Of a DNA stretch of 51,933 bases, positions 1 through 51,933 are shown one piece after another; position 1 is the stretch's first letter, and each line of letters begins with the position of its first letter. A program made the position numbers and the translations under genes. Source of the stretch: Ruminococcus sp. (lineage in GTDB: Bacteria > Bacillota > Clostridia > Oscillospirales > Ruminococcaceae); NCBI GenBank assembly GCA_017463375.1, contig JAFTPG010000017.1:1-51933 (forward strand). Reading direction: 5' to 3'. A model generated the notes under the pieces. It did no database searches. It was not told where the DNA came from and was given only the letters and a program-made list of their open reading frames with translations.

Positions 1-186
1 CGAAGCGGAAGCCGACTCGTCTACATAGGTTGACCAGCCCGTAACGCCGTCGGAAAAGTCCTCATCAACGAGAACACTTGCAGCTGCGGCATTAAATGCA
101 GCTAATGGAGCGCAGCTCATTATGACAGCGGCGGCTGAAAACACTGCAGCGGCAGACTTCAGTTTTTGTGTATATTTATTTTTCAT
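1..186 (-). CDS. Secreted protein, N-terminal fragment (cut by window edge)
   Basis: Only the first 62 codons lie in the window. They encode a positively charged start (MKNKYTQKLK), a hydrophobic Ala-rich signal peptide ending near residues 33-36, and then a mature N-terminus reading VLVDEDFSDGVTGWSTYVDE. An opening of the type 'DEDFSDG..GW' is common at the start of carbohydrate-binding or jelly-roll modules of secreted polysaccharide enzymes, so an extracellular glycosidase or cellulosomal protein is a reasonable guess. The catalytic part is outside the window. The start is supported by an AGGAGG box about 7 nt upstream and by a near-consensus promoter at 239-267. Confidence 0.7.
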   Translation of the reverse strand, partial: MKNKYTQKLKSAAAVFSAAAVIMSCAPLAAFNAAAASVLVDEDFSDGVTGWSTYVDESASAS

Positions 187-238
187 ACAGATCCTCCTTT
201 GCTGAAATGCATAAAATAATTTCGATATCAGTGATAAT

Positions 239-267
239 ATTATACACCTTCACTCGAACAAAGTCAA
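239..267 (-). promoter_or_regulatory. Sigma-A type promoter of the secreted-protein gene
   Basis: On the minus strand TTGACT is followed after 17 nt by TATAAT, close to the SigA consensus. It lies about 50 nt upstream of the AGGAGG and start codon of the gene ending at 186. Confidence 0.8.
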
Positions 268-289
268 TACGCATCGGACATATTACAGC

Positions 290-320
290 AAAAATCCCCT
301 TGTTCATACGAACAAAGGGA
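290..320 (-). terminator. Intrinsic terminator after the response regulator gene
   Basis: On the minus strand an 11-bp stem (TCCCTTTGTTC pairing with GAACAAGGGGA, one G-U pair) has a 4-nt loop and is followed by ATTTTT. It starts about 13 nt after the stop of the response regulator gene. Confidence 0.8.
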
Positions 321-332
321 TACTTATCCATT

Positions 333-1016
333 TTATTTAATCTCTTCACTGCCCATGAAGCGATATCCTATGCCGCGGACAGTTTCAATGTATCTGCCGC
401 ATTCACCGAGCTTTGCACGAAGCGTGCGTATGTGAACGTCTACGGTACGGCTTTCGCTGTCAAAGGTATAGCCCCAGACCTCGGATAAAAGCTCGTCACG
501 GGTATATACTCTGCCGCGGTTCTTCATCAGCAGAAGAAGTATCTCAAACTCCTTGAGAGTAAGAAGCACATCTTTGCCGCCTGCCCGGATTATATGCTTT
601 GAAGGGCAGACATACAGATCATCGCAAATATATTCCTCCAGATTTTTAGGCGACTCTACACGGCGCAGCAATGCACGCACACGGGAAATAAGCTCCATTG
701 TGCCGAATGGCTTGGCAATATAATCATCCGCTCCCTTGTCAAGAGCAATTACTTTATCATATTCCGTAGCCTTCGCTGTCAGCATGATAATGGGCATATT
801 GCGGGTATCAGGCCGCTTTCTCAGATTTTCGAGAATTTGCAGTCCGTCCTCATCCGGCAGCATCACATCCAACAGCAGCAGCGAGGGAATCTTCTTTTCT
901 AAAATCTCCCAGAAATCACTTGGATGTGAAAAGCCCTCCGCCTCAAAGCCTGAATTTGTCAGGGCATACAGGACAAAATTACGGATATTATCATCATCTT
1001 CCAGCATATAAATCAT
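333..1016 (-). CDS. OmpR/PhoB-family DNA-binding response regulator
   Basis: Two-component response regulator of about 227 aa. The N-terminal receiver has the acidic pair in LEDDDN, the phosphoacceptor Asp in LLLDVMLPDEDG, the conserved Thr in MLTAKA and the Lys in IAKPFG. The C-terminal winged-helix domain has the typical LTLKEFEILLLL, VWGYTFDSESRTVDVHIRTLRAKL and VRGIGYRF segments. The ATG at 1016 is preferred because AAGGTG lies 6 nt upstream; an in-frame GTG three codons earlier has no ribosome site. No histidine kinase is adjacent, so it is an orphan here. The next gene is the phosphonate operon in the same orientation, separated by a terminator. A role in phosphate control would be an inference only. 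Confidence 0.93.
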   Translation of the reverse strand: MIYMLEDDDNIRNFVLYALTNSGFEAEGFSHPSDFWEILEKKIPSLLLLDVMLPDEDGLQILENLRKRPDTRNMPIIMLTAKATEYDKVIALDKGADDYIAKPFGTMELISRVRALLRRVESPKNLEEYICDDLYVCPSKHIIRAGGKDVLLTLKEFEILLLLMKNRGRVYTRDELLSEVWGYTFDSESRTVDVHIRTLRAKLGECGRYIETVRGIGYRFMGSEEIK

Positions 1017-1051
1017 AATAAACACCTTTTCCTTGCTTCTTTATACATTTC

Positions 1052-1107
1052 ATTATACAGCAGCAAGATAAAATTTATAATCGCACTTTGGTAAAACTCA
1101 GGTTAAA
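1052..1107 (-). promoter_or_regulatory. Candidate promoter and 11-bp-spaced direct repeat upstream of the response regulator
   Basis: On the minus strand a TATAAT (1052-1057) precedes the response regulator gene by about 36 nt, without a good -35 box. Upstream of it, TTTAACC and TTTTACC (1101-1107 and 1090-1096) form a direct repeat whose copies start 11 bp apart, the spacing typical of sites for OmpR/PhoB dimers. The repeat is short and AT-rich, so this is tentative. Confidence 0.35.
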
Positions 1108-1153
1108 TTTTATGTATGCGGGCGATAATCACTTACTGCGGCTCTGCCGTGTG

Positions 1154-1183
1154 AAAAACGCTGGACGGAATCCGTCCAGCGTT
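1154..1183 (-). terminator. Intrinsic terminator of the phosphonate operon
   Basis: A perfect 13-bp inverted repeat (AACGCTGGACGGA and its complement, one central base) is followed on the minus strand by a run of T. It lies about 30 nt after the last phosphonate transporter gene. Confidence 0.88.
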
Positions 1184-1214
1184 CAGAGTGTGTTCGCATA
1201 CAAGAGCATTGAGC

Positions 1215-2063
1215 TTACTGTGCAATTTTCTTTTTGATCGCCACAAACAATCTCTCGATGCAGTACGCAACTGCAAAAACCAGTACAATTGCAAGACCTG
1301 CGGTACCGTACTCGTAGCTCTGGAGATTTCTTGAAATTACAAATCCCACGCCGCCTGCACCGACCATACCGAGAACAGCGCATTCCGAGAAATTGGTTTC
1401 AAGACGCATACCCGTCCATGCAGCGATCTGAGAAAAAGCTGCCGGAAGCACTGCATTCACAAAGATACTGATTCTGCTGGTTCCGGTTGCTTCAAGAGCC
1501 TCAAGCGTTTCATCGGGGATGCTCTCAAAGCTCTGAGCAAACGTCTTTGTGAAGAAAGCCGTTGTATGAACGCAGAGTCCTGCTACACCTGCTTCGGGTC
1601 CCATTCCGAGACATACAAGCATCAGAAGAACCCATACAGGCGTAGGAACTGCGCGGAGGAAAGTGAAAAGTGATTGTGTAAGTACTGACAGCCACTTGAT
1701 ACGCAGAATATTTCTTGCGGCAATCATTCCGAAGACAACTCCGAGTATCAGGCTGTATAAAAGCGAGAGAACAGCGATCGAAATCGTTTCAAGCATCGAG
1801 CTGAAAATCAGATCCATATTGGAAAAATCAAAATGTGCAAGCTCAGCGAAAACCTTTCCGATTTCGGGTACTCGTGACGCCAGCTTTATCCAGTCGATTT
1901 CAAGATACATCAGGCTGATAACAGTCAGGAGCACTGTTCCTGCCATGAAGCATGGTATAAATTTATTTTTCTGTCTGCAACCGACGGGAATCTTCTTTTC
2001 CTTTTTTGAGACTGCATTATTATCCGTCTGTTTTGCGGTATTTTGTACAATTGTCTGTTCCAT
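1215..2063 (-). CDS. phnE: Phosphonate ABC transporter permease (PhnE type, second copy)
   Basis: Inner-membrane permease of about 282 aa. A soluble N-terminal segment is followed by about six hydrophobic helices, and the coupling-loop region reads ETLEALEATGTSRISIFVNAVLPAAF, matching the EAA motif that contacts the ATPase. The family imports phosphonates or other phosphorus oxyanions with PhnC and PhnD. It is the last gene of the operon and its start overlaps the stop of the other permease by one base (TAATG), implying translational coupling. Two PhnE-type permeases in tandem suggest a heterodimeric channel. A terminator follows at 1154-1183. Confidence 0.9.
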   Translation of the reverse strand: MEQTIVQNTAKQTDNNAVSKKEKKIPVGCRQKNKFIPCFMAGTVLLTVISLMYLEIDWIKLASRVPEIGKVFAELAHFDFSNMDLIFSSMLETISIAVLSLLYSLILGVVFGMIAARNILRIKWLSVLTQSLFTFLRAVPTPVWVLLMLVCLGMGPEAGVAGLCVHTTAFFTKTFAQSFESIPDETLEALEATGTSRISIFVNAVLPAAFSQIAAWTGMRLETNFSECAVLGMVGAGGVGFVISRNLQSYEYGTAGLAIVLVFAVAYCIERLFVAIKKKIAQ

Positions 2064-2863
2064 TATTTCGCAATCTCCTTTCTGAGTCTGCCCGTAATGC
2101 GGTCAACGATAATAACCATTGCTGCGATGAGAAGTATGATACTCAGCGCAACATCATACTGAAATCCCTTGATATAGGTAAACAGTGTAAGACCTACACC
2201 GCCTCCGCCTACCATTCCGACGATAGTTGAAGCTCTGATGTTGACCTCGATACAATAGAGAAACCATGAGAGAAATCCGTTAAGGCACGAGGGAAGAATC
2301 GCCTGTATTACTCTCTGAGGAAAGCTTGCGCCGACTGCCTCAAGGCTCTCAACGCAGTCCTGTGATACATCCTCGATCGTCTCGACAAAGGCTCTTACCA
2401 TGAAGGCATAGCTCGTAATGAAAAGAGCTGCAAAGCCTACGCCTGTACCGATTCCAAGCGAGGAAAACAGAATAAACGCCCATACAAGTGCAGGAATATT
2501 TCTCAGGAAGGTTGCAAAGCCTCTTACTATCTTTGCCAGCTTCGGAAAGGGTGAAACCTTCTCGCTTCCGAATAGTGATGTAAAGAATGCAAATATTGCT
2601 GCAAATGTTGTGGAGGAAAATGCAAGCGCAAGAGTTACGAGAACGCTTGAAAGAACTCCGGGGATTCTGCTTGATTTAGGAAGCGCAGGAGGAAGAAAGT
2701 CCTCGGTGATAAAGCTGACAAAAGCGTCTCCGTTCTCTATAAGGGTCATCGGATTGAAGTTGGTATAAAGCGTCGTCAGCACAAACAGTATCACTGCAAC
2801 AATTATAAATGCAGTATACATTTTCTTCTGACCTGATACACCGACAGGTATTCTTTTATTCAT
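2063..2863 (-). CDS. phnE: Phosphonate ABC transporter permease (PhnE type, first copy)
   Basis: Permease of about 266 aa with several predicted membrane helices and an EAA-like loop, DCVESLEAVGASFPQRVIQAILPSCL. The start at 2863 is chosen because GGAG lies 9 nt upstream. It overlaps the last codons of the ATPase gene by 8 nt, whereas the longer reading has no ribosome site. It pairs with the neighbouring permease, which diverges in the N-terminal part but shares the 'SIVGMVGGGGVG'-type region near the end. Role: membrane channel for phosphonate uptake. Confidence 0.9.
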   Translation of the reverse strand: MNKRIPVGVSGQKKMYTAFIIVAVILFVLTTLYTNFNPMTLIENGDAFVSFITEDFLPPALPKSSRIPGVLSSVLVTLALAFSSTTFAAIFAFFTSLFGSEKVSPFPKLAKIVRGFATFLRNIPALVWAFILFSSLGIGTGVGFAALFITSYAFMVRAFVETIEDVSQDCVESLEAVGASFPQRVIQAILPSCLNGFLSWFLYCIEVNIRASTIVGMVGGGGVGLTLFTYIKGFQYDVALSIILLIAAMVIIVDRITGRLRKEIAK

Positions 2864-3638
2864 TTGCAGACGCTCCAATCATCAGGTTTTCACGGGAAGT
2901 ACCATAGATACGTTCAATCATCTCGTCAGTAAGCTCTGAGGGCACGCCGTCGAACACGATTTCTCCCTTAGACAGACCAATGATTCTTGTTGAGTATTTC
3001 ACTGCAACGTCAAGCTGATGAAGATTCACTATGCATGCTATATTGCGCTTTGAGGTCATGTCTCTGAGCAGATCCATGATAGTCTTTGCGCTGGACGGAT
3101 CAAGCGAAGCAATCGGTTCATCGCAGAGCAGAAGCTTAGGCTCCTGCATAATAGCTCTTGCAATGCCGACGCGCTGCTTCTGTCCGCCTGATAAGTCGGA
3201 GGCTCTGTTGTAGGCGAACTGCTCCATTCCAAGCTCCTCGAGAAGTGCGAGCGCCTTTTTCTTGTCATCCTCGGAATACATTCCGCATACACCTCTGATG
3301 CCGTTCATATAGCCGAGACAGCCGTGAAGTACATTCTGGAGTACGGACAGGCTGTATACAAGATTGTAGTTCTGGAAGATCATTCCCACCTTGCGGCGAA
3401 GCTCACGGAGCTTTCTGCCCTTCTGATCGGAAACCGACACTCCGTCAAGGCAGACGCTGCCGCCGGAAATTGGGATCAGTCTGTTGATGGAGCGCAGAAT
3501 GGTGGACTTACCCGAACCCGAAGGACCGATCACTGAGATAAATTCGCCCTCTTTTACATTGAAGCTTACATTTTTCAGCGCATGAACGCCGTTGGGATAG
3601 CTCTTGCTTACATTTTCAAATTTCAGTATTTGTTCCAT
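2856..3638 (-). CDS. phnC: Phosphonate ABC transporter ATP-binding protein PhnC
   Basis: Cytoplasmic ABC ATPase of about 260 aa that powers phosphonate import. Walker A GPSGSGKST lies near residue 38, the Q-loop in GMIFQNYNLV, the signature DLSGGQKQRVGIARA near residue 148, and Walker B LLLCDEP with the switch His in VNLHQLD. The insertion with HGCLGYMNGIRGV after the Q-loop is characteristic of PhnC rather than general amino-acid ATPases. Of two adjacent ATG codons the second (3638) has better spacing to GGGG. It sits between phnD and the permeases in the usual order. Confidence 0.92.
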   Translation of the reverse strand: MEQILKFENVSKSYPNGVHALKNVSFNVKEGEFISVIGPSGSGKSTILRSINRLIPISGGSVCLDGVSVSDQKGRKLRELRRKVGMIFQNYNLVYSLSVLQNVLHGCLGYMNGIRGVCGMYSEDDKKKALALLEELGMEQFAYNRASDLSGGQKQRVGIARAIMQEPKLLLCDEPIASLDPSSAKTIMDLLRDMTSKRNIACIVNLHQLDVAVKYSTRIIGLSKGEIVFDGVPSELTDEMIERIYGTSRENLMIGASANE

Positions 3639-3650
3639 CATATATCCCCA

Positions 3651-4577
3651 TTATTCTTCATTCATGATATTGTTCAGCTCAACTATGTCAGCATAGTCCT
3701 CCACGCTGCACTCAATAAAGCGTGCGCCTTCCTTCTTGATAACGTCAGTGAAGTATTCTTCGTTATCGTATGAGATGAGGAATTCCTGGAGCTTTGCCTT
3801 TGTTTCATCATTAACATCAGCGGAAACTACCATTGCCTCAGCAGGAATTGCACCGGATGTATGAATGATCTTTACATCGTCCTCGGAAGCATTGCCGTTT
3901 GCGATCTCGGATGCGAGGATCTGGTCGGAGATCGGAACTACGTCAACATCGCCCTTGATAACTGCCTGAAGTCCTGCCTGATGAGAGCCTGAGTAGCTCA
4001 CTGCCTCAAAGAAGTCGCCGTTTGTATGCAGCTTGTCGGAGTTGAGAGCGTCATCTGGGAAAGCCTTGATGATCTCAGCTGCCGGAACGAGGTTTCCTGA
4101 TGTTGAATCAGGGTCAACGAATGCCATTGTACAGCCCTTGATATCCTCAATGGAGTTGATCTCGCTGTTGGAGCTGGCCGCAACGAGTACAGAGTGGTAG
4201 ACTGCCTTATCCGGGTCTCCGTCCTCAGCCTTCATAGCAATAGGCTCAACGTCAGCTCTTTCAACACCAAGTGCAATTGCGAGAGCACCCATATATGCCA
4301 TATCAGCCTTGCCTGTTCTGAGAGCCTCGATAATGGCATTATAATCGCTCGCCTGAATCTCCTCAACCTCACAGCCGAGAAGCTCCTCTAAATCCTTTGC
4401 AAGACCGTTTCTTGCGCTTGTGCTCTGGTCGGTGGACTCATTGGGAGCATAAGCAATGGTGAATACTCCGTCCTCTCCGCCTGCGGAATTCTTGTTCTCC
4501 GATTTATCTGAACAGCCTGTGAATGAAGCGGCACCTAAAACTGCTGCCATTGCAGCTGCAAAAAATTTCTTATTCAT
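3651..4577 (-). CDS. phnD: Phosphonate-binding lipoprotein PhnD
   Basis: Periplasmic-type binding lipoprotein of 308 aa. The signal peptide ends in a lipobox, SFTGC, with the lipidated Cys near residue 22. The mature part opens FTIAYAPNESTDQSTSARNGLAKDLEELLGCEV and contains GKADMAYMGALA and DPDSTSGNLVPA, signatures of the PhnD/phosphate-phosphonate binding family. It would capture the substrate outside the membrane and deliver it to the PhnE permeases. AAGGAG lies about 8 nt before the ATG. The true ligand cannot be read from the sequence; the downstream catabolic genes argue for a two-carbon phosphonate. Confidence 0.92.
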   Translation of the reverse strand: MNKKFFAAAMAAVLGAASFTGCSDKSENKNSAGGEDGVFTIAYAPNESTDQSTSARNGLAKDLEELLGCEVEEIQASDYNAIIEALRTGKADMAYMGALAIALGVERADVEPIAMKAEDGDPDKAVYHSVLVAASSNSEINSIEDIKGCTMAFVDPDSTSGNLVPAAEIIKAFPDDALNSDKLHTNGDFFEAVSYSGSHQAGLQAVIKGDVDVVPISDQILASEIANGNASEDDVKIIHTSGAIPAEAMVVSADVNDETKAKLQEFLISYDNEEYFTDVIKKEGARFIECSVEDYADIVELNNIMNEE

Positions 4578-4589
4578 TATAATTACTCC

Positions 4590-5711
4590 TTATCTGTAAA
4601 TGCTGTAGAGGATTCCCTCTATCGTTTCTTTCGTAATATTTACCGGATTGTTGTCAGCTCTGCCTTTGGTGATGCCAAGCGAAGCAAGCCCGGGAATTTT
4701 ATTGTAATCCACATTCCACTCCTCAAGCGTTGACGGAATGCCTGCACGATTGAGAATGCAGCGGATCTTTTCTCCCAGCTCAGCCGCCGAGCCTACTCCC
4801 AGCGCCTCAAGAAGAGCGCCGTACTCGGCAATACAGCTGCTGTTTATCTCCATAACAGGAGCAAGAAGCATTGCAACTGCTGTTCCGTGAGGGATATTAT
4901 AGTGCATTGTAAGAGGATATGAAATCGAATGACAGGCTGTAGTTCTTGTGGCGCTGAATGCAAGACCTGCAATCATACTGCCCTGTGCCATATACTCATG
5001 AGCATTGTCAATTCCGCCGATAAGGCTGTCGATATGAGACATGATGGTTTTCACTGCGCCAAGCGCAAGAGCCTTTGAAACAACGTTTGAGCCATTTGCC
5101 CAATAGCTTTCCATAGCGTGCGCCGCTGCGTCAAGCGCTGATGAAACTGCAAGCTTCAGCGGCATGCCATTAGTAAGATTGGGATCAATAACTGCTGCAT
5201 AAGCAAAGTTTTCACGGGATTCTACCGAACGCTTTACGTTCTGCGTCGGATCCCATATTGTTGCCCAGCAGGTAACCTCGCTGCCTGTTCCGGATGTGGT
5301 GGGAACGCCGATCCACTTTGTCTGCGGAGCTCCGAAGCTCTTTTCGGAAATCATCCGGCGCATTTCGTCTGGAGTCTGAATCTCCTTGCCATAAAAGCAA
5401 CAGAGAGATTTTGCAACGTCCATTACGCTTCCTCCGCCGACAGCAATTACTGCTTCGGGAAGATAATCCGCTGTCTGACTGTAAAGCTCAAAGAGCTGCT
5501 CTACTGTAGGATTTGACTCATTGAAGCAAACGGTGCGGAATTCAAAATTATCGCTGAGCTTCGCAAAGGCTTCAAGCTGAGCTGCCGCCTCGTTCCATGT
5601 TATCAGAAGAACCTTTCCGCCTGCTGAAACAATATTATTGAGAAGCGACGGAATTTCAGTAATTGCGCCGTTTCCGCAAACCACCTGAACGGGATTGTAA
5701 AAACTGTTCAT
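4590..5711 (-). CDS. Phosphonate-associated iron-containing alcohol dehydrogenase
   Basis: Group III (iron-type) alcohol dehydrogenase of 373 aa. The N-terminal nucleotide-binding part has VIAVGGGSVMDVAKSL. The segment VPTTSGTGSEVTCWATIWD and the metal-ligand region (DAAAHAMESYW, then ATRTTACHSISYPLTMHYNIPHGTAVAMLLAP) carry the conserved Asp and His ligands. A subfamily of these enzymes is recurrently found in phosphonate operons, and its relatives act on phosphonoacetaldehyde. Here it is two bases from phnX, and no 2-aminoethylphosphonate aminotransferase (PhnW) is present. I infer that it oxidises 2-hydroxyethylphosphonate to phosphonoacetaldehyde, which PhnX cleaves. The reverse reaction is also possible. 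Confidence 0.85.
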   Translation of the reverse strand: MNSFYNPVQVVCGNGAITEIPSLLNNIVSAGGKVLLITWNEAAAQLEAFAKLSDNFEFRTVCFNESNPTVEQLFELYSQTADYLPEAVIAVGGGSVMDVAKSLCCFYGKEIQTPDEMRRMISEKSFGAPQTKWIGVPTTSGTGSEVTCWATIWDPTQNVKRSVESRENFAYAAVIDPNLTNGMPLKLAVSSALDAAAHAMESYWANGSNVVSKALALGAVKTIMSHIDSLIGGIDNAHEYMAQGSMIAGLAFSATRTTACHSISYPLTMHYNIPHGTAVAMLLAPVMEINSSCIAEYGALLEALGVGSAAELGEKIRCILNRAGIPSTLEEWNVDYNKIPGLASLGITKGRADNNPVNITKETIEGILYSIYR

Positions 5712-5712
5712 A

Positions 5713-6525
5713 TCAGCTGCGCTCCTTTGCCATTACTTCGCTGAGCTTTTCGATTGCAGCAGGAAGCTCTCTCATATTGTCGATTACCATATCAGCACCT
5801 GCCTCAATATATTTCTGAGTTGTTTCAGCCTTGAGCTTTGCAAGACTGTCAGCGTCCATGCTGTTGTACTCATCCTCTGTGAGTCCGAGAAGATTCGAGC
5901 CTGTGAGAATTCCTATACTCCATGCACCTGCGTTTTTTCCTTCAAGGATGTCAGCAATGGTATCTCCGACCTTTACAACACTCTTTACGGGATACACGCC
6001 GAGCTGTCTCATGCACTCGAAAAGCATGAAGGGTGAGGGTCTGCCCTTTCCGGTTATATCAGGAGTCACAACACAGTCAGGAGTGTAGCCTGCCCTGCCT
6101 GCGCCCGGAAGCACATTCTTCATCATCTCTGCGTTATAGCCTGTTGTCGAGCCGATTTTTACTCCCATTTCACGAAGCTCTGCAACTGCGTCAAGAACTC
6201 CGTCAATAGGAGTACTGTATTCAGCAGCTACCTCGACAAGACGGTTCTCAAAATTATTATAGAGAGTCTCGACGTCATTATCGTTCCATTCTCTGCCGTA
6301 TTTATTTTTCCACTGCTCTGAAGCTGTTTCAAGCGAAAGAAGCGAGCGGATATGCGTTTTCTTTTCCATTCCCATAGGTCCGTTGATTTCAGCTCGGGTA
6401 AGCGTGATCCCTGCCTTTGCAAAAACCTCTTCAAATACCACCATCGGTGCGGAGGAACCATAATCTACCGTTGTTCCTGCCCAGTCGAATACTGCAAGCT
6501 TAATTGTATTTTCTGTACTCATCAT
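5713..6525 (-). CDS. phnX: Phosphonoacetaldehyde hydrolase (phosphonatase)
   Basis: HAD-superfamily C-P hydrolase of 270 aa converting phosphonoacetaldehyde to acetaldehyde and phosphate. The nucleophile motif is VFDWAGTTVDYG (Asp near residue 14). The cap domain contains PMGMEKKTHIRSL with the Lys that forms the Schiff base in this family. VVKVGDTIADILEGKNAGAWSIGI is the C-terminal HAD motif. It is the first gene of the operon, two bases ahead of the alcohol dehydrogenase gene. AAAGGA precedes two adjacent ATG codons, either of which could be used. A TATAAT at 6555-6560 upstream is the likely -10 box, with no clear -35. Confidence 0.94.
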   Translation of the reverse strand: MMSTENTIKLAVFDWAGTTVDYGSSAPMVVFEEVFAKAGITLTRAEINGPMGMEKKTHIRSLLSLETASEQWKNKYGREWNDNDVETLYNNFENRLVEVAAEYSTPIDGVLDAVAELREMGVKIGSTTGYNAEMMKNVLPGAGRAGYTPDCVVTPDITGKGRPSPFMLFECMRQLGVYPVKSVVKVGDTIADILEGKNAGAWSIGILTGSNLLGLTEDEYNSMDADSLAKLKAETTQKYIEAGADMVIDNMRELPAAIEKLSEVMAKERS

Positions 6526-6699
6526 CTTTTTCCTTTCTGTTTTGGTACGATTTTATTATACACGACGTATGTAAATCCTTCTATCTCAACGGTGTAAAAT
6601 GAGAGCAAAACATGTCTCGGGATTTTTTGCGTAAAGTAATGAAAATGTAAAACAGCATGTCCTTTTGTAAAGGAACGTCTCTATAGGATTTTATAAAAC

Positions 6700-6742
6700 A
6701 AAAAAATACACCTGATGCCGGATCAAAGGCATCAGGTGTATT
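6700..6742 (-). terminator. Intrinsic terminator of the trp operon
   Basis: A perfect 15-bp stem (AATACACCTGATGCC and its complement) with an 8-nt loop is followed on the minus strand by TTTTTGTTTT. It begins 7 nt after the trpA stop codon. Confidence 0.93.
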
Positions 6743-6748
6743 CCGGCT

Positions 6749-7534
6749 TTATTCGCAGGAAGCTGCTTTTAAAGCGTCTTTCATCTTTTTAACATACTCA
6801 CCGACAGGCGAAGCTGCATCTCTTCCGTGTTTTTCGATAAGCTTGATAATTGCAGACCCGACAATCACGCCGTCGGAAACTGACGACATTTTCTGTGCCT
6901 GCTCGGGAGTCGAAATTCCGAATCCTATTGCACACGGAACGTCTGTATTCTCACGGACAACATTTACAATAGAAGCAAGGTCAGTTGTGATCTCGCTTCT
7001 TGTGCCGGTCACGCCGAGGCTTGATACGACGTACAGGAAGCCATCAGCCTCCTTTGCGATCATAGCGATGCGCTGATGTGATGTCGGTGCAATCAGAGAA
7101 ATCAGGTCAACTCCATACTTAGCGCATACGGGCTGGAATTCATCCTTCTCCTCAAAAGGAAGATCCGGAAGAATTATGCCATCAACACCTATTTCAGCAC
7201 AGGTCGAAATAAATCTTTCCGCACCATAAGAGAACACAACATTTGCATAGGTCATGAATACAAGCGGAATTTTCACATCCCTGCGAAGCTCTCTGACAAA
7301 ATCAAATATTTTGTCGGTAGTGACGCCGCCTGAAAGCGCACGGATATTGGCTCCCTGAATTACTGGACCCTCGGCTGTGGGATCTGAAAAAGGAATTCCC
7401 AGTTCGATGAGATCTGCACCGTTTTCAGCAGCTGCACGGACGATCCTGCCTGTAGTTTCCAGATCCGGATCGCCGCAGGTAATAAACGGAATGAATGCCT
7501 TTCCGTTTTTGAACGCATTTCTTATATTACTCAT
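6749..7534 (-). CDS. trpA: Tryptophan synthase alpha subunit
   Basis: TrpA of about 261 aa, a TIM barrel that cleaves indole-3-glycerol phosphate to indole and glyceraldehyde phosphate. The conserved [33 protein letters not shown] (catalytic Glu), [12 protein letters not shown] (catalytic Asp), APTS and GFGIS motifs are all present. The start at 7534 follows GGGGAGG by 6 nt; the longer frame reaching 7570 runs inside trpB and has no ribosome site. It overlaps trpB by 8 nt, as expected for the subunits of one complex, and is the last gene before the terminator. Confidence 0.96.
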
Positions 7535-8717
7535 GGATATCCTCCCCTCTGTAGCGTGCAATTGCAGCACAGTCCTTGTCTCCTCTGCCTGAAACGGTAA
7601 TAACCACTATCTTATCCTTATCCATCTCCGGAGCTATTTTCATAACGTGGGCAATGGCGTGAGATGATTCGATTGCAGGAATTATTCCCTCTGTTTTTGA
7701 AAGGAACTCAAACGCATTGACTGCCTCGTCGTCGGTAACAGGAACATACTCAGCTCTGCCGATATCGTGAAGATAAGCGTGCTCGGGGCCGACTCCGGGA
7801 TAGTCGAGTCCTGCCGAAATCGAATAAACAGGAGCGATCTGACCGTATTCATCCTGACAGAAATATGACTTCATACCGTGGAAGATTCCAAGTCTGCCTG
7901 TATTTATCGTTGCGGCAGTTTCAAAGGTATCAATACCTCTTCCTGCGGCTTCACATCCGATAAGGCGGACGCCTTCATCCTCAATAAAATGGTAGAAGCT
8001 GCCCATTGCATTAGAGCCTCCGCCTACGCAGGCAATAACTGCGTCAGGAAGTCTCCCCTCCTTTTCGAGGATCTGCACTTTGATCTCCTTTGAGATCACC
8101 GCCTGAAAATCACGCACAATCGTCGGGAACGGATGGGGCCCCATTACCGAACCTAAGCAGTAATGCGTATCATCAATTCTCGAAGTCCACTCTCTCATTG
8201 CTTCGGAAACAGCGTCCTTGAGTGTTGCAGTTCCGGATGTTACAGGAATAACCTCAGCGCCGAGAAGCTTCATACGATAAACGTTGAGAGCCTGACGCTT
8301 TGTGTCCTCCTCGCCCATGAAAACAACGCACTCCATATTCATCAACGCAGCAGCTGTAGCGGTTGCGACGCCGTGCTGACCTGCGCCTGTTTCGGCGATA
8401 AGACGGGTCTTGCCCAATTTCTTTGCGAGCAGAGCCTGACCGAGAACGTTATTTATCTTATGAGAGCCCGTGTGATTGAGATCCTCACGCTTGAGATATA
8501 TTTTTGCTCCTCCGAGAGCCTTTGTAAGCTTTTCAGCGTAATAGAGTCGCGAGGGTCTGCCTGCATATTCATTAAAAAGCTCAGTCAGCTCACGGTTGAA
8601 TTCAGGGTCGTTTTTATAATGATTGTAAGCCTGTTCAAGCTCAATTATCGCATTCATCAGCGTTTCGGGAATATACTGTCCGCCGTGAATGCCGAATCGT
8701 CCGTTCATGTTACTCAT
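7527..8717 (-). CDS. trpB: Tryptophan synthase beta subunit
   Basis: PLP enzyme of about 396 aa condensing indole and serine to tryptophan. It has the opening [16 protein letters not shown], the Schiff-base Lys in [22 protein letters not shown] and the phosphate-binding [10 protein letters not shown]. Length and motifs match the classical TrpB1 form. The start at 8717 (MSNMNGRFG) is favoured by AAAGGA 7 nt upstream. It begins one base after the trpF stop and overlaps trpA. Confidence 0.96.
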
Positions 8718-8718
8718 A

Positions 8719-9321
8719 TTATGATTCCTTTCTGACAGATTCCACAAATGCTGTCATTTTGTTTTTATCCTTGAAGCCATCTGCTTCAAGTGAGGAGCTT
8801 GCATCAACTGCGAAGGGCTGAAGCTCAGCGATCGCCGCTCCGACATTTTCGGGAGTAAGACCTCCTGCCAGGAAATATGGTCTTTTAATTCCCCGTATCA
8901 GCGACCAGTCAAAGACAGCTCCCGAACCTCCGCCCGAGTCAAGAAGCACATAGTCCGCCGAAGAAAGCTCAGCCGCTTTTATATCAGCTGCACTTTCTAT
9001 GCGGAATGCTTTTATTATAGCACACTTTGTCAATTTACGCAAATTTTCTATATAGCAGTTATCCTCTGAGCCATGGAGCTGAACGACTTCGATTATATTT
9101 CGGTTTGCCAGACCGGCAATGACTCCGGGTTTTTCATCGACAAATACACCAACAGGAACTATCCCGCTTCGCAGCTGTTTTCTCAGCAGCTGCGATTTTT
9201 CAGGAGATACATACCTCTTGCTCTTTTCAGCAAAAACAAATCCTATATAATCGGGTTTCAGCTCGTTTGCATATTCAATGTCGCAGTCTCTTGTAAGTCC
9301 GCAGAGTTTTATTTTCGTCAT
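8719..9321 (-). CDS. trpF: Phosphoribosylanthranilate isomerase
   Basis: Enzyme of 200 aa performing the Amadori rearrangement in tryptophan synthesis. It has the family opening [19 protein letters not shown] with the catalytic Cys, [35 protein letters not shown] and the C-terminal AGGLTPENV and VDASSSLE phosphate-binding segments. It overlaps trpC by 4 nt (ATGA). A monofunctional TrpF separate from TrpC is usual in Firmicutes. Confidence 0.95.
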
Positions 9322-10100
9322 ACGACACCTCTCAGCTCGGCAAGCTTTGATCTTTTGTCTGCGGCTCTCATAAGAGTCTCGCCGATAAGCACGGCATCTG
9401 CTCCTACTTCACGAAGCTTCTGTACATCTTCAGCTGACTGCACTCCGCTTTCCGATACAAAAAGTATATTCTCAGGCACAAGCTCACGCATACGCCTGCT
9501 GTTATCCGTATCAACAGTGAAATCCTTGAGATTGCGGTTATTCACTCCGATTATTCTTGCCCCTGCATTCACGGCAGTTCTGACCTCGTTTCCGTCATGA
9601 GCTTCAACCAATGCAGAAATTCCCAGAACATCGCAGATCTTAATGTAATCCCTGATCTGCTCCTCGGAGAGGATAGAGCATATCAGCAGTACTGCCTGTG
9701 CTCCTAGCAGCTTTGCCTCATAGATCATATACTCGTCAACGGTGAAATCCTTACGCAGACACGGAACTGAAACGGCTTCAGCTATTTCTCTGAGATATGC
9801 ATCGCTTCCGAGAAACCACTTCGGCTCGGTCAGCACGGAAATGCAGTCAGCTCCTGCCGCTTCGTATTCCTTTGCTATTTCAAGATAAGGAAAGTTCTCT
9901 GCAATCACACCCTTGGACGGAGAAGCCTTCTTGCACTCGCAGATAAAGGAAATATCCTGCTTTGAAAGAGCTCTTTCAAAGGCGAAATCACCTTTCGGGA
10001 GAGCTGACGCACGGCTTTTTATTTCGTCACGGGAAATCATTTTTTCAGCGGCTTTCACACGCTCCACAGCGTGCTCCGCAAGCTTATCAAGTATCGTCAT
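9318..10100 (-). CDS. trpC: Indole-3-glycerol phosphate synthase
   Basis: TIM-barrel enzyme of 260 aa that closes the indole ring. Conserved motifs seen are FICECKKASPSKGVI (catalytic Lys and substrate binding), EYEAAGADCISVLTEPKWFLGS, VPCLRKDFTVDEYMIYEAKLLGA, GVNNRNLKDF and the C-terminal SESGVQSAEDV and ADAVLIGETLMRA phosphate site. It starts 9 nt after the trpD stop and overlaps trpF by 4 nt. Confidence 0.96.
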   Translation of the reverse strand: MTILDKLAEHAVERVKAAEKMISRDEIKSRASALPKGDFAFERALSKQDISFICECKKASPSKGVIAENFPYLEIAKEYEAAGADCISVLTEPKWFLGSDAYLREIAEAVSVPCLRKDFTVDEYMIYEAKLLGAQAVLLICSILSEEQIRDYIKICDVLGISALVEAHDGNEVRTAVNAGARIIGVNNRNLKDFTVDTDNSRRMRELVPENILFVSESGVQSAEDVQKLREVGADAVLIGETLMRAADKRSKLAELRGVV

Positions 10101-10109
10101 ACGCCCTCC

Positions 10110-11126
10110 TTATGTGTTTGAGATTTCAATCAGCTTCTCAAGAGTTTCCATTGCCTTTCCGCTGTCGATAATTTCTGCGGCAAGGCTGATTCCGTCCTTG
10201 ATGGAGGCTGCTTTTTCTCCGATATAGAGTGCTGCGCCGGCATTCATCAGTACAGCGTTTCTTTTGTGTCCCTTTTCGCCTCTGAGTATTGAACGTGTGA
10301 TCTCTGCATTCTCAGAGGGAGTTCCTCCGCGCAGCTCCTCACGGGTACAGCGTTCAAAACCGAAATCCTCAGGAGCGATCTCAAAGGTTCTGAACCAGCC
10401 GTCTGAAAACTCTGCAACTGTTGTAGGAGCGCTGAGTGAGATCTCATCCAGCTTATCCTGTCCGTAAACTACCATACCCTTGCTTACGCCGAGCTTCATG
10501 AGAACCTGTGCAAGCGGCTCGACCAGAGAGCTGTCATAGACTCCCAGAAGCTGGCGCTTCGGGCTTGCCGGATTGGTAAGAGGTCCGAGAATATTGAACA
10601 CTGTGCGGATACCAAGCTCCTTACGGATACCGCCGACATACTTCATTGAGGTATGATATTTTTGAGCAAAGAAGAAGCAAAAGCCTGCCTTTTCAAGAAG
10701 CTCGAGGCATTTTTCAGGCTCAAGATTTATGTTCACTCCCAGAGCCTCAAGGCAGTCTGCCGTTCCGCAGGCGGATGAAGCCGCACGATTGCCGTGCTTA
10801 GCGATCTTCAGTCCAGCCGCAGCGCATACAATAGCAGTCGTGGTTGAGATATTGAAGCTGTGTGCGCCATCGCCGCCTGTACCGACGATCTCCATCACGT
10901 CAAGGTTATGACTGAGCTTTGTTGCCTTATCACGCATTGCCGCCGCACAGCCTGTAATTTCCTCGATAGTTTCAGCTTTGGTGCTCTTGGTAGAAAGCGC
11001 CGCAAGAAAAGCCGCATTCTGTGTGGGAGTTGTTTCACCGCTCATGATCTCGGTGATTACCTTATATGCCTCATCGTAAGTCAGATCCTGCTTATCAACG
11101 ATTTTCACAATTGCTTCCTTAATCAT
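10110..11126 (-). CDS. trpD: Anthranilate phosphoribosyltransferase
   Basis: Enzyme of 338 aa joining anthranilate to PRPP. The PRPP-binding [14 protein letters not shown], the [21 protein letters not shown] segment and the [10 protein letters not shown] motif are all intact, with [17 protein letters not shown] in the N-terminal helical domain. It stands alone, not fused to TrpG. The gene begins one base after trpG stops. Confidence 0.96.
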
Positions 11127-11127
11127 A

Positions 11128-11700
11128 TCAAAAACCTCCGTTTATAAAGTTTTCAAGCATTTTTCTTCCGTCGGGAGTCAGAATCGACTCGGGATGGAAC
11201 TGCACTCCGAAAATGGGATATTCCTTATGCTGAACCGCCATAATTTCGCCGTCAGCAGTGACTGCCGTTACCTTCAGACAATCCGGAATCGTTTCAGGAT
11301 CTGCCGCAAGTGAGTGATATCTCGCAACGGGAGCAGCTTCGGGAATTCCCCTGAAAAGCGGACATTCTCCGCTAAACGTCACCTGTGACTGCTTGCCGTG
11401 CATGAGCTGCTTTGCATAGGTCACCTCTGCACCGTAAGCGGCGCATATCGCCTGATGGCCGAGACAAACTCCCAGAGTCGGGATCTTTCTGGACAGTGTT
11501 TTTGCCGTCTCTATGATAACGCCTGCGTCCTCGGGACGTCCGGGACCGGGTGAAAGAATTATTCTGTCGGGAGCAAGCCTTTCAATCTCCTCAACCGTCA
11601 TTTCATCGTTTCGTATTACCTTTATATCGGAATCTATCTCCCCCACAAGCTGAAAAAGATTGTAGGAAAAGCTGTCATAATTGTCAATCAGCAAAATCAT
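11128..11700 (-). CDS. trpG: Anthranilate synthase glutamine amidotransferase component
   Basis: Class I amidotransferase of 190 aa supplying ammonia to TrpE. The catalytic Cys is in [11 protein letters not shown] and the His/Glu pair in [24 protein letters not shown] and [11 protein letters not shown] are family hallmarks. In many bacteria this subunit is shared with folate synthesis (PabA), but its place directly after trpE assigns it to tryptophan. It overlaps trpE by 4 nt. Confidence 0.95.
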
Positions 11701-13163
11701 AAATCTGCCTCCTCTGCCATTTTCAAAGCGTTAACAACAGCCGCTGCTTTATTGATGCACTCCTGATATTCCTTTTCAGGGTCTGAGTCTGCAACGATTC
11801 CTGCTCCGCTTCGCACAAACACCTTACCGTTTTTCTTGTATGCGATTCTGATAGCTATACAGGTGTCAAGATTTCCCGTAAAATCAATATATCCGATCGC
11901 TCCGCCGTAGATACCACGCTTGTTGTTTTCAAACTCGGCAATGAGCTGGCAGGCTCTGATTTTCGGAGCTCCTGAGAGAGTTCCCGCAGGAAGAACTGCA
12001 CTTACAGCGTCCAGTGCGTCGCACTCCTCACGGATCTTTCCGCGAACAGTAGAGCCAATGTGCATAACGTGGGAGTATCTCTCGATGCTCCGGAGCTTCT
12101 CCACCTCGACGGTGCCGAATTTACTGATTTTGCCCAAATCATTTCGTCCCAGATCCACAAGCATATTGTGCTCGGCAAGCTCCTTTTCATCGGCAAGAAG
12201 CTCCGTCTCAAGAGCTTTGTCCTCTTCCTCTGTTTTTCCTCTCGGACGAGTACCTGCGAGCGGAAATGTGTGCAGCGTGCCATTTTCAAGCTTAACGAGA
12301 GTTTCGGGCGAAGCTCCTGCAATCTCAACGTCCATACCGGAGAAATAGAACATATACGGCGAAGGATTAAGAGTTCTCAGCACACGATAGGCGTTCAGCA
12401 GACTTCCCTCGAATGGAGCTGACAAGCGATTCGACAGCACGATCTGAAAAATATCCCCCTCACGAATATGATGCTTTGCCTTTTCGACCATTTCACAGTA
12501 AGCTTCCTTATCAAAGAGCGGCGTAACCTCTCCCTTCAGGCATCCTCCTTTTTCGTTCTTGGGAGTACCGTTTCTGAGAAGCTCCGCAAGACGGTTCAGC
12601 TCCAGCACAGCCTTGTTATAGCCTGACTCCGGCTCGGTGAGAGACATATTCACGATGAGCACGATCTTCTGACGGAAATTATCAAAGGCAATAACCTTGT
12701 CAAAGAGCATAAGATCTACATCCTTGAAATTCTCGCTGTCCTCGGTTTCGATCTTCACAGAGGGTTCGCTGTAGCCGAGATAATCATAGGAGAAATATCC
12801 CACAAGTCCGCCTGTGAATGAGGGCAGATAATCAAATCTCGGACTTCTGTACTCCGACAGAATCTGACGTATCTGCTCAGAGGGATCGTCAGTTTTAAGA
12901 CGTACATCCCCGATTTTCATATCATTTCCCGAGCATGTAATTTCAAGCTTCGGATCAAAGCCGAGAAACGTATATCTTCCCCATTTTTCTCTTTCGGCAA
13001 CCGACTCCAGCAAATAACAGTGAGACGAGACATTTTTCAATATCCTCAGCGCCTCAATGGGAGTACAGATGTCCGACAGAATCTCACAGCTCACAGGCAG
13101 AATATTGTATTTTCCGCTGTCTGCGATTTCCTTTACAGTTTCAAAATTTGGCAAGCAATTCAT
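11697..13163 (-). CDS. trpE: Anthranilate synthase component I
   Basis: Chorismate-using enzyme of about 488 aa, first committed step of tryptophan synthesis. The C-terminal chorismate-binding domain has FQIVLSNRLSAPFEG, YMFYFSGMDVEIAGASPE, AGTRPRGKTEEED, DLGRNDLGKISKFGTV, LPAGTLSGAPKIRA and GGAIGYIDFTGNLDTCIAIR. The N-terminal part has an LLESVAEREKWGRYTFLG segment typical of feedback-inhibited TrpE. The start at 13163 is supported by GGAGGTG 6 nt upstream. First gene of the operon, behind the T-box leader. Confidence 0.96.
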   Translation of the reverse strand: MNCLPNFETVKEIADSGKYNILPVSCEILSDICTPIEALRILKNVSSHCYLLESVAEREKWGRYTFLGFDPKLEITCSGNDMKIGDVRLKTDDPSEQIRQILSEYRSPRFDYLPSFTGGLVGYFSYDYLGYSEPSVKIETEDSENFKDVDLMLFDKVIAFDNFRQKIVLIVNMSLTEPESGYNKAVLELNRLAELLRNGTPKNEKGGCLKGEVTPLFDKEAYCEMVEKAKHHIREGDIFQIVLSNRLSAPFEGSLLNAYRVLRTLNPSPYMFYFSGMDVEIAGASPETLVKLENGTLHTFPLAGTRPRGKTEEEDKALETELLADEKELAEHNMLVDLGRNDLGKISKFGTVEVEKLRSIERYSHVMHIGSTVRGKIREECDALDAVSAVLPAGTLSGAPKIRACQLIAEFENNKRGIYGGAIGYIDFTGNLDTCIAIRIAYKKNGKVFVRSGAGIVADSDPEKEYQECINKAAAVVNALKMAEEADL

Positions 13164-13180
13164 AACAAACACCTCCGAAA

Positions 13181-13219
13181 AAATCAAAAAGCTCCTCTGA
13201 TTCTGTCAGAAGAGCTTTT
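13181..13219 (-). terminator. Second terminator-like hairpin in the trp leader, just before trpE
   Basis: On the minus strand a 14-bp stem (AAAAGCTCTTCTGA pairing with TCAGAGGAGCTTTT, one G-U pair) with a 5-nt loop is followed by a T-rich run interrupted by GA. It lies between the T-box terminator and the trpE ribosome site, so the operon leader has two potential terminators in series. Confidence 0.65.
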
Positions 13220-13227
13220 GTATATGC

Positions 13228-13530
13228 AACAAAAACGTCCCTGACAGAACATATCTATGCTTCTGTCAAGGACGAATAAAACCTTTATCCGCGGTGCCAC
13301 CTTGATTCACAGCCGCTGCAGCTGTGCACTTGACAGGATACCATCATATCCCCGGCAACTGACGTATGCCAACACGTCACAGAATACTCTGTATCCGAAA
13401 ATACATTTGACTGTGCCCTCAGCGGTCCATTTGACAACTTGTTTCTCACCTGATTCTCAGCACCACAGGCTCTCTGTAAAGGCATGATTGCCGTTATCTC
13501 CGCTTCAACGGTTTAACTTATTCATTTATC
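13228..13530 (-). ncRNA. T-box leader (tryptophan-specific) controlling the trp operon
   Basis: The minus strand carries the T-box core TGGCACCGCGG (13289-13299), whose side bulge pairs with the CCA end of uncharged tRNA. Upstream, Stem I contains an AGAGAGCC distal-loop motif and then AAATGGACC, where TGG (13427-13429) is the likely Trp specifier codon. Downstream is a terminator of 13 bp (13237-13249 with 13261-13273, one G-U pair) ending in TTTTT. Uncharged tRNA-Trp should stabilise the antiterminator and allow trp transcription. This fills the 400-base gap upstream of trpE. Confidence 0.93.
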
Positions 13531-13536
13531 TTTTAT

Positions 13537-13565
13537 ATTATAGCACTGCGAAGTTGATTTGTCAA
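13537..13565 (-). promoter_or_regulatory. SigA promoter of the trp operon
   Basis: Perfect TTGACA, 17-nt spacer, TATAAT on the minus strand. Transcription would start near 13530, immediately ahead of the T-box Stem I. Confidence 0.93.
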
Positions 13566-13608
13566 TAGCTTTTTTTGATTTTTTGAGTGAAAATTATTCT
13601 TAACAGGC

Positions 13609-14937
13609 TTAATTTTTCAATACCACCTCAAATGTTCCGTCAGGATTGCATTTCAGACTCAATGTCTTTATGTAGCGCTGGAAGAATGCTTCCTTCTCCT
13701 TATCAGAGGCAGTGATCCTTGCCTCCTCGTAAATCTGCTGAACCAGCTCCTTGCCGTTGAGGTAGACAATATCCGGCAGATATTTCTTTAGTATATCAAA
13801 CAGCACCATACGTTTGAATTCCTCGACATTGCCTGAGCAGAAATCGTCAATGGAGCAATAGTATATATCATGCTCCGAAAGGGCATTCTTAATAGCAGAA
13901 CCGCACTTGGCGTACTCATACATGACGAGGAACTTCGCCTTTGGCAGCGAGCAAATCAGCCCCCAGTAATCAGAGTCGCTGGAAACCAGAATAAATGAGT
14001 CGATGCCGTCATCATAGTAGCTTTTACATACGCCGGCAGTCATCATGATATCCACAAGTGATTTGCGATCGGTAACACGCTGGACTTCAACATGCTCCAC
14101 GGGGATATTAGTGAACTGATACAGCCAGTCCCAGCCTCTTGATGTGTGATAATCATCATAGAGATATATTTTCTCGATCTTTGAAAGCCCGTCATCATTG
14201 AGATTACGCAGCACGCTGTAGAGCTTATACACATCGGAATTCTCGCAGTCCACCACAATAGCAGTGCGGTTGCTCTGCTCTACAAAATCATATATATTAT
14301 TTTTTGTTTCGCTGTGAGCGTCACGGTATTTGGTGTAATCATCGAAATAGTCACCGTGCTGATTATACAGAATTCCGAGAAACTTGCCGTCTGTATACAG
14401 AATACTGCCGCTGTCCACAGGCGTCCAGTATATATACATCTGGAACGGATATTTGTCGATATTTGCCATATACTTTTCAAATTCCCGCTTCAGAACGTCT
14501 TTTTTAGTATATTTCGGAATGCAGAACAGTTCACGGATATACGCCCAGTTCACCCAATCGTAAAACAGGTCGGAGCACTTGTCAATATTCTCACTGATAA
14601 GTCTGGAGAAATCCAGCATATATTTTTCGGAACGATAATTCGGCTGGATCACCTGGATATCCCATCTGGCAAGCTGTTTGATATTATCGTGATCGAACCA
14701 TTCAAGCCTGTCCAGATTCTTGAGATTGAAGCGCATTTCGTCATCCGTTTTCTTGAACTTCTGGAACAGCGTTGTACGCAGCTTGCAGAGATATCGAATG
14801 ACAGTGGCTTCCTTGCTGGCATAGAGCTTTTGCAAAGTATCATGGCATTCCTCATCGAAGCACTGCTCAATAATATGTTTTTTCACACCAATAAGATATG
14901 CTATGGTCGTTACGAGTTCTTTTGTATCAACTGTCAT
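13609..14937 (-). CDS. NYN (PIN-like) domain protein, putative ribonuclease
   Basis: Cytoplasmic protein of about 442 aa with no signal peptide. The middle holds an NYN/LabA-type PIN-like domain: TAIVVDCENSDVYKL (first acidic site), KIYLYDDYHTSRGWDWL, RKSLVDIMMTAGV (second Asp) and DSFILVSSDSDYWGLI (third acidic cluster). These residues would hold the metal used for RNA cleavage. The N-terminal 230 residues are helical and of no recognised family. The C-terminus (FKRMVLFDILKKYLPDIVYLNGKELVQQIYEEA) may be a small helical accessory domain. The start at 14937 has GGAGGAG 5 nt upstream. It is monocistronic, so its substrate is unknown. Confidence 0.8.
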   Translation of the reverse strand: MTVDTKELVTTIAYLIGVKKHIIEQCFDEECHDTLQKLYASKEATVIRYLCKLRTTLFQKFKKTDDEMRFNLKNLDRLEWFDHDNIKQLARWDIQVIQPNYRSEKYMLDFSRLISENIDKCSDLFYDWVNWAYIRELFCIPKYTKKDVLKREFEKYMANIDKYPFQMYIYWTPVDSGSILYTDGKFLGILYNQHGDYFDDYTKYRDAHSETKNNIYDFVEQSNRTAIVVDCENSDVYKLYSVLRNLNDDGLSKIEKIYLYDDYHTSRGWDWLYQFTNIPVEHVEVQRVTDRKSLVDIMMTAGVCKSYYDDGIDSFILVSSDSDYWGLICSLPKAKFLVMYEYAKCGSAIKNALSEHDIYYCSIDDFCSGNVEEFKRMVLFDILKKYLPDIVYLNGKELVQQIYEEARITASDKEKEAFFQRYIKTLSLKCNPDGTFEVVLKN

Positions 14938-14973
14938 AATTTCTCCTCCATTCACAGATTTGGTAGTATAATA

Positions 14974-15003
14974 ATTATATACCATTTACCGCACAAAAGT
15001 CAA
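14974..15003 (-). promoter_or_regulatory. Promoter of the NYN-domain gene
   Basis: TTGACT, 18-nt spacer, TATAAT on the minus strand, about 37 nt upstream of the chosen start codon. Confidence 0.78.
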
Positions 15004-15023
15004 TGGCAATAACAGCATATAAT

Positions 15024-15054
15024 AAAAAAGCAGCTCCGATCATGACCGGAGCTG
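15024..15054 (-). terminator. Intrinsic terminator after the sigma/anti-sigma pair
   Basis: CAGCTCCG and CGGAGCTG flank an 8-nt loop; on the minus strand the stem is followed by a TTTTTTATT tract. It lies just after the stop of the membrane protein gene ending at 15072. Confidence 0.85.
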
Positions 15055-15071
15055 ATTAAAGTGTTTAATTA

Positions 15072-16433
15072 TTATCCCAGGAATTCCTGAAGCTCGGACT
15101 TTGTAAAAGACAGCGTACTGTTTCCGAGAGAAACATACTTTCCATTACTGTACTTAAAAACCGAAACATCCGTTTTTGCGGTCAGCTGAAAAGCTGCGGA
15201 CGGTATTGAGCCGCTTCCGTTTTTCAGGAAAAATATATAAGTACTGTTAACCTGCTGTTCTCCGCTGCTGCCGCCCGAATCATATATCACGCTGTTTTCG
15301 GGAATATCCAATAATATATTGCTGTTTTTCAGAAACTCCTCAGCCGGCATGTAGCCTCCCGGAAGATAAACGGAAACCCTGTCTGACGGACACAGCGTGC
15401 CGTCATTTTTATAAATCGAATAGATCGTCAGGTTCTCCTGAGTATAGGGCTTACCGTCAACCTCAGTATATATTATTTCGTCGATCGAAGCATAGACTAT
15501 GCAATCCGAATTGCATGCCATCGCCTGCCATCCTGAGTTCTCGGGAGCGGCAGACGGAGGTGCAGTAGATTCAGTGTCAAATTCAGAGTCATCCGTTTCC
15601 AGATAATCACTTATATCAACACTGTTGCTGGTCTCGGTATAGATTACAGAGGGCGAAACAGTGAAATCACGTCCGGAGACGCTGTCCTCCATTGAGCTCT
15701 GAGAATCCTGCGTGGTCGCTGCAGTAGTTATCTGCGGTACAGGTTCAAATTCAATTTCAGCTGTAGTGGTTATCGGCGAATATTCGGGCTCTTCCGTTGC
15801 GACTGTAGTAACCAAAGTCTCAGTCTGTTCTGCGGTCGTCGCAGTAGCAGGCGGTACATCCGGACTTTCTGAAGGAGCAGTAGTTACAGTGATCACAGAT
15901 ATCGTCCCTGTCTGAGAATTTACAGTCTCAGTCATTGCCGGAGCTGATGTTGTTTCGGTAATTGTCCCCTCTCCTGAACAGGCAGTCGCCGAAGTTGATA
16001 TCAAAGCGATCTCGTTCTGTCCGGAGCTTACAGCTGTAGTGACGGCAGGCGGAGCATACTCGTCAGGCAATATAATATTTTCCGGCTGAATATTATCAGG
16101 AGCTTCTGAAACGTCCGGAACCGTTGTCGGAGAATCATCCCCGGATTCCGGAAAGATTTCATCAGTTTCCTCTGGCGGCGCTGTGCTTTCTGTTATTACT
16201 GCACAGTTATCAAAATTACTGCGGAACTCTATTGTCTGATTCAGAGTTCCCCATAATCCGATGACCAATGCGGCAGCTGCTGCTGCGGAAGCATAACGAA
16301 AGGCAATCGGAAAACGGAGCTTCCGGTTATTTTTTTTTAGCTTCTCTTTATAAGAAAGAACGAACGAATCCTTACGCTGAGGCTCGGGAATATCAAATGC
16401 TTTTTTCAGAGCGTCTATCTCGGATTTTTTCAT
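15072..16433 (-). CDS. Putative membrane-bound anti-sigma factor with Thr/Ser/Pro-rich ectodomain
   Basis: Protein of 453 aa. Residues 1-42 are charged and cytosolic, 43-62 form one Ala-rich membrane helix, about 75-300 form a low-complexity Thr/Ser/Pro/Glu-rich stalk, and about 300-453 a compact C-terminal part (SGWQAMACNSDCIVYASIDEI to the LSFTKSELQEFLG end) of no family I recognise. The gene overlaps the upstream sigma factor gene by 4 nt (ATGA), and a single-pass protein encoded directly after an ECF-type sigma factor is usually its anti-sigma partner. The N-terminus lacks an obvious zinc-finger anti-sigma motif. The exposed stalk resembles those of RsgI-type polysaccharide sensors in cellulolytic clostridia, an architectural analogy only. 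Confidence 0.6.
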   Translation of the reverse strand: MKKSEIDALKKAFDIPEPQRKDSFVLSYKEKLKKNNRKLRFPIAFRYASAAAAAALVIGLWGTLNQTIEFRSNFDNCAVITESTAPPEETDEIFPESGDDSPTTVPDVSEAPDNIQPENIILPDEYAPPAVTTAVSSGQNEIALISTSATACSGEGTITETTSAPAMTETVNSQTGTISVITVTTAPSESPDVPPATATTAEQTETLVTTVATEEPEYSPITTTAEIEFEPVPQITTAATTQDSQSSMEDSVSGRDFTVSPSVIYTETSNSVDISDYLETDDSEFDTESTAPPSAAPENSGWQAMACNSDCIVYASIDEIIYTEVDGKPYTQENLTIYSIYKNDGTLCPSDRVSVYLPGGYMPAEEFLKNSNILLDIPENSVIYDSGGSSGEQQVNSTYIFFLKNGSGSIPSAAFQLTAKTDVSVFKYSNGKYVSLGNSTLSFTKSELQEFLG

Positions 16434-16891
16434 TGCAGCTCCTCCTTTCCGAGAGTGTTATGTAATGTGTCAAGAGCCTTTTTGATTTTTCGGCTGACAG
16501 CGAATCTTGACATATTATAAAGTCTGCCTATTACATTTACAGGCACCTCATTTATATATCTCAGCAGAATAATTTCCCTTTCCTCCTGAGGAAGCCTGTC
16601 CAGAGCCTGCTGAAGGGAGAAGCTTGACAGGACTGTTTCTTCTATATCCTCGTCGGAAACGGTATCCTCCGGAAGCTCGGACGGTTTGCGTTTTCTGAAC
16701 TCATCCGTACAAAGATTTCCAGCGATGGTATATAACAGCTGCAGGGTTTTATCTATATTATGGTACTGCGGATGCTCAAGATACCGAAGAAAGGTTTCCT
16801 GCGTCAGATCCTCTGCTATTTCACGATTTCTGACGCGCAGATAGCAGTACCGGTATATTTTATCGTACTGATCCTCTATATCAAATGACAC
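16430..16891 (-). CDS. ECF-type RNA polymerase sigma factor
   Basis: Sigma-70 family factor of about 153 aa having only regions 2 and 4. Region 2 reads YDKIYRYCYLRVRNREIAEDLTQETFLRYLEH. Region 4 has the QALDRLPQEEREIILLRY core and the helix-turn-helix VNVIGRLYNMSRFAVSRKIKKAL. I place the start at the GTG at 16891 because GGGAGG lies 7 nt upstream and the protein then begins right at region 2. The upstream ATG options have no ribosome site. It overlaps the putative anti-sigma gene and is followed by dockerin genes, so a role in cellulosomal gene control is plausible but unproven. Confidence 0.88.
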   Translation of the reverse strand: MSFDIEDQYDKIYRYCYLRVRNREIAEDLTQETFLRYLEHPQYHNIDKTLQLLYTIAGNLCTDEFRKRKPSELPEDTVSDEDIEETVLSSFSLQQALDRLPQEEREIILLRYINEVPVNVIGRLYNMSRFAVSRKIKKALDTLHNTLGKEELQ

Positions 16892-16988
16892 ATATAAACC
16901 TCCCTTCATAAGCTTTAACGGATTCAAAACGCCCGATGTGCGGATCGAATAATAAATTTTCATGAACGCACGATCAACATTCTATGTA

Positions 16989-17017
16989 ATTATATCAGAA
17001 AAACGAACATTTGTAAA
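16989..17017 (-). promoter_or_regulatory. SigA-type promoter of the sigma factor gene
   Basis: TTTACA, 17-nt spacer, TATAAT on the minus strand, about 100 nt upstream of the GTG start. The intervening leader has no obvious hairpin. Confidence 0.8.
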
Positions 17018-17026
17018 TTACGGCAC

Positions 17027-17060
17027 GAAAAAAGCCGTATCCCAGCGATACGGCTTTTTC
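17027..17060 (-). terminator. Intrinsic terminator after the serpin gene
   Basis: AAAAAGCCGTAT pairs with ATACGGCTTTTT across a 7-nt loop; the stem carries its own A and T tracts so it could work in both directions. On the minus strand it separates the serpin gene from the sigma factor promoter. Confidence 0.88.
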
Positions 17061-17176
17061 ATAGTCCCCCGAAAGGAACTCCCCCTCACTTATTGTATTG
17101 ACTCAACAATTTATCACAAACGCAGTACTGCCGATGTAGTGCAGATAACAGTTACTGCGTTATGCAGCTTGATTAT

Positions 17177-18661
17177 TTATTCCACGCTCCCGGGAATCTG
17201 CGAAAGCGTTCCCATGAATATCGGAAGGTCTGTTTCTGTGTCAACTATGCAGTAAAGGAACGGTCGGTCGAGAATAACTTCTTTATCAATTACTTTCATG
17301 CATTCCTCTGTCATTCCGACTGCTGTAACAGCTCCTGCCATAGTACCGTATTCGGATAACTCAATAAAGGTCTTATGAAGAACAAAGTCTATATAGAGAT
17401 AGCCGCTCTTTGTCTTTGCCATTCTTGTAAAATCAGCCGATGGTGTAAAAGCACGGGGCATACCCATAGCTTCAAGTGAATCATTCATAGTTGTATTGTA
17501 TTCATACTTGAATTTCGGGATTCCGGAAATGAGACTTGCACCTTTCGGATTAGTAAGAATCTCGTTAAGTGATTCCGGAGTAAGCCCTGCGATGTAGTCA
17601 TCAAGAGAAATACCCTCATTCGGCATAATTGCTGCAAATGCGTATTTTCTGCCCTTGTAATACTTGTAGACTCCCACTGCATTATCGTCCTCAAGATATA
17701 AACAATCATCGGATCCCATCATCTCCGCCTGCTGAACAGTACCGTCATAAGCGGTGAAGTCGCATTCATAAACGTCAGCCTTAGTATACTGCTCCGCCCA
17801 CTCAGCGTCAAAGCCAATAGCATTGATGAGATACATTACAATATCGTCGTCAATCTTATCAATAATCTCAGGAATCATCTCATAGGTTTCCTTGCTCACC
17901 CAATCATTGATATCCGTAACTGTGGTCTCGTCAAACGGAGCCATAAACGCATCTGCATCGTAGTAGCTCTTGTTCGTCTGTAAAAATTCGGGAAGAACAG
18001 TAATGCGGTCGTCATCGTCTCTTATCCATATAGAATTTGCGGTAGAAAGCAGGCTGTTCTGTTCATTATCGTAAGACTTCCGCTGAGTATAGAGATACTC
18101 GTTCAGCCTGTCCATGGACATTCCGCCGAGAACGGATTCCATTTCAGTTTTTGTTTCACCGTCCGCACCGTTTGCAGTCATTGCAAGAGCCTGCATTACA
18201 GAATACGGAGAAATAAGGATATTCGTTCCTGCTTCCTCGCTCTTGACGGTTTCCTGCATGAGCGAGAGATAGAACTTTGTCTGACCGAGAATGAACTCCT
18301 CGTCAGCAGCTGAACCCGTTACACTCTCAGGTATAACGCCTTGGCAGAGATTCACCGTCTGTGACTCAGCCGGCGGATTATTTGCAGGATTCAGAGCCTT
18401 ACGCATAAGACAGAAATCGAAAATATCAACACTGCCGTCCTGAGAGTAGTCCGCATTTCCCCACGCTGTAAGCTCTCCCGCACCGCCGAGCCATCTCTGA
18501 AACATAACAAGGTCAGCGACTGCCAATGCTCCGTCGTTATTCACGTCGCCGATAACGGCTGTTCCCTCTGCCGCTGTGCCGATTGACGGCAGACAGTTCG
18601 CTGTCATTGGTGCAGTCATGCACAGACAAGCTGCGGCTGCAATAAATCTTTTGTAATTCAT
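17177..18661 (-). CDS. Dockerin-containing serpin (cellulosomal serine protease inhibitor)
   Basis: Secreted protein of about 494 aa. Residues 1-30 are a signal peptide and 36-92 a type I-like dockerin with two calcium loops (GDVNNDGALAVADLVMFQRWL and ADYSQDGSVDIFDFCLMRKAL). From about 110 to the end is a serpin fold: SPYSVMQALAMTANGADGETKTEM, NSIWIRDDD, TVTDINDWVSKETYEMIPEIID, a hinge reading EYGTMAGAVTAVGMTEE, and the C-terminal DRPFLYCIVDTETDLPIFMGTLSQI. The hinge keeps the small residues needed for loop insertion, so it may be inhibitory. The dockerin would mount it on the cellulosome and protect it from proteases. GGAGG lies 6 nt before the start. It is divergent from the triple-repeat dockerin gene. 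Confidence 0.93.
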   Translation of the reverse strand: MNYKRFIAAAACLCMTAPMTANCLPSIGTAAEGTAVIGDVNNDGALAVADLVMFQRWLGGAGELTAWGNADYSQDGSVDIFDFCLMRKALNPANNPPAESQTVNLCQGVIPESVTGSAADEEFILGQTKFYLSLMQETVKSEEAGTNILISPYSVMQALAMTANGADGETKTEMESVLGGMSMDRLNEYLYTQRKSYDNEQNSLLSTANSIWIRDDDDRITVLPEFLQTNKSYYDADAFMAPFDETTVTDINDWVSKETYEMIPEIIDKIDDDIVMYLINAIGFDAEWAEQYTKADVYECDFTAYDGTVQQAEMMGSDDCLYLEDDNAVGVYKYYKGRKYAFAAIMPNEGISLDDYIAGLTPESLNEILTNPKGASLISGIPKFKYEYNTTMNDSLEAMGMPRAFTPSADFTRMAKTKSGYLYIDFVLHKTFIELSEYGTMAGAVTAVGMTEECMKVIDKEVILDRPFLYCIVDTETDLPIFMGTLSQIPGSVE

Positions 18662-18847
18662 GTAAATCCTCCTTTGCGTTTTTATTATGAAAATAGTTTT
18701 TGGGCTTTTCATAATGTTTAACGAATTTGAGTGCGGTAATGTGCGAAAAAATATTGTAAACATTTTGTGAACAGCATTTTTCTCCGCACATTCATATCCT
18801 TTATTCCGTTAAAGCTTATAGAAAACTTTTTATAGGAGGGATCAATC

Positions 18848-20743
18848 TTGAAAAAGAAACATTTTGCTGCAATCGCAGCAGCCATCACACTTGCTGTCAC
18901 GTCGTCAGCTACGCTGTACTCTGTCAGTGCGGCTGAACAGGCGAAAATCTCAGGAGACATCAACACCGACGGCGGCTTCAGTATTGCCGACATTGCAATG
19001 GCGCAGAAATATCTCCTCAGAGGTGCGGAAATCAAGGAGGCAGGCTTCCGCAACGCTGATATGAACAGTGACGGAAGCGTAGACGTATTTGATATGTGTC
19101 TCATGAGGTCGCAGATTCAGCAGAGCTGCGCTAAAATCACCCAAACAGTAGGCTATCTTTCGGGGCAGAACGGCTTCTGGAAGAAATCATACGAAAACCC
19201 CGACGCTGTTATTACTTCTGCTGAGGAGCTTGAGCAATATTTCATGCCGAGCTCTGTAATCACCACGGAGGGCGACTGCTATATTATTGAGGTTGCCACA
19301 CAGGAAGAGATCGACAGCCTGCTTGAAATTTACAACGACGAATTTTTCGAAAACAACGTTCTCTGTCTCCGTGCAATAACTCAGCCCAGCGGCGGAATCG
19401 AATACGAAATCGAAAACATTTTCTATGAGGGGAATACTCTTAATATCCAGTATCATGAGGTATATACGTCTGACAGCACGACCGATATTGTAATCGCCCG
19501 TCTCGCTCAGGTGGTTGTTCCGAAAGAGCTGTATATGGCGGATTCCGTTGTGTGGGAGGAGACCGAAGCAGAGTGGCTTTTTGAGCCTGAAATCAGGACG
19601 GATATTACAAATGCGGCAAATTTCCCGGCATGGAGCATTGCAATGTCGGATTCCCCTCCGCAGATAATCACTTCCGCTGAGGAGCTGAATACATGGCTTG
19701 ACGGCAAATTCAAGAGCGCTGTCGAGCGTTCGTTCATCAATACATATACCGATGAATATTTCAACGAAAATGTACTTATCCTCGACCTCTATCCGCAGAG
19801 ATGGCGTGACACATGGAATACGACTGTTTCCGCTGAGCGCACCGGGTACGATACAATAGAGCTTTGCTACGACCGTGAGTTCATCAACGGCTTTGTGGAT
19901 GAGGGTATCATGATAACTCAGGTTTCCGTACCTATAGAGCAGTATTACGGTGACACGGTAATCAGCTCCCGTACATGGGAAGCTCCTGTAGACAATATCT
20001 CCTGCTATGAATTTGACATGGGTCAGTATGAGGAGGCTGTGCAGACTCAGTTTACGCTGTCATACGGCAAGGACGGAGCGTGGATCAACTCCGACGAGGA
20101 GCTCGACGAATACCTGAGCGACTGCTTTACGGCTGAGGGAATCGAACTTCTGAAATACAATTTCTTCAATGAGGATCTGAATGAATACTCGGCTTATGTC
20201 TGGGTTGACAGCGACATTATAGGCTCGTCGCACCACTTTATGTCCGCATACAACGGCGAGGACGGCATTTCAGCAGTATTTAACAACTACCAGCCTCTTA
20301 GCTGTTATGGCGGAGCATTTGTCCATGTTATCTATGCGGACAAGGAGTATTCCGGCGAAATAGTCAGCCTGCGTACTTTTAACTCCAACAGCGACAATCT
20401 CAAATGCGACGGCGAGCTTACAAGATTCTCTCTCGGCGAACCTTTCTGGTACACGCTTCTGGTGAATCAGTACACCTTCGGAGACGAAAGCTCCGCCGAT
20501 ATTTACCTTGCATATCCCGGAGGAGGTCCGTCCGAATTCGGTGACATCGAGCTTATCGGTTCGCTGGAGCTTGAAAAGAACTATTTCCCGTTCAGCGGAG
20601 ATTACATCTCTACCTTTGATGAAAGCGGAAATATCACTTATACCGGCAGCGATTTCAGCATTACTGAAAACGAAAACAGTGTAATTATACAATACAGACC
20701 ATCCGATGGCGCAGAAATGACAGAAACAGAAATAAAATTCTGA
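18848..20743 (+). CDS. Dockerin protein with three repeats of an unknown ~100-aa domain
   Basis: Secreted protein of 631 aa starting at a TTG with GGAGGG 7 nt upstream. Signal peptide at 1-29, then an N-terminal dockerin at about 33-92 (SGDINTDGGFSIADIAMAQKYL and ADMNSDGSVDVFDMCLMRS). Three divergent repeats follow at roughly 119-235, 270-380 and 418-520. Each opens with a (V/I)I(T)S(A/D)EEL motif, then an (N)(D)E(F/Y)F-(N)EN(V)L segment, and closes with a (V)-VP-(K/I)-E-(L/Q)-Y type strand. The C-terminal 110 residues are different and acidic. Spacing and the 'ENNVLCLRAI' strand vaguely recall the PrcB/protease-associated fold, but I do not assign a family. Like the neighbouring serpin it carries the dockerin at the N-terminus. 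Confidence 0.82.
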   Translation: MKKKHFAAIAAAITLAVTSSATLYSVSAAEQAKISGDINTDGGFSIADIAMAQKYLLRGAEIKEAGFRNADMNSDGSVDVFDMCLMRSQIQQSCAKITQTVGYLSGQNGFWKKSYENPDAVITSAEELEQYFMPSSVITTEGDCYIIEVATQEEIDSLLEIYNDEFFENNVLCLRAITQPSGGIEYEIENIFYEGNTLNIQYHEVYTSDSTTDIVIARLAQVVVPKELYMADSVVWEETEAEWLFEPEIRTDITNAANFPAWSIAMSDSPPQIITSAEELNTWLDGKFKSAVERSFINTYTDEYFNENVLILDLYPQRWRDTWNTTVSAERTGYDTIELCYDREFINGFVDEGIMITQVSVPIEQYYGDTVISSRTWEAPVDNISCYEFDMGQYEEAVQTQFTLSYGKDGAWINSDEELDEYLSDCFTAEGIELLKYNFFNEDLNEYSAYVWVDSDIIGSSHHFMSAYNGEDGISAVFNNYQPLSCYGGAFVHVIYADKEYSGEIVSLRTFNSNSDNLKCDGELTRFSLGEPFWYTLLVNQYTFGDESSADIYLAYPGGGPSEFGDIELIGSLELEKNYFPFSGDYISTFDESGNITYTGSDFSITENENSVIIQYRPSDGAEMTETEIKF

Positions 20744-20759
20744 GCAGAAAACAGACAGA

Positions 20760-20802
20760 CCCCGCCGAATAACAGACCTGACTGTCCGGCGGGGCTTTCT
20801 TT
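20760..20802 (+). terminator. Intrinsic terminator after the triple-repeat dockerin gene
   Basis: CCCCGCCG (20760-20767) pairs with CGGCGGGG (20787-20794), with an inner short ACAG/CTGT pairing, followed by CTTTCTTTATT. It lies between two converging genes and may also help end GH9 transcription. Confidence 0.82.
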
Positions 20803-20803
20803 A

Positions 20804-23140
20804 TTATTTAAGAAGCAGATTTCTCATAAAGCATAGGTCAAATACATCAATAACATTATCTCCGTACAAATCCCCTGCCCTCCAGTCCGTCAGGCTTCCG
20901 GAATTCAGGAGCCACTTCTGCATCATGACAACATCAGCTATGGTAAAAGTACCATCCGCATTCACATCGCCCTTTACTGCTTCTGCGGCTTCATCCTCCG
21001 TCATGGAAAGCAGATAAATAAGCGGCGAGTTCCAGTAGATAGTGATCTCGTTTGTGGAGTAGCTTCCCGAATCATCAATATAGCACTTGGCAGCAGGCGT
21101 ATCGGAAAGATATTTCTCCGCAGCCGGGTCGGCAAGGTCAGAATTCACTCCGCCTACCAGCATTCCCTTCATTGCCTGTCCCTTTGCAAGAGAAGGTCTG
21201 TGATGAGGATTCTGCGGAGAAACGGTACCATATCCGGTCACATAGCACATACCGTTCGGATTTCTTCCAAGCAGATAGTGAAGCTGCTTCCCGGCAGCGG
21301 ACATATAGGCTTCATCGCCGGTCAGCTCATAAGCAAGTGCAAGAACGATTCCGGCGTTGGCAATCGTCATATTGCTGCCCCAGGTATAGGACGCAATTGC
21401 CGTTTCGTAGCCTGTTCCAGATATGTTCTTCGTATACTCATTTACCCAGTTGAATACCATTTCCTTTGCTTCTGCGTATTCATCTGACTCTGTATCAATC
21501 TCTTCCATGGTTAGCAGAGCAATATTTCCATAGTGTCCGACCATGTGCCATTCAAGACCGTCCTTGTAATAAGTGCCGGTAATAGAGTCGATCGCATCCA
21601 GATAAGCGGTATCTCCTGTTGCACGGTACATCTGACAGGCAGCCCAGTAGCGTTCGTCGCCGTCACGGGAATCGGAATATCCGACATTTGCAAGATCCTC
21701 CGGAGCCTCAAAAATCATTTCAGGGTTATCCATAAGGAAGCTCCATGCGTTTTCAGCCGCCGCAAAGCAGGTCTCAGCAAATTCAGCGTCAATGTCATAA
21801 TAGTACTCGTACGCCATTGCCATAACTGCACAGAAATCAGCTGTCGCAGCAGTGGAAACAGGCGCAAGGAAAAGCTCTGCTGTTTCCTTTTCCGGCATTA
21901 TAGTTCCGGGATTGTTCTCGCTGTTCACCTGATGATACACGCCGCCGGATTCCGCCTGCATTTTGAGCATCCATTCTATTTCATAACGAGCCTCGTCTAG
22001 AATATCGGGAATACCGTTTCCGCTCTCAGGAATGCCAATGCTGTCGCTGTGGATTGAGGGATTGGCGTCATAGGCAAGAAGCAGATCCGCAGCAGCCTTT
22101 GCTCCGGGAACGACGTAACGTCCGTAATCGCCGGCATCATGCCAACCGCCGGAAACGTCAGCCTGTTCATCGGTTCCGTAAACAGCAGCAGCTGAAGTAT
22201 GGCAGGCTGAATGTGAAAAGACCTCATCCTGTACCTCGCAGCCGCAGCGCTGGAGATAGAGCATCCTTACTGTATCCTCAAGCAGAGCGTCATATACATT
22301 ATCGGCGATCTCGAACGTATATGAAGCGTCAAGGTCTCCGCAGGTAATATAGTAGCTTCCCGGCTCAGTTACTTCGGAGAAATCACCGTACCAGTTTACT
22401 TCCTCCGCCGAAGTATTCTCCCTTTCGCCGTAAAGGCTTCCCGTATAAACAGTTTCCTCCGTTTCGGCATTGATGACAGAGAATTCGGTTTCAGTGGTGA
22501 TATCACGGAATACAGCAATTTTTGAAGCGTCCGTCTTGTAGCCCAGCTGATTGATAGTGACAGGCGGCTCATAGGGATCGTAGGTTTCCGCCTGACTTTC
22601 ATCGACCTCTTCGAGAATGACGTTATCAATATAAATAGTGTGCTCAGGAAGCACCTCGCTGTGGTTGCCGCAGTTAAATACAAGCTTTGCCGCAGCAGTA
22701 TCCTTCTCCATAGCGAAAACAAGACTTATTGACTGTGTTTCGGAAGTGAGATTCAGCCCCTGAGCAGCATAAGCCTGATAGCTGCCGCCGTCCTGCTGAA
22801 CGATCGCATCAATGTAGCGCTCCGCAGTGGAGGAAATATCAAAGCTCAGCCGATAATAGCTGCCCTGATTCAGAGTTATTGAATTGCTTGACAGCTGTAC
22901 AGCATAGTTTACCGTTCCGAGAGCAGAAACCGACAAGGCAAGCTTGCCGTCCACAGCAGAAATTGAGGCAGAAGCGCCGCTTCTGTTATAGAGTCCCCAG
23001 CCGTCAGTGCTGCTGTCGAAAGTCGAATTGTCAATGAGATTCAGCGTCCCGGCATTAACAGCCGTATAGCCGATAGTACTTGTCAGCATTGCCGCCGAAC
23101 ACAGAACAGCTGCACATTTTTTCATAAAGTTAAATTTCAT
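20804..23140 (-). CDS. Cellulosomal GH9 endoglucanase (CBM4-like, Ig-like, GH9, dockerin)
   Basis: Secreted beta-glucanase of 778 aa. Signal peptide 1-30; a CBM4-like jelly-roll at about 32-180 (NLIDNSTFDSSTDGW opening); an N-terminal Ig-like module at 190-280 (PPVTINQLGYKTDASKIAVF); the GH9 (alpha/alpha)6 barrel at about 285-712; and a C-terminal dockerin at 723-778. Catalytic features are intact: GGWHDAGDYGRY with the base Asp pair (about 335 and 338), NPHHRPS near 645-650, and the general acid Glu in YSTNEITIYWNSPLIYLL (about 698). It should cut cellulose or mixed-linkage glucan on a scaffoldin. AGGAGGG lies 7 nt before the ATG. Confidence 0.96.
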   Translation of the reverse strand: MKFNFMKKCAAVLCSAAMLTSTIGYTAVNAGTLNLIDNSTFDSSTDGWGLYNRSGASASISAVDGKLALSVSALGTVNYAVQLSSNSITLNQGSYYRLSFDISSTAERYIDAIVQQDGGSYQAYAAQGLNLTSETQSISLVFAMEKDTAAAKLVFNCGNHSEVLPEHTIYIDNVILEEVDESQAETYDPYEPPVTINQLGYKTDASKIAVFRDITTETEFSVINAETEETVYTGSLYGERENTSAEEVNWYGDFSEVTEPGSYYITCGDLDASYTFEIADNVYDALLEDTVRMLYLQRCGCEVQDEVFSHSACHTSAAAVYGTDEQADVSGGWHDAGDYGRYVVPGAKAAADLLLAYDANPSIHSDSIGIPESGNGIPDILDEARYEIEWMLKMQAESGGVYHQVNSENNPGTIMPEKETAELFLAPVSTAATADFCAVMAMAYEYYYDIDAEFAETCFAAAENAWSFLMDNPEMIFEAPEDLANVGYSDSRDGDERYWAACQMYRATGDTAYLDAIDSITGTYYKDGLEWHMVGHYGNIALLTMEEIDTESDEYAEAKEMVFNWVNEYTKNISGTGYETAIASYTWGSNMTIANAGIVLALAYELTGDEAYMSAAGKQLHYLLGRNPNGMCYVTGYGTVSPQNPHHRPSLAKGQAMKGMLVGGVNSDLADPAAEKYLSDTPAAKCYIDDSGSYSTNEITIYWNSPLIYLLSMTEDEAAEAVKGDVNADGTFTIADVVMMQKWLLNSGSLTDWRAGDLYGDNVIDVFDLCFMRNLLLK

Positions 23141-23211
23141 TGATAGCCCTCCTGTTTGAGTAACTGTATAAAGGTATCCGGATATTTTGTGTTGTGATAT
23201 TACACAATCAT

Positions 23212-23240
23212 ATTATACATTAAAACGATTTTTCTGTCAA
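23212..23240 (-). promoter_or_regulatory. SigA promoter of the GH9 gene
   Basis: Perfect TTGACA and TATAAT with a 17-nt spacer on the minus strand, about 70 nt upstream of the start codon. Confidence 0.9.
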
Positions 23241-23280
23241 TACAGTATATTCACATGAATCTGTAGATGAACGGAAGCAT

Positions 23281-23328
23281 ACAAAAGAAAACCGCAGAAA
23301 GTGCCGGATTTACGTCACCTTCTGCGGT
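23281..23328 (-). terminator. Intrinsic terminator after the pectate lyase gene
   Basis: ACCGCAGAAAGTG (23291-23303) pairs with CACCTTCTGCGGT (23316-23328), one mismatch, followed on the minus strand by TTTTCTTTTG. It separates the pectate lyase gene from the GH9 promoter. Confidence 0.82.
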
Positions 23329-23389
23329 AATATCATGCTATATTATAAGAAACTCTGCACAGGTAAGCCATAAGAACTTATGAATCAAT

Positions 23390-26290
23390 TCATACGGCAT
23401 TTTCCGTAAGCAATTTCCTTATCAGGCACAGATCGAATATATCGAGCTTGCCGTCCGGATAAAGATCAGCTGCCTGCCAATTGGCAAGAGTTGTATCAGG
23501 TACAGCCAGGAGCCATCTCTGTATCAATACCACATCTGCAACATTGAAGTTTCCGTCGTCATTGACGTCGCCCTCTTTCTGTACTGCCGGAGGTACTGTT
23601 GTAGTGACAGTAGTCGTTGTTGTGGCAGTCGTGGTTGTAGTAGTCGTGGTAGTTGTGGTAGTAGTGGTCGTGGTAGTTGTCGTCGTAGTGGTGGTTGTAG
23701 TCGTAGTAGTCTCTGTTACAACATTCCAGCGCTGACAATCATTATTTGTAGGCTCCCACTGCTGGACATTTGCGCCTGCTTCTGTAGATGCATATCCAAC
23801 CTCAACGAGGCAAGCGTCCTTTGACGCATGGGTAATGATACTGTAAGAGCCGTCGAGGTTCTTGCTGAAGCGGAAGAGCTGAGAGCTGTCCTTGCTGGAA
23901 TATGCAACAATATCAATATTTGAGCCGTTTTCGCTGCCCTCAGCCTTGAGAGCGTAGCCGTTATCCTGATATGAACGGATCCAGTAGTAATTTCCTGAGC
24001 CGAAGGACTTGAGAATCCACTTCTGACAGTCAGCACCGTTAAGTCCCCACTGCTGAACATTGGAGTTATCAGCCATTGTACCGTTTACGACCTCCATCAT
24101 AAGACCGGAGTTTACGTTCTCGAAGGAGTATACATAGCTTACATCCATAGCGCAGCCGGGATCGGTAACAGGCTCGAGGATCCAGTCCTGACAGGCTGCT
24201 CCGTTGATAGTATACTGCTGAACATTTGCGCCCGAAGCAGTTGAAGCGTCAGCTACCTCGACAGCGGAAGCCTCACCTGTAATTCTGGTGCGGATCTTAT
24301 AGCTTCCGTCGCTGTTCGCAGTGAACATAAACTGCTGATTTGTTCCGCCGTTGTACTGATAAATGTCGATATTAGTACCGTCGGCAGTCTTTTTGCCTGC
24401 GACATCAAGTACAAAAGTACCTCCGTCGCCGAGTGCAGAGACGATGTAGTAGTATCCGTCGCCTGCGCTGCAAAGCTTCCAGATCTCATGAACAGCCTGA
24501 TTGTTATCGCCCCACTGCTGAACGTTTGCGCCGTTTGAAGCCGACGCGCCTGCTACCTGCATATACTGACCGGAATTAACGTTCTTGATACGGTAAGCCG
24601 AACCCTCGGTAAACGAAGCCGCTGTATATACGTCAGCGTCAGGAGTCTCGGTATAGCCTGCGCTGGGAACGCCGCTGCCTGCATAACGCAGATACATCCA
24701 GCTGTTCTTTGAGGACTGACGTCCGCTGTAATTTGAGCAGTAGGTTTTAGCATTGTCAGCAGTAAGCGAAGTATATGTGTAGTTGGTATTCGGTCTCCAT
24801 GAACTTGCTGTCGAATAGCTGGGATTGCTGGATGTTCCCTGTCCCTGTACTGTTCGGTTGCAGTTAGAGAACTTTGAACCTGACTCAGCATAAGCGCCGG
24901 CGTAAGTAATCGAGTTCCAGTCGCAGATTACGTTTCCGCCGTTTTCATAGTAACAGTTTTCAGCGTAAATATCACAGCCGCTGTGAACTGTGTAAGCCAT
25001 GCTGAAGGTATTTACATAGTTATTGAGAGAGTGGAAATAACCCCAGCGCATAAGTCCGGGTCCTCGTGTTTCTGTCTGATAGAACTTGTTGCTGATGATT
25101 GACATGCGGGGGAAGCCATCGTAGTTGTTTTTGGTAGTTTCGTTGTCATTAGGATATCCCAGGATCAGACCGTACTTATGTGCACCGAATGAGCAGTCTG
25201 AAACAGTGCAGTAATCTGCGTCATAGCAGCAGGCAAGGAACTTATCCTCATCCACCTGTCCTGTCTGCGGAGCATAGCCATAGTTGTCATGACCTGTGAA
25301 AGTAACATGGTCTACCCAGATATTCTGACCTGAGCCGAAGTAGCACACGATCGAGTCGTTGTTATTGGATTCAGCGTCGTGCTGCATATCGAAGTTCTTG
25401 ATAATGATATTGTCGCCGGTACCCTTGCTTGACGAGGTACAGAACTGCACGTTGAAGAGCGTATTTGCAGAATAGCTGCCAATGATAGTCTTATTGCTGC
25501 GGACATAGATTCTGCCTGCTGTACACATATAACGAGTGCCGTTCATATTCAGCTCAGTTACGCTGATGTTCTTGTTGACAATGATAGTATACGGAGTATC
25601 TGACTCAGCATATTTTTTCAGTTCATCAAAGGTAGAAACCTCGACACCCTCTCCGAACAGACCTCCGATATCGGCAGCCTTGATACTGCCGGTATTGTCG
25701 TTCTTACAGTAGCCTGCAAAGCCCTGGAGTCCGTCGGCATTGAGCAGCCAGAGCTGATTGTCCGCACCGGTATAGCTTGCAAGCGTCATACCTGAGCTTC
25801 CCTGCGTGAGAGCAAGCGAGGTATCGGAATAGTTTACGATTTTGTAATGCAGATTATTTCCGAGTCTGTCAGTCGAGACCGGAATAACATACCAATGCTG
25901 TGACTGAGCCGATTCGCTGCCGTACATGATAACGCTTGCTCCGGCTGAAACATTATAGTTCTGCGGAGTCAGAAGACGTCCGGACTCAGCGTTTGTGAGC
26001 TTGAAATAAGTACCCTTTGAGTCAGAGCCTACACGGTCGAATCTCCACGAAGGCGACAGGTCGTTTCCAAGAGTCTGAACAGTAACGGCAGAGCCGTCAA
26101 CAGTACCGTTCTCGGTCAGAACCTTTGAGTTGTCCTTTGTTGCGATGTTCATGAGCTGCACCGGATAATCAACTGATGCAGCCGAAGCAGAGAGTGACAT
26201 ACCGCTGTAGCCGAAGAGAGGGAGCAGCCATGCGGTAAGCAGGGTGAGCGACAGAATTACTGCCTGCCGCATGCGTGTGAATTTTTTCAT
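23390..26290 (-). CDS. Cellulosomal PL1 pectate lyase with three ricin-type (CBM13) modules and dockerin
   Basis: Secreted protein of 966 aa. After a signal peptide (1-38) comes a ricin-like beta-trefoil (about 40-185), a PL1 beta-helix (about 195-500), two more ricin-like modules (about 555-705 and 715-865), a Thr-run linker, and a dockerin (about 908-966). PL1 hallmarks are NIWVDHVTF, VDEDKFLACCYDADYCTVSDCSF and RGPGLMRWGYFHSLNNYV with the catalytic Arg. The trefoils carry repeated QxW-type units such as GANVQQWGDNN and NGAACQDWIL. It should cleave pectin or polygalacturonate while the trefoils bind sugars. AAGGAGG precedes the ATG and a promoter lies at 26348-26376. Confidence 0.94.
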   Translation of the reverse strand: MKKFTRMRQAVILSLTLLTAWLLPLFGYSGMSLSASAASVDYPVQLMNIATKDNSKVLTENGTVDGSAVTVQTLGNDLSPSWRFDRVGSDSKGTYFKLTNAESGRLLTPQNYNVSAGASVIMYGSESAQSQHWYVIPVSTDRLGNNLHYKIVNYSDTSLALTQGSSGMTLASYTGADNQLWLLNADGLQGFAGYCKNDNTGSIKAADIGGLFGEGVEVSTFDELKKYAESDTPYTIIVNKNISVTELNMNGTRYMCTAGRIYVRSNKTIIGSYSANTLFNVQFCTSSSKGTGDNIIIKNFDMQHDAESNNNDSIVCYFGSGQNIWVDHVTFTGHDNYGYAPQTGQVDEDKFLACCYDADYCTVSDCSFGAHKYGLILGYPNDNETTKNNYDGFPRMSIISNKFYQTETRGPGLMRWGYFHSLNNYVNTFSMAYTVHSGCDIYAENCYYENGGNVICDWNSITYAGAYAESGSKFSNCNRTVQGQGTSSNPSYSTASSWRPNTNYTYTSLTADNAKTYCSNYSGRQSSKNSWMYLRYAGSGVPSAGYTETPDADVYTAASFTEGSAYRIKNVNSGQYMQVAGASASNGANVQQWGDNNQAVHEIWKLCSAGDGYYYIVSALGDGGTFVLDVAGKKTADGTNIDIYQYNGGTNQQFMFTANSDGSYKIRTRITGEASAVEVADASTASGANVQQYTINGAACQDWILEPVTDPGCAMDVSYVYSFENVNSGLMMEVVNGTMADNSNVQQWGLNGADCQKWILKSFGSGNYYWIRSYQDNGYALKAEGSENGSNIDIVAYSSKDSSQLFRFSKNLDGSYSIITHASKDACLVEVGYASTEAGANVQQWEPTNNDCQRWNVVTETTTTTTTTTTTTTTTTTTTTTTTTTTTTATTTTTVTTTVPPAVQKEGDVNDDGNFNVADVVLIQRWLLAVPDTTLANWQAADLYPDGKLDIFDLCLIRKLLTENAV
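23594..23716 (-). repeat. Poly-threonine coding tract (ACN trinucleotide repeat)
   Basis: A run of roughly 40 codons that are almost all Thr (mixed ACT/ACG/ACA/ACC, with a few Ala and Val at one end) links the last ricin module to the dockerin. Codon mixing keeps it from being a pure microsatellite, but the low complexity makes length variation likely. The opposite strand is open as poly-Val, an artefact of the repeat. Confidence 0.9.
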
Positions 26291-26347
26291 TCTAATTTAC
26301 CTCCTTAAAAATGTGAACCAGCTATTTTGCCAAAATATCTCAATAAA

Positions 26348-26376
26348 ATTATACCATAAACTGTATAAGGAAACAA
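26348..26376 (-). promoter_or_regulatory. Promoter of the pectate lyase gene
   Basis: TTGTTT, 17-nt spacer, TATAAT on the minus strand, about 60 nt upstream of the start codon. Confidence 0.75.
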
Positions 26377-26520
26377 TGTCGAATCTTACTCAGAATATTG
26401 CACAAACTATCTTTATCAACAATCCTTTGCGGCATATTCTCAGAGCTTTCCCAGGCTGTCCGGCATATCAGTTCAGCGTCAATGCAATATTAAGGAGGTT
26501 CATGCCTGTTGAAATTTTCA

Positions 26521-26579
26521 AAAAAAAGCTCCTATCGTTATCGGTGAAATAATCACTGTCTGACGATAGGAGCTTTTTT
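26521..26579 (-). terminator. Intrinsic terminator at the end of the sulfate/homocysteine operon
   Basis: GCTCCTATCGT pairs with ACGATAGGAGC, with a loop of about 24 nt, followed on the minus strand by TTTTTTT. It lies about 40 nt after the Rrf2 stop codon. Its stem shares CTCCTATCGTTA with the terminator of the chelatase gene at 40805-40855. Confidence 0.87.
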
Positions 26580-26617
26580 ATATCTGGAGGAATTTGAATG
26601 TATTGCGAATTCTGTCA

Positions 26618-27046
26618 TCAGATAACATAGTTATTGACATACTCTGTATTCATAAGATCCGCAATTGTTATGTTGTCGAAAAAATCATTTGTTATCTTAT
26701 AGAAATCATTCCACATCTTCATTGTTCTGTACTCGGCTTTGGAATAGCTATGCTCTCCGTTGGCGCTGAGACAGGAAACAGGTGCCAGATCTCCCTCAGT
26801 AAGACGAAGTATCTCTCCGACCTTGTAAGCCTCGGGAACTCTGTTCAGACGGTATCCGCCGCCCTTTCCGTGAACTCCTGCTATAAGATTATTTTTGGAC
26901 AGAACAGGCAGAATTCTTTCAAGATATTTGAGAGAAAGCTCCTGCCGCTTCGCCACTTCTTTCATAGGTATAAATTCACCGTTATTATGCTCCGCCAGAT
27001 CAATCATCACCTGCAGTGCATATCGTCCCCGTGTTGAAACCATCAT
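26618..27046 (-). CDS. Rrf2-family transcriptional regulator (cysteine triad lost)
   Basis: Winged-helix regulator of 142 aa. The N-terminus STRGRYALQVMIDLAEHNNGEFIPMKEVAKRQELSLKYLERIL is the Rrf2/CymR/IscR DNA-binding domain, followed by GVHGKGGGYRLNRVPEAYKVGEILRLTEGDLAPVSC. Of the three cysteines that bind an Fe-S cluster in IscR-type members only the first remains (C92); the others are Ser100 and Tyr106. It is therefore more like CymR, which senses sulfur status through CysK. It lies 34 nt after cysN, so it is probably the last gene of the sulfur operon. A closely related paralogue is at 44560. Confidence 0.92.
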   Translation of the reverse strand: MMVSTRGRYALQVMIDLAEHNNGEFIPMKEVAKRQELSLKYLERILPVLSKNNLIAGVHGKGGGYRLNRVPEAYKVGEILRLTEGDLAPVSCLSANGEHSYSKAEYRTMKMWNDFYKITNDFFDNITIADLMNTEYVNNYVI

Positions 27047-27080
27047 AGCTTTTCACCTCAAATATCCCGGAAGTTTCTGA

Positions 27081-28778
27081 TTACTTCTTATCAGATTTTA
27101 CAACTACTTTTCTATATGTGTCAAAGCGTACCCACTTTTCAAAGAATGCACTCTGACTGCTTTCAGATGTTTCGGAATATTCATTAAGGAACCTCTGAAC
27201 ATCCTCATCGGAACCAGCCTTTACCTCAAAGCCTCTGCCGTTTATTACGGGAACTCCGCTGTAGGAATATTCCGCTGTCGGGAGGATCTCTGCAATCTTT
27301 CTGCCACGAACCTTTACGCTTACTCCGTCACGCAGCACAATGATGTCGAAGCTGTCGGGATATTTGTAGCTTTCTCCCGATGTTGGAATTTCGTCTCCGA
27401 CAGTATATGTGGACTTGACAGGCTGGTATTTCAGAACGTTAAGGCTGCTTGTGTCGTAATAGAACTCCTCGAAAATATCGCCTCTTGCAGTAAGCTCACC
27501 GTACTTGAAGGATGCCTTTTCGGCAGAGGAATCACTCTTCTCGCTTACACTGTCCACAACGCCGCAGGCTGAGGTCATATTGGTTACACGGTCAATGAGT
27601 ATCAGCTCGCCGAGAGTTTTATGGGAGGAAAAAGTATCAGCGGCAATTGCCTCTGTAAGCAGAATGTCGCAGACCGCAATACCATTCTTACTGAGTGTAT
27701 CGGTCTTGATATGCTCGCCTGTATTGACATCAACGGCATAATCAATTCCCGCAAGAATTCCCGGAATAGTCTTTGTGCCGAGCTTTACAAGATAATCCTT
27801 GCCGACTGCAAGAGGTTCGTCGTCCATCCACAGCAGTGAAGCCTTGAGTCTTTTGTAAACGGCAATCTCAGCATCCTTAATAAGCACGCAGCCTCTTGAA
27901 ACGTCAACCTCTCTGTCGAGCGAGATCGTTACAGGCTGACCCTTATACGCAGTCTGTACAGCTTTATCAGTCATGAGAATTCCCTTGACCGACGCTCTCT
28001 CATTACTGGGGAGCGTTACGATTCCATCGCCGACGCTGATACTGCCTGCTTCGATCTGACCCTGAAAGCCTCTGAAGGTATGGTCGGGGCGGCATACTCT
28101 CTGGACGGGCATATAAAATCCCTTTTCGCCGTCGTCTGAGGCGATATCCACCTTTTCAAGATATTCAAGAAGAGGAGGTCCGTCATACCAGCGGATATTG
28201 TCGGATTTAACAGTAACATTATCGCCCTCAGTTGCAGAAAGAGGAATGATCTGTACATTTTCAAGGGAAAGCTCCTGTGCAAGCTCAGTAATCTGGCTGC
28301 GGATCTCATTGAAGCGTTCCTCGCTGTAGCCGACAAGATCCATTTTGTTTACAGCGAAAACGAAATATCTGATACCCATAAGGCGGCAGATCCTCGCATG
28401 ACGTCTTGTCTGCACAAGAACTCCCTGAGAAGCGTCCACAAGGATCACTGCGAGATCTGCAAAGGAAGCTCCGACAGCCATGTTTCTTGTATACTCCTCG
28501 TGTCCCGGAGTATCTGCAACGATAAAGCTGCGGTTATCGGTAGTGAAATATCTGTACGCAACGTCAATTGTAATACCCTGCTCACGCTCTGCCATCAGAC
28601 CGTCAAGGAGAAGAGAATAGTCGATTTTACCGTTTCTGCTTCCGACCCTGCTGTCAAGCTCAAGAGCCTTTTCCTGGTCGGCATAAAGCAGCTTTGAATC
28701 ATAGAGAATATGTCCTATAAGCGTAGATTTTCCGTCATCAACGCTTCCGCAGGTTATAAATTTAAGCAAACCTTTCAT
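27081..28778 (-). CDS. cysN: Sulfate adenylyltransferase, GTPase subunit
   Basis: EF-Tu-like GTPase of about 565 aa that drives APS formation with CysD. The start is placed at 28778 (MKGLLKFITCGSVDDGKSTLIG), two bases after the cysD stop; the longer frame would lie inside cysD. The G1 motif GSVDDGKST, G3 DTPGHEEYTRNM and G4 NKMDLVGYSEERF are intact. The C-terminal beta-barrel domains are followed by roughly 100 extra residues (from about KYQPVKSTYTVGD) of no recognised family. No APS kinase (CysC) domain is fused or nearby, consistent with direct reduction of APS by AprBA. Confidence 0.94.
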   Translation of the reverse strand: MKGLLKFITCGSVDDGKSTLIGHILYDSKLLYADQEKALELDSRVGSRNGKIDYSLLLDGLMAEREQGITIDVAYRYFTTDNRSFIVADTPGHEEYTRNMAVGASFADLAVILVDASQGVLVQTRRHARICRLMGIRYFVFAVNKMDLVGYSEERFNEIRSQITELAQELSLENVQIIPLSATEGDNVTVKSDNIRWYDGPPLLEYLEKVDIASDDGEKGFYMPVQRVCRPDHTFRGFQGQIEAGSISVGDGIVTLPSNERASVKGILMTDKAVQTAYKGQPVTISLDREVDVSRGCVLIKDAEIAVYKRLKASLLWMDDEPLAVGKDYLVKLGTKTIPGILAGIDYAVDVNTGEHIKTDTLSKNGIAVCDILLTEAIAADTFSSHKTLGELILIDRVTNMTSACGVVDSVSEKSDSSAEKASFKYGELTARGDIFEEFYYDTSSLNVLKYQPVKSTYTVGDEIPTSGESYKYPDSFDIIVLRDGVSVKVRGRKIAEILPTAEYSYSGVPVINGRGFEVKAGSDEDVQRFLNEYSETSESSQSAFFEKWVRFDTYRKVVVKSDKK

Positions 28779-28779
28779 A

Positions 28780-29679
28780 TCAGAAATAACCCTCCCTCTT
28801 GCGGCGTTCCATGCTTCCAGCCGCCTCGTTGTCAATTACTCTCGAGGTTCTCTCAGAGGACACCGAGCTTAAAGTTTCCTCAATAATTTCATCCAGCGTA
28901 TCGGCTGTTGACTCGATTCCTCCGGTAAGAGGATAACAGCCCAGCGTTCTGAATCTGACGGACTTGACCTCCGGAACCTCGCCATCTCTCAGTGGGAAGC
29001 GGTCGTCATCTACCATGATAAGGTTGCCGTCACGCTCAACAACAGGACGCTCCTTAGCAAAATACAGCGGAACGATGTCGATATTTTCACGCTTTATGTA
29101 CTGCCAGATATCCTTTTCAGTCCAGTTGGAAATGGGGAAAACCCGAATGCTTTCGCCCTTGTTGATTTTTGTGTTGTAGAGCTTCCACATTTCGGGACGC
29201 TGATTCTTCGGATCCCATGCGTGAGCAGCATTTCTGAACGAGAAGATTCTCTCCTTAGCACGGGATTTCTCCTCGTCACGTCGTCCGCCGCCGAAAGCAG
29301 CTGTGAAGCCGTACTTATTCAGAGCCTGCTTGAGCGCCTGAGTTTTCATGATATCGGTATAAGCCGAGCCGTGATCAAAGGGATTGATTCCCTGATCTAC
29401 GCCGTCCTGATTGATATATTCCAGCATTTCAATGCCAAGCTTTTCAGCAGTCCTGTCACGGAACTCTATCATCTCTCTGAATTTCCATGTAGTATTTACA
29501 TGGAGAAACGGAAACGGCGGTTTTTCGGGATAGAATGCCTTCATAGCAAGATGAAGCATAACCGAGCTGTCCTTTCCGATCGAGTAAAGCATAACAGGCT
29601 TTTCGCACTCAGCAGCTACCTCTCTGATGATATAGATAGCTTCTGCTTCAAGCTCGTCAAGATGTGAAAATTCGCTCAT
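28780..29679 (-). CDS. cysD: Sulfate adenylyltransferase, small subunit
   Basis: PP-loop ATP pyrophosphatase of 299 aa making APS from sulfate and ATP. The PP-loop [40 protein letters not shown], the [19 protein letters not shown] segment and [14 protein letters not shown] are all as in CysD. It follows aprB by 11 nt and couples to cysN. Confidence 0.96.
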
Positions 29680-29690
29680 ACGGTAACCTC

Positions 29691-30005
29691 CTAATATTTA
29701 TTTGATTCTTTCGGATTTATTTCAATTTCAGTAATTTTACTGTCGGGATGCTCAATGATCCAGCGGAGCATACCGTCCTTTTTCTCGGTATGAACACGGC
29801 TTCCCATGCCGCCGATATCAGCTCCGAGAAAGAAGCTTATGGCATAAACGGGACATTCCTTAATGCAGGAGGTACAGCCCCAGCAGTCCTTGGGATATTT
29901 AATGTATGCCTTTTTATCTGTGTCGATTTTAATCAGCGTACCGGGACAGACATCATGACATTTTCCGCAGCCGACGCATTTTTCTTTGTCAATTGCTATG
30001 CTCAT
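29691..30005 (-). CDS. aprB: Adenylylsulfate reductase beta subunit (ferredoxin type)
   Basis: Small iron-sulfur protein of 104 aa with two [4Fe-4S] sites: Cys 10, 13, 16, 20 ([13 protein letters not shown]) and Cys 41, 44, 47, 51 ([12 protein letters not shown]). It relays electrons to the FAD of AprA for reduction of APS to sulfite and AMP. It is shorter than AprB of sulfate-reducing bacteria, lacking much of their C-terminal tail, as in assimilatory versions of this enzyme. It overlaps the end of aprA by 17 nt, consistent with a fixed-ratio complex. Confidence 0.9.
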
Positions 30006-31671
30006 AGACCCTCTGTCCCTCCTCTGTCAGATCACGCAGAATAATTCTGATCTCGCCGTTTTCCATGCGTGAATTAACGTATTTTCTCCAGTTTATATCG
30101 TCCTTTTCGGGATGATCAAGATTTTCGGCAAAGCTGTGCCAGCGTGTTTCATGGCGTGCTCTCAGGTGAGCTATCACGCTTCTGCATATTGTCAGACGCT
30201 CACGCAGCTCGTAGATATACATAAGCTCCTGGAAGTCGTCCGCATGAAGGCTGTCAGAAAGCTCAGTAAGCTGCCGGATTTTATAATCAGCAATATCAAG
30301 CTGCTTTTCGTTGAAGCGGTAATTTGTCTTAATTCCGCCGGCATAGGAATCCATAACGGTCTGCATAGCCTCTTCAAGCTGTTCAGTTGTGAACTGCGAG
30401 GTATTTTCACCGATGAATTTTTCGATTTCAGAGATATGGGATTCAATATCGCTGTCATCAATGGGAGCAGCAGTATTCTCAGCGATATACTCCACAGCCG
30501 ACTGTGCAGCGATCTCGCCCTCGGCAAGTGCGCCCGTCACATATTTCTGAGGACATCCGCCTGCGACATCGCCTGCTGCAAACAAACCCCTGATGGTTGT
30601 AGCACGCTTTGTATCGACCCAGTAGCCGCTTGCGGTATGACCGCCGACTATGTAAGGCTCAGTACCCTCAATTTCAACATTGCTCTGAGAAGGAGTCCTT
30701 CCGCTTTCTATCCATCGGATAGTCTGTGAAGGCGCCATATTCAGATAAGCTTTGAAAAGAGACTCCTCCTGCTGAGGAGAGATCCCCTCAGTTCTGAGAT
30801 AGCATGGACCTCTTCCCTCGAGGTTTTCATTTACTGTGCCGTAAACTCTCTCGGAGGTAGTGAGACCGTATTTCGTTTCATAGACCTCGCCGAGAGAATT
30901 GATCTGCTTAGCGCCTGCGCCCTGAGCAAGCGTACCGGTAGGAGCTATTGTATCCTTGCAGCGGAGAGCGATGAATCTCATTTCAAAGGTTGTCATTTCT
31001 GCGCCGTGTCTGATTCCCATTGCATATCCTGCGCCCGTATTGAACGGCGGATACCACATCTTATGACGTGAAAATCCGGGATTGTTCGGCTTATACAGTC
31101 CAGCCGCACCGCCTGTAGCGATTATCACTGCCTTGGCTTCAATCGTATAGAAGGTATCGTTTTCAATTCCGATTCCGAATGCGCCGTTGATTTTGTTATC
31201 GCTGACGGCGAAATCAATGATATTCACCCTGTTCAGAACAGTTACATTCGGCAGCTTCTCAACTGCATCGGCAAGAATAGGCTTGATATTTTCGCCGTTG
31301 ATTTTCAGGTTGCGGTTACCGCGGGCAACGTACTTGCCGTTCTCGTCCTTGAGGATCACAAGTCCGAGCTGTTCAAGCTTCTCAGTAACTGCATTAAGGC
31401 GCTCGGACATGGTGTAAAGCAGATCGTCACGAACGATTCCGTCTGCGTCCTTTTTGGCATAGTCAACGTAATCCTGAGGAGTTCTGCCCTCGACAATATA
31501 TGCGTTGAGCGCATTTACTCCGGCTGCAAGGCATCCGCTTCTTCTGATGTGAGCCTTTTCGCAAATCAGGATCTTTGTGTCAGCCTTTTCTGATACGGTA
31601 AGCGCCGCATAGCAGCCTGCCGTACCTCCTCCGATTATCAGCAAATCGGTTGTCAATTTTTCTGTTCTCAC
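29989..31671 (-). CDS. aprA: Adenylylsulfate reductase alpha subunit (flavoprotein)
   Basis: FAD protein of about 560 aa of the fumarate reductase/AprA family. The dinucleotide site is DLLIIGGGTAGCYAAL. RRSGCLAAGVNALNAYI, NNPGFSRHKMWYPPFNTGAGYAMGIRHGAEMTTFEMRFIALRCKDTIAPTG and GLFAAGDVAGGCPQKYVTGALAEGE are typical of AprA. I choose the GTG at 31671 because GGTGATC, complementary to the 16S tail, lies two bases upstream; it then starts 4 nt after the TrxR-like gene ends. Together with AprB it gives sulfite from APS without PAPS. Confidence 0.93.
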   Translation of the reverse strand: MRTEKLTTDLLIIGGGTAGCYAALTVSEKADTKILICEKAHIRRSGCLAAGVNALNAYIVEGRTPQDYVDYAKKDADGIVRDDLLYTMSERLNAVTEKLEQLGLVILKDENGKYVARGNRNLKINGENIKPILADAVEKLPNVTVLNRVNIIDFAVSDNKINGAFGIGIENDTFYTIEAKAVIIATGGAAGLYKPNNPGFSRHKMWYPPFNTGAGYAMGIRHGAEMTTFEMRFIALRCKDTIAPTGTLAQGAGAKQINSLGEVYETKYGLTTSERVYGTVNENLEGRGPCYLRTEGISPQQEESLFKAYLNMAPSQTIRWIESGRTPSQSNVEIEGTEPYIVGGHTASGYWVDTKRATTIRGLFAAGDVAGGCPQKYVTGALAEGEIAAQSAVEYIAENTAAPIDDSDIESHISEIEKFIGENTSQFTTEQLEEAMQTVMDSYAGGIKTNYRFNEKQLDIADYKIRQLTELSDSLHADDFQELMYIYELRERLTICRSVIAHLRARHETRWHSFAENLDHPEKDDINWRKYVNSRMENGEIRIILRDLTEEGQRVYEHSN

Positions 31672-31675
31672 AAGA

Positions 31676-32590
31676 TCACCGTCCATTCTCCTCAAGATAT
31701 TTTTCAACGGATAAAATACTGTTTGCACCGTCAGAAGCAGCTGTTATAGCCTGACGGAGAGCTTTTGTACGGACATCACCGGCTGCGAATATTCCCTTTG
31801 CGGAAGCTGCACAGTCCTCTCCGGCAATCACATAGCCGTCAGGAGAAAGCTCTGCAAGACCATTCAGCAAACTGCTGTTCGGTACAGTTCCTATCGCTGC
31901 GAATATTCCATTGACAGGAAGAGTTTCCTCCGAGCCATTATGCTTTATTTTAAGAGCTTCGACACGCTTCTCACCGATGATCTCAGTGGGAACGGCGTTT
32001 GTTATTATTTCGATATTTTCCGCATTCAGAACCTTTTCCTGAAGCGTTTTATTTGCTCTGAACTGCTCACGGCGATGAATCAGATACACCTTCTCAGCAA
32101 TTTTCGAGAGGAACAGCGCATCCCCGAGAGCAGTATCTCCTCCGCCGATCACAGCAGCGGTCTTATCCTTGTAAAAGGCTCCGTCACAGACTGCACAGTA
32201 TGATACTCCTCTGCCGGAAAGCTCCGCTTCGCCCTTGATATCAAGCCTGCGGTGGGAAGCTCCGGTGGCATATACGATTGTTTTAGTGCTGAGGCTGTTT
32301 CCGTCGGAAAGTTCAATTTTGTAACCGTCATCCTCTGGAATAATTCCGCTGACCTCACCCTCGACAAATTCTGTCCCGAGAGCTTCGGCATGCGCTCTGA
32401 ACTTTTCTCCCATATCAAAGCCGCTCTCGCCGTACAATCCGAGATAATTATCCACACGCTCGCTTTCAGCGATCTGTCCTGTACCGCAGTAATCCTTTTC
32501 GATTACGATCGCATTCAGTGCTGCCCGTCTGGCATAGACCGCTGCGGAAAGTCCGGCAGGACCGCTTCCGATTATTATTGTATCATACAT
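31676..32590 (-). CDS. Thioredoxin reductase (NADPH-dependent, TrxB family)
   Basis: Flavoprotein disulfide reductase of 304 aa. The FAD site is IIIGSGPAGLSAAVYARRA, the redox-active pair CAVCDG, the NAD(P) site VIGGGDTALGDALFLSKIAEKVYLIHRR, and GIFAAGDVRTKALRQAITAASDGA is the C-terminal FAD motif. Its place inside the sulfur operon suggests it serves the encoded thioredoxin-like protein (34063-34377) or supplies electrons to AprBA or the sulfite reductase rather than being the housekeeping enzyme. Confidence 0.93.
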   Translation of the reverse strand: MYDTIIIGSGPAGLSAAVYARRAALNAIVIEKDYCGTGQIAESERVDNYLGLYGESGFDMGEKFRAHAEALGTEFVEGEVSGIIPEDDGYKIELSDGNSLSTKTIVYATGASHRRLDIKGEAELSGRGVSYCAVCDGAFYKDKTAAVIGGGDTALGDALFLSKIAEKVYLIHRREQFRANKTLQEKVLNAENIEIITNAVPTEIIGEKRVEALKIKHNGSEETLPVNGIFAAIGTVPNSSLLNGLAELSPDGYVIAGEDCAASAKGIFAAGDVRTKALRQAITAASDGANSILSVEKYLEENGR

Positions 32591-32608
32591 AGCTGCATCT
32601 TTCCTTTG

Positions 32609-33022
32609 TTACTTTTCGATTATAAGCCCCTCATTTTCAGCAGTATCTCCGTCTATTTTGAATGAATTGAGCACGGGATTTTCTCTGTCCATGAGTGAGA
32701 GTATCAGATAGCTTGCCCTGCTGTCATAAGCAAGACGCTTATCCTCCTCCGAAGGTCTGGACGGTGACTCGGGATGAGAATGCCAGTTGCCAAGCGGAGA
32801 AAATCCGTTTGCTCTCATATCCTTGATTGCCGCAAGCTGCTCTTTTGGATCGAGGGAGAAATGCTCATTGGAGTGGTCGATATTCGTGAGAAGATAAACC
32901 TTTCTGATAATTTTTCCGTCATCAGTAAGCTCTCCGGCAATAAGTCCGCAGGCTTCCTCGGGGAGTACGCTCTCGGCGTGAGCAAGAATCTTTTTATAAT
33001 CCGATTCTGAAATTCTTATCAT
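32609..33022 (-). CDS. JAMM/Mov34 metallopeptidase, HcyD/Mec-like
   Basis: Zinc isopeptidase of 137 aa with a complete JAMM site: the catalytic Glu in PEEACGLIAG (about residue 23) and H81-S-H83 followed by S91 and D94 (HSHPESPSRPSEED). Bacterial relatives next to ThiS-like carriers are Mec of Mycobacterium, which cuts CysO-cysteine, and HcyD of Wolinella, which matures HcyS and releases homocysteine from it. It overlaps the adenylyltransferase gene by 4 nt, and the carrier is directly upstream. Likely roles are trimming the C-terminal Gln of the carrier and hydrolysing the carrier-amino-acid adduct. Confidence 0.88.
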   Translation of the reverse strand: MIRISESDYKKILAHAESVLPEEACGLIAGELTDDGKIIRKVYLLTNIDHSNEHFSLDPKEQLAAIKDMRANGFSPLGNWHSHPESPSRPSEEDKRLAYDSRASYLILSLMDRENPVLNSFKIDGDTAENEGLIIEK

Positions 33023-33831
33023 AAATGAACACCGTCACATTCTGCCTGTTCGTAGTCAATAAGCTCGGTAATAGTTGGATTAGTACCGCATACTGCACAG
33101 CTGTCAGTATTTGAAGGGAGCTTGACCTTGCGGAATTCCATTTTCAGCGCATCGTAAGTGAGGAGATAACCTGTAAGGAGATCGCCGACGCCGAGGATAT
33201 ACTTGACAGCCTCCATAGCCTGCAAGCTTCCGATCACACCGCCCATTGCTCCGATAACGCCTGCCTGCTTACAGGTCGGAACAGCGTCCTTCGGAGGAGG
33301 ATTCTTGAATACGCATCTGTAGCAGGGTCCCTGACCGGGAACATAGGTCATAAGCTGTCCCTGAAAGCGGATGATTCCAGCGTGAGAAAAAGGCTTATTC
33401 GCCATTACGCACGCATCGTTGATAAGGAACTTTGCGGGGAAATTATCAGTACCGTCGATAATGAAATCGTAGTCCTTGATAAGCTCCATGATATTTTCGC
33501 TTGTTACGAAGGTGCGGTAGGTATTTACCGTAACATCGGGGTTCATAGCCTCCATAGTCTCCTTAGCGGACTGCACCTTAGCCTTTCCGACATCCTTTGT
33601 GGCGTGAATGATCTGGCGCTGGAGATTGGAGAGATCGACTTCATCAGCGTCGGCAATACCGATCGTACCTACGCCTGCCGCCGCAAGATACATTGCTGCC
33701 GGAGCGCCAAGTCCGCCTGCGCCGATTATAAGAACCTTAGCGTTCAGGAGCTTCTTCTGTCCCTTTGCGCCGACCTCTTTAAGGATGATATGGCGTGAGT
33801 AACGCTCGATCTGTTCATTTGTAAATGCCAT
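33019..33831 (-). CDS. E1-like adenylyltransferase (ThiF/MoeB family), HcyF-like
   Basis: Enzyme of 270 aa that adenylates the C-terminus of a ubiquitin-like sulfur carrier. The nucleotide site is VLIIGAGGLGAP (37-42), with DADEVDLSNLQRQIIH, a zinc site of C170, C173, C245, C248 (CYRC and CAVC) and a candidate catalytic Cys187 in PTCKQAG. No rhodanese domain is fused, unlike MoeZ, so sulfide or another sulfurtransferase must provide sulfur. It starts one base after the carrier stop (TAATG) and overlaps the JAMM gene, pointing to the carrier as substrate. Confidence 0.92.
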   Translation of the reverse strand: MAFTNEQIERYSRHIILKEVGAKGQKKLLNAKVLIIGAGGLGAPAAMYLAAAGVGTIGIADADEVDLSNLQRQIIHATKDVGKAKVQSAKETMEAMNPDVTVNTYRTFVTSENIMELIKDYDFIIDGTDNFPAKFLINDACVMANKPFSHAGIIRFQGQLMTYVPGQGPCYRCVFKNPPPKDAVPTCKQAGVIGAMGGVIGSLQAMEAVKYILGVGDLLTGYLLTYDALKMEFRKVKLPSNTDSCAVCGTNPTITELIDYEQAECDGVHL

Positions 33832-34037
33832 TACTGACCGCCTCCCATGAAGTAGAGAAATTCAACGACATCGCCGTCCTTGAGGACTGTGCTTTCAAAC
33901 GCACCGCTTTCAACAAACTCGTCGTTGATCGTAACTGTCACATACTGTGGTGTCTCAACCTTTTCGTCAATAACAAGCTGAGCTACTGTAAGACCGTCAG
34001 CGACCTCTTTTTTTACTCCTGCAACTGTGATATTCAT
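33831..34037 (-). CDS. ThiS/MoaD-like sulfur carrier protein, HcyS-like, ending GGGQ
   Basis: Ubiquitin-fold carrier of 68 aa: MNITVAGVKKEVADGLTVAQL at the start and FESTVLKDGDVVEFLYFMGGGQ at the end. Carriers of this type are active only when the di-glycine is the free C-terminus. Here a Gln follows three glycines, so processing is needed, as for HcyS of Wolinella, which is trimmed by HcyD. The peptidase and activating enzyme are encoded immediately downstream. No thiazole (ThiG/ThiH) or molybdopterin genes are near, so a role in homocysteine or cysteine synthesis is the best inference. Confidence 0.9.
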   Translation of the reverse strand: MNITVAGVKKEVADGLTVAQLVIDEKVETPQYVTVTINDEFVESGAFESTVLKDGDVVEFLYFMGGGQ

Positions 34038-34062
34038 GATGATTACTCCTTATTATAATGTA

Positions 34063-34377
34063 TTATAGATTTTCGATTTCCGAAACGATTTCGTCTTTTT
34101 TAACCAGACCATTCAGACGGGAAACCTCCCTGCCGTTTTTGAAGAAAACGAGTGTCGGAACTGTCTGCACCTCATATTCTGAGGCAAGCTCGAGGTCAAA
34201 ATTAATATTTATCTTTACGAGCTTGATTTTATCCTGAAGCTCTTCCTCAAGCTCGGCAAGCACAGGTGAAAGGCGTTTGCACGGAATGCAGCTGTCGGAA
34301 TAAAAATCCGCAAGAACTGCACCATTAAAGCTGAGAACCTCTTCAAAGAAAGTGTCGTTGGTTACACGCACTGCCAT
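34063..34377 (-). CDS. Thioredoxin-like protein
   Basis: Thioredoxin fold of 104 aa with the active site SDSCIPCKRLSPVLAELEEEL (Cys 30 and 33; CIPC instead of CGPC) and the cis-Pro segment VQTVPTLVFFKNGREV. The unusual active-site dipeptide suggests a specialised partner. The start at 34377 follows GGTGAT with short spacing, one base after the TusA-like gene. Within this operon it could pass electrons from the encoded thioredoxin reductase to APS or sulfite reduction. Confidence 0.88.
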   Translation of the reverse strand: MAVRVTNDTFFEEVLSFNGAVLADFYSDSCIPCKRLSPVLAELEEELQDKIKLVKININFDLELASEYEVQTVPTLVFFKNGREVSRLNGLVKKDEIVSEIENL

Positions 34378-34378
34378 A

Positions 34379-34630
34379 TTAATCACCAACCTTTTTTACA
34401 ATCAGGGTAAATGTACCGTCCTCGTTATTAATCAGCTTCAGGATCTGATGACCTTCCTCCTTGATGCTTCTCGGAACGTTCTGAACAGGCTCGCCGTCGT
34501 TCATTCTGACAGCGAGAATCTGTCCATCGTCAAGCTCCTCGAGAGCGACCTTAGCCTTAACAAAGGTCGTCGGACAAACCACATCAGTGATATCTACATT
34601 ATCGTCAATATTGAAATCAAAATCAGCCAT
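34379..34630 (-). CDS. TusA/SirA-like sulfurtransferase
   Basis: Protein of 83 aa. NVDITDVVCPTTFVKAKVALEELDDGQILAVRMNDGE matches the TusA fold with its conserved Cys19, although the usual CPxP is CPTT here. TusA proteins carry persulfide between enzymes; in sulfur operons relatives act as sulfur relays. The start at 34630 has GGAGG 5 nt upstream, and the gene overlaps the sulfite reductase gene by 8 nt, so it may accept or deliver sulfur for that enzyme or the carrier. The longer frame upstream lies within the reductase gene. Confidence 0.85.
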   Translation of the reverse strand: MADFDFNIDDNVDITDVVCPTTFVKAKVALEELDDGQILAVRMNDGEPVQNVPRSIKEEGHQILKLINNEDGTFTLIVKKVGD

Positions 34631-35483
34631 TGTAAACCTCCAGAATTTTTTCAGTAAATTTATCCTTTCCCACACGGTCGATCGTGAACTTGAAGCGCTC
34701 GCCGGGATCTGCATTTTCCGCAAAGAACTCAATTGCAGCGTCGCAAACTGCAAAAAGCTTTTCCTTATCCTCGATAAACGGAATTATAGTTTCGCCCTTG
34801 CTGATGCTGTTGCCGAAAAGTCCGCCGAAGGAAACGATATATCCATGTACCGTATCCCATGCTTCGGTAGGACAGGATTTCAGGCATCTTCCACAGTAAT
34901 TGCACTTGCTTTCGTCAACGCCGATCTTACCGCCGTTTATTGTGATCGCATTTGTGCGGCACGCCTTTTCGCAGACGCCGCAGTTAATACATTCACTTTC
35001 ACGCCATGCAACCTTGATACCGCCTTTGATTCCGACATCGTTTTCCTCGGCTTTAAGGCAGTTATTCTGACAGCCTGTAATTCCGAACTTAAACTTGTGA
35101 GGAAGCTCTCTTGCAAAATATCTGTCGTCAAGCTCCTTAGCGAGCGAGTATGTATCAATACATCCGCTGGGACAGACCGCTTCGCCCTGACAGGCAGTGA
35201 TCGTTCTGACTCTCGGACCGCATACTCCCGGCTCAACGCCGCCCTCTGCAAGAGCTGCCTTTACATCATCAATATCGTCAAGCTTTATGAAAGGAATCTC
35301 AACGCTCTGTCTTGATGTAAGGTGAACGTGACCTTCACCGAATTTTTCTGCAACCTCAGCAATCTTTGCAAGCTGTACGGCGCTCAGATTTCCGCCGACA
35401 ACTCTGAGCCGCAGAGAGAAATTATTTTTCTGCTTCTGGCGCATAAAGCCGCCCTTTTTCAAAACTGCATAATTTACTGCCAT
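34623..35483 (-). CDS. Short sulfite reductase (siroheme plus ferredoxin domain, Asr/Dsr-like)
   Basis: Protein of 286 aa. A sulfite/nitrite reductase half-domain (FSLRLRVVGGNLSAVQLAKIAEVAEKFGEGHVHLTSRQSVEI) is followed by the siroheme-[4Fe-4S] ligands C98, C104, C138 and C142 (TACQGEAVC and TGCQNNC). An inserted ferredoxin domain has two CxxCxxCxxxC sets (C165-C175 and C194-C204). This matches the AsrC/Fsr C-terminal type rather than the large CysI. No AsrA, AsrB or CysJ is present, so the electron donor is open; ferredoxin or the encoded Trx/TrxR are candidates. It should make sulfide, or carrier-bound sulfur, from sulfite. Confidence 0.87.
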   Translation of the reverse strand: MAVNYAVLKKGGFMRQKQKNNFSLRLRVVGGNLSAVQLAKIAEVAEKFGEGHVHLTSRQSVEIPFIKLDDIDDVKAALAEGGVEPGVCGPRVRTITACQGEAVCPSGCIDTYSLAKELDDRYFARELPHKFKFGITGCQNNCLKAEENDVGIKGGIKVAWRESECINCGVCEKACRTNAITINGGKIGVDESKCNYCGRCLKSCPTEAWDTVHGYIVSFGGLFGNSISKGETIIPFIEDKEKLFAVCDAAIEFFAENADPGERFKFTIDRVGKDKFTEKILEVYNG

Positions 35484-35501
35484 ATCTCAAAGCCTCCGAA
35501 T

Positions 35502-36728
35502 TTATATTTTTTCAATAGCCTGTCTGAAATCCCCGATCAGGTCATCAGCATCCTCGATACCGACGCTGATTCTGATAGTATCATCATATACACCTGCACT
35601 CAGCTTCTGCTGCTGCGTACTGTGCGTGTAGATCGTACTTGCGGCATGAATTACAAGAGTTCTGACATCACCAATATTAGTGGCGATGCAGGCATATTTC
35701 AGATTGTTTATCAGCCTGAATGCCTTTTCCCTGCTGCCTGCTCTGAGCGTGAGTATTGCTCCGCCCTTTCCGCCGAACTGAGTTTTAACAAGCTCGTAAT
35801 AGGGATTATCCGGAAGAGCTGGATAATTCACCTCCATACCGGGAACGGTTTTCAGAAACTGAGCAAGCTTTAACGCATTGCTGCAAAGACGCTCCATTCT
35901 GAGTCCTAGTGTTTCAAGTCCGACTGAATTGAGATAGGCGTTCATTGGTGCAAGACAGCATCCCATATTCCGCCATATACCATTGCGGAGCTTTGCAAGA
36001 TACGCAAATTTACCGAATTTTTCATATTCCTTGAAGCCGCTGTATCTTTCCTTATCCCATCTGAAATTTCCGCTGTCAATGATCATACCGCTGATCGCGC
36101 TGCCGCTTCCGTTGATATATTTTGAAGAGGAATGAACAACTATATCAGCACCGTAGTCAAATGGATTTATCAGATAAGGAGTCGCCGTCGTACTGTCGAT
36201 AATAAGCGGAATTCCGTGACTGTGAACAACCCCGGAGACTGCTTTCAGATCAACTACATCAAGCTTCGGATTGCCGATAAGCTCTGTAAATACCGCCTTT
36301 GTTTTTCCGGTAATCAGCTTTGATACGCTTTCAGCTGTAACCTCATCGGTAAACTTTGTGGTTATTCCGAACACCCTGAGGTCATCGAACAAATCAATTG
36401 TTCCTCCGAACAGACCTGAACCTGCTATTATCTCATCGCCTGACTTGAGTATGTTCAGCAGCGACATTGTGACTGCCGCCATTCCGGATGAACAGGAAAC
36501 TGCGCCTATTCCCTTTTCAAGCTTCGCAATGCGTCTTTCAAAAGAGTCGATCGTAGGATTGCTTATTCTTGTGTATGCATAACCCGGAGCTTTGTTATTA
36601 AAGATTGCTTCGAGCTTCTCCGCAGACTCATGAGCAAACGCACTGGACTGACATATAGGCGTCAGGGTGGAACCCGTTGCAGAATCACCGTCAAAACTCT
36701 GATGCAGCAAAGCTGTATTGAATTTCAT
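35502..36728 (-). CDS. O-acetylhomoserine sulfhydrylase paralogue within the sulfate operon (MetY family)
   Basis: PLP-dependent Cys/Met metabolism enzyme of 408 aa. FNTALLHQSFDGDSATGSTLTPICQSSAFAHES and YTRISNPTIDSFERRIAKLE lead into the PLP site; the Schiff-base Lys is in VVHSSSKYINGSGSAISG. GEC-type motifs CSSGMAAVTMSL and AASTIYTHSTQQQ are present. In Wolinella the MetY partner uses HcyS-thiocarboxylate as sulfur source; here the gene is co-transcribed with the carrier system, so it is the likely acceptor enzyme. A second, canonical MetY of 427 aa lies at 42218. Confidence 0.85.
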   Translation of the reverse strand: MKFNTALLHQSFDGDSATGSTLTPICQSSAFAHESAEKLEAIFNNKAPGYAYTRISNPTIDSFERRIAKLEKGIGAVSCSSGMAAVTMSLLNILKSGDEIIAGSGLFGGTIDLFDDLRVFGITTKFTDEVTAESVSKLITGKTKAVFTELIGNPKLDVVDLKAVSGVVHSHGIPLIIDSTTATPYLINPFDYGADIVVHSSSKYINGSGSAISGMIIDSGNFRWDKERYSGFKEYEKFGKFAYLAKLRNGIWRNMGCCLAPMNAYLNSVGLETLGLRMERLCSNALKLAQFLKTVPGMEVNYPALPDNPYYELVKTQFGGKGGAILTLRAGSREKAFRLINNLKYACIATNIGDVRTLVIHAASTIYTHSTQQQKLSAGVYDDTIRISVGIEDADDLIGDFRQAIEKI

Positions 36729-36760
36729 ATTATCACCAAGTTTCTGTTAGTCTGTTAGTA

Positions 36761-37819
36761 TTAGATGAATACGGATTCTTCCTTGAGCGTCTGATTCTCG
36801 AGAAGATAAGCTTTATCTCCTGCTGTCACAAACATACGGTATACAAAGACATTCACTTTCTCTCCGACTGAAACACCCGGCTCATCAAAACCGCGTCTTG
36901 CGGTTAACAGAACGTCATTTACTCTGACCGAAAGCTCAATGCTGCTGCCTCTGAAAGCGACCTTTTCAACCGTTCCCTCTGAGGAAGAGCTTTTGAATTT
37001 CTGGAACTCATCCTTTTTGGATACCTTTACAAATTCAGGACGGACAATGGCGTTATCAGCGTTTTCGATTTCTTCAAACGTACGGAATCTGCTGTAATCC
37101 CTGAATACCGACGGCTGTCCGAAGAACGAAGCCGTGAACGCAGTTTCAGGCTTTCTGTACACCTGTGAGGGCGTACCAATCTGTTCGATCCTGCCCTTGT
37201 TGGTAATGATGATCTCATCGGCAACTTCAATTGCCTCGTCCTGGTCGTGCGTTACGAAGATACTCGTTATGCCAAGCTTCTGGATCATATCCTTGAGCCA
37301 GCTTCTCAGCTCCTGTCTGACCTTTGCATCAATAGCGGCAAACGGCTCATCAAGAAGAAGCAGCTGAGGATTGGGAGCAAGCGCTCTTGCGAAGGCAACT
37401 CGCTGACGCTGACCTCCCGAAAGCTGACTGGGATAACGCTTCTCCAGTCCCTCCAGACCCACTAGCTTCACAAGCTCTGTAACTCTTTCCTTAATAAAAG
37501 CCTTATCTTTTTTCAGAACCTTTAGTCCGAAAGCAATGTTATCAAATACCGTCATATAGCGGAAGAGCGCATAATTCTGAAACACAAAGCCTATTCCTCT
37601 CTGACTTGCGGGAATATTGTTTACCACCTTTCCGCCGATAATAATTTCGCCGCTGTCGGGACTTTCAAGACCTGCAATCATTCGCAGGATAGTTGTTTTT
37701 CCGCTTCCGCTGGGTCCCAGCAGACCGATAAGCTTTCCCTTTTCTATGCCGAAGCTTACATTGTCGGAGGCTTTATAGCTTCCGAAGTGCTTGTTAATAT
37801 TTTTCAGTTCAACGTACAT
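36761..37819 (-). CDS. cysA: Sulfate/thiosulfate ABC transporter ATP-binding protein
   Basis: ATPase of 352 aa: Walker A GPSGSGKTT, Q-loop FVFQNYALFRYMTVFDNIAFGL, signature QLSGGQRQRVAFARALAP, Walker B LLLLDEPFAAID and FVTHDQDEAIEVAD. A C-terminal regulatory region (from EIENADNAIVRPEFVKV) resembles the TOBE-like domain of CysA. It overlaps cysW by 11 nt. Confidence 0.94.
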   Translation of the reverse strand: MYVELKNINKHFGSYKASDNVSFGIEKGKLIGLLGPSGSGKTTILRMIAGLESPDSGEIIIGGKVVNNIPASQRGIGFVFQNYALFRYMTVFDNIAFGLKVLKKDKAFIKERVTELVKLVGLEGLEKRYPSQLSGGQRQRVAFARALAPNPQLLLLDEPFAAIDAKVRQELRSWLKDMIQKLGITSIFVTHDQDEAIEVADEIIITNKGRIEQIGTPSQVYRKPETAFTASFFGQPSVFRDYSRFRTFEEIENADNAIVRPEFVKVSKKDEFQKFKSSSSEGTVEKVAFRGSSIELSVRVNDVLLTARRGFDEPGVSVGEKVNVFVYRMFVTAGDKAYLLENQTLKEESVFI

Positions 37820-38642
37820 CGTCAGACTCCCTCTTTCCTATGTATTCCACAACGCTCCTGATAATCAGAATTAAAACCGCCATCATTACCAGTATTGAGG
37901 ATACCGCAAACGCAGGAACGTACTTGAATTCGTTGAACAATATCTCAACATGCAGGGGAAGTGTATTTGTTTTTCCTCTGAGGTGTCCTGAAAGCACTGA
38001 TACAGCTCCGAACTCGCCCATAGCTCTTGCCGCACAGAGAACTATTCCATAGAGGAAAGCCCATTTGATATGCGGAAAAGTGATCTTCCTGAAAATCGTG
38101 AAGCCCTTTGCTCCCATAAGAGCAGCGGCTTCTTCCTCATCGGTGCCCTGTGCTTCAAGAACGGGAATAAGCTCTCTTGAAATGAATGGGAATGTAACGA
38201 ATATCGTAGCGAGTATAATTCCCGGCACTGCAAAGACAATCTGTATATCCAGATCCTGCAAAACCGGATAAAGCGGACTTTGTCTGCCGAATGTGAGAAC
38301 AAATATCAGACCTGCAATGATCGGCGATACGGTTACCGGCAGATCAATAAGCGTGCTCAGCAGCTTCTTGCCTTTAAAGTGAAACTTTGTCAGTACCCAT
38401 GCTGCAAACAGTCCGAAAACAGTATTGACCGCAACTGCACATACCGTGGCTTCAATAGTCAGGAGTATTGCTTTTATTGTATATTCATCAGCAACCGCTT
38501 GTGAATAAACCTCCCAGCCCTGCTTCAAAGCCTCGGTAATTACTGTAATCAGGGGCAGAATCAGCATAAGAAATATAAAAACAAAGCTTATGCCGATTAA
38601 AATCCACTTAACAGCCTTTGAGCCTTTTGTTTCCTCGTGCAT
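37809..38642 (-). CDS. cysW: Sulfate ABC transporter permease CysW
   Basis: Membrane protein of 277 aa with about six helices. The coupling loop reads EEEAAALMGAKGFTIFRKITFPHIKWAFLYGIVLCAARAMGEFGAVSVLSGHLRGKTNTLPLHVE; the final part 'GEFGAVSVLSGHLRGKT' is characteristic of CysW. It directly abuts cysT and overlaps cysA. Confidence 0.94.
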   Translation of the reverse strand: MHEETKGSKAVKWILIGISFVFIFLMLILPLITVITEALKQGWEVYSQAVADEYTIKAILLTIEATVCAVAVNTVFGLFAAWVLTKFHFKGKKLLSTLIDLPVTVSPIIAGLIFVLTFGRQSPLYPVLQDLDIQIVFAVPGIILATIFVTFPFISRELIPVLEAQGTDEEEAAALMGAKGFTIFRKITFPHIKWAFLYGIVLCAARAMGEFGAVSVLSGHLRGKTNTLPLHVEILFNEFKYVPAFAVSSILVMMAVLILIIRSVVEYIGKRESDDVR

Positions 38643-39476
38643 TTAATTGCCCCCTTTCAGTATTTTTGTATTTCTTATCTGAATCAGATTTACTAAGAAC
38701 AGTATCAGAAACGATACCAAAAGCATTACGAGAGCTATTGCCGTTGCGCTGGCGTAGTCATATTCCTGAAGCTCCGACATGATGATCAGCGGAGTTATTT
38801 CAGTTTCAAAGGGCTGATTGCCTGCAATGAAAACTACGCTTCCGTATTCGCCGAGACATCTGCCGAAAGCAAGACCAAAGCCTGTGAATACCGCAGGTCT
38901 GATCTCCGGGAAAATCACCTTCCAGAATATCTTTATGCGGCTTGCACCGAGAACTCCTGCCGCCTCCTCGTAAGAGGGATCAAGCTTTTCAAGAACTGGC
39001 TGAACAGCTCTGACAACAAACGGAATACCAATAAAAACAAGAGCAATAATGATTCCGATTCTTGTATAGGCGATTTTTATTCCGAATTCAGCAAAGAAGC
39101 CGCCTATTAATCCTGTATCCGCAGTAAGTGACGTAAGAGCAATACCTGCAACAGCGGTCGGAAGCGCAAACGGAAGCTCGATCATACCGTCAAGCAGCCG
39201 CTTTAACGGGAAATCATATCTGACCAGCACCCATGCAAGTATAACTCCCATCACCGCATTTATCAGTGAAGCAGCAAGCGCGGTAATGAAGCTTACCTCA
39301 AAGCTTGCAAGAACTCTTTTTCTTGTTATCGTACTGATGATCTCGCTGAAATCCATGTTCGCAGTAAACACCACAAGTGATGCAAGAGGTATCAGTACGA
39401 TCACACTTAAAATCGAAAGCGTTACGCCCATCGACAGCCCAAAGCCGGGAATAACTCTCTTATTTGCTTTTTTCAT
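38643..39476 (-). CDS. cysT: Sulfate ABC transporter permease CysT
   Basis: Membrane protein of 277 aa. The first helix is VTLSILSVIVLIPLASLVVF, and the EAA loop DPSYEEAAGVLGASRIKIFWKVIFPEIRPAVFTGFGLAFGRCLGEYGSVVFIAGNQPFETEITPL is that of CysT (CysU). Forms the channel with CysW. It begins 15 nt after the binding-protein gene. Confidence 0.94.
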   Translation of the reverse strand: MKKANKRVIPGFGLSMGVTLSILSVIVLIPLASLVVFTANMDFSEIISTITRKRVLASFEVSFITALAASLINAVMGVILAWVLVRYDFPLKRLLDGMIELPFALPTAVAGIALTSLTADTGLIGGFFAEFGIKIAYTRIGIIIALVFIGIPFVVRAVQPVLEKLDPSYEEAAGVLGASRIKIFWKVIFPEIRPAVFTGFGLAFGRCLGEYGSVVFIAGNQPFETEITPLIIMSELQEYDYASATAIALVMLLVSFLILFLVNLIQIRNTKILKGGN

Positions 39477-39491
39477 AATTCACTGTTAGTC

Positions 39492-40514
39492 CTATTCTTC
39501 ATAAATTTCGTCAAACACGCCGCCGTCGGCAAAATGCTTTTCCTGAGCTTCATCCCAGCCGCCGAAATCCTGAATTGTTACAAGATTAAGGTCAAGATCG
39601 AACACATCGGCGTACTCCTGAAGGATAGCTTCATTAGACGGTCTGTAGTAATTATCGCCTGCAATTCTCTGAGCTTCATCAGAGTAGAGGTATTGCAGAT
39701 ATTCTGTTGCAGCGTCTCTGGTTCCCCTCTCGTCAACGACCTCGTCTACAATAGCAACAGAAGGCTGAGCGAGAATACTGATGCTGGGAGTAATGATTTC
39801 ATAATCATCGGGATAGTCCTGAATCGAGAGGAACGCTTCATTCTCCCATGCAAGAAGAACATCTCCCTGACCATTTTCAACGAAGGTCGTTGTAGCGCCT
39901 CTTGCACCGGAATCGAGAACAAGCACATTCTGATAAAGCTTCTGGATGAAGTCCTTTACCTGAGCTTCATCGCCGTTATAGAGCTGCTCGGCATACGCCC
40001 ATGCTGCAAGGTAGTTCCACCTTGCTCCGCCTGAGGTCTTTGGATTAGGTGTGATAACTCCAACGCCCTCCTTGACCAGGTCATCCCAGTCCTGAATATT
40101 CTTAGGATTGCCCTTTCTTACAAGGAAAACAATTGTCGATGTATAGGGAGCGCTGTCGTTTTCAAATTCGCTTACCCAACCGTCCTCGATCAGACCTGCG
40201 TCACGGACTGCGTTTACATCGTACTCAAGAGCGAGGGTAACAACATCTGCCTCAAGTCCGTTTGCAACCTCAAGAGCCTGCTTACCGGAGCCGCCGTGTG
40301 ACTGAGTAATTTCAACGTCCTGACCTGTTTTTTCTTTCCAGTGTTCTGCGAAGATCGCATTGTATGACTCATAAAGCTCTCGTGTGGGGTCGTACGAGAC
40401 ATTTGTAAGTGTAACCTTATCGTCCTTTTCCTCAGAACCGCATCCGGTGAGACCGGTGAGAGTTGTAAGTGCAATTGCCGCTGCCAGTGTAATTTTCAAA
40501 AAATTCGTTTTCAT
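39492..40514 (-). CDS. sbp: Sulfate-binding lipoprotein
   Basis: Binding protein of about 340 aa with signal peptide and lipobox TGLTGC. The mature part starts VTLTNVSYDPTRELYESYNAIFAEHWKEKTGQDVEITQSHGGSGKQALEVANGLEADVVTLAL, which is the sulfate/thiosulfate-binding (Sbp/CysP) signature; NPKTSGGARWNYLAAWAYA is also conserved. The start is set at 40514 with AGAGG 8 nt upstream, instead of the ATG at 40532, which overlaps the leader peptide's stop. First large gene of the operon. Confidence 0.94.
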   Translation of the reverse strand: MKTNFLKITLAAAIALTTLTGLTGCGSEEKDDKVTLTNVSYDPTRELYESYNAIFAEHWKEKTGQDVEITQSHGGSGKQALEVANGLEADVVTLALEYDVNAVRDAGLIEDGWVSEFENDSAPYTSTIVFLVRKGNPKNIQDWDDLVKEGVGVITPNPKTSGGARWNYLAAWAYAEQLYNGDEAQVKDFIQKLYQNVLVLDSGARGATTTFVENGQGDVLLAWENEAFLSIQDYPDDYEIITPSISILAQPSVAIVDEVVDERGTRDAATEYLQYLYSDEAQRIAGDNYYRPSNEAILQEYADVFDLDLNLVTIQDFGGWDEAQEKHFADGGVFDEIYEE

Positions 40515-40528
40515 AGTAATAACCTCTT

Positions 40529-40627
40529 TCATAAATATTGTTTTGTTTTTCTAAAAGCGAAAGCAGTTATTCTACATCGTCCGAATCTGTAGTTTGCTCT
40601 TACGAGCTGTTCAAAGATGTTTTCCAT
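40529..40627 (-). CDS. Conserved leader peptide (32 aa) ahead of the sulfate operon
   Basis: Short frame starting at an ATG with GGAGA 8 nt upstream and ending in TGA 14 nt before the sulfate-binding protein start. Residues 5-17 read FEQLVRANYRFGR, then Cys. A peptide with FEKLVRANYRFGR is encoded at the same place in the other sulfur operon (42102-42179). Over the ten identical residues LVRANYRFGR the two genes differ at four nucleotides, all synonymous, which argues for selection on the protein. No signal peptide or known family. The stop overlaps the start region of the next gene, allowing translational coupling. Role unknown; a cysteine-responsive leader is the simplest hypothesis. Confidence 0.72.
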   Translation of the reverse strand: MENIFEQLVRANYRFGRCRITAFAFRKTKQYL

Positions 40628-40650
40628 CAACATCGTCTCCATTTCCATTT

Positions 40651-40706
40651 ACCTACTTGATAGGTTGGATTTATTATACCAGCTTTTACCTACTCTGTCA
40701 ATAGGT
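40651..40706 (-). promoter_or_regulatory. Promoter of the sulfate operon with two ACCTA/TAGGT operators
   Basis: On the minus strand TTGACA (40696-40701), a 17-nt spacer and TATAAT (40673-40678) form a consensus promoter. One dyad, ACCTA-N9-TAGGT (40688-40706), covers the -35 box. A second, ACCTA-N5-TAGGT (40651-40665), lies just downstream of the -10 box at the start of the transcript. The same layout recurs at 42009-42064. A repressor of the Rrf2/CymR family, encoded at both ends of the region, is the likely binder. Confidence 0.85.
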
Positions 40707-40804
40707 TTTTGAAAATTTTCCCAAAAATGTGAAATTATACAAAAAAATCAAAATACCAACCACAACTATTGTCCGATTTTCAAAAACGCAGCATCATGGG
40801 AATA

Positions 40805-40855
40805 GTATAAAAAAACTCCCATCGTTTACAATTATTGTATAACGATAGGAGTTTT
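40805..40855 (-). terminator. Intrinsic terminator after the chelatase gene
   Basis: AAAACTCCTATCGTT pairs with AACGATGGGAGTTTT (minus strand reading, one G-U pair) around an inner TACAAT/ATTGTA hairpin, followed by TTTTTTTATA. Confidence 0.88.
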
Positions 40856-40861
40856 CGATTA

Positions 40862-41695
40862 TTATCGGTTTAAACGGATGACTGAGTCCCGGGCGTGGGA
40901 AACATAGATATCACGCACGCCTTTCATTTCACCAAGCCCTTTCAGTATGCATTCAACTTCAAAGCCCTCAGCTTCAAGCAGAGATTTCCATGAATCCGCC
41001 TTATCACCAGCCATATCTTTTTCAGCGTGAACACCCGCAGCAGCCATCAGAGGGAGCAGAACTGCCTTCTTATAGCTGCCTGCCTTTAATGAGGCAATTA
41101 CATCATCAAGATCAGGCACAGCATTCATAGTTCCGACAAACCAGTTGGTCCTTCCGGTTCGTGCAAAGACATTCTGAAGCTTGATATAGTGAGCAGCAGT
41201 TCTGTTTTTCATGCCGTGACCCATAAAGACTATTGCAGTTTCTCCGCCGCTGTATTCTGCAACCTCCTCGGCAAGAGCGTTAACAAGCTTTATGTAATCA
41301 TCGTCGGCACTGAGCAGAGGTTCGCCGATAGATACAGCGTCAAATTTATCCTTACAGCTTTCAACAGTCTCAGTGAGCTTATCGTATTCATTGCCGCATA
41401 TAATGTATGTGGGCTGAACAGCGAGTCTCTTCACGCCCTCTCTCACCAGCCTGTCAAGCGCCTGTTCAAAATGATCAATTTCCTCTCCCTCATTTTTCCT
41501 GACAGCGCTTATAACAGCACTGCTTGTAAATGCACGTCTTACTTCATAATCAGTAAATGCGTCAGCAACAGCGTTTTCTATTGCACCGAGAGCATTTGCT
41601 CTGCTTCTCATGCAGCTCGTACCGAAGCTTACCACAAGAATAACGGACTTTTCTTTCATTTCTTCTGAATTGATATTGATTCCTTTTACAGTCAT
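40862..41695 (-). CDS. CbiK-type chelatase, probably sirohydrochlorin ferrochelatase for siroheme
   Basis: Protein of about 277 aa of the anaerobic cobaltochelatase CbiK family. VSFGTSCMRSRANALGAIENAV is the opening; the two metal-binding histidines are in FMGHGMKNRTAAHY and PLMAAAGVHAEKDMAGD. The protein inserts a divalent metal into sirohydrochlorin. No cobalamin genes are in the window, and it sits between two sulfur-assimilation promoters, so iron insertion to make siroheme for the sulfite reductase is more likely than cobalt. Start chosen at 41695 (AAGGA 8 nt upstream); an ATG three codons earlier overlaps that box. Confidence 0.85.
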   Translation of the reverse strand: MTVKGININSEEMKEKSVILVVSFGTSCMRSRANALGAIENAVADAFTDYEVRRAFTSSAVISAVRKNEGEEIDHFEQALDRLVREGVKRLAVQPTYIICGNEYDKLTETVESCKDKFDAVSIGEPLLSADDDYIKLVNALAEEVAEYSGGETAIVFMGHGMKNRTAAHYIKLQNVFARTGRTNWFVGTMNAVPDLDDVIASLKAGSYKKAVLLPLMAAAGVHAEKDMAGDKADSWKSLLEAEGFEVECILKGLGEMKGVRDIYVSHARDSVIRLNR

Positions 41696-41717
41696 TTCAT
41701 TCATCCTTGATTGTTTT

Positions 41718-41880
41718 AGAACCTGTCTTCACAAGAAATATGTATGGATTTTCGAGCATAATTTTGTTGCAGACAAGGCAAAAATTTGCAGAAGGGCTGT
41801 CGCCCTGCAAGGATTTTCAACGCAGTATGCGGCGAAATTTGCCGAAAATACATGCGTGTTTCTTTGTGATGACAGGTTCT
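41718..41880. repeat. Imperfect palindromic element, 163 bp, copy 1 (in the chelatase leader)
   Basis: The ends are inverted repeats, AGAACCTGTCTTCACAAG and the complement of TTGTGATGACAGGTTCT, with two differences in about 21 bp. The interior carries GACAAGGCAAAAAT, a GCAGGGCGACAGCCC-type hairpin and AAAATCCTTG...AACGCAGTATG. The same interior, in opposite orientation, is found at 49615-49779 although the terminal repeats there are different. No coding capacity is evident. It lies between the chelatase promoter and its start codon, so it is transcribed as the leader. Confidence 0.75.
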
Positions 41881-41886
41881 TATATA

Positions 41887-41915
41887 AGTATATCACAAAC
41901 CATTACTCAAATCAA
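41887..41915 (-). promoter_or_regulatory. Promoter of the chelatase gene
   Basis: TTGATT, 17-nt spacer, TATACT on the minus strand. The predicted start of transcription falls at the edge of the palindromic element, about 185 nt before the coding sequence. Confidence 0.75.
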
Positions 41916-42008
41916 CGTTATTGCACATGGCTCGCTTTATTCATGGAGAAGCAGTAAATTCCCGGAAAATTATACTGTCGGAAAAAATTTTTCAAGAAAT
42001 TTCTATTT

Positions 42009-42064
42009 ACCTATTGACAAAGTGGGTAAACTGTGGTATTATAATACCAGCCTACTCGATAGGT
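42009..42064 (+). promoter_or_regulatory. Promoter of the metY/cysK operon with two operators
   Basis: TTGACA (42014-42019), 17-nt spacer, TATTAT (42037-42042). ACCTA-N9-TGGGT (42009-42027) covers the -35 box and GCCTA-N5-TAGGT (42050-42064) follows the -10 box, the same positions as at the sulfate operon promoter. In addition the -10 box is the centre of a perfect 16-bp palindrome, TGGTATTATAATACCA (42034-42049), not present at the other promoter. Confidence 0.85.
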
Positions 42065-42101
42065 GTGTAAGACAAATTCTCAATCGCAGGTGTGATAATA
42101 C

Positions 42102-42179
42102 ATGAAAATTCACTTTGAAAAGCTTGTAAGAGCAAATTACCGCTTCGGACGAATGTGCCTATGCTGCTTTTTTGAATAA
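42102..42179 (+). CDS. Conserved leader peptide (25 aa) ahead of metY/cysK
   Basis: Short frame with AGGTG 9 nt before its ATG and a TAA stop 38 nt before metY. It encodes MKIHFEKLVRANYRFGR followed by MCLCCFFE. The core FE-x-LVRANYRFGR equals that of the leader at 40529-40627, with synonymous codon changes (CTT/CTC, AAT/AAC, CGC/AGA). Three of the last eight residues are Cys, so ribosome movement here would depend on charged tRNA-Cys. I see no terminator between this frame and metY, so classical attenuation is not evident; translational coupling or a peptide function are alternatives. Confidence 0.72.
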   Translation: MKIHFEKLVRANYRFGRMCLCCFFE

Positions 42180-42217
42180 CATCACCTTACATTTAAATAA
42201 GAAAGGAATAAAATATC

Positions 42218-43501
42218 ATGGCTAACTATAAATTTGAAACACTCCAGCTTCATGTCGGACAGGAGACCCCCGACCCTGCAACAGATTCCCGTGCAGTACC
42301 GATCTATCAGACAACATCCTATGTGTTCCGCAACTGCGAGCATGCAGCAGCTCGTTTCGGTCTTGCTGACGCAGGAAATATCTACGGACGTCTCACAAAC
42401 TCCACTCAGGATGTTTTCGAGAAGCGTATAGCTGCTCTTGAGGGCGGCGTGGCAGCACTTGCTCTTGCTTCGGGAGCAGCTGCAATTACCTATACCATTC
42501 AGGCTCTCGCTCAGAACGGAGGACATATCGTTTCACAGAAGTCCATCTACGGCGGAAGCTATAATCTTCTTGCTCATACTCTCCCGAACTTCGGAATTAC
42601 AGCAACCTTCGTTAACATTCATGATTTAGCTGAGGTCGAAGCTGCGATCCAGCCTAATACAAGAGCAATCTACATCGAAACTCTCGGCAACCCCAACAGC
42701 GACATCCCTGATATTGACGCTCTTGCCGAGCTTGCTCACAAGCATGGACTTCCTCTCGTAGTGGATAATACATTTGGTACTCCCTACCTTATCCGTCCTA
42801 TTGAGCACGGTGCAGATATCGTTGTTCACTCTGCAACAAAGTTCATCGGCGGTCACGGAACTACTCTCGGCGGAATCATCGTGGACTCCGGCAAATTCGA
42901 CTGGGCTGCTTCAGGCAATTATCCTGCAATTGCTTCTCCGAATCCGAGCTACCACGGAGTTTCATTCACTCAGGCGGCAGGTCCTGCGGCATTTGTAACC
43001 TACATCAGAGCAATTCTTCTCCGTGACACGGGAGCAACTATTTCACCGTTCAATGCGTTCCTGCTTTTACAGGGTGTAGAGACTCTCTCGCTCCGTCTTG
43101 ACAGACATGCAGAAAATACAAAGAAGGTCGTTGAATTCCTGAGCAAGCATCCTCAGGTAGAGAGTGTAAATCATCCCTCTCTCCCCGACCATCCCGACCA
43201 TGCACTGTATGAGAAGTACTTCCCCAACGGCGGCGGCTCTATCTTCACATTTCAGATCAAGGGCGGCGTTGCTGAGGCTCATAAGTTCATCGACAGCTTA
43301 CAGATCTTCTCGCTTCTTGCCAATGTTGCGGACGCAAAGAGCCTTGTGATCCACCCTGCAACTACAACTCACAGCCAGCTCACAGCAGAAGAGCTTGCCG
43401 AGCAGGACATCAAGCCGAATACGATCCGTCTCTCAATCGGTACAGAGCATATCGACGACATCATTGCTGATTTACAGCAGGGCTTTGACGCCGTTCTTTA
43501 A
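42218..43501 (+). CDS. metY: O-acetylhomoserine sulfhydrylase
   Basis: Canonical MetY of 427 aa, making homocysteine from O-acetylhomoserine and sulfide. YKFETLQLHVGQETPDPATDSRAVPIYQTTSYVF is the family opening; PLP-binding features include ALASGAAAITYT, DNTFGTPYLIRP and the Schiff-base Lys in VVHSATKFIGGHGTTLGG. AAAGGA lies 10 nt before the ATG. The length and motifs match free-sulfide enzymes, in contrast to the shorter paralogue in the sulfate operon. Co-transcribed with cysK. Confidence 0.95.
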   Translation: MANYKFETLQLHVGQETPDPATDSRAVPIYQTTSYVFRNCEHAAARFGLADAGNIYGRLTNSTQDVFEKRIAALEGGVAALALASGAAAITYTIQALAQNGGHIVSQKSIYGGSYNLLAHTLPNFGITATFVNIHDLAEVEAAIQPNTRAIYIETLGNPNSDIPDIDALAELAHKHGLPLVVDNTFGTPYLIRPIEHGADIVVHSATKFIGGHGTTLGGIIVDSGKFDWAASGNYPAIASPNPSYHGVSFTQAAGPAAFVTYIRAILLRDTGATISPFNAFLLLQGVETLSLRLDRHAENTKKVVEFLSKHPQVESVNHPSLPDHPDHALYEKYFPNGGGSIFTFQIKGGVAEAHKFIDSLQIFSLLANVADAKSLVIHPATTTHSQLTAEELAEQDIKPNTIRLSIGTEHIDDIIADLQQGFDAVL

Positions 43502-43513
43502 GGAGGAATTTTT

Positions 43514-44446
43514 ATGTCAAATATTTACACATCAGCCGACCAGCTCATCGGAAAAACTCCGATTCTTGAGCTTACCCGCATTGAAAAAGCTCTCGGACTG
43601 AAAGCAAAGCTTCTTGCGAAGCTGGAATACTTCAACCCGGCAGGTTCCGTCAAGGACAGAATCGCAAAGGCTATGATAGACGACGCAGAAGCAAACGGAA
43701 CTCTCAAGCCTGATTCCGTGATCATTGAGCCTACCTCAGGCAATACAGGAATCGGTCTTGCAGCCGTTGCAGCGGCAAGAGGCTACAGAATTATTATTGT
43801 AATGCCCGAAACTATGTCCATCGAGCGCAGACAGCTCATGAAGGCATACGGCGCAGAGCTTGTTCTCACTGAGGGAGCAAAGGGCATGAAGGGTGCAATC
43901 GCAAAGGCTGAGGAGCTTGCCAAGGAGATCCCCGGAGGCTTTATCCCCTCGCAGTTCACAAATCCCTCCAACCCTAAGGCGCACGTTGATACTACAGGTC
44001 CTGAGATCTGGGAGGATACCGACGGCAAGGCTGATATTTTCGTTGCCGGAGTTGGTACGGGCGGTACTATTACTGGCGTCGGCGAATATCTCAAGTCCAA
44101 AAACCCTAACGTAAAAATCGTAGCAGTAGAACCGGAATCCTCTGCGGTATTGTCCACAGGCGTGGCAGGTCCTCATAAGATCCAGGGCATCGGCGCAGGC
44201 TTCGTTCCCGAGGTTCTGAACACTGAAATTTATGATGAGATCATTCCTGTTTCCAACGAAAACGCTTTTGAAACAGGCAGACTCATCGGCAGAAGCGAGG
44301 GCGTGCTTGTGGGAATCTCCTCAGGCGCAGCAGCATGGGCGGCAATCGAGCTTGCAAAGCGTCCCGAAAATGAGGGAAAGAATATCGTTGTTCTTCTCCC
44401 CGATACAGGCGACAGATATCTTTCTACTCCGCTGTTTGCTGAATGA
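43514..44446 (+). CDS. cysK: Cysteine synthase (O-acetylserine sulfhydrylase)
   Basis: PLP enzyme of 310 aa. [41 protein letters not shown] carries the Schiff-base Lys; [19 protein letters not shown] and [16 protein letters not shown] are the substrate and phosphate loops. AAGGAGG precedes the start, 12 nt after metY. In Firmicutes CysK also acts as sensor partner of the Rrf2 protein CymR, relevant because two Rrf2 regulators lie nearby. Confidence 0.96.
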
Positions 44447-44453
44447 TCAGCAG

Positions 44454-44485
44454 CACCGCCGTCTCAAAAAGGCGGCGGTGTTTTT
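44454..44485 (+). terminator. Intrinsic terminator after cysK
   Basis: CACCGCCG and CGGCGGTG form a GC-rich stem over an 11-nt loop, followed by TTTTT, 7 nt after the stop codon. Confidence 0.92.
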
Positions 44486-44511
44486 GCAATCAATAGAACC
44501 CGGTTTGAGTA

Positions 44512-44541
44512 TTGATTTTCATACCAACATTGTGGTATAAT
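44512..44541 (+). promoter_or_regulatory. Promoter of the second Rrf2 gene with a dyad
   Basis: TTGATT, 18-nt spacer, TATAAT. The spacer and -10 box contain the dyad ATACC-N8-GGTAT (44521-44538), and TAGGT directly follows the -10 box, suggesting autoregulation. The leader before the ATG would be only about a dozen bases. Confidence 0.7.
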
Positions 44542-44559
44542 AGGTAAGAGGTGATTGAT

Positions 44560-44988
44560 ATGCTTATTTCAACAAAAGGAAGATATGCGCTTCGCGTCCT
44601 GATCGACCTTGCCGAGCACAACGACGGCAAATACATCCCCATGAAGGACGTTGCCAATCGTCAGGAGCTTTCCCTGAAATATCTTGAGCGCATTCTGCCT
44701 GTTCTTACCAAAAACAAGCTTATTATAGGAGTCCATGGCAAGGGCGGAGGCTATCGTCTCAACCGTGCTCCGGATGAATATAAGGTGGGCGAAATACTTC
44801 GCCTGACCGAGGGTAATCTTGCGCCTGTTTCCTGTCTTGAATGTGACGCCGAGCCATGCGAGCGCGTTGCTGAGTGCAGGACGCTTGAAATGTGGAAAGG
44901 CTTTTTTAAGATTACGAATGAATATTTCGACAACATTACGATTGCAGATCTCATGAGAACAGAATCGTCGCATGATTATGTAATCTAA
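44560..44988 (+). CDS. Rrf2-family regulator with intact cysteine triad (IscR-like)
   Basis: Regulator of 142 aa, nearly identical to the one at 26618 in the DNA-binding half (STKGRYALRVLIDLAEHNDGKYIPMKDVANRQELSLKYLERIL). It keeps Cys92, Cys100 and Cys106 with C-x7-C-x5-C spacing, plus Cys95, so it can probably bind an Fe-S cluster. The start at 44560 has GAGGTG 6 nt upstream; a GTG nine bases earlier overlaps that box. It precedes a metal-chelate ABC transporter, which would fit iron or Fe-S sensing. Confidence 0.92.
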   Translation: MLISTKGRYALRVLIDLAEHNDGKYIPMKDVANRQELSLKYLERILPVLTKNKLIIGVHGKGGGYRLNRAPDEYKVGEILRLTEGNLAPVSCLECDAEPCERVAECRTLEMWKGFFKITNEYFDNITIADLMRTESSHDYVI

Positions 44989-44994
44989 AAAATC

Positions 44995-45024
44995 AGGGTG
45001 TGCTGCACTAAGCCGAACACACCC
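44995..45024. repeat. 30-bp fragment of the palindromic element, hairpin-forming
   Basis: AGGGTGTGCTGCACTAAGCC and the following bases match the left end of the element at 49615 with only a few changes, then stop. GGGTGTG and CACACCC at its ends form a hairpin. No T tract follows, so terminator activity is doubtful. Confidence 0.6.
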
Positions 45025-45040
45025 AAAAGGATTGAGCAGA

Positions 45041-45961
45041 TTGAAGAAAAAATTATTGCTTTTTCTGACGCCTCTGGTATTGCTGTTGTCCGGCTGTGAA
45101 GCCGGCGCTGAGGAAAAAGAGATATTATACTCCTTTACGGATTCTCTTGGACGAGAGGTAGAGGTCAGTTCTTACGATAGGACAGTTGTTCTCTCGGGAA
45201 GTCTTGCCGAAATATGGCAGCTTGCCGGAGGCGAGCTTTACGGCGTGACCGACGACGCCTATGACGGACGAAATCTTGAGCTGTCAGATGATGTGAACAA
45301 TTACGGCGGTGTACAGAATCCGTCGGTGGAAAGTATAATTGCCGACGGCGCAGATTTTGTAATACTGTCAGGAACGATCGCCAATCAGTCAAAGCTGAAA
45401 GATACCTTTGATTCGGCTGGAATTACAGCAGCTTATTTTGACGTTGAGAATTTTGAAGAATATCTCTCCGTATTGAAAATATGTACCAATATAACAGGAC
45501 GTGATGATCTATACATAGAAAACGGTGAGAATATCCGTACAGAGGTTGAAGCGGCAATACAGAGCGCACAGGGACATGCTTCACCTGATATCCTGCTTCT
45601 GAGGGCAATTTCTACAGGCATGAGAGCAAAAGACAGCAGCAGCATGACAGGTCAGATGCTTGCGGATCTTGGCTGCGTCAATATAGCGGACAGTGAAACT
45701 TCGCTTCTTGAGGAGCTGAGTCTCGAAGCAATTGTGCGTGCCGACCCTGACTTCATTTTTATTACAACTATAGGCGACAGCGAGGCAGGTCTTGCACAGT
45801 ACGAAGCTGAGCTGGTGTCCAATCCGGCGTGGCAGGAGCTGACTGCTGTAAAGATAGGCAATGTATACATCCTGCCCAAGGATCTGTACCATTATAAGCC
45901 GAATGTCCGCTGGGCAGAAGCATACGAAAATCTTGCGGAAATACTCTATGAAAATGAATAG
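45041..45961 (+). CDS. Metal-chelate ABC transporter substrate-binding lipoprotein (FecB/BtuF family)
   Basis: Lipoprotein of about 306 aa. A TTG start (AAGGA 9 nt upstream) gives MKKKLLLFLTPLVLLLSGC with a clear lipobox. The mature protein has FTDSLGREVEVSSYDRTVVLSGSLAEIWQLAGG, VGGVQNPSVESIIADGADFVILSG-type lobes and NPAWQELTAVKIGNVYILP near the end, as in siderophore, heme or corrinoid binding proteins. The ligand is not evident. It is followed directly by the permease gene. Confidence 0.9.
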   Translation: MKKKLLLFLTPLVLLLSGCEAGAEEKEILYSFTDSLGREVEVSSYDRTVVLSGSLAEIWQLAGGELYGVTDDAYDGRNLELSDDVNNYGGVQNPSVESIIADGADFVILSGTIANQSKLKDTFDSAGITAAYFDVENFEEYLSVLKICTNITGRDDLYIENGENIRTEVEAAIQSAQGHASPDILLLRAISTGMRAKDSSSMTGQMLADLGCVNIADSETSLLEELSLEAIVRADPDFIFITTIGDSEAGLAQYEAELVSNPAWQELTAVKIGNVYILPKDLYHYKPNVRWAEAYENLAEILYENE

Positions 45962-46952
45962 AGCGCTGTCACTTCCCCGTTTGTCGGTATGCTTTGCAGT
46001 TCTGATCGTTTCCGTGGCTGTAGGAATCTGTGCAGGAGCAGTCTGGGTCTCCCCTGCCGAATTGCTTTCCGATGCGCTCACAGACGGACTTTCTCAGAAC
46101 GAACGTGTGATCATTTATATAAGACTGCCGAGAATCTCAGCATCAATTCTGGCTGGAGCTGCACTTGCCGTCTCGGGAGCAATAATACAGGCTGTTCTGG
46201 GGAATCCTCTTGCAGCGCCTAACATAATCGGAGTAAATGCAGGCGCAGGCTTTTTTACTGTTCTTTGCATTTCACTTTTTCCTGCGGCTGTCAGTTTATT
46301 GCCGGCAGCTGCATTTTTCGGAGCTCTTACGGCAGTTTTGCTGGTGTTTGGCATAGCCAGAAAGACAGGCGCTTCCCGTATGACGATCATTCTTACCGGA
46401 GTCGGCGTGTCAAGCCTGATGAATGCTGCAGCGGATACGGTTACAACGCTATTCCCCGATTCCTTGATCGGCATGGCTGCTTTCAAGGCAGGCGGAGTTT
46501 CAGGCGTTACGTTTGATTCGCTGTTTCCCGCATGTATATTCATCGCCGTTGGAATTGCGGCAGCACTCCTGCTCAGCCACGACCTCGACATACTTTCACT
46601 TGGCGATAATACCGCACGCAGTCTCGGTATGAACGTCGGAGCAGTTCGGTTTGCTCTGCTTGCAGCAGCAGCAATGCTCTCTGGAGCAGCTGTGAGCTTT
46701 GCCGGATTAGTCGGATTCGTAGGACTCGTTGTACCGCATATTGCACGAAAAATTGCAAGAAGCTCGGAAAATACAGCCGTTCTGCCTGTCTGTGCAATAA
46801 TCGGAGGAGCCTTTCTGACTCTTTGTGATACATTGGCGAGAACGCTGTTTTCACCCTATGAGCTTCCGCTTGGTATAGTTGTCTCATATATCGGAGTTCC
46901 GTTCTTTATATGGCTGCTGATAAAAAAGAAGGGAGGCAGGCGCAGTGCTTGA
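45948..46952 (+). CDS. FecCD-family ABC transporter permease
   Basis: Membrane protein of about 334 aa with many helices. RLPRISASILAGAALAVSGAIIQAVLGNPLAAPNIIGVNAGAGFF is the family signature, and VSFAGLVGFVGLVVPHIARKI contains the conserved PH motif that contacts the ATPase. Only one permease gene, so the channel is a homodimer. The start (45948) overlaps the end of the binding-protein gene; the ATG two codons on is an alternative. Confidence 0.92.
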   Translation: MKMNRALSLPRLSVCFAVLIVSVAVGICAGAVWVSPAELLSDALTDGLSQNERVIIYIRLPRISASILAGAALAVSGAIIQAVLGNPLAAPNIIGVNAGAGFFTVLCISLFPAAVSLLPAAAFFGALTAVLLVFGIARKTGASRMTIILTGVGVSSLMNAAADTVTTLFPDSLIGMAAFKAGGVSGVTFDSLFPACIFIAVGIAAALLLSHDLDILSLGDNTARSLGMNVGAVRFALLAAAAMLSGAAVSFAGLVGFVGLVVPHIARKIARSSENTAVLPVCAIIGGAFLTLCDTLARTLFSPYELPLGIVVSYIGVPFFIWLLIKKKGGRRSA

Positions 46953-47706
46953 GCTAAAAAACGTCAGCGGAGGATACGGAAAGCGTACAATAGTTTCCGG
47001 CGTAAGTGCAGAGCTGGCGGGAGGAGAGATCACCTCGATAATCGGAGCAAACGGCTGCGGAAAAAGTACGCTTCTTATGATGTGTGCAGGGCTTTTATCC
47101 GTATCGTCGGGAGCAGTTCTGCTCGGCGGCGAGGACATCTCTGCTCTTCCGAGAAATGCATTGGCAAAGCGGATCTCCTATCTCGGACAGATAAAAAATG
47201 CAGGAAGCATCTCAGTTCGCTCGCTGGTGTCACACGGAAGATTCCCGTATCTTGGTTATCCGAGAAGATATTCTCCCGAAGATCAGGACAAAATCAGCGA
47301 AGCAATGCAGCTTGCCGGCGTTGAGGATATCTCAGACAGAATGGTCAGCGAGCTTTCAGGCGGTCAGCAGCAGCGTGCGTACATTGCAATGATGCTCGCA
47401 CAGGACACCGACGTTGTTCTTCTCGACGAACCGCTGACCTATCTCGACATTATTCATCAGCTCGGACTTATGGAGCTTGCGGTTAAATTAAAATCCATGG
47501 GGAAAGCAATAATAATGGTCATGCACGATCTGAATCTTGCCCTTACATATTCCGACAGGATAGCCGTTATGAAAGACGGCAGACTCATCGGATTTGATAC
47601 TCCCGAGAATATCGCTGCCGGAGAGACTCTTCAATCAGCTCTCGGCGTGAAAGCGGCTTACTGCGCCGATGCAGGACAGTATTTTTTTAGTATGAATACA
47701 GATTAA
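46945..47706 (+). CDS. FecE-family ABC transporter ATP-binding protein
   Basis: ATPase of 253 aa starting at a GTG with GGGAGG 8 nt upstream and overlapping the permease by 8 nt. Walker A IIGANGCGKSTLL, signature VSELSGGQQQRAYIAMMLAQ, Walker B VVLLDEPLTYLDI, and MVMHDLNLALTYSDRIAVM with the switch His. Powers import of iron or another metal chelate. Confidence 0.93.
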   Translation: MLELKNVSGGYGKRTIVSGVSAELAGGEITSIIGANGCGKSTLLMMCAGLLSVSSGAVLLGGEDISALPRNALAKRISYLGQIKNAGSISVRSLVSHGRFPYLGYPRRYSPEDQDKISEAMQLAGVEDISDRMVSELSGGQQQRAYIAMMLAQDTDVVLLDEPLTYLDIIHQLGLMELAVKLKSMGKAIIMVMHDLNLALTYSDRIAVMKDGRLIGFDTPENIAAGETLQSALGVKAAYCADAGQYFFSMNTD

Positions 47707-47721
47707 ACATAAAAAACAAAA

Positions 47722-47796
47722 CGGGCGCCCGATGAGCGCCCCTACAAATCGGCTTGAATACGTTGTTTTATTTTAGGGACGACTTTCGGTCGCCCA
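47722..47796. repeat. GTAGGGGCG-type dispersed repeat
   Basis: The reverse strand reads GTAGGGGCGCTCATCGGGCG and is followed by TAGGGACGACTTTCGGTCGCCC on the forward strand. Similar GTAGGGGCGACC...CGGTCG text occurs at 49541-49565. These are short hairpin-forming intergenic repeats with no coding potential. Confidence 0.65.
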
Positions 47797-47821
47797 CTGA
47801 TTTTAAAGTTTATCAACAATC

Positions 47822-47855
47822 TAAAGCGTCAGAAAACTTCTGACGCTTTATTTTT
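47822..47855 (+). terminator. Intrinsic terminator downstream of the metal-chelate transporter
   Basis: TAAAGCGTCAGAA and TTCTGACGCTTTA make a perfect 13-bp stem with a 3-nt loop, followed by TTTTT. Confidence 0.9.
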
Positions 47856-47925
47856 ATATACATTTCCGGAGCTAAGCTGTCTATAACGTCTGCGCTTGAG
47901 CCTGCCATAAGCTGCATTTACATAG

Positions 47926-48711
47926 TTATTTTTTCTTCAGCTCCGCAATAGCTGCATAATGCCTAATATCAAACTCCTCAGGCGCTGTTTCATTCAGGAG
48001 CTTCAGATGCTCCTGCTCCCATGCAGCAATTTCGTCCTCACGAAGAGAAGCTCCTATACCACGGCAAGCCTTCATTCTGCCGTTCCAGCTTTCACGGGTA
48101 AAACGTACATTCAGTGGGTATTCCTCGTGATATATAAGTTCAAATTTCTCCTGATAACAATCAGGAATCCAGATCGGGTGAACTGTTTCGCCGGCACCGC
48201 TCCAGTCAGGACTGTATTTCAGAACCAGCCTCTCACTTGCACCTGCAATTTCATCCTCAAAGGGCAGCCATGCCATATAGAGCACAAGAATCCTGCCCTC
48301 ATCCCTGAGCATGCGGTGAAGCTCAGGCATTATTTTTTCGTGGTCAAAATACCAGAAGCACTGACAAGCTGTAATCACATCAAATGACTTATCTGGAAAG
48401 CTGATCTCCTCTGCCGACAATGAAAAATAGTCGATATTCATGCCCTGAGAGAGAAGCTTTGCCTGTGCGATCTGATTTTCCGAGATATCAGTTCCCGTCC
48501 ATTCTGCACCATAACGGTACATATTTCTCGGCAGAACTCCAGTACCTGTACCCATATCAAGCACTCTCTGACCGTTGATGCAGAGCCCTCGCTCCACGAT
48601 TTTATCATAAAACTCCTGCGGATAAATATCCCGGAATTTAGCATAATCCGCAGAAGTCCTGCCCCAGTCAAATGCCTTTCCGCCGTCTATACTTTTATTT
48701 GTAATTGTCAT
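47926..48711 (-). CDS. Class I SAM-dependent methyltransferase
   Basis: Methyltransferase of 261 aa with the UbiE/type-11 fold. Motif I is VLDMGTGTGVLPRNMYRYGAEWTGTDIS, motif II FPDKSFDVITACQCFWYFDHEKIMPELHRMLRDEGRILVLYMAW. The acceptor is not deducible. AAGGAG lies 7 nt before the ATG. Monocistronic and convergent with the transporter operon. Confidence 0.9.
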   Translation of the reverse strand: MTITNKSIDGGKAFDWGRTSADYAKFRDIYPQEFYDKIVERGLCINGQRVLDMGTGTGVLPRNMYRYGAEWTGTDISENQIAQAKLLSQGMNIDYFSLSAEEISFPDKSFDVITACQCFWYFDHEKIMPELHRMLRDEGRILVLYMAWLPFEDEIAGASERLVLKYSPDWSGAGETVHPIWIPDCYQEKFELIYHEEYPLNVRFTRESWNGRMKACRGIGASLREDEIAAWEQEHLKLLNETAPEEFDIRHYAAIAELKKK

Positions 48712-48820
48712 AGAAGGGCTCCTTTCCCATCAAACAGCTGCGAAGCATGACTCGCCTCGCAATAATAATTTCCTGTACATTGCTTTCGCAGAGAGCAGCA
48801 AAGACGAGGTTAGTTCAAAA

Positions 48821-49405
48821 CTATGAATTAATCTTCCATATTCCTTTCATATTGACAAGTAATTCTTCAATAGAATCTGCCAACTTAACAGACCTTTTGT
48901 CCATAACGTCAACAGCAGTTACCTCACCAGTATCGTTGTTTACCTGAACGACATAACTATCGTTGCCGCCTATCGAACAAAAAGTTCCAATAAGAAAATA
49001 TTTATGATCATGCAAATAGTGTGTTTCCTCATTGCTGAAAGAAGATTTTATACGTTTGTCAAGGTCACTATATTGTGTGAGTCCGCTTAATCTTAATTCT
49101 GCTTCGCCACTCGAAGTTTGAATTATTCCGTCCAATGGAAGAAACCAATAGGTAGACAAAAAATCTTTAATTTGTGGATGGATAGAAAATCCAAGCTCTT
49201 TTTCCACATTTTCGAAGGAAACTGCTTTTTCCTGAAGTTTTGGTTTCCATTGTGCATATCCCTTATCGTTTAAGGTTTCTAACAGGAACAATCCTGTAGG
49301 ACGGCGTTCCTCATTGCAAGGAGCCTGCGGTGGAACTCCTCTTTCCTTTAAATAGTTCTGTGTCATCTCCTCAAAAAAAGTTTCAAAGGCTTCTTTCATG
49401 CTCAT
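48821..49405 (-). CDS. Syd/SUKH-2 family protein (possible toxin immunity protein)
   Basis: Cytosolic protein of 194 aa. FETFFEEMTQNYLKERGVPP, WKPKLQEKAVSFENVEKELGFSIHPQIKDFLSTYWFLPLDG, and FLIGTFCSIGGNDSYVVQVNNDTGEVTAVDVMDKRSVKLADSIEELLVNM line up with E. coli Syd from memory of that family. SUKH members commonly neutralise polymorphic toxins, though Syd itself binds SecY. AGGAGG lies 8 nt upstream. The gene is visibly more AT-rich than its neighbours and no toxin gene is beside it, consistent with an acquired orphan immunity gene. Confidence 0.75.
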   Translation of the reverse strand: MSMKEAFETFFEEMTQNYLKERGVPPQAPCNEERRPTGLFLLETLNDKGYAQWKPKLQEKAVSFENVEKELGFSIHPQIKDFLSTYWFLPLDGIIQTSSGEAELRLSGLTQYSDLDKRIKSSFSNEETHYLHDHKYFLIGTFCSIGGNDSYVVQVNNDTGEVTAVDVMDKRSVKLADSIEELLVNMKGIWKINS

Positions 49406-49445
49406 TGCCGTATCCTCCTATATATTTCTATTTATCATTGTGTTC

Positions 49446-49474
49446 ATTATACCACATTCATCAGTAAAATTCAA
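49446..49474 (-). promoter_or_regulatory. Promoter of the Syd-like gene
   Basis: TTGAAT, 17-nt spacer, TATAAT on the minus strand, about 40 nt upstream of the start codon. Confidence 0.78.
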
Positions 49475-49540
49475 TAAAAAGAAACGCTCAGCCACGCAAA
49501 TCAATTTTCAAAAAATGATGTATCATTGCAGACAATTTAT

Positions 49541-49565
49541 GTAGGGGCGACCCTCGCGGTCGACC
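49541..49565. repeat. GTAGGGGCG-type dispersed repeat
   Basis: GTAGGGGCGACCCTCGCGGT followed by CGACC; contains a short internal hairpin (GACC/GGTC). Related to the repeat at 47722-47796. Confidence 0.65.
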
Positions 49566-49614
49566 GAAGTGATGTTAAAATTCTCCTGCGGGCAGCCCTG
49601 CATAAGAATAATAC

Positions 49615-49779
49615 TAGGGTGTGTTGACACTAAGCCAAACACACGTCTTTTTTGCAAAATTTCACACATACTGCGTTAAAAATCCTTGTAGTGCGTCAGC
49701 ACGCCTGCGGATTTTTGCCTTGTCTGTGCAAAATTTGTGCTAAAAAATCCGCTTATTCGTTTAGTGTCAGCACACCCTA
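49615..49779. repeat. Imperfect palindromic element, 165 bp, copy 2
   Basis: Terminal inverted repeats TAGGGTGTGTTGACACTAAG and the complement of TTAGTGTCAGCACACCCTA bound an interior with CATACTGCGTTAAAAATCCTTG, a GTGCGTCAGCACGC hairpin and ATTTTTGCCTTGTCTG. That interior is the reverse complement of the interior of the element at 41718-41880, at the same position and with nearly the same total length. Confidence 0.75.
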
Positions 49780-49858
49780 ATAAGATAGAGACATTCTGTT
49801 CTTTTTTGATTAACAAGAATTTCCCGGTTGATCCCGGCATATTATAGTGGAGGTATAT

Positions 49859-51157
49859 ATGAGTTGTTTTTCTCCTAAAGAGATACTTGATTTCGTTGAA
49901 GAGAACGACGTTAAGTTTATCAGACTGACTTTCTGTGACATGTTCGGCAATCTCAAGAATATTGCAATAATGCCAAACGAGCTTCCCCGTGCATTTGAGT
50001 ACGGTATTCCATTTGACGCCTCGTGCATTAATGACGGATGTTCCGATCTGCTGCTTGTTCCGGATATCTCAACGCTTTCTGTTCTTCCGTGGAGACCAAA
50101 ATCGGGCAGAGTTGTCCGTTTCTTCTGCAGCATTAAAAATATGGACGGCAGCGACTATATCGGGGATATGAGAAGCTCTCTGAGCAATTATATCAATTCA
50201 CTTCGTCTTGACGGTTATTCCTGCGAAATGGGAACGAAGTGTGAGTTTTATCTGTTTGACCTCGATGACAACGGAAATCCGACGAAGGTTCCTCATGACA
50301 GCGGAAGCTATCTTGATGTAGCTCCTCTGGACAAATGCGAGAATACGCGACGTGAGATTTGTCTTTCACTGGAGGAAATGGGGCTAGGTCCTAAAAGCTC
50401 TTGTCACAAGCATGGTCCGGGACAGAACGAAATTGATTTCAGAGAAAACGAGCCTGTTACAGCTGCGGATAATATGGTTCACTATAAGACCGTCGTTAAG
50501 TCGATTGCAGCGCAGAACGGTCTCTTTGCGTCATTTATGCCTAAGCCGCTGGAAGATGAACAGGGCAGCGCACTGAGCATATCAATAAGCCTGAAAAAGG
50601 GCGGCGAGAATATTTTCGGCTCAGACCCGAATAGTATGTCATATGAAGGTAAGTGCTTTATCTCAGGAGTGCTTGCAAGGATCAGAGAGATAACCGCTTT
50701 TCTCAACTCGACAACGAATTCATATAAGCGTCTCGGCAAGGGCTACGCTCCGAAGTATGTAAACTGGTCGTATGAGAACAGATCGCAGCTTATCAGGATA
50801 CCTCAAACAGCCGGAACTGCTCCGAGAATTGAAATACGCTCTGCGGATGCGTGCTGCAATCCGTATGTGACCTTCAAGCTTATCCTTGCAGCGGGAATTG
50901 AGGGAATCGAAAGCGGGAATTGCGATTTTCTTGAGCAGACAATGAAGTCCGAGCAGGATTCAATTGAATTTGAGCCTCTTCCGGAATCACTGGAGGAAGC
51001 AGTGAAAATAGCGGAGAACAGCGAGTTTGTCAGAAGAACGCTTTCGGATGAGATCAGAAAAAATATTTTCAGCAAGCTTGATAAGCAGATTAAAGAATAC
51101 TCGATCGCAAAAGATAAGGACGAATTTGAGGAAAAGTACTATTTTAAATCTATTTAA
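49859..51157 (+). CDS. glnA: Glutamine synthetase, type I
   Basis: GlnA of about 432 aa making glutamine from glutamate, ammonia and ATP. EFYLFD, HGPGQNEIDFRENEPVTAADNM, FMPKPLEDEQGSALSISISL, the NSYKRLGKGYAPKYVNWSYENRSQLIRIP block and RIEIRSADACCNPYVTFKLILAAGIEGI correspond to the GSI active site. Several positions differ from the common form (for example HGPGQNE for APGQHE, and FDASCINDGCSDLLL). I see no adenylylation loop of the enteric GSI-beta type. The start at 49859 has GGAGG 5 nt upstream. Followed 17 nt later by an ANTAR regulator. Confidence 0.93.
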   Translation: MSCFSPKEILDFVEENDVKFIRLTFCDMFGNLKNIAIMPNELPRAFEYGIPFDASCINDGCSDLLLVPDISTLSVLPWRPKSGRVVRFFCSIKNMDGSDYIGDMRSSLSNYINSLRLDGYSCEMGTKCEFYLFDLDDNGNPTKVPHDSGSYLDVAPLDKCENTRREICLSLEEMGLGPKSSCHKHGPGQNEIDFRENEPVTAADNMVHYKTVVKSIAAQNGLFASFMPKPLEDEQGSALSISISLKKGGENIFGSDPNSMSYEGKCFISGVLARIREITAFLNSTTNSYKRLGKGYAPKYVNWSYENRSQLIRIPQTAGTAPRIEIRSADACCNPYVTFKLILAAGIEGIESGNCDFLEQTMKSEQDSIEFEPLPESLEEAVKIAENSEFVRRTLSDEIRKNIFSKLDKQIKEYSIAKDKDEFEEKYYFKSI

Positions 51158-51174
51158 TTGGGTGAGTGAGCATA

Positions 51175-51744
51175 ATGGACAGAGCGTTGATCGTATCCGG
51201 CTCGGATAAGGGGATGGATACTATTGAGCACCTGCTTAAATCCTCCGGCTACGGAAGGATAACGTCTATGTTAAGCGGGAGCGAAGCACGCCGCACTGCG
51301 GGAATGAATGATCTGGGGCTTGTAATTATAAATACGCCGCTGTCAGATGAATTCGGTCATGAGCTTGCAGTGAAGCTTGCCGAGTCCTCGACAGCAGGTA
51401 TAATTCTTATCTGTAAAAGTGATATAGCAGACGGAATCACTGAAAAGGTAGCTGATTTCGGAATCTGTGTAATTCCGAAGCCGCTCAGCAGGCTTACGTT
51501 TCAGCGCACATTGAAGCTTGTACAGGCAACACGCTCCAGAATGCTCGGGCTGAAAAAAGAGAACGTGAAGCTTCTGACCAAAATAGATGAAATGAGACTC
51601 ATCAATCGGGCAAAATGCACACTTATGCAGTATCTGAAATTTACCGAGCCGCAGGCTCACAAGTACATTGAGAAGCAGGCGATGAATACCCGTCAGACAA
51701 GAAGAGAGGTCGCATTGAGGATCCTTGCAGCGTATGAAAGATAA
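51175..51744 (+). CDS. ANTAR-domain antiterminator with degenerate receiver
   Basis: Protein of about 189 aa. The C-terminal ANTAR RNA-binding domain reads INRAKCTLMQYLKFTEPQAHKYIEKQAMNTRQTRREVALRILAAYE. The N-terminal 120 residues keep a receiver-like fold (LGLVIINTPLSDEFG, ICVIPKPLSRLTF), but the phosphoacceptor position is Asn and the acidic pair near the N-terminus is missing, so control by phosphorylation is unlikely. Clostridial glnA genes are known to be followed by such a regulator (NitR), which allows transcription through a leader terminator when nitrogen is short. Start at 51175 with GGTGAG 8 nt upstream. Confidence 0.88.
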   Translation: MDRALIVSGSDKGMDTIEHLLKSSGYGRITSMLSGSEARRTAGMNDLGLVIINTPLSDEFGHELAVKLAESSTAGIILICKSDIADGITEKVADFGICVIPKPLSRLTFQRTLKLVQATRSRMLGLKKENVKLLTKIDEMRLINRAKCTLMQYLKFTEPQAHKYIEKQAMNTRQTRREVALRILAAYER

Positions 51745-51803
51745 AAAGGCAGCTCTGTTAGACGACTGCTCGTACAGAGGTATATACGTGTAAATATTGA
51801 GGA

Positions 51804-51885
51804 AAACCCTTTTGAAAAAGGGTTCTCCTAACCGTCGCCTGTCCCCTCTGTCAGCTTCGCTGACATCTCCCCACACTGTGGGGAG
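51804..51885. repeat. Cluster of three small hairpins, REP-like
   Basis: AACCCTTTT/AAAAGGGTT (51805-51824), GTCAGCTTCGCTGAC (51850-51864) and CTCCCCACACTGTGGGGAG (51867-51885) follow each other after the ANTAR gene. The arrangement resembles dispersed intergenic repeats of gut clostridia. Nothing else is visible in the last 189 bases. Confidence 0.6.
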
Positions 51886-51933
51886 TCATCCTCAAACTCC
51901 TTTCCTAAAACTTTTTAGTTTTTAATTTCAGCC

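Follow-up and report, generated by a model that had tools for sequence, protein, structure and literature searches.

In the translational attenuators ErmCL and ErmBL, translation of a short leader peptide halts near its end in response to a drug, and the Shine-Dalgarno sequence (SD) of the next gene is freed. TnaC is an arrest leader with conserved residues just before its halt site, and methionine and cysteine genes of Firmicutes are controlled in cis by the SAM riboswitch and the T-box. Cysteine-codon leader peptides of Actinobacteria were reportedly treated by Canestrari et al. in 2020. Passages of PMC1262725 predict Cys-codon leader peptides in Actinobacteria, and passages of PMC9031893 cite cysteine-codon leaders of that group. 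A literature search retrieved no description of the leader family reported here or of its codon element CGA-AUG-Y; subscription papers lay mostly outside its scope, and an earlier description is possible.

The clostridial leaders described below were noticed in a contig of Ruminococcus sp., of which a stretch of 51,933 nucleotides, hereafter the window, was analysed. As far as the cited passages on Actinobacteria go, both groups have a short open reading frame (sORF) before cys genes, codons for sulfur amino acids near its stop, and attenuation linked to cysteine supply, which for Clostridia is a proposal. The same passages describe Cys codons in runs and sORFs that are leaderless in mycobacteria, whereas the clostridial leaders have an SD and just one codon, for Met or Cys, after CGA; they are further set apart by a conserved peptide core and by methionine genes as their main target. 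A leader peptide, a halt near its end and SD release, the latter two proposed here, are shared with ErmCL and ErmBL, but amino acid codons and not a drug would provide the signal. As in TnaC, conserved residues precede the presumed halt site; unlike in TnaC, the codon element is common to leaders with unrelated peptides. Cis control of the same gene classes would be shared with the SAM riboswitch and the T-box, but no Rfam match at the gathering threshold was obtained at the window leaders or at the 20 scanned of 138 loci, and an upstream riboswitch was rejected on this result. Finally, +1 frameshifting of the Ty3 or CGA type, as treated in parts of PMC5009743 and PMC6301793, combines an inosine-A wobble in the P site with competition between in-frame and +1 decoding in the A site; a similar arrangement is putative in the clostridial leaders, which, unlike those systems, have no conserved trans-frame product.

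The window leaders and their relatives

The two leader sORFs of the window are divergent and lie 1.5 kb apart, with a CbiK-like gene between them, at the positions given by the initial annotation (Table 1). Each has a start and a ribosome site recognisable in its sequence, and both are preceded by CCTATTGACA-type promoter-like sequences (by eye), in keeping with the like promoters noted earlier; that on the plus strand sits within a CCTATTGACA..GTGGGT repeat (by eye). The minus frame has an alternative start at 40648, which would give 39 aa, and the start at 40627 is the one that aligns with the family start; the stop codon of this frame reaches the SD of the gene for the sulfate-binding protein. 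Within the core LVRANYRFGR, the two copies have only three synonymous codon differences (CTT/CTC, AAT/AAC and CGC/AGA), in line with the earlier claim that differences there are only synonymous. The further claim that Cys follows the core holds for the minus copy and fails for the plus copy, in which Met comes first and then Cys. The sulfate-binding protein gene is followed on the minus strand by cysT, cysW and cysA (NCBIfam, all above cut-offs) and then, below cut-offs, by another metY-like gene and a sulfite-reductase-like gene, so that the gene run reaches 34623.

Table 1. Positions of the leaders, their elements and the adjoining genes in the window
Feature	Position	Strand	Basis
M-type leader sORF MKIHFEKLVRANYRFGRMCLCCFFE, 25 codons, before metY-cysK	42102..42179	+	sequence
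C-type leader sORF MENIFEQLVRANYRFGRCRITAFAFRKTKQYL, 32 codons, before sulfate uptake operon	40529..40627	-	
CGA-ATG-T element: last Arg codon of the core, Met codon and pyrimidine; TGT in +1 frame	42150..42156	+	
CGA-TGT element: last Arg codon of the core and Cys codon	40574..40579	-	
Promoter-like TTGACA (42014-42019) and TATTAT (42037-42042), 17 bp apart	42014..42042	+	by eye
Promoter-like TTGACA (40696-40701) and TATAAT (40673-40678), 17 bp apart	40673..40701	-	by eye
Putative +1-frame continuation from TGT; stop TAA overlaps metY start	42154..42225	+	frame only
5' arm (anti-SD) of predicted hairpin, starting at last base of CGA	40560..40577	-	
3' arm of predicted hairpin: SD (40523-40529) and start codon of sulfate-binding protein gene	40513..40530	-	
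metY, O-acetylhomoserine sulfhydrylase; SD 42202-42206	42218..43501	+	TIGR01326, above cut-off
cysK, cysteine synthase A	43514..44446	+	TIGR01139, above cut-off
Sulfate-binding protein gene	39492..40514	-	TIGR00971, above cut-off

A search with the minus peptide recovered the plus copy in its own genome with an E value of 0.0013, and because relatives were also found in other genomes, the likeness of the two leaders is not due to chance. Neither window peptide matched Pfam or NCBIfam above cut-off, which agrees with the earlier remark that no named family was recognised. A profile of two rows gave many weak and some strong matches in 396 family genomes, a related-locus search yielded 15 loci assigned to Clostridia, Clostridiales, Lachnospiraceae, Oscillospiraceae or Ruminococcus, and a 40-row profile was built for wider genome searches. 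By use of this profile, leader relatives were found in 53 of the 396 family genomes (E <= 0.001) and in 26 of 391 class genomes (E <= 0.01), and the initially proposed check for the motif in other genomes was thereby borne out. None of seven other sampled genomes of the same genus matched the 40-row profile, and in a phylum sample only two of 398 genomes matched, namely the own genome and one weak match judged false. The latter locus (L098), which has AGG in place of CGA, His as the next residue and no sulfur gene among its listed frames, was left out. A 13-column scan of the collected loci, which made no use of the residue after the core, gave 99 distinct copies, although the loci scanned had come from profiles that include this residue. 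With L098 left out, the family comprises 98 distinct leaders, all from Clostridia, with the core F-E-x-L-[VL]-R-x-N-[FY]-R-F-G-R and as many as three copies in a genome, all at separate loci. The initial observation is thus real, and its interpretation is partly supported: the short protein under selection tied to sulfur genes is best described as a leader sORF conserved at the protein level.

The association with genes was scored over 1,200 nt behind each of the 98 leaders. The first downstream gene encodes MetY in 67 cases, MetQ/NlpA in 18, the sulfate-binding protein (Sbp) in 6, CysK in 2, and an SDF symporter and Rrf2 in one each, with three leaders at contig ends; MetY, MetQ, Sbp or CysK follow 93 of the 98. 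Among the 67 MetY cases, L100 combines a C-type leader with a chimeric gene whose start resembles that of the sulfate-binding protein, and the leader before the Rrf2 gene (L137) has a metY remnant in between (by eye). For the SDF symporter (L120), assignment as a cystine carrier was rejected, as the evidence reaches the SDF family only. The six leaders before Sbp all belong to the C-type, Sbp follows none of the 87 leaders classed as M-type, and two M-type leaders are found before cysK. The best reading of these sequence contexts is that C-type leaders would serve sulfate uptake and M-type leaders the methionine genes metY and metQ; because the Sbp copies may share one ancestor, the link of C-type leaders to sulfate may reflect few events, possibly a single ancestral one. 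Some MetQ leaders are preceded by the apparent end of a permease gene (by eye), and hence the leader may act inside a transcript.

Codons at the leader end

The last Arg of the core is encoded by CGA in 98 of 98 leaders, or 67 of 67 when one copy per 80% cluster is counted. CGA occupies the two earlier core Arg positions in 3 and 10 of the 98, where Arg itself is kept in 96 each and all six codons are used; the core Asn, present in 97, is written AAT in 59 and AAC in 38. In the downstream genes (MetY, MetQ, CysK and Sbp frames, some of them partial), CGA accounts for 20 of 888 Arg codons. Behind the invariant CGA, 90 leaders have ATG and 8 have TGT, which places a Met or Cys codon, belonging to the pathway of the controlled genes, directly at the presumed control point in all 98. 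In M-type leaders ATG is followed by T in 71 and by C in 18 and never by a purine (89/89, the 90th copy reaching a contig end; 60/60 among cluster representatives), even though 22 different codons occupy the next position; the codon after ATG is pyrimidine-initial in 19 of 87 cases in downstream genes. In all 89 of these M-type leaders, this pyrimidine creates a UGY (Cys) codon in the +1 frame. Behind an in-frame CGA-UGU, the next base is T in 25, A in 6 and C in 1 cases, with no pyrimidine rule, and the pyrimidine after AUG is therefore not a general 3' context.

Similar preferences extend into the tails. With p-values that are inflated by related sequences, an Arg before Cys is encoded by CGA in 24 of 28 cases and other tail Arg in 5 of 38 (p = 2e-9), and all 32 Cys codons that follow CGA are TGT, as against 65 TGT and 27 TGC for other tail Cys (p = 1e-4). 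A single Cys is present in seven of the eight C-type tails, and some M-type tails contain CC or CCC. The contiguous Cys codons that mark mycobacterial polycysteine leaders do not characterise the family, given that 29 of 98 tails contain no Cys at all (22 end right after Met, 7 are others), and the number of Cys codons was for this reason rejected as a general signal. Of the Cys-codon leader suggested in the initial annotation, the part that stands is that sulfur amino acid codons at the end are the likely signal; Cys is not general. Nor is Cys the kept residue: Met follows the core in 90 leaders and Cys in 8, and what is invariant is CGA with (A)UGY. The RNA polymerase pause consensus was also considered and rejected, since by eye it suits the M-type spacing but neither the C-type copies nor the CGA rule in the tails.

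The same element was found in sORFs that do not have the core. We located metY by protein in 196 class genomes, thus bypassing the leader profile, and obtained 90 upstream regions, of which 88 were examined; two (L142, the locus of core leader L050, and L157) were left out, their gene start being misplaced by a cut flank. CGAATGY or CGATGY occurred within 260 nt before metY in 30 of the 88 regions, with 7.2 expected from shuffles preserving base composition only, as were used for all expected counts in the metY, metQ, spacer and hexamer scans. After exclusion of 13 core regions and 2 that were too short, the 73 non-core metY regions of at least 300 nt contained CGAATGY 16 times (1.8 expected) and no CGAATGR (2.2 expected), and CGA was the most enriched of the 64 triplets before ATGY. 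In the same 73 regions, CGATGY was not enriched (6 vs 4.85 expected) and CGATGR was somewhat enriched (13 vs 6.5). Sixteen of 22 CGAATGY or CGATGY occurrences were in the frame of an SD-led ORF with a start, with 1 and 3 in the other frames, and the peptides of these non-core sORFs were unlike the core. Before 30 metQ genes, CGAATGY occurred 4 times (0.94 expected), two of the four cases being from similar sORFs, CGAATGR did not occur (1.28 expected), and CGATGY was not enriched (3 vs 3.04). As the same element goes with unrelated peptides, CGA-AUG-Y is a codon arrangement common to otherwise unlike leaders.

Predicted pairing and reading frames behind CGA

RNA tests covered the 82 of 98 loci in which a downstream gene with an SD was located, and in these the median distance from CGA to the gene was 74.5 nt. 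The predicted SD accessibility was 0.41, compared with 0.55 in dinucleotide shuffles. With a ribosome masked at CGA, it rose by 0.15 vs 0.014 in shuffles (p = 7e-5, n = 82, a value likewise inflated by related sequences), with predicted opening above 0.2 in only 26 of the 82 loci; in the M-type copy of the window, masking produced no opening (0.25 to 0.20). Leader ends on either side of CGA were predicted to pair better with their own than with swapped SD regions, a preference reached by 0 of 2000 permutations, and for the whole segment 54 of 82 loci individually had lower values with their own SD. Two control segments further upstream had no own-SD preference (256 and 1682 of 2000 permutations). 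These data indicate, at the level of predicted structure, that the leader end pairs with the SD region of its own gene on average and not at every locus. In an alignment of six C-type loci, an anti-SD helix runs from the last base of CGA over the SD and the start codon; both-sided changes occur in 2 of its 22 pairs and its covariation term is unfavourable (+2.41). A MAFFT alignment of 18 M-type loci revealed no SD helix. Runs of five or more T were present in 26 of 82 spacers.

The leader frame ends ahead of the SD in 81 of the 82 loci, with L082 as the exception, whereas about 17% of in-frame readings reach the SD in shuffled spacers; in the C-type copy of the window, the in-frame stop lies just at its SD. 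The +1 frame is more open than the +2 frame in the core family (median 54 vs 33 nt, 53 cluster representatives, p = 2e-5).

Probable translational attenuation and competing readings

On the sequence evidence, we consider it probable that the leaders are translational attenuators, with the ribosome waiting at CGA|Met or CGA|Cys; here we infer stalling, the sensing of tRNA and the direction of control. Through such a cis-acting sORF, the ribosome would gauge for the adjoining gene how well sulfur amino acids are supplied. Having read the short peptide, the ribosome would arrive at the slow CGA codon, possibly slowed further by the conserved nascent chain, and would next need to accept Met-tRNA at AUG or Cys-tRNA at UGU. 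When this aminoacyl-tRNA is scarce, the ribosome would stay and keep open the hairpin whose 5' arm lies near CGA and whose 3' arm contains the SD, and the gene would be translated; when it is ample, the ribosome would end at the nearby stop and depart, and the hairpin would close over the SD. In the consulted parts of PMC4046918, CGA proved to be a slow codon in a his-leader assay in Salmonella, and NNU codons were reported to be slower than NNC for tRNAs including that for Cys. The choice of slow codons (CGA; TGT), the gene targets, the link between C-type leaders and sulfate, and the SD pairing all fit an attenuator. Simple waiting at AUG leaves the pyrimidine after it unaccounted for; read most simply, this pyrimidine completes a Cys codon in +1.

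This consideration leads to a programmed +1 frameshift, a rather doubtful reading, in which CGA sits in the P site through an inosine-A wobble while in the A site AUG can be read in frame or UGY in +1. If Met-tRNA is short, Cys-tRNA would be taken in +1 and the ribosome would run towards the gene start and switch the gene on; if Met is present, an immediate in-frame stop would follow. A shift-prone P-site codon with a competing +1 codon is found in the sequences (CGA 98/98, UGY 89/89), the non-core metY regions have CGAATGY and lack CGAATGR, the pyrimidine rule is missing behind in-frame CGA-UGU, and the +1 frame is the more open one. In yeast mutants, CGA in the P site is a context for +1 shifts with A-site competition (parts of PMC6301793), and CGA can stand in for the Ty3 P-site codon (parts of PMC5009743). 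However, neither the length nor the sequence of the +1 product is conserved, the +1 frame is not significantly more open than +2 in the 16 non-core cases (p = 0.41) and reaches the SD of the gene in only 18 of 50 representatives (+2, 11 of 50), C-type leaders need no shift, and reading of CGA by an inosine-tRNA is assumed for the host genome, where CCG and CCT were the tRNA-Arg anticodons seen among the 30 listed tRNA loci. A wider version, in which the strained P-site wobble triggers either a shift or a stall, is slightly easier to entertain, though still tentative: CGA-A-UGY would be a decoding gauge that polls Met-tRNA in frame and Cys-tRNA in +1 and turns the sulfur gene on, as a class-wide clostridial principle used by many unrelated leader sORFs.

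That the core halts the ribosome from within the exit tunnel upon binding of a metabolite (SAM, homocysteine or cysteine) seems unlikely to us. The core amino acids are conserved with free codon choice, as is seen for Asn and the two earlier Arg, with conserved residues before the presumed halt site in the core family, and the variable end comes after the core; however, unrelated peptides carry CGA-AUG-Y before the same kinds of genes, which indicates that the element does not require the core. Binding of a protein or RNA to CGA(A)UGY as an RNA motif, independently of decoding, would suit the invariance of these nucleotides across the core family, but appears improbable in view of the preference for the ORF frame in unrelated sORFs (16 of 22 vs 1 and 3), the one-base difference in spacing between M-type and C-type leaders, and the absence of any clearly enriched complementary hexamer from the flanks (the largest, GCATTC, 7 vs 3.3). 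A trans-acting role as a functional small protein or signalling peptide can hardly be entertained: conservation at the protein level speaks for it, but a genome may contain up to three copies at separate loci, the ORF closes with the core and a free tail, and the invariants lie at the codon level. The free small protein or modified peptide offered initially accordingly found no support, as the copies occur operon by operon, their tails are free, and unrelated sORFs share the codon element.

Translational attenuation, the reading that we favour, suggests that Clostridia control methionine and cysteine genes through leaders for which there is no Pfam or NCBIfam model. Such control would be defined by a codon and not by a peptide, namely the rare CGA that immediately precedes a codon for Met or Cys, and because the element is short and precise, it can be tested by single synonymous changes. 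If the frameshift reading is true, regulatory +1 frameshifting would serve as a sensor of the ratio of two amino acids, and the wobble strain at CGA that is known from yeast would gain a physiological role in bacteria.

Codon elements in other short open reading frames

The codon element of the leaders (CGA-AUG-Y in the M-type and CGA-UGU in the C-type, where CGA encodes the last core arginine) recurred at the end of the long-tailed leaders of two collected clostridial loci, L121 and L122, as CGA-ATG-TGA at the true stop. Upstream of metQ at loci L278 and L279, we found short open reading frames that resemble each other and are unlike the core, with CGA-AUG-Y in mid-frame and CGA-UGU immediately 5' of the stop codon.

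Additional features of the window

The ends of the palindromic stretch between the two leaders were judged by eye to be inverted and similar (AACCTGTC..TCACAA), and this stretch is perhaps a small mobile repeat.

Features in the window and at locus L036
Feature	Position	Strand	Remarks
T-box leader	window 13265-13517	minus	Rfam RF00230, 94.8 bits, barely over cut-off 93
CbiK-like sirohydrochlorin cobaltochelatase gene	window 40862-41704	minus	flanked by the two leaders; NCBIfam score under the cut-off
Palindromic stretch, ~160 nt	window 41719-41881		between CbiK-like gene and metY promoter; by eye
556-aa protein, amino-acid-binding and MetQ domains joined	L036:3160-4827		both domains below NCBIfam cut-offs

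Apparently rearranged proteins at the collected loci

The two-domain protein of L036 is preceded by an M-type leader. At L100:1625-2062, the end of a MetY-like protein is fused to a start resembling a sulfate-binding lipoprotein, a chimera attributable to gene fusion, deletion or misassembly. In MetQ/NlpA lipoproteins at L134:1597-2448, L125:1688-2569, L113:4047-4937 and several further loci, the profile halves are swapped, with the C-terminal half first (in one example, protein residues 29-166 match profile positions 129-268). This arrangement looks like a circular permutation of the MetQ/NlpA family in Clostridia.
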